Positions 1 through 16,890 of a DNA stretch of 16,890 nucleotides are shown one piece after another. The stretch is from an uncultured Anaerovibrio sp. (GTDB lineage Bacteria; Bacillota; Negativicutes; Selenomonadales; Selenomonadaceae). Position 1 is the stretch's first letter. Every line of letters starts with the position of its first letter. The DNA lies in assembly GCA_934196075.1 (NCBI GenBank), contig CAKPVW010000044.1, positions 1 to 16,890 on the forward strand, read 5' to 3'. The notes below the pieces were generated by a model. It saw only the letters and a program-made list of their open reading frames with translations. It had not been told where the DNA came from and searched no databases. Position numbers and translations under genes: made by a program.

Positions 1-118
1 CATTAAGCACCGAGGCTCAGCAAGGGTTTTCTTAGGGTACTACCATCTGCTGTTCTATTCCAGCCAGTTCGCAAAATTTTCAAGTTGTGCCAAGGCGGGA
101 AATCGCTGTGAATACACT
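1..118. other. Left-edge sequence without a recognisable gene
   Basis: No recognisable gene is seen here. One plus-strand frame is open from the window edge to a TGA at about 122-124, and a minus-strand frame is open for about 33 codons between stops. Neither translation resembles a family I know. Either could be the tail of a gene cut by the window edge, or chance. The stretch ends where the long palindrome starts at 120. Confidence 0.3.
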
Positions 119-119
119 A

Positions 120-298
120 ACTGAGAGGCATGGCATGTACCCTTCCACGGCATATTAATGCGCCTCGCTTCTTAACGAATTAAAGGCGTTAGAAACTGAA
201 CGTAGTGACAGCTTCTAACGAGCTTTAATGAGTTTAGCAGCGTGAGGCACATTTATATAGCGCAAGCGTGCCGGGAAGGGTACATGCCATGCCTCAGT
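120..298. repeat. Long imperfect palindrome (~180 bp), MITE-like or large hairpin
   Basis: A 20-bp outer arm, GGCATGGCATGTACCCTTCC at 127-146, is matched exactly by its reverse complement at 274-293. Outside it ACTGA (120-124) faces TCAGT (294-298). Inside, CGGCA (148-152) faces TGCCG (269-273). Further in, GCCTCGC faces GCGTGAGGC, ATTAAAG faces CTTTAAT, and CGTTAGAA faces TTCTAACG, closing on a loop of about 18 nt. The whole unit could fold into one hairpin. Sharp ends at ACTGA/TCAGT and the lack of coding capacity fit a miniature inverted-repeat element. No clear target duplication is seen and there is no second copy in the window. It could also act as a terminator or processing site ahead of the tetrapyrrole operon. 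Confidence 0.75.
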
Positions 299-370
299 AA
301 ATAGTATTATGAATAATCCGTCAGACCTACAAATCAGAATTTATAAACTAGGATATTTTATGGAGACAGC

Positions 371-399
371 TTTTTTTTTATACAGATTTGTACTATAAT
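371..399 (+). promoter_or_regulatory. Possible promoter of the tetrapyrrole operon
   Basis: A perfect TATAAT at 394-399 lies 78 bp before the first gene. The -35 region at correct spacing is only a T-run (about 371-376), so the match rests on the -10 hexamer and its position. No riboswitch or operator is recognised between it and the start codon. Confidence 0.4.
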
Positions 400-477
400 T
401 AAAAGCTGAATGAAATTCATTTTAGGCTAATTAGGGTGGAAAATTTACTTCTCAAGGTAGCTAGGGCGGAGGTTGAT

Positions 478-1164
478 ATGTATCCCATAAATATATGTAT
501 GAATGGCTGTCAAGCTGCTATTTTTGGCGGAGGTGCTGTAGCTCTGCGCAAGCTAAGAAGATTGCTGGAAGAAGAGGCCAGCGTAATATTAGTAGCCCCA
601 AAGATAGTGCCAGAACTAAATTTATTGCTACAAGAGTTGTCAGAGAAAAAACTACAGTGGCAGCAATGTACGCACCGAGAATTCAATTGGCAGCAGGGAC
701 ACTTTCGCTTAGTGTTTGCAGCTACTGACAGTAGAGAGGCAAATCATGAAATTAGTATCATGGCCCATGCTCATGGAGCTTTAGTGAATAATGTTACCGA
801 GCCAGAGGAATGTGATTTCCACGTACCAGCCAGGATTCGCCGTGGACATCTGGAATTGACAGCTTCCACTGGCGGAGATAGCCCTGCCTTTGCTAAATTA
901 CTAAGACAGGATTTGGAAAGGCGATATCACGATGGATTCGGAGTGTTTTTAGACTGGTTGGCCCAGAGACGGAGTGAATTATGGCAACGGGAGTCAGATA
1001 CTGTGAAACGGCAGAAAATATGGCGTCAGATTATGACACCAGAAATTTTTAATAATATTCTAAATCATAGATTGGAACAGGCAGAAAATGAAATCAGAAG
1101 AAAGATTGATTGTGCTGGGGCTGAATCATCGGACAGCTCCTGTGGAGATTCGCGAAAAATTTAG
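478..1164 (+). CDS. Precorrin-2 dehydrogenase / sirohydrochlorin ferrochelatase-like protein
   Basis: This resembles the CysG N-terminal / Met8p / SirC family, which oxidises precorrin-2 to sirohydrochlorin with NAD and in some members inserts iron. The start at ATG 478 is set by GGAGG (468-472) five bases upstream; an in-frame GTG at 436 lacks such a site. The 228-residue product has a Rossmann motif FGGGAVALRK (about 16-25), an AATDSREAN segment (81-89), the CDFHVPA segment (112-118) and STGGDSPAFA (130-139), as in CysG. The aspartate that is catalytic in CysG (Asp104) and Met8p (Asp141), expected in NVVD-type sequence, aligns with Thr107 in NNVTEPEE. Its final 77 nt overlap hemA in another frame, so the last ~25 residues are probably not conserved. 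As first gene of the operon with cobA-hemD downstream it fits siroheme synthesis. Family assignment is firm; activity is less certain. Confidence 0.85.
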   Translation: MYPINICMNGCQAAIFGGGAVALRKLRRLLEEEASVILVAPKIVPELNLLLQELSEKKLQWQQCTHREFNWQQGHFRLVFAATDSREANHEISIMAHAHGALVNNVTEPEECDFHVPARIRRGHLELTASTGGDSPAFAKLLRQDLERRYHDGFGVFLDWLAQRRSELWQRESDTVKRQKIWRQIMTPEIFNNILNHRLEQAENEIRRKIDCAGAESSDSSCGDSRKI

Positions 1165-2425
1165 TATAGATAAAGATAAACTACAGATTATATTGGCCAA
1201 TACAGATCAGATTGCGGGATTAAAGGAGGCTGTAGTGCTTTCTACCTGTAATCGCAGTGAGGTATATGCTGTAGTGGAGCTAGAGGAAGATATTGCTCCT
1301 GTGGTAGTCTTGTGGCAGGAATTGACGGGTGTGCTTATAGATAAGCAATTTCGCCAGCAATATACCTATGAATTCTGGGGTAAGCAATGCATTGAGCATT
1401 TGCTAAAGGTAGCTTCTAGTTTGGATTCATTGGTAATCGGGGAAGGACAGATATTAAGTCAGGTTAAGCATGCCTATGCAGCGGCACTGGAGAATGGGGC
1501 TACTGATACTATGCTAAATCTGCTGTTTCATAGGGCTATTGCTACTGGCAAAAGAGTGCGGACTGAAACCAGAATTGCCTATAGCGCTGTGTCTGTCAGT
1601 TATGCGGCAGTGGAGTTGGCTAAAAATATTTTAGGTGGCTTGGACGGCTGCCGGGTACTTTTATTTGGTGCTGGTAAAATGGCAGAGCTGACTGCCACGC
1701 ATCTTTTAAGTCAGGGTGCTCCAAAACTCTATGTGGCAAATCATCACATTGAGCGAGCTTTGGCTTTGGCAGAAAGATTTCAGGGGCAGGCTGTGCCTTG
1801 GACAGAGGTTTATGAAATGATGGGGGATATGGATATTATTATCACCTCTACTGGTGCCCCTCATTATGTAATACGCCCCCGGGAAATGTCCAAGGCTATG
1901 GCTCTTCGAGAACAGAAAAAAGCTATAAGCACTCATGGGCAGGAAAGACCTTTGATTTTAATAGATATAGCAGTGCCTCGGGATGTAGATCCTGAGGTGG
2001 GCAGCATATCTGGTATAGATTTATTCAACATAGATGATTTGGAATCTGTGGTTGATGAAAATCTTCAGCAGCGGCAGCAGGAAGCAGTGGCTGCTGAAGG
2101 GATTGTGCAGGATGAGGTAGAGAACCTGCTGGATAGGTATCAATATCTAGGGATGCAGCCAGTAATGAGCAGATTAAGTGCCAAGGCGGAGCAGATTCGT
2201 AGGACAGAGTTGAAGAGGGCTATGCGCAAGCTCCATGATCTGCCAGAAGAGGATGTGCGGATTGTAGAGAATATGACCAGGATGTTGGTACGAAAGCTTC
2301 TCAGGGAGCCTATGAGCAGTCTCCATGATGCTATTGGAACTAATCAGGAACAGGCGCTAAAGGGTGCTATGACTAATCTGTTTCAGCTGGAGGATATGGG
2401 AAATGAGGTGGATGCTGATGCGTAA
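1088..2425 (+). CDS. hemA: Glutamyl-tRNA reductase
   Basis: HemA reduces glutamyl-tRNA(Glu) with NADPH to glutamate-1-semialdehyde, the first committed step of the C5 route. The 445-residue length is typical. The N-terminal GLNHRTAPVEIREK (11-24) and LSTCNRSEVY (51-60) contain the catalytic Cys54. SLDSLVIGEGQI follows near 112-123, then the nucleotide-binding LLFGAGKMAE near 191-200, DIAVPRDVDP, and a helical C-terminal dimerisation region. A charged insert (EQKKAISTHGQE) lies between the dinucleotide-binding core and DIAVPRD. The start at 1088 fits the family N-terminus, though only a weak AGG-type ribosome site precedes it; the gene begins 77 nt inside the previous one, so translational coupling is likely. 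It overlaps hemC by 8 nt. Confidence 0.96.
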   Translation: MKSEERLIVLGLNHRTAPVEIREKFSIDKDKLQIILANTDQIAGLKEAVVLSTCNRSEVYAVVELEEDIAPVVVLWQELTGVLIDKQFRQQYTYEFWGKQCIEHLLKVASSLDSLVIGEGQILSQVKHAYAAALENGATDTMLNLLFHRAIATGKRVRTETRIAYSAVSVSYAAVELAKNILGGLDGCRVLLFGAGKMAELTATHLLSQGAPKLYVANHHIERALALAERFQGQAVPWTEVYEMMGDMDIIITSTGAPHYVIRPREMSKAMALREQKKAISTHGQERPLILIDIAVPRDVDPEVGSISGIDLFNIDDLESVVDENLQQRQQEAVAAEGIVQDEVENLLDRYQYLGMQPVMSRLSAKAEQIRRTELKRAMRKLHDLPEEDVRIVENMTRMLVRKLLREPMSSLHDAIGTNQEQALKGAMTNLFQLEDMGNEVDADA

Positions 2426-3362
2426 GGAAAAATTAATAGTTGGCACTAGAAGCAGTCAGCTGGCTTTGTGGCAGGCGGATTTTGTGATTGGCGAGCTGCA
2501 GAAACAATACCCTGAGTTAGTGATTGAGAAAAGATTAATGACCACCAAAGGGGATAAGATTTTGAACGCACCTTTGGCTAAAATAGGAGGCAAGGGGCTT
2601 TTTACTAAAGAATTGGAAACAGCTATGCTGGAGGGTGAGATTGATATTGCGGTGCATAGCCTAAAGGATATGCCTGTGGTTGTGCCGGAGGGACTGGTTA
2701 TTACAGCTATTACCCAGCGGGCTGATCCAGGAGATGCCTTTGTGAGTCCCAAATATGAAAGCTTTCAGCAGCTGCCTCAGGGCGCCAAGGTAGGCACCTC
2801 TAGCCTGCGGCGGAGGGCACAGCTTCTACATGCTAGGCCAGATTTGCAGATTGAGGATTTGCGAGGCAATGTAAATACCCGTCTCAGGAAAATGGAAGAG
2901 GAAAATTTTGATGGCATTATTCTTGCCTGCGCTGGACTGAAAAGGCTGGGCTTCGGGGCTAGGATTCGTCAGGTTTTACCACAGTCCATGTGTTTGCCTG
3001 CTGTGGGACAGGGCGCCTTGGCTATTGAGTGTCGTCAGGATGATAAGGCTACAAGGGAATTACTGAATTTTCTGAATGATAGAGGTACAAGATTATGTAC
3101 TGAAGCAGAACGGGGCTTTTTGGCTACGGTTGAAGGAGGCTGTCAGGTGCCTGTGGGAGTGCATGCTGCTATGGATGAGAATGACTCTATTCAGGTGGAG
3201 GCGGTAATTGCTTCTTTGGATGGCAGGACACTTTTGAGAGAAGCTATGACTGGTTCAGTGGCTGATAGCGATGGGGCAGAGGCACTGGGAGTGGCTCTGG
3301 CCAAGAAATTGTTGAATATGGGCGGGAGAGAGATTCTTCACGCCATTGGTATCGATGTGTAG
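2418..3362 (+). CDS. hemC: Hydroxymethylbilane synthase (porphobilinogen deaminase)
   Basis: HemC condenses four porphobilinogens into hydroxymethylbilane in the cytosol. From ATG 2418 the protein has 314 residues, the usual size, starting MRKEKLIVGTRSSQLALWQ. GAGGTGG at 2405-2411 sits six bases upstream; ATG 2403 is an alternative with GGAGG nine bases ahead. Visible motifs are VHSLKDMP with the catalytic Asp84, GTSSLRRRAQL (127-137), LRGNVNTRL (148-156), and EGGCQVPVG, whose Cys242 carries the dipyrromethane cofactor. It overlaps the end of hemA, and its stop lies just before the start region of cobA-hemD, so the genes are one transcription unit. Confidence 0.96.
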   Translation: MRKEKLIVGTRSSQLALWQADFVIGELQKQYPELVIEKRLMTTKGDKILNAPLAKIGGKGLFTKELETAMLEGEIDIAVHSLKDMPVVVPEGLVITAITQRADPGDAFVSPKYESFQQLPQGAKVGTSSLRRRAQLLHARPDLQIEDLRGNVNTRLRKMEEENFDGIILACAGLKRLGFGARIRQVLPQSMCLPAVGQGALAIECRQDDKATRELLNFLNDRGTRLCTEAERGFLATVEGGCQVPVGVHAAMDENDSIQVEAVIASLDGRTLLREAMTGSVADSDGAEALGVALAKKLLNMGGREILHAIGIDV

Positions 3363-3378
3363 GAGGTTTGGGTTGGTT

Positions 3379-4899
3379 ATGAAAGGCAAGGTTTATCTGA
3401 TAGGTGCAGGACCGGGAGATTCCAGTTTGATTACACTGCAAGGGATATCATGTTTGGGAAGGGCGGATGTTGTAGTATATGATCGTCTGGCTGATGATAA
3501 AATATTGAGATTTGCCCGTCAAGATGCAGAATTTATCTATGTGGGCAAGGCATCCAGCCAGCATACAATGACTCAGGATAAAATCTGCCAGCTGCTGGTG
3601 GATCTGGCACTGGAGGGCAAAACAGTGGCACGACTCAAGGGAGGAGATCCCTTTGTTTTTGGTCGTGGCGGTGAGGAGGCTTTGCTGCTGCAGGAGAATG
3701 GTGTGCCCTTTGAGATTGTGCCAGGTATAACCTCGGCCATTTCTGTACCGGCCTATGCCGGAATTCCCGTTACCCATAGAGGGGTGGCAGCTTCCTTTGC
3801 AGTGGTAACAGGCCATGAAGATCCGACCAAGGAGGATTCTGATATTAACTGGCCTCAGCTGGCTACGGCTACAGATACCCTTGTGTTTCTGATGGGAGTG
3901 GCTAACCTGCCTAAGATTACAGCAAAATTGATGGAATATGGCCGCAGCGGTGATACACCAGCAGCTATTATTCGTTGGGGCACCAAGACCAAGCAGCAGG
4001 TATGGACCACCACGGTAGCTGATGCTGCTGATATGGTGAAAAGAGAAAATATCAAGCCACCATGTATCTTTATTGTGGGCAATGTAGTGAATTTGCGCAA
4101 AGAGTTGTCATGGTTTGATAATACGGCTATCAAGCCTCTTTTTGGCAAGCGCATAGTGGTGACCCGCTCCAGAACCCAGGCATCCATGCTAACCCAGCGA
4201 TTGGATGCAATGGGGGCTGATTGCATGGAGGTGCCGGTAATCAAGATCGTGCCACCAAAGGATGGTTATGAGGCATTGGACAAAGCGATTGCTAGATTGT
4301 CTGAGTTTGACTTCTTGATTTTTACCTCTGTTAACGGTGTGGAACATTTTTTCCGCCGTATAGAAAAAGCCAAGCTGGACAGCCGCCATCTAGCAGGTCT
4401 GACTATATGCACCATTGGCAATGCTACGGCATGGAAGCTGGCCGAATTCGGTATCAGGGCTGATATTGTGCCAACTGAGTTCCGGGCCGAGGGAATTTTG
4501 GCAGCACTAGAGGGCAAGGTGAAGGCTGGGGACAAGGTACTGTTAGCTAGAGCGGCAGAGGCTCGCAATATACTGCCTGAGGAGCTGATGAAGCAGGGTG
4601 TGGATGTTACTGTGGTTCATGCCTATGAAACTGTGCCTGATACTACAGATGGCAGTGAGCTGGTGCAGGAGCTGGAGGCACACAATATAGATGTGGTAAC
4701 CTTTGCTAGCTCGTCTACTGTGCATAATATGATGAAGCTGTTGGGAGATAATGCAGTTAAGCTGCTAGAGTCAGCTAAGATTGCCGCTATTGGGGCTATT
4801 ACTGCTGGTACCTGCCGTGAATATGGGCTAAAGGTTGATATCCAGCCAGAGAGATATTCAATTGTAGACATGGCAAAGGCTATAAAGGAGGCTTTTTAA
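3379..4899 (+). CDS. cobA-hemD: Fused uroporphyrinogen-III C-methyltransferase / uroporphyrinogen-III synthase
   Basis: This is a two-domain fusion of about 506 residues. The first ~245 residues are an SAM-dependent methyltransferase (SUMT/CobA): [17 protein letters not shown] near the N-terminus, [23 protein letters not shown] and the [14 protein letters not shown] region. From about residue 250 the HemD domain begins ([14 protein letters not shown]) and runs to the end. HemD closes hydroxymethylbilane to uroporphyrinogen III, and CobA methylates it twice to precorrin-2, so one polypeptide holds the branch point toward siroheme and cobalamin. Such fusions are known in Firmicutes. ATG 3379 fits the family, but AGGAGG (3361-3366) is 12 nt away; an in-frame TTG at 3373 would be better spaced. 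Upstream ATGs at 3346 and 3355 lie inside hemC. Confidence 0.94.
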
Positions 4900-4901
4900 T
4901 C

Positions 4902-5885
4902 ATGGAAAATTCATTTGAGCAGAAGCTGCGTCCTCGTCGTATGAGAATCAATGAAAATATTCGGGCTATGGTGCGGGAAACCAATATTTCTGTTAAGGAT
5001 TTTGTTTATCCTATCTTTGTGGTGCCTGGGGAGAATATTAAGGAAGAAATTCCTAGTATGCCTGGCTGTTACCATCTATCTGTGGACAAGGCTGTGGAGC
5101 TGGCTAGAGAGATTTCGGCTTTGGGAATTCCCAGCGTAGAGGTTTTTGGTCTGCCTGAGTATAAGGATGCTATTGGCTCTAGTGCTTGGGATATGACCTC
5201 TCCTGTACAGCGGGCTATGCAGGCTATCAAGGCAAAGGTGCCTGAGCTGGTGATTGTGGGTGATGTATGTCTGTGTCAATACACTAACCATGGTCATTGC
5301 GGTGAGCTGTGTGGTCATTATGTAGACAATGATGCTACCTTGAAGCATTTGCAGAAGGTAGCTGTCAGCCAGGCAGAGGCTGGGGCAGATATTATTGCTC
5401 CTTCGGATATGATGGATGGACGAGTGGCTGCTATTCGTCAGGCTTTGGATGACAAGGGCTTTATCAATACTTCTATTATGTCCTATGCGGTAAAATACGC
5501 ATCTGGCTACTATGGGCCTTTCCGGGATGCAGCAGATTCTGCGCCACAGTTTGGGGATCGTAGGGCTTATCAGATGGATCCTGCCAATAGCCGGGAGGCT
5601 ATGAAAGAGGTTGAGCTGGATCTGGCTGAGGGTGCAGATATTATCATGGTAAAGCCAGCACTGGCTTATCTGGATGTGGTGCGTCAGGTACGAGATACTA
5701 TTAATCGTCCAGTAGCTGTGTACAATGTCAGCGGTGAATATGCTATGGTAAAGGCTGCTGCTGCTAATGGCTGGATTGATGAAAAGCGGATTGTGCTGGA
5801 GACTTTGACCAGCATGAAGCGGGCTGGTGCAGATATTATTATCACCTATCATGCTATTGATGCTGCCAAGTGGTTAAAGGGCTAA
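4902..5885 (+). CDS. hemB: Porphobilinogen synthase (delta-aminolevulinic acid dehydratase)
   Basis: HemB joins two 5-aminolevulinates into porphobilinogen. The 327-residue length is standard. The active-site lysines are Lys198 (SYAVKYASGYYGPFRDA) and Lys251 (IIMVKPALAYLD). The sequence GDVCLCQYTNHGHCG carries Cys123, Cys125 and Cys133, the zinc-binding triad of the zinc-dependent class, rather than the aspartate-rich magnesium form. APSDMMDGRV (166-175) is also typical. AAGGAGG at 4885-4891 lies inside the end of cobA-hemD, ten bases before ATG 4902, with only two bases between the genes. Confidence 0.97.
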   Translation: MENSFEQKLRPRRMRINENIRAMVRETNISVKDFVYPIFVVPGENIKEEIPSMPGCYHLSVDKAVELAREISALGIPSVEVFGLPEYKDAIGSSAWDMTSPVQRAMQAIKAKVPELVIVGDVCLCQYTNHGHCGELCGHYVDNDATLKHLQKVAVSQAEAGADIIAPSDMMDGRVAAIRQALDDKGFINTSIMSYAVKYASGYYGPFRDAADSAPQFGDRRAYQMDPANSREAMKEVELDLAEGADIIMVKPALAYLDVVRQVRDTINRPVAVYNVSGEYAMVKAAAANGWIDEKRIVLETLTSMKRAGADIIITYHAIDAAKWLKG

Positions 5886-5947
5886 TTAGCGGGTGTAGTC
5901 TCAGATACTGTAAGGAATCTGAGGCGAATCAGAGGAGGAAAATTTGT

Positions 5948-7273
5948 ATGCTGAATCTTGAAAAATCTGCAGCAGCTTTTGTTGAGGCAAAAAAACTTAT
6001 GCCAGGCGGCGTTAATAGTCCGGTACGCTCCTATAGAAGTGTGGACTGTAATCCACCCTTTATTGCTAGAGCAGAGGGCAGTCATATCTATGATATTGAC
6101 GGCAATGATTATATTGACTATGTAGGTTCCTGGGGGCCTATGGTGGTGGGCCATGCTCATCCACAGGTGGTAAAGGCCTTGCAGGAAGCAGCCACTAAAG
6201 GCACCAGCTATGGTGCCCCTACCTTGATTGAGTCTCAGCTGGCCAAGAAGGTTATGGAGGTATATCCATCTATTGAAGTTATCCGTATGGTAAACTCTGG
6301 TACAGAGGCTACCATGAGTGCTTTGAGATTGGCTAGAGGCTATACTCATCGGAATAAGATTGTAAAATTTATAGGTTGTTATCATGGCCATAGTGATAGC
6401 CTGCTAGTAAAGGCCGGCAGCGGTATGGCTACCTTTGGGGTGCCGGACAGCCCCGGGGTTACACCGGGTACAGCTCAAGATACCATAACTATTCCGTATA
6501 ATGATTTTGAAGCTGTCAAGGAGGTTTTTGCGGAGCAGGGACAGGAGATTGCAGCGATAATTGTGGAGCCGGTGGCTGGCAATATGGGTTTGGTACTGCC
6601 AAAGCCTGGTTATCTGGATTTGCTGCGGAAGGTTACGGAGGACAATGGTGCTCTGTTGATTTTTGACGAGGTTATGTGTGGCTTCCGTGCTTCTCTGGGC
6701 GGTGCTCAGGCGGCCTATGCTATAAAGCCTGATTTGACCTGCTTGGGCAAGATTATCGGCGGTGGTCTGCCTGTGGCTGCCTATGGTGGCAGACGGGATA
6801 TTATGGAGCAGGTTTCTCCTGCTGGTCCTGTATATCAGGCAGGTACTCTCTCTGGCAATCCTTTGGCTATGACTGCTGGCTTGGAGACCTTGAAGATTAT
6901 AACTGCTCCTCCAGAGCCAGGGGAGCCTGACTATAGCCGGGTACTGACCATCAAGACCAAGAAATTGGTGCTGGGCGTGGCTCAGAAGGCTAAAGAGGCT
7001 GGCGTTACCTTGCAGGTACAGCAGGCTGGCTCTATGTTTGGCTTCTTCTTCAGTCCTGTGGAGGTAGTTGACTATGAAACCTCTGCGGCAGCAGATCAGG
7101 AAGCCTTCAAGGTATGGTTTAAGGCTATGCTGGAACAGGGTATCTATATTGCGCCTAGTCAGTTTGAGACTTTGTTTATGTCCGGGGCTCATACTGATGA
7201 AGAAATTGACAGAACTATTGAGGCCGCAGGCAAGGCTCTGCAGCAGGTGGCTGAATATTTGCAGAAGCGCTAA
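5948..7273 (+). CDS. hemL: Glutamate-1-semialdehyde 2,1-aminomutase
   Basis: HemL is the PLP enzyme converting glutamate-1-semialdehyde to 5-aminolevulinate, the partner of HemA. From ATG 5948 the protein has 441 residues, close to the family norm. GAGGAGG at 5932-5938 is nine bases upstream; an earlier in-frame start near 5870 lies within hemB and would add a non-family N-terminus. Motifs: LMPGGVNSPVRSY near 17-29, NSGTEATMSALRLAR (116-130), CYHGHSDSLLVKAGSG, FDEVMCGFR (239-247) and CLGKIIGGGLPVAAYGG, where Lys268 is the PLP lysine. TLSGNPLAMTAGL follows. It is the last gene of the operon, 62 nt after hemB, and is followed by a strong terminator. Confidence 0.97.
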   Translation: MLNLEKSAAAFVEAKKLMPGGVNSPVRSYRSVDCNPPFIARAEGSHIYDIDGNDYIDYVGSWGPMVVGHAHPQVVKALQEAATKGTSYGAPTLIESQLAKKVMEVYPSIEVIRMVNSGTEATMSALRLARGYTHRNKIVKFIGCYHGHSDSLLVKAGSGMATFGVPDSPGVTPGTAQDTITIPYNDFEAVKEVFAEQGQEIAAIIVEPVAGNMGLVLPKPGYLDLLRKVTEDNGALLIFDEVMCGFRASLGGAQAAYAIKPDLTCLGKIIGGGLPVAAYGGRRDIMEQVSPAGPVYQAGTLSGNPLAMTAGLETLKIITAPPEPGEPDYSRVLTIKTKKLVLGVAQKAKEAGVTLQVQQAGSMFGFFFSPVEVVDYETSAAADQEAFKVWFKAMLEQGIYIAPSQFETLFMSGAHTDEEIDRTIEAAGKALQQVAEYLQKR

Positions 7274-7280
7274 ATAGAAA

Positions 7281-7319
7281 AGGGACTGATGCGAATTGGC
7301 ATTCAGTCCCTAATTTTTT
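7281..7319 (+). terminator. Intrinsic terminator of the tetrapyrrole operon
   Basis: AGGGACTGA (7281-7289) pairs with TCAGTCCCT (7303-7311), followed by AATTTTTT. It begins eight bases after the hemL stop codon. Confidence 0.92.
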
Positions 7320-7321
7320 GC

Positions 7322-7354
7322 AAAAAAATGACCGAAGATTGCATCCCTTCGGTC
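7322..7354 (-). terminator. Minus-oriented terminator-like hairpin
   Basis: GACCGAAG (7330-7337) pairs with CTTCGGTC (7347-7354). The run of seven A at 7322-7328 becomes a T-tract on the minus strand, so the signal reads right to left. No minus-strand gene lies nearby. It may block antisense transcription into hemL, or be a relic. Confidence 0.55.
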
Positions 7355-7393
7355 CAGCACATGAAAATAACAAAAAATATAAGTGCTTTTGAG

Positions 7394-7422
7394 TTGAACT
7401 TAACGTTCACCGATAGTATATA
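7394..7422 (+). promoter_or_regulatory. Possible upstream promoter with short dyad
   Basis: TTGAAC (7394-7399), 17 bp, TATATA (7417-7422). The perfect-arm dyad TGAACTTAACGTTCA (7395-7409) overlaps the -35. The region is very AT-rich, so chance is possible. Confidence 0.35.
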
Positions 7423-7525
7423 TAAATTTTGAAATATTGTCCAGTAAAATTTTTGATAAATTTAATTGAATATGATGGCTAGAGCTAGTGATAGATTAGA
7501 ATCGGATTACAAATATTTTTGGATT

Positions 7526-7554
7526 TTGCATTTGCTGTAGAATATCAGTATAAT
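7526..7554 (+). promoter_or_regulatory. Sigma-A-type promoter of the secreted-protein gene
   Basis: TTGCAT (7526-7531), 17-bp spacer, TATAAT (7549-7554), about 90 bp before ATG 7643. A small hairpin, GCAGAT (7574-7579) with ATCTGC (7588-7593), falls in the predicted leader. Confidence 0.75.
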
Positions 7555-7642
7555 ATTAATATGTATAAGAATAGCAGATGGTAAACAATCTGCTTGGGAA
7601 GATGTGTAGAGAGTTGCGAAAAGGATTAAGGAGGAGTGTTTT

Positions 7643-8563
7643 ATGGTAAAAAAATTGATGAGTCTGCTGATGTGTGCAGTTTTGATGTTTACTATGACGG
7701 GAACAGCTTTTGCAGATGTGGCCAATACGGCTGAGGATAAACTGTCTGCTGTAGAGATTACTTTATATGGTACAGCTCAGACGGGCCCACTGTCTGATAG
7801 AATTGACAGGTTGGAAAAGGATTTTGAGGGGGCATATACTGGTGGCAGTATGATGGATCGCATAAATGCTTTATATGATGCCACCTATGACAATTCTGTC
7901 AGTCCTTCTCTGATTACCCAGATGAATGCATTGGAATGGACCATTTCCCACAAGGTGAGTATGGACTGTATGCAGCAGCGGGTGACAGATATGGAGATTA
8001 ATGTTAAAGGCAAAACATCTACGGGCACCTTTAAATCTAGAGTAGAGCTTCTGTCCGAATTTGCCTTTGGCTCCAAGACTATTCCATTGGTGCAGACCAC
8101 GATTCCTGCTAATACCTTGGCTAAGGTAGCTTTGGTAGATAGGCTCAATGCCAAGAATTTGAAAAAGGGTGATGTTATCCGCTTGAAAGCCGCTGAGGAT
8201 GTAATTGAGGATGGTATGCTGCTGTTTACTGAGGGCGCTGCCGGTGAGGGTGTTGTAACCAAGGTCAGCCAGGCCAAGAATTTTGGCCGCAATGCGGAGA
8301 TTGAAATTGATTTCAAGTATTTGACGGCAGTGGATGGTCGCCAGCTGGATATGGTGCTGGGGGAGGAATCCAAGAAGAGTATGGAACAGCTTGGTATGGC
8401 TGCTGGAGCAAGTATTGCTGGCATGCTGGTGCTGGGGCCAATTGGCATCATTGGCGGAGCCTTCGTTAACGGCAAGAATATTGATTTGCCAGAGGGCACT
8501 GAGCTGTATATCCAGACCCGTAATGATGAGGTAATCTACGCAATCCCAACCACCGCAGAATAA
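7643..8563 (+). CDS. Secreted protein with LE-YG-type repeats and C-terminal glycine-rich segment, function unknown
   Basis: I do not recognise a named function. The 306-residue product starts with a clear Sec signal peptide: MVKK, a hydrophobic core, and AFA-D, with likely cleavage after residue 24. Two related units follow at about 34-63 and 113-143, sharing the order E-I-x-x-x-G-x-x-x-T-G-x-x-x-x-R-x-x-x-L; a partial unit lies near 67-80. The region 150-240 looks beta-rich (ANTLAKVALVDRL, KKGDVIRLKAAEDV, EGVVTKVSQAKNFGRNAE). Residues 252-283 form a hydrophobic glycine-zipper-like stretch (MAAGASIAGMLVLGPIG) before DLPEGTELYI. This suggests an envelope or periplasmic protein. AAGGAGGAG at 7628-7636 supports ATG 7643. 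The HEPN gene starts 27 nt after its stop and may share its transcript. Confidence 0.8.
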   Translation: MVKKLMSLLMCAVLMFTMTGTAFADVANTAEDKLSAVEITLYGTAQTGPLSDRIDRLEKDFEGAYTGGSMMDRINALYDATYDNSVSPSLITQMNALEWTISHKVSMDCMQQRVTDMEINVKGKTSTGTFKSRVELLSEFAFGSKTIPLVQTTIPANTLAKVALVDRLNAKNLKKGDVIRLKAAEDVIEDGMLLFTEGAAGEGVVTKVSQAKNFGRNAEIEIDFKYLTAVDGRQLDMVLGEESKKSMEQLGMAAGASIAGMLVLGPIGIIGGAFVNGKNIDLPEGTELYIQTRNDEVIYAIPTTAE

Positions 8564-8590
8564 GCTTTGAATATATGGAGGGTGATAGGT

Positions 8591-8992
8591 ATGACCTTGG
8601 AGGCTCGATATAAATCCTACACGCACTCCTTAGAGGTGCTGGCAAAAGCAAAAGAACGAGATTTAAGCGACTCATTTATTGCCTGTGGAATATGTGGCAA
8701 GTTCTCCATAACATTTGATTTGGCTTGGAAGGTGATGAAGGATATTCTGTGGCAGCATTATGAGATTACGGATTTTGTGGCAGGCTCTCCAAGAGAGGTA
8801 TTGCGACATTCCTTCAGGGCTCGGCTGATTCAAGGCGATGAATGGATGGAAATGCTAAAGGTTCGCAATCAGCTGTCTCATGATTATGATGGATTGGTGG
8901 TAAAGGAATATTGCCAGACTATTGTGGATAGCTATATTGACAAGCTGGAGGAATTTCAGGCTAGAGTAGTTACTGTATTGCAGGATGCATAA
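8591..8992 (+). CDS. HEPN-domain protein, HI0074 / nucleotidyltransferase substrate-binding family
   Basis: This 133-residue, mainly helical protein matches the HI0074-type family (NTase_sub_bind, related to HepT). Such proteins normally pair with a small minimal nucleotidyltransferase (MNT) encoded next door; some HepT pairs act as toxin-antitoxin modules in which the HEPN partner is an RNase modified by MNT. Visible features are KFSITFDLAWKVMKD (37-51), SPREVLRHSFRARLI (66-80) and VRNQLSHDYD, which contains the HEPN motif R-x4-H-x-Y (Arg92, His97, Tyr99). ATG 8591 has GGAGG at 8577-8581 nine bases ahead; an in-frame TTG at 8567 is less likely. No MNT gene is found on either side, which is unusual. 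A 54-bp fragment matching the 3' part of this gene occurs at 11651-11704. Confidence 0.85.
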   Translation: MTLEARYKSYTHSLEVLAKAKERDLSDSFIACGICGKFSITFDLAWKVMKDILWQHYEITDFVAGSPREVLRHSFRARLIQGDEWMEMLKVRNQLSHDYDGLVVKEYCQTIVDSYIDKLEEFQARVVTVLQDA

Positions 8993-8998
8993 AGAAAC

Positions 8999-9143
8999 AT
9001 AACGAGGTGTCCGATGTCTCCCACCTCTACAGGTGGCGGGATGTTGTGCTAATGACAGGGTGGAGCTAATATCTCCACCCTTGTCGAAACCCCATTGAAA
9101 GAAAATGCAAAGGTATTTTCTTTGAATAATGTAGGGGTTATAA
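8999..9143 (+). repeat. Structured 145-bp repeat, copy 1
   Basis: This nearly matches 13351-13495, the same length with the same ends (ATAACGAGG to GGGGTTATAA). Predicted pairings: closing stem ACGAG (9002-9006) with CTTGT (9080-9084); hairpin CCACCT (9021-9026) with AGGTGG (9031-9036); hairpin GGGTGGAG (9058-9065) with CTCCACCC (9073-9080); and a long A/T-rich 3' hairpin from AACCCC to GGGGTT with AAAGAAAATGC facing GTATTTTCTTT. An alternative pairing, GAGGTG (9004-9009) with CACCTC (9022-9027), excludes the first two. Strand is assigned from the orientation shared by all copies. No ORF lies inside. It may be a mobile-element derivative or a structured RNA. Confidence 0.85.
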
Positions 9144-9145
9144 AC

Positions 9146-9191
9146 AAAAAGATTAGCAATTGTCTTTGACGAGGCTTGCTAATCTTTTTTT
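9146..9191 (+). terminator. Intrinsic terminator after the HEPN gene and repeat copy 1
   Basis: AAAGATTAGCAA (9148-9159) pairs perfectly with TTGCTAATCTTT (9176-9187), followed by further T. This 12-bp stem separates the HEPN region from the acyltransferase cassette. Confidence 0.9.
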
Positions 9192-9206
9192 ATGCTGTTA
9201 AGTGTC

Positions 9207-9234
9207 TTGCTAGGGGGGGCAAAAGTATTATAAT
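9207..9234 (+). promoter_or_regulatory. Promoter of the SGNH-MBOAT cassette
   Basis: TTGCTA (9207-9212), 16-bp spacer, TATAAT (9229-9234), just after the terminator and about 30 bp before the TTG start. Confidence 0.6.
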
Positions 9235-9263
9235 GATAGACAACAAGCGGAGGTGGTTTGCCA

Positions 9264-10268
9264 TTGATTAGTGGAAGAAAACTATTTTTTTATTTTAGTG
9301 TATTTGTATTGGTAACGTTAGTAGCTAATGGAATTTGCTATTTTTATTACAGTCCTGCGATACAAATTGCAAATCATGAAAAATTTACAGATTTGAAAAA
9401 CATTACATCCAATCATAATCCACATGGTGGGGAAGGATATGGAAACATTACCATAGATCAAAATGGTTTTAACAATCAATCAAAATTTCCTATTGAAGAT
9501 TCTAGGATAGTGTGTATAGGATCTTCTCAAACAGAAGCGCAGCATGTTGGATCTAATGAAAATTTTGTGAGCATAATAAATCAGGAATATCCAGAAGCAA
9601 AGGCATATAATGTAGGTATTTCAGCTTCTACCTTTGCAAGTACTTTTTTTAGAATAACACCATTAAAAGAAAAATTTCCCAATGCACGTGTTTTTATTTT
9701 TGAGATAAATAACATGCCATCCTTAGAAGATTTAAAAAGAATGGAAAAAATACTGTCTGAAAATAATGTGCCTGAGAAAGATATTAGTTGGAAAAATGGT
9801 AATTTTATTTTGAAGGCTATGGGAACTATTCCACTTTGTAGATTACTTTGGAAGCAATATGATCATCAAAGGAAGAATGCTGACAGCAAGCCGGTAAAAA
9901 AGGAGTCCTTTGATGGTGAGTCATATGAATATTATTTAAGACGTGTGCTGTCATTAGGAAAGAAAAAAGCGGGAAATACCGATATTGTAATATTTTATTT
10001 GGCTAGCACAAAACTTGATAAAAATGGAGAAATTGAAATTAGTGAAGATGATGGGCAGAATGCTATATTTAAGAAGACATGCAAGGATATAGGTATTAAC
10101 TATTTAGATATGTCAGTGCCGTTTACAGAGTCCTATAGAAGAAAACATGTTTTACCGTATGGTTTTCTCAACAGTCGTATAGGAACAGGTCATTTAAATA
10201 TATATGGACACCGCATTATAGCTGATTCGTTAGAAAAAATTTTGGAGGATGGTGCTTATATAAGATGA
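9264..10268 (+). CDS. Membrane-anchored SGNH/AlgX-like acyltransferase partner protein
   Basis: A ~334-residue protein with one N-terminal membrane segment (about residues 5-26) and an extracytoplasmic SGNH-like domain. Block I is IVCIGSSQTEAQ, with the second serine of GSS in the nucleophile position. YNVGIS fits the block II glycine, and GTGHLNIYGH holds the C-terminal histidine region. The partner MBOAT gene overlaps by four bases (ATGA), so the pair resembles AlgI with AlgJ/X, or DltB with DltD, in which the SGNH protein completes acyl transfer to an exported polymer. No ATG fits the start. TTG 9264 is seven bases after GGAGGTGG (9249-9256); TTG 9258 is too close. The gene is visibly AT-rich compared with the tetrapyrrole genes. 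Substrate is unknown. Confidence 0.78.
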   Translation: MISGRKLFFYFSVFVLVTLVANGICYFYYSPAIQIANHEKFTDLKNITSNHNPHGGEGYGNITIDQNGFNNQSKFPIEDSRIVCIGSSQTEAQHVGSNENFVSIINQEYPEAKAYNVGISASTFASTFFRITPLKEKFPNARVFIFEINNMPSLEDLKRMEKILSENNVPEKDISWKNGNFILKAMGTIPLCRLLWKQYDHQRKNADSKPVKKESFDGESYEYYLRRVLSLGKKKAGNTDIVIFYLASTKLDKNGEIEISEDDGQNAIFKKTCKDIGINYLDMSVPFTESYRRKHVLPYGFLNSRIGTGHLNIYGHRIIADSLEKILEDGAYIR

Positions 10269-11638
10269 ATTTTTTTAGTATAAATTTCTTGCTATTTTTT
10301 TTAGTTGTTATAGTAATATTAAAAAATACAAAAAAATTAGACCAACGTAATATTGTATTACTAATATCAAGTTATACATTTTATGGAGTTTGGGATATAC
10401 GTTTCTTAGCATTATTGTTTTTTATATCCATGACAGTTTATGTTAGTGGATTAAATATTAAAAACAAGGCGTTTTTATATGCGGGGGTATTAATACCTTT
10501 AGTTTCATTGGGACTATTCAAGTACTTTAATTTTTTTAGTCAATCCTTTAGCAATTTATTTGGAATTTCTGATTTTGTAACATTGAATGTGGTGCTTCCT
10601 CTGGGAATATCTTTTTATGTTTTTTTGGCGATAAGCTATGTATTGGATGTTTATCATAATAAAATTCCTTGCGAAAGGAATTTTGTCAATGTGTTGTTAT
10701 ATATAAGTTTTTTTCCTACAATAGTATCTGGCCCCATAACAAAAGCAAGAGTTCTTTTGCCACAGATACAAGTATTTAATCCTATAAAGATTAATGCTAT
10801 ATACATCGGCGTTCAATTTTTTATGCTTGGCTGCATAAAAAAATTTGTTTTAGCAGATAATATGGGGGTATTGGTGGATGAAGTATATAGCGCACCGTTA
10901 GCATTTGATAGTTTAACGGTATGGTTAGCTGTTATATCGTATTCCATTCAACTTTATTTAGATTTTTCCGGCTATTCGGATATGGCAATTGGTTGTGCAA
11001 AATGTCTAGGATTTAATTTAACAGAAAACTTTAACATGCCGTATTTAGCAAAAAATATTAGTGAGTTTTGGAAGCGATGGCATATAAGCTTGTCCTCCTG
11101 GTTGCAGGAGTATTTGTACTTTAGCTTAGGAGGAAGTCATTGTAGCAAAATAAAAACTTATCGCAATTTATTGGTGACCATGTTGATTTGCGGGCTTTGG
11201 CATGGAGCAGCTTGGAATTTTATTTTATGGGGTGGCGTACATGGAATAATATTGTTAGTTCATAAGTGTTATCAGGAGTCTATTGGCTCTAGAATAAACA
11301 TGCCATCTGTTGTTAAGGTGTTATTGACTTTTTTGGCAGTTACAATTTGTTGGATTTTCTTTAGAGCCTCAGATTTAACCAATATTACACAGATTTTATA
11401 TAGAATGTTTATTTTTGATATGAATCATATTAATCATATGTATATATGGTCAGTAATAGGAATTATATGGATGATTTCAATATCTATATATGTTGTGTAC
11501 AAATTAGATTGGAATGGAATGCGCCCTGTTTATGATATAACAAGTGGTAAGGGATTTTTTGTATTTTGCTTGGAACTATATTTTATATTAGGGCTTTTTT
11601 ATACGGGAAATAATCCTTTTGTATATGCTGCATTTTGA
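10265..11638 (+). CDS. MBOAT family O-acyltransferase (AlgI/DltB-like)
   Basis: This 457-residue polytopic membrane protein belongs to the MBOAT family, which moves acyl groups across the membrane for O-acylation of exported polysaccharides or teichoic acids. Motifs in order: FKYFNFF (85-91), LPLGISFYVF (111-120), FFPTIVSGPITK (149-160), YLDFSGYSDMAIG (231-243), NFNMPYLAKNISEFWKRWH with His273, then GLWHGAAWNFILWGG with the putative catalytic His313. The start overlaps the SGNH gene by ATGA, indicating coupled translation. It is AT-rich with many ATA and AGA codons, like its partner, which suggests joint acquisition. No glycosyltransferase or polymerase genes surround it, so the acylated polymer must be made elsewhere. 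No terminator follows directly. Confidence 0.93.
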   Translation: MNFFSINFLLFFLVVIVILKNTKKLDQRNIVLLISSYTFYGVWDIRFLALLFFISMTVYVSGLNIKNKAFLYAGVLIPLVSLGLFKYFNFFSQSFSNLFGISDFVTLNVVLPLGISFYVFLAISYVLDVYHNKIPCERNFVNVLLYISFFPTIVSGPITKARVLLPQIQVFNPIKINAIYIGVQFFMLGCIKKFVLADNMGVLVDEVYSAPLAFDSLTVWLAVISYSIQLYLDFSGYSDMAIGCAKCLGFNLTENFNMPYLAKNISEFWKRWHISLSSWLQEYLYFSLGGSHCSKIKTYRNLLVTMLICGLWHGAAWNFILWGGVHGIILLVHKCYQESIGSRINMPSVVKVLLTFLAVTICWIFFRASDLTNITQILYRMFIFDMNHINHMYIWSVIGIIWMISISIYVVYKLDWNGMRPVYDITSGKGFFVFCLELYFILGLFYTGNNPFVYAAF

Positions 11639-11650
11639 TAACGCCCAAAC

Positions 11651-11704
11651 TGCCAGACGATTGTGGATAGCTATATTGGCATGCTGAAGGAGTTTTCTTA
11701 TTAA
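11651..11704 (+). pseudogene. 3' fragment of an HI0074/HEPN-family gene
   Basis: Translation from 11651 to TAA 11702-11704 reads CQTIVDSYIGMLKEFSY, against CQTIVDSYIDKLEEFQA near the end of the HEPN protein at 8591-8992. DNA identity is about 40 of 45 bases and starts abruptly at TGCCAGAC. The fragment lies 12 bp after the MBOAT stop. Nothing upstream matches, so it is a decayed paralogue or partial duplication flanking the acyltransferase cassette. Confidence 0.8.
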
Positions 11705-11832
11705 GGTGAAATATATGGTATAATTGGTGTGAAAGATAGAAGTATCAAAAAATGATGTAATTGAGGATAATGGGTTTTATTATATAAAGACGTAAGCGAC
11801 TGTTTAAAACTATAGAGGAAGGAGTGAATGAA

Positions 11833-12006
11833 ATGTGTGAGGTCATTGAGAAATATATAGCTGAAGGACGACGTGAAGGTAGGCGTGAGGGAAAGGCAGA
11901 GGCTATAAGAAGCTTGATGGAGTCCATGAGTATGACAGCGGAGCAGGCTATGAAAGCTTTGAAAATACCAGCAGGAGAGTTTGGGAAATATATGACCTTG
12001 CTGTGA
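11833..12006 (+). CDS. Small charged protein with EGRREGRREGKAEA repeat
   Basis: A 57-residue product starting MCEVIEKYIAEGRREG. ATG 11833 has GGAAGGAG (11817-11824) eight bases upstream; GTG 11824 overlaps that site. Residues 10-24 are a charged repeat, followed by a helix and a short helix-turn-helix-like tail (MTAEQAMKALKIPAGEFGKYM). The composition resembles the C-terminal tails of Rpn/PD-(D/E)XK transposase-like nucleases, where EGR/EGK repeats precede a short alpha-helical end, so this may be a detached tail or an independently expressed small protein. No nuclease core is visible upstream. A TATAAT at 11719-11724 could belong to its promoter, but no good -35 is seen. A shared terminator follows. 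Confidence 0.6.
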   Translation: MCEVIEKYIAEGRREGRREGKAEAIRSLMESMSMTAEQAMKALKIPAGEFGKYMTLL

Positions 12007-12018
12007 TGGATTAGAATG

Positions 12019-12057
12019 AAAAAACTCGTGCTCCTGAGTGGGAGGACGAGTTTTTTT
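12019..12057. terminator. Bidirectional terminator between the small ORF and bioY
   Basis: AAAAACTCGT (12020-12029) pairs with ACGAGTTTTT (12046-12055), with inner CTCC/GGAG pairing. A-tract on the left and T-tract on the right let it work for both converging genes. Confidence 0.9.
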
Positions 12058-12099
12058 GTGCCCGAATGGGGGAATATAGATATCTAATGACGAAGTTTT

Positions 12100-12666
12100 T
12101 TAGTCTAAATGAAATAGGGGCTTGATGCGTTTTACCATAAAGGCTGCCACAATGCATAGGCAGATATCTCCTGGTACTGCCAAAATAAAACAGTAGAGGA
12201 AGAGAGGCCATAGGGCAATAGGGGTATCAATTACATAATTGCAGATAATATAGTAGTATACCATGCCCATGCCGTATACTACCAGTAGGCCGGCGAAGTT
12301 GGCAGCCAGATAATAAGATATTTTCTGACTAGTGTTTTTCTCTGCTAGATAGGCAGTCAGCCAGGTGCCCATGGCGAAGCCAATGAGGTAACCGAAGCTA
12401 GGCTTGAATACATACCAAAATCCGCCTCCTTCGGCGAAGATGGGCAAGCCAACAAGTCCTAGCAGTACATAGGTTAGTACAGCCATAGTTCCCCAGCGGC
12501 GGTCCAGCAGAAGGCCTGCCAGCATGGTGAATAAATATTGCAAGGTAAAGGGTACCACTGGTACGGGAATCTTAATAAAAGCACCACTGGCAATGAGGGC
12601 TACGAAAAGCCCACAATAGGTAAGTGCCCGGGTTTTGTTACGACTATGTGAAATAGCTGTAGACAA
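12100..12666 (-). CDS. bioY: Biotin transporter S component BioY
   Basis: BioY is the substrate-binding membrane subunit of ECF-type biotin uptake. The 188-residue protein has about six hydrophobic segments, and the family pattern is clear: IKIPVPVVPFTLQ, LLGLVGLPIFAEGGG, and FKPSFGYLIGFAMG. No EcfA or EcfT gene is nearby, so it would use a shared energising module or act alone. The start is TTG 12666: AAGGAG (12680-12675 on the minus strand) lies eight bases before it, whereas GTG 12675 overlaps that site. It is convergent with the small ORF and shares its terminator. A likely BirA operator overlies its promoter, giving biotin-dependent repression. Confidence 0.95.
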   Translation of the reverse strand: MSTAISHSRNKTRALTYCGLFVALIASGAFIKIPVPVVPFTLQYLFTMLAGLLLDRRWGTMAVLTYVLLGLVGLPIFAEGGGFWYVFKPSFGYLIGFAMGTWLTAYLAEKNTSQKISYYLAANFAGLLVVYGMGMVYYYIICNYVIDTPIALWPLFLYCFILAVPGDICLCIVAAFMVKRIKPLFHLD

Positions 12667-12709
12667 ATAAATCACTCCTTTGATTTTGCACTAAATTGAC
12701 TACAGTATT

Positions 12710-12738
12710 ATTTTAGCTGTTTATGGGAATATTGTCAA
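12710..12738 (-). promoter_or_regulatory. bioY promoter
   Basis: Read on the minus strand: TTGACA (12738-12733), 17-bp spacer, TAAAAT (12715-12710). The start codon is about 45 bp downstream. Confidence 0.85.
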
Positions 12739-12763
12739 CTAATCACGTGTTGTTGGTTGACGA
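12732..12763. promoter_or_regulatory. BirA (biotin repressor) operator
   Basis: On the plus strand TTGTCAACT (12732-12740), 14 bp, GGTTGACGA (12755-12763) form an interrupted inverted repeat. It resembles the BirA box TTGTAAACC-N14-16-GGTTTACAA. One half overlaps the bioY -35, as expected for a repressor site. The function of the neighbouring gene makes the call much stronger than the match alone. Confidence 0.75.
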
Positions 12764-12769
12764 AAACAT

Positions 12770-12830
12770 AACACGATTTCCGATGTCCTCAATCTCTATA
12801 ATAGACTCAGTATATCAAGCTGTGGGATTA
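12770..12830 (+). repeat. Possible decayed copy of the structured repeat
   Basis: The stretch shares TCCGATGTC and CTCTATA in the same order and spacing as the structured repeats at 8999, 13351 and 16267. It also begins with ATAACACGA, recalling their ATAACGAGG. The hairpin arms are not preserved. It may be a relic or coincidence. Confidence 0.3.
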
Positions 12831-12878
12831 AGTGGCAATTGCTAAAAGGCAGTGTGAGTTTTTTAGGAAAAAAGACAA

Positions 12879-12908
12879 CAAAAAAGCCCGAAGCCTTGCT
12901 TCGAGCTA
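12879..12908 (-). terminator. Terminator of tRNA-Glu
   Basis: On the minus strand AGCTCGAAG and CTTCGGGCT pair across a short loop and lead into a T-run (plus-strand A-run 12879-12885). It lies ten bases past the tRNA 3' end. Confidence 0.88.
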
Positions 12909-12917
12909 TTATATGCG

Positions 12918-12992
12918 TGGTGACGCGTAAGGGATTCGAACCCTTGAAGCCGCCGTGAGAGGGCGGAGTCTTAACCACTTGACCAACGCGCC
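12918..12992 (-). tRNA. tRNA-Glu (anticodon CUC)
   Basis: The 75-nt gene has all four arms and an encoded CCA. The acceptor strands GGCGCGT and ACGCGTC pair with one G-U. The anticodon stem CCGCC/GGCGG encloses CTCTCAC, giving anticodon CTC at 12957-12959. T-loop TTCGAAT is present. It reads GAG codons. Charged tRNA-Glu is also the substrate of HemA. Confidence 0.96.
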
Positions 12993-13005
12993 GTGAACAA
13001 GAAAT

Positions 13006-13034
13006 ACTATACCATATTGAAAAATATAATGCAA
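13006..13034 (-). promoter_or_regulatory. tRNA-Glu promoter
   Basis: On the minus strand TTGCAT (13034-13029), 17-bp spacer, TATAGT (13011-13006), about 14 bp before the tRNA 5' end. Confidence 0.75.
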
Positions 13035-13132
13035 GCTTTTTTTGAAAAAATAAAAATAACGAGGCGACAGATGGTTTTAGGAGAATGAATTTGTGTACTA
13101 TGGAAGAGGTTTTGTGATAAAATTAAAATAGC

Positions 13133-13160
13133 ATAAAAAAACGGTTGCTTATGCAACCGC
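13133..13160 (-). terminator. Terminator of tRNA-Gly
   Basis: CGGTTGC (13142-13148) pairs with GCAACCG (13153-13159). The plus-strand A-run at 13135-13141 is a T-tract on the minus strand, downstream of the tRNA. Confidence 0.92.
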
Positions 13161-13171
13161 TTAAATTTCTA

Positions 13172-13245
13172 TGGAGCGGGCGAGGGGAATCGAACCCCCC
13201 TCTTTAGCTTGGGAAGCTGACATTCTACCAATGAACTACGCCCGC
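13172..13245 (-). tRNA. tRNA-Gly (anticodon CCC)
   Basis: The 74-nt gene has acceptor GCGGGCG/CGCCCGC, encoded CCA and T-loop TTCGATT. The anticodon loop TTCCCAA gives CCC at 13211-13213, reading GGG. The anticodon stem TCAGC/GCTAA has a C-A mismatch at positions 28 and 42 (13219 and 13205). Confidence 0.94.
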
Positions 13246-13271
13246 AAATTATGAAAACCAATAACATTTAT

Positions 13272-13300
13272 ATAATAGCACGTTTTATATATAATTTCAA
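13272..13300 (-). promoter_or_regulatory. tRNA-Gly promoter
   Basis: On the minus strand TTGAAA (13300-13295), 17-bp spacer, TATTAT (13277-13272), 27 bp before the tRNA. Confidence 0.78.
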
Positions 13301-13350
13301 GAATTGGATTTTATTTTTCTTTTGGCTTGTCATATAGTCAGACCTGATAT

Positions 13351-13495
13351 ATAACGAGGTGTCCGATGTCTCCCACCTCTATAGGTGGCTGGAGGCTGTG
13401 CTAATGACAGGGTGGAGCTAATATCTCCACCCTCGTCGAAACCCCATTGAAAGAAAATGCAAGGGCATTTTCTTTGAATAATCTAGGGGTTATAA
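13351..13495 (+). repeat. Structured 145-bp repeat, copy 2
   Basis: Same ends and length as copy 1 with only scattered changes. The closing stem is fully Watson-Crick here: ACGAG (13354-13358) with CTCGT (13432-13436), where copy 1 has a G-U. The 3' hairpin also changes from G-U to G-C (ATGC facing GCAT). The end GGGGTTATAAT creates a TATAAT at 13491-13496 pointing toward the large hairpin downstream. It sits between the divergent tRNA-Gly promoter and the ilvB leader region. Confidence 0.85.
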
Positions 13496-13509
13496 TGGAG
13501 ATAAGAAAA

Positions 13510-13638
13510 GACCACCAGCAGGCGGCTTGTCCTCCTCGCTAGTCGGTTAATGTTTACATTCACTGCCTCACCCCCTCAGAGTTGAATTTCTCCTTTCTGC
13601 GAGGGTGCAAACAAAACCGCCTGCCGCTTATGGTGGTC
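13510..13638 (+). other. Large nested hairpin, candidate structured RNA upstream of ilvB
   Basis: GACCACCAGCAGGCGG (13510-13525) pairs with CCGCCTGC (13617-13624) and TGGTGGTC (13631-13638), leaving a six-base bulge. Inside, TCCTCGC (13533-13539) can pair with GCGAGGG (13599-13605). CCCTC near 13573-13577 competes for the same GAGGG. No ORF or known riboswitch signature is seen, and no T-box sequence. It may be a free-standing RNA, part of a longer ilvB leader, or another repeat. Confidence 0.6.
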
Positions 13639-13654
13639 AGCAGTATAACTGCCG

Positions 13655-13714
13655 AAATAAGTATATCGTATTGCTGTTTCTATGTATATAGCAATACGAT
13701 ATACTTATTTTGAT
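13655..13714. other. Perfect 21-bp hairpin
   Basis: Bases 13655-13675 (starting AAATAAGTATATCG) are exactly reverse-complemented by 13690-13710, with a 14-base loop and TTTT at 13708-13711. It is AT-rich, so a weak terminator or a small inverted-repeat element are both possible. It ends 25 bp before the ilvB -35. Confidence 0.85.
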
Positions 13715-13735
13715 TGTAAAATTGTAAAGTTCGTA

Positions 13736-13765
13736 TTGAAATAATCTATTAGATTGGGGTATAAT
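13736..13765 (+). promoter_or_regulatory. ilvBN promoter
   Basis: TTGAAA (13736-13741), 18-bp spacer, TATAAT (13760-13765). It gives a leader of about 175 nt before ilvB. Confidence 0.72.
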
Positions 13766-13773
13766 AGAGCGAA

Positions 13774-13888
13774 ATATCCCATGTTTTCAACCTTTGTTGG
13801 TGTTGGCATGGGATATGTGGGAGTGTTTTTTTACTTGGTCTGTGGCTGGCGTAATGTTTTGGTACGAGGCTTTAGGCTGAATTTGTAA
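13774..13888 (+). promoter_or_regulatory. ilvB leader: hairpin and possible 35-codon leader ORF
   Basis: ATATCCCATG (13774-13783) pairs with CATGGGATAT (13807-13816), followed nine bases later by seven T (13826-13832). An ORF from ATG 13781 to TAA 13886-13888 encodes 35 residues, seven Val and four Leu (for example YVGVFFYLVCG and NVLVRG). No ribosome site precedes it, and there are no Ile codons. Attenuation is possible but unproven. Confidence 0.35.
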
Positions 13889-13948
13889 TAGTCCGTCGTT
13901 ATGGGGCGTATGTGGCGCCGGCGGCAAAGGGGAGGAATTTTCTTGTTG

Positions 13949-15640
13949 ATGAATGGAGCACAGGCTGTACTGGAAAGCCTGAGACGGGAAAATGTAGAAG
14001 TAATATTTGGTTATCCGGGCGGAGCGGTTCTGGATCTTTATGATGCCCTCTACAAGGCAAAGTATCCTCATATCCTTACCCGCCATGAGCAGGGTGCTGT
14101 GCACGGGGCAGATGGTTATGCTAGAGCTACCGGCAAGGTAGGAGTTTGCTTTGCTACCTCTGGTCCTGGTGCCACCAATTTGATTACAGGTATAGCCACA
14201 GCCAATATGGATTCTATTCCTATGGTGTGTTTTACCGGTCAGGTAGGCAACCCTTATATTGGCAAGGACTCCTTTCAGGAGGCGGATATTGTAGGTATTA
14301 CTACTCCTATTACCAAGCACAATTATTTGGTAAAAAAGGTGCAGGAATTGCCTCGGGTTATCAAGGAAGCCTTCTTTATTGCCAGCACCGGCCGTCCTGG
14401 TCCGGTGGTAATTGATATTGCCAAGGATGTTTTCACCGCAGAGCTGGACTACGAATATCCAGAAAAGGTATATCTGCCAGGCTATACTGGGGATTTTACC
14501 GGAGATGAACAACAGGTGGCAGAGGTAGTAGAGCTGCTGCAGGAGGCCAAGCGTCCTCTGTTCTTTATTGGCGGCGGTCTGAACCTATCCAACCAAGCTG
14601 AGCTGTTTCGTCGGATTGTGGATCATACCCATATACCTGTGGTTAGCTCCCTGATGGGGCTGGGCTGTGTTCCATCTACTCAGGATGGCTTCCTGGGAAT
14701 GGTGGGCATGCATGGCTCTTATGCGGCCAATATGGCAGTACAGGAATGTGATGTGTTGATTGGTGTAGGTGTACGCTTTGACGATCGGGTTATTGGCAAG
14801 GTGGCGGCTTTTGCTCCTAAGGCCAAGATTGTGCATTTCGACGTGGATCGGGCCGAAATCAACAAAAATGTACTGGCAGATTATCCTGTTGTGGGGGATT
14901 TGCGTTGGTCCTTGCCAATTTTTGCCCATTTGCTGCAAAGCTCTGGGGATAATTATGCAGGACGCTTTAATGTTTGGCGGAATTATGTCATTGAGATGAA
15001 TGACCAATATCCTTTTGCTTATGAGAAGCATAGTGATTATATTATGCCTCAGGAGCTGATTGAGACTGTTAGCCAGCTGGTGGATGACGATACCATTGTG
15101 GTTACAGATGTAGGTCAGCATCAGATGTGGGCGGCGCAGTTCTTTAATAGTCGCCAGCCACGTCAGTTCCTTACCTCTGGCGGCTTGGGTACCATGGGCT
15201 ATGGCCTGCCTGCTGCTCTAGGGGCCAAGCTGGGGCAGCCGGCTAAAAAGGTAGTGCTCTTTACAGGCGATGGCAGTATTATGATGAACTGCCAGGAAAT
15301 GTCCACCGCTGCAGATAATGATATTGATGTGAAAATTGTTTTGCTGCACAACAGAGTGCTGGGCATGGTTACTCAGTGGCAGAGAATGTTCTATGGCAAG
15401 CGTTATTCTCAGACCTTGCTGGGAGGCAAGACTGATTTTGTTAAGCTGGCTGAGGCCATGGGTATGAAGGCCTGCCGCATCAGCAAGCCAGAGGAACTGC
15501 TGCCAGGGCTGCGGGCAGCCTTGGAGACAGAGGGGCCTATGCTGATAGATGTGATGCTGCCTGCTAATGAGGATGTACTGCCAATGGTGGCACCAGGAGC
15601 CTGCATCAGTGATATGGTACTGGGAGGAGAAAAGGAATGA
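13949..15640 (+). CDS. ilvB: Acetolactate synthase large (catalytic) subunit
   Basis: IlvB is the ThDP- and FAD-dependent enzyme condensing pyruvate to acetolactate (or with 2-oxobutyrate) for Val, Leu and Ile synthesis. About 563 residues, standard length. The N-terminal FGYPGGAVLDLYDAL (20-34) and RHEQGAVHGADGYARA include catalytic Glu47. SGPGATNLITG follows, then GVRFDDRV. The C-terminal domain has GDGSIMMNCQE and LLHNRVLGMVTQWQ; the usual NN of the ThDP motif reads HN. GGAGG (13931-13935) is 13 bases before ATG 13949; TTG 13943 or 13946 would be better spaced and is possible, since other genes here use TTG. It overlaps ilvN by ATGA. Confidence 0.96.
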   Translation: MNGAQAVLESLRRENVEVIFGYPGGAVLDLYDALYKAKYPHILTRHEQGAVHGADGYARATGKVGVCFATSGPGATNLITGIATANMDSIPMVCFTGQVGNPYIGKDSFQEADIVGITTPITKHNYLVKKVQELPRVIKEAFFIASTGRPGPVVIDIAKDVFTAELDYEYPEKVYLPGYTGDFTGDEQQVAEVVELLQEAKRPLFFIGGGLNLSNQAELFRRIVDHTHIPVVSSLMGLGCVPSTQDGFLGMVGMHGSYAANMAVQECDVLIGVGVRFDDRVIGKVAAFAPKAKIVHFDVDRAEINKNVLADYPVVGDLRWSLPIFAHLLQSSGDNYAGRFNVWRNYVIEMNDQYPFAYEKHSDYIMPQELIETVSQLVDDDTIVVTDVGQHQMWAAQFFNSRQPRQFLTSGGLGTMGYGLPAALGAKLGQPAKKVVLFTGDGSIMMNCQEMSTAADNDIDVKIVLLHNRVLGMVTQWQRMFYGKRYSQTLLGGKTDFVKLAEAMGMKACRISKPEELLPGLRAALETEGPMLIDVMLPANEDVLPMVAPGACISDMVLGGEKE

Positions 15641-16137
15641 AAAAATATATTTTAGCAGTCCTTGTAGACAATAAGCCAGGTGTTTTGACCCATGTATCTG
15701 GGCTGATTAGCCGTCGTGCCTTTAATATTGAGAGTATTTCTGCTGGTTATACTGAGGAACGGGATGTTACCAGAATCAATATTGAGGTTTCCGTAGAGGA
15801 TAATCGGGAGCTGGAGCAGGTGGTTAGCCAGTTAGGCAAGCTGATAGATGTGATCAAGATTGTCAATTTAGGTCAGGTGGATTCCATTGTCCGTGAGCTG
15901 GTACTGCTAAAGGTTAAGGCTCAAAAGGAAACCCTTTCGGATATTCGCAATATTGTAGATATTTTTCGGGGCAAGATTGTGGATGTAAGTCCAGAGAATG
16001 TGGTTATTGAGCTGACTGGTTCTCGCAGCAAGATTGAAGCTATCTGTGAAATGCTGGCGGAGTTCCAGATAATTGAGATTGCGAGAACCGGCGCCATTGC
16101 CTTGTCCCGAGGCCCTGTTCCAGTAAAGAATATGTAA
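15637..16137 (+). CDS. ilvN: Acetolactate synthase small (regulatory) subunit
   Basis: The 166-residue protein is the ACT-domain subunit that raises IlvB activity and confers feedback inhibition by branched-chain amino acids. The ACT domain is at about 3-78: ILAVLVDNKPGVLTHVSGL, then FNIESISAGYTEERDVTRI. The C-terminal domain (about 85-160) matches the family with LVLLKVKA and ELTGSRSKIEA. GGAGGAGAAAAGG at the end of ilvB provides the ribosome site, and the start overlaps the ilvB stop by four bases. The length is that of the bacterial IlvH/IlvN class. No clear terminator follows directly, so some transcription may run into the rubrerythrin leader. Confidence 0.96.
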   Translation: MKKYILAVLVDNKPGVLTHVSGLISRRAFNIESISAGYTEERDVTRINIEVSVEDNRELEQVVSQLGKLIDVIKIVNLGQVDSIVRELVLLKVKAQKETLSDIRNIVDIFRGKIVDVSPENVVIELTGSRSKIEAICEMLAEFQIIEIARTGAIALSRGPVPVKNM

Positions 16138-16156
16138 AATAAAATATAATATCCTC

Positions 16157-16184
16157 TTGACTTTTTGCCATTAAATGATAGACT
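16157..16184 (+). promoter_or_regulatory. Rubrerythrin promoter
   Basis: TTGACT (16157-16162), 16-bp spacer, TAGACT (16179-16184). The Fur/PerR-type dyad begins five bases later, where a bound repressor would cover the start site. Confidence 0.55.
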
Positions 16185-16188
16185 ATTA

Positions 16189-16213
16189 GTAACGGATAAT
16201 TATTATCCATTAC
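16189..16213. promoter_or_regulatory. Fur/PerR-family operator (7-1-7 box)
   Basis: GGATAATTATTATCC (16194-16208) is a perfect 7-1-7 inverted repeat, and flanking GTAAC/ATTAC extends it with one mismatch. The core ATAAT-N-ATTAT matches the shared core of Bacillus Fur (TGATAATNATTATCA) and PerR (TTATAATNATTATAA) boxes. Rubrerythrin is a common PerR target in anaerobes, so PerR-like control is the likeliest reading; Fur is not excluded. Confidence 0.72.
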
Positions 16214-16224
16214 TTGATAGATGT

Positions 16225-16264
16225 CCGCCTGATTTGCGTAAGCAATTGACGGCGGGGGAGTTTT
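16225..16264 (+). terminator. GC-stem hairpin in the ilvN-rubrerythrin gap
   Basis: CCGCC (16225-16229) pairs with GGCGG (16251-16255), and TTGC (16234-16237) with GCAA (16242-16245). Only four T follow, after a gap. It may be a weak ilvBN terminator, or leader structure of the rubrerythrin transcript. Confidence 0.4.
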
Positions 16265-16266
16265 GT

Positions 16267-16356
16267 ATCTGCAGCGAGGTATCTGATGTCCCCACCTCTA
16301 TAGGTGACGGGATGTTGTGCCAATAACAGGAGGTTGTGTTTCCTGTTGTAGCAGAT
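16267..16356 (+). repeat. Structured repeat, diverged short copy 3, in the rubrerythrin leader
   Basis: The core from CGAGGT (16275) to AACAGG (16330) aligns with copies 1 and 2, including CCCACCTCTATAGGTG and GGGATGTTGTGC. The closing stem is different but perfect: ATCTGC (16267-16272) with GCAGAT (16351-16356). The second hairpin is also different: ACAGGA (16326-16331) with TCCTGT (16341-16346), replacing GGGTGGAG/CTCCACCC. The long 3' hairpin of the other copies is absent. It ends 11 bases before the rubrerythrin ribosome site. Confidence 0.75.
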
Positions 16357-16381
16357 GTATTTAGGATGAGGAGGTATTATT

Positions 16382-16890
16382 ATGGAATTGAAGGGTTCAA
16401 AGACATTGGAAAATCTGAAGGCTGCTTTTGCTGGTGAGTCTCAGGCGCATACCAAGTATCAGTATTTTGCTTCTCAGGCCAAGAAGGATGGCTATGTGCA
16501 GATTCAGAACATTTTTCTGGAGACTTCCAAGAATGAGAAAGAGCATGCCAAAATTTGGTACAAGCTTATTAACGACGGTGTAGGCTCCACGGAGGAGAAC
16601 CTGAAGGCTGCTGCCAGCGGTGAGAATGAGGAGTGGACCTCCATGTATCCTGAGTTTGCCAAAACTGCTCGTGAGGAAGGCTTTGACAAGATTGCTCAGC
16701 TCTTTGAGGCTGTGGCTGCTATTGAGAAGGAGCATGAGGAGCGTTACAAGATTTTGCTGGCCAATGTAGAGGCTGAGAAGGTTTTCAAGGCTGATGACAC
16801 CGTTATTTGGCAGTGCTCCAACTGTGGCTATGTATGCACTGGCAAGGAGGCTCCAGAGGAGTGCCCTGTATGTGCTCATCCTCAGTCCTA
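16382..16890 (+). CDS. rbr: Rubrerythrin (3' end cut by window edge)
   Basis: Rubrerythrin is a non-heme diiron peroxidase that removes hydrogen peroxide in anaerobes, with a C-terminal rubredoxin domain. 169 residues are visible. The ferritin-like domain carries Glu19 ([13 protein letters not shown]), the pair Glu52/His55 (NEKEHAKIW), Glu97 region ([10 protein letters not shown]) and Glu115/His118 (IEKEHEERY). The rubredoxin part has [10 protein letters not shown] (Cys145, Cys148) and CPVC (Cys161, Cys164). It stops at HPQS plus two bases; the family usually ends a few residues later. GAGGAGG (16368-16374) is seven bases before ATG 16382. A Fur/PerR-like box and a structured repeat lie in its upstream region. 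Confidence 0.97.

Follow-up and report, generated by a model that had tools for sequence, protein, structure and literature searches.

The window analysed here, 16,890 nt of DNA from an uncultured Anaerovibrio sp., contains two near-identical units of 145 nt with a pronounced predicted structure, and the question is whether they are mobile elements, functional RNAs or both. The original prediction located them correctly: copy 1 (8999 to 9143) and copy 2 (13351 to 13495) are the same at 137 of 145 nt (94.5% identity), and neither contains a listed ORF of 60 aa.

Copies of the repeat in the window

The window was annotated with R1, a covariance model whose 19 training sequences comprised the three window copies and, among others, loci of genomes G001-G004 and G127. 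The following features, all on the plus strand, were distinguished.

8999 to 9002: left-hand ATAA of copy 1, regarded as derived from the target on the basis of the left ends of other copies and of the empty sites
9003 to 9143: mobile element copy 1, ends C...GTTATAA; 94.5% identity to copy 2; R1 96.5 bits (training sequence)
9020 to 9040: hairpin A of copy 1, CCCACCT/AGGTGG(C)GGG, with GATGTC before it; covaries
9058 to 9080: hairpin B of copy 1, GGGTGGAG/CTCCACCC; changes on both sides at four pairs
9085 to 9143: hairpin C and right terminus TTATAA of copy 1, outer stem ACCCC/GGGGT; both-side changes at three pairs, computed fold
12765 to 12855: probable decayed copy with only the left end and the 5' arm of hairpin A; weak, R1 15.8 bits, E 0.015
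13053 to 13094: possible left-end remnant, AATAACGAGGCGACAGATG; R1 10.5 bits, E 0.38, alone not significant
13351 to 13354: left-hand ATAA of copy 2, regarded as derived from the target on the same basis as in copy 1
13355 to 13495: mobile element copy 2; R1 96.0 bits (training sequence)
16268 to 16362: diverged copy 3; R1 55.5 bits, E 4.8e-13 (training sequence)

Copy 2 is flanked by a minus-strand tRNA gene (13175 to 13245) and a TPP-enzyme gene at 13901. Copy 3 has retained hairpin A but only a shortened form of hairpin B; neither the ATAAC of a left end nor the TTATAA of a right end is cleanly present, and a rubrerythrin gene follows about 20 nt downstream.

Distribution and copy number of the family

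The family extends well beyond the window. R1 found further copies in related genomes, namely in 58 of 151 genomes of the Anaerovibrio-side family (training genomes G001-G004 and G127 among the 58), and copies outside the training set are present in dozens of genomes. The repeats occur in many Selenomonads and some Clostridia. In genome G034 alone there are at least 40 full-length HSPs with the query copy counted in, and 38 of these show 95-100% identity. A separate collection scan (42 loci) demanded GATGTC..CCACCTCTAYAGGTG, and the conservation of those letters in the 42 loci is therefore uninformative.

Ends and lengths were read from 166 distinct copies, 121 of them with a recognised right end, a few mis-assigned (e.g., L037, L105 and L211). 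Excluded by hand were twice-fetched loci, loci cut by contig ends (L009 and L035), weak window matches, fold-back copies (L019 and L041), L114, L115, L116, L106, L219, the second L270 match and L050. The element spans 107-224 nt in the 121 copies and 135-165 nt in 109, a few right ends being mis-assigned. A long ORF was overlapped by 9 of 151 copies.

The Rfam comparison yielded no match on the repeat. In the window only two tRNAs were reported; a set of 14 loci yielded a TPP riboswitch and, adjoining the core match in L024, one Bacillaceae-1 RNA, the core itself being unmatched, and at relaxed thresholds every match fell under its cut-off. Plasmid and phage collections gave no blastn match, and the literature searched, including that on repeat-element transposition in Selenomonas ruminantium, yielded no paper on the repeat.

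Ends, target and empty sites

The element stands 3' of ATAA, usually TATAA, at sites that are empty in relatives. The left end reads ATAAC in 108 of 121 copies. The right end reads GTTATAA, in one subfamily CTTAA; TTATAA was found in 91 of 98 copies by a search that did not require the last two bases. A single ATAA is retained at both empty sites, the L093 site of G064 compared with G093 and the L086 site compared with G077; at the latter, G002 carries a reverse-oriented copy. For the window copies, a search of 16 genomes with eight window-type sites found no match across the junction and hence no clean empty site; in G058, copy 2 is missing at the orthologous place together with 42 nt of flank, which is not a clean empty site either. 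Although 45 of 107 joined sites read TATAAT, promoter targeting was dropped because no -35 enrichment was seen at 16-18 nt.

These ends bear on a rather unlikely alternative, a MITE-like element whose mobilising enzyme is not of the HUH type but either a DDE transposase that duplicates 4 bp of target (ATAA) or a site-specific recombinase, as suggested for bcr1. In the main subfamily ATAA is present on the left and on the right, and the empty sites by themselves are compatible with duplication there, and the presence of Y1_Tnp is not associated with the element (29 of 58 element-bearing versus 38 of 93 other genomes, Fisher p=0.31). Possible site-specific recombination is also described (PMC6542083) for bcr-type repeats of 100-400 bp with TTTAT motifs. 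However, the terminal inverted match is limited to the 5 nt ATAAC/GTTAT, so that terminal inverted repeats are absent only in a loose sense, and the base preceding the left ATAA varies (T in 87% of 119 copies), whereas the one preceding the right-hand ATAA was T in every copy read, a T that the search demanded. In the G174-type subfamily, the left side reads ATAA in 26 of 27 copies and the right side CTTAA, CTTTAA or TTTAA in 22 of 23 with a right end recognised by a search that admitted TTAA, TTTAA or TTATAA only. Such unlike letters argue against target duplication, although no empty site is known in that subfamily.

Conserved hairpins

Three hairpins, A, B and C, are maintained by covariation. 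Hairpin A lies about 17 nt inside the left end, whereas hairpin C is located right-terminally. In a test of 20 hand-picked rows, with the structure taken from the same family, they showed 26 double-change cells, a number reached in 0 of 500 shuffles; one pair of hairpin A changes from CG to UA in 7 of the 20 rows. The pairing-preserving changes of the original prediction thus hold, with statistical support, for its two inner hairpins and its 3' hairpin. Across the family they do not hold for the closing stem ACGAG/CTCGT, which had no double changes among the 20 rows; its positions 4-8 were paired in 160 of 220 cases with real and 158 with randomly dealt partners (44 representatives). For stem C, the 20-row test is the cleaner one, since the count in the 44 representatives is affected by some mis-assigned right ends. 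The switch-like layout found no backing, the exact GAGGTG/CACCTC-type alternative pairing being present in 1 of 40 representatives, namely the window type. Plus-strand folds of copies 1 and 2 were strong (z -6.8 and -4.9, equalled by 0 of 200 shuffles). G.T pairs outnumbered A.C pairs 16 to 8 (p=0.15), which does not settle the folded strand.

It is improbable that this structure marks a multi-copy functional RNA, regulatory or otherwise non-coding, with a cis effect on neighbouring genes and only secondary mobility. Strong covariation and strong plus-strand folds would suit such an RNA, as would the extra hairpin modules of some copies and the orientation of copies between tandem genes (39 versus 20, p=0.018, copies of one genome not being independent). 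Yet the covariation is equally explained by hairpins of single-stranded DNA, 20 of the 59 tandem copies point in the opposite direction, gene neighbours differ between copies as judged by eye, empty sites exist, and the missing -35 enrichment leaves insertions unlinked to promoters. A hammerhead-like reading of the CTAATGA...GAAAC segment, made by eye, was given up, since other subfamilies do not retain the core.

Resident transposase genes

Y1_Tnp was absent from 5 of 16 element-bearing genomes (G002, G008, G034, G045 and G119), four of which have at least 26 copies each, an absence that is not certain because the genomes are partly drafts. The TnpB zinc-ribbon family was absent from 8 of the 16; in copy-rich G034 and G045, neither family was found.

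R1 gave 12 matches at E up to 1 on 54 Y1/TnpB loci. In the best two resident elements, the match stands shortly before the gene (L155, E 7e-4; L140/L161, which are one element, 0.013), and in L160/L172 it lies inside the mapped left end (E 0.24-0.26). Matches about as good as the last (E 0.10-0.31) occur in L126, L125/L154, L122 (twice), L158 and L164, at places that are not known left ends. Hairpin A bears a weak resemblance to hairpins before some resident IS605-type genes, and convergence of short hairpins is possible given the equally good matches elsewhere. The right ends differ: TCAA forms the end of both resident element types that were mapped in G001 and G064, the ends of one mapped in G345 are different again, and the mapped right ends of resident TnpB elements are unlike those of the repeat. 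No autonomous element was found that follows ATAA and ends in TTATAA. Resident IS200/605 or RAYT-like Y1 genes were rejected as helper, with no common ends in the mapped ones and no association.

An orphan guide RNA (omega RNA of the IS605 TnpB type) mobilised as a remnant, which the original prediction had also offered, is very improbable: hairpins like A precede some tnpB genes and the element ends are fixed, but the TnpB zinc-ribbon family is missing from half of the 16 genomes, copy-rich G034 and G045 among them, resident TnpB right ends look different, and Rfam has no match.

A probable transposase-free mobile family

The repeats look like a new, PATE-like family of mobile elements; they are not a switch, and nothing points to a guide RNA. 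We lean towards small non-coding, transposase-free elements of the PATE kind, moved by an HUH transposase in trans, because the copies are near-identical and numerous, empty sites exist, the ends are fixed, the hairpins covary and hairpin A has matches near Y1/TnpB genes; the rarity of long-ORF overlap was also counted in favour. Counted against were the lack of a same-ended autonomous element, a Y1 distribution that does not track the family, and the lack of a clean empty site for the window copies. The non-autonomous IS200/IS605-type derivative of the original prediction thus named the best-fitting class; the IS605 origin is unproven, since the search brought up no autonomous partner that shares the ends.

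Under the PATE-like explanation, an IS200/IS605-like Y1 enzyme supplied in trans would recognise the top strand in single-stranded form, binding it at the left-hand hairpin A and at the right-terminal hairpin C. Cleavage would take place on the 3' side of ATAA and of TTATAA, and the flanks would be rejoined upon excision. Hairpin B would be an additional conserved module, and both window copies would be ordinary intergenic insertions. More tentatively, and rather doubtfully, the family could be an old, widespread orphan element that kept its three-hairpin architecture and ATAA target across Selenomonads and Clostridia with no recognisable autonomous partner, was moved by an unrecognised enzyme or via folded RNA, and is modular, so that hairpin C could be replaced by another, such as Bacillaceae-1 in Lysinibacillus.

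The PATE-like family explains a recurrent repeat of rumen and gut Selenomonads that is named by no library used here, and its covariance model can be used for annotation. It also ties Bacillaceae-1, an unexplained Rfam RNA, to a mobile-element architecture. If the copy-rich genomes are truly without a Y1 transposase, the family would be a handle on an unrecognised mobilising enzyme.

Comparison with known systems

Like autonomous IS200/IS605 elements (TnpA Y1 with or without TnpB), the repeat stands 3' of a fixed short sequence and has hairpins near both ends, which are asymmetric. Unlike them, it has no gene, 145 nt being too short for TnpA (Y1), and the resident members of G001 and G064 follow TTAT/TTTAT-like letters on the left and have TCAA as their last letters. 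The repeat also resembles bcr1 of the Bacillus cereus group, which is a small, mobile intergenic repeat with a TTTAT motif that sometimes belongs to transcribed UTRs; by its description, bcr1 differs in being confined to that group.

Bacillaceae-1 (RF01690) stands at the expected place of hairpin C in some Lysinibacillus loci. Across 29 of the 30 Bacillaceae-1 loci that were fetched, R1 gave 7 matches (E up to 1), all directly 5' of this RNA and on the same strand. Bacillaceae-1 is likewise high-copy, with from at least 1 to at least 138 matches in 12 of 13 genomes, but it differs in the sequence of hairpin C, R1 has no match in 22 of the 29 loci, and the R1 scores are low (13-26 bits).

The closest comparison is with PATEs, defined in Haloquadratum walsbyi (PMC3119063), with one PATE-like copy in Halanaerobium (PMC7290912). 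The repeat differs in its bacterial hosts, its third, internal covarying hairpin with extra modules in some copies, its spread across many species with unchanged target letters, and ends that are not common to any autonomous element seen. Like PATEs as described there, it is too short to code and has palindromes near its termini, a target of 4-5 nt on the left and a longer end-to-palindrome gap on the 5' side; its insertions are strain-specific, as are those of PATEs, which are mobile even where the IS200-type transposases are broken.

Copies in the window and conservation of the fold

Both 145-bp units of the original prediction are present and agree at 137 of 145 positions; a repeat search of the window recovered the same pair as 150 nt at 93% identity. 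A third copy and two weak traces were matched by R1, a covariance model covering hairpins A and B of the element and trained on 19 sequences, including the three window copies. The Rfam scan of the window returned two tRNAs only, leaving the repeat unmatched, and the family carries no name in any library used here.

Element copies and traces in the window
8999-9143, copy 1
13351-13495, copy 2
16268-16362, copy 3, diverged, 5' of the rubrerythrin gene, R1 match
12765-12855, weak trace, R1 E value 0.015
13053-13094, weak trace, R1 E value 0.38

On the plus strand, the main copies fold into hairpins A (9020-9040 in copy 1), B (9058-9080), and C (9085-9143, the right end); their z scores relative to shuffled sequences are -6.8 and -4.9. 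As is usual for palindromes, the minus strand folds well too (-3.6 and -5.2). Across A3, an alignment of 20 diverse copies chosen by hand, standard pairs filled 93.5% of cells in the three hairpins, falling to 46-55% when the partners were slid. Changes on both sides affected 9 pairs and 26 cells, values that none of 500 shuffles reached (shuffled means, 3.5 and 5.5). The base of hairpin C varied by subfamily (CGCC/GGCG, CCCC/GGGG, GGCC/GGCC, and CACT/AGTG). In some copies, a further hairpin separated A from B, or B from C. The proposed closing stem showed no double changes, and the GAGGTG/CACCTC pairing, read as a switch, occurred in its exact type in 1 of 40 representatives, so that neither was retained. 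G.T and A.C pairs stood at 16:8 (P = 0.15), which does not discriminate between the strands as the folded one.

The left ends of two family copies (locus L019, 1315-1400, and locus L041, 5886-5986) have been turned into perfect fold-back palindromes, as has that of a TnpB element (locus L172, ~500-550). A different small repeat with CAATGTCATTAAGTTA was observed within or beside the element at loci L034, L012, and L029; at L034, it splits hairpin A with the direct repeat CTTCTATAAG.

Elsewhere in the window, a perfect 22-bp inverted repeat (125-146 and 274-295) surrounds 127 nt at its start. A 45-bp stretch from the 3' part of the NTase_sub_bind gene is repeated nearly intact (89%) at 8912-8956 and 11651-11695, enclosing a two-gene cassette (9258-11638) for a 336-amino-acid protein with no Pfam match and a 457-amino-acid MBOAT protein. 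This cassette may be a strain-specific insertion, because among the matches listed for the contig with the upstream gene in G058, the nearest genome searched, alignment resumes only at 11779.

Distribution and gene context

Searching the genome collection with an exact pattern gave 42 stretches, the majority in Selenomonas and others in Anaerovibrio, Hungateiclostridiaceae, Petroclostridium, Ruminiclostridium, Natronincola, one Clostridioides MAG, one Peptococcaceae MAG, a few further Clostridia, and one Lysinibacillus. With R1 at E ≤ 0.001, 58 of 151 genomes from the family of the Anaerovibrio slackiae genome G001 were positive, 5 of which (G001-G004 and G127) had supplied training rows, as were 19 of 299 and 26 of 398 genomes in two overlapping phylum draws. 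Fourteen genomes of the family set had 24 or more matches each, with no more than 26 candidates scored per genome. Genome G034 had at least 40 full-length matches (40 of 84 candidates scored), 38 of them 95-100% identical to the query copy, query included. In G058, up to 98% identical to the window, at least 13 matches to the element were listed, partial ones among them.

When copies flanked by 350 nt or more on each side were considered (151), 9 overlapped long ORFs, as judged by a simple ORF call. Where both neighbors lay within 400 nt (87 copies), the element ran in the direction of a tandem gene pair in 39 cases and in the opposite direction in 20 (P = 0.018, same-genome copies not being independent); diverging genes surrounded 16 copies and converging genes 12. 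The joined site was TATAAT in 45 of 107 cases, and no enrichment of -35 elements was found near these 107 sites.

Ends and insertion sites

The family almost certainly represents real, mobile non-coding elements. All 18 full-length copies in alignment A2 begin with ATAAC and finish with TTATAA. In larger sets, ATAAC was found at the left end of 108 of 121 copies, preceded directly by T in 87% of 119, and TTATAA at the right end of 91 of 98, in a search requiring only the complementary stem and TTA(T/C).

Joined-flank queries from nine insertion sites of genome G064, searched in six genomes of its genus, gave two clean empty sites. At the first, G093 reads AGTAT-ATAA-TAAATCTG against AGTAT-ATAAC...GTTATAA-TAAATCTG in G064, the match extending 20 nt past the junction. 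At the second, G077 reads CGC-TATAA-TGTG, and G002 carries the element in reverse orientation. Flanks were contiguous but diverged at two more sites; no junction-spanning match was found for the remaining five, nor in 16 genomes for eight window-type sites of G058. G058 lacks window copy 2, but the gap of 187 nt takes in 42 nt of flank as well as the element and so is not a base-exact empty site.

Copies of the main subfamily have ATAA on either side, an arrangement that a 4-bp duplication could by itself produce. G174, G292, G345, and their relatives carry another subfamily: ATAA is again on the left in 26 of 27 copies, and the 23 recognized right ends read CTTAA (19), CTTTAA (2), TTTAA (1), and CTTATAA (1). 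As the letters differ between the sides, we infer that the left ones would derive from the target and the right ones from the element, as in IS200/IS605-type elements. No empty site was found for this subfamily.

Resident IS605-type elements and a putative helper

Of 16 element-bearing genomes, 11 had Y1_Tnp, the IS200/IS605-like transposase family, and 8 had the TnpB zinc-ribbon family; neither was found in copy-rich G034 and G045. No association of Y1_Tnp with the element was found over 151 genomes (29 of 58 with it, 38 of 93 without; Fisher P = 0.31).

By comparison of copies, two resident element types (G001 and G064) follow TTAT- or TTTAT-like letters on the left and finish with TCAA; a Y1 element of G345 has ends of another kind. 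R1 gave 12 matches at E ≤ 1 on 54 Y1/TnpB loci (163 kb). The match lies immediately 5' of the gene in the top two elements (L155, E = 7e-4; L140/L161, one element, E = 0.013), and at L160/L172 it lies within the mapped left end (E = 0.24-0.26). Six rows scoring between these (L126, L125/L154, L122 twice, and L158) and one scoring lower (L164) are not known left ends. By eye, hairpin A and the resident-element hairpins have the common form TCCC.CCTCTATAGG.GG.G(R)GATG. We lean toward a family resembling palindrome-associated transposable elements (PATEs), moved in trans through a Y1-type single-strand mechanism by a putative helper.

Comparison with known systems

Haloquadratum PATEs are reported to be short elements that lack terminal inverted repeats and do not duplicate their target, have near-terminal palindromes resembling those of IS605-type transposons, and are mobile despite broken IS200-type transposases (PMC3119063); PATEs are also treated in PMC7290912. 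On the points that could be compared, the present family agrees, although a lack of target duplication and an IS605 origin are not proven for it. The bcr repeats of Bacillus cereus (PMC6542083) are of comparable size with TTTAT motifs, a likeness drawn from their description.

In Lysinibacillus, copies of the Rfam family Bacillaceae-1 are numerous and interspersed, with 1 to 138 matches each in 12 of 13 genomes. At several loci, Bacillaceae-1 is the 3' hairpin within a larger composite that also contains an IS605-like hairpin. Among 29 of 30 fetched Bacillaceae-1 loci, seven R1 matches (E ≤ 1) lay directly 5' on the same strand, and none was found at the other 22. With Bacillaceae-1 thus directly 3' of R1 matches, hairpin C could be a module that is open to replacement.
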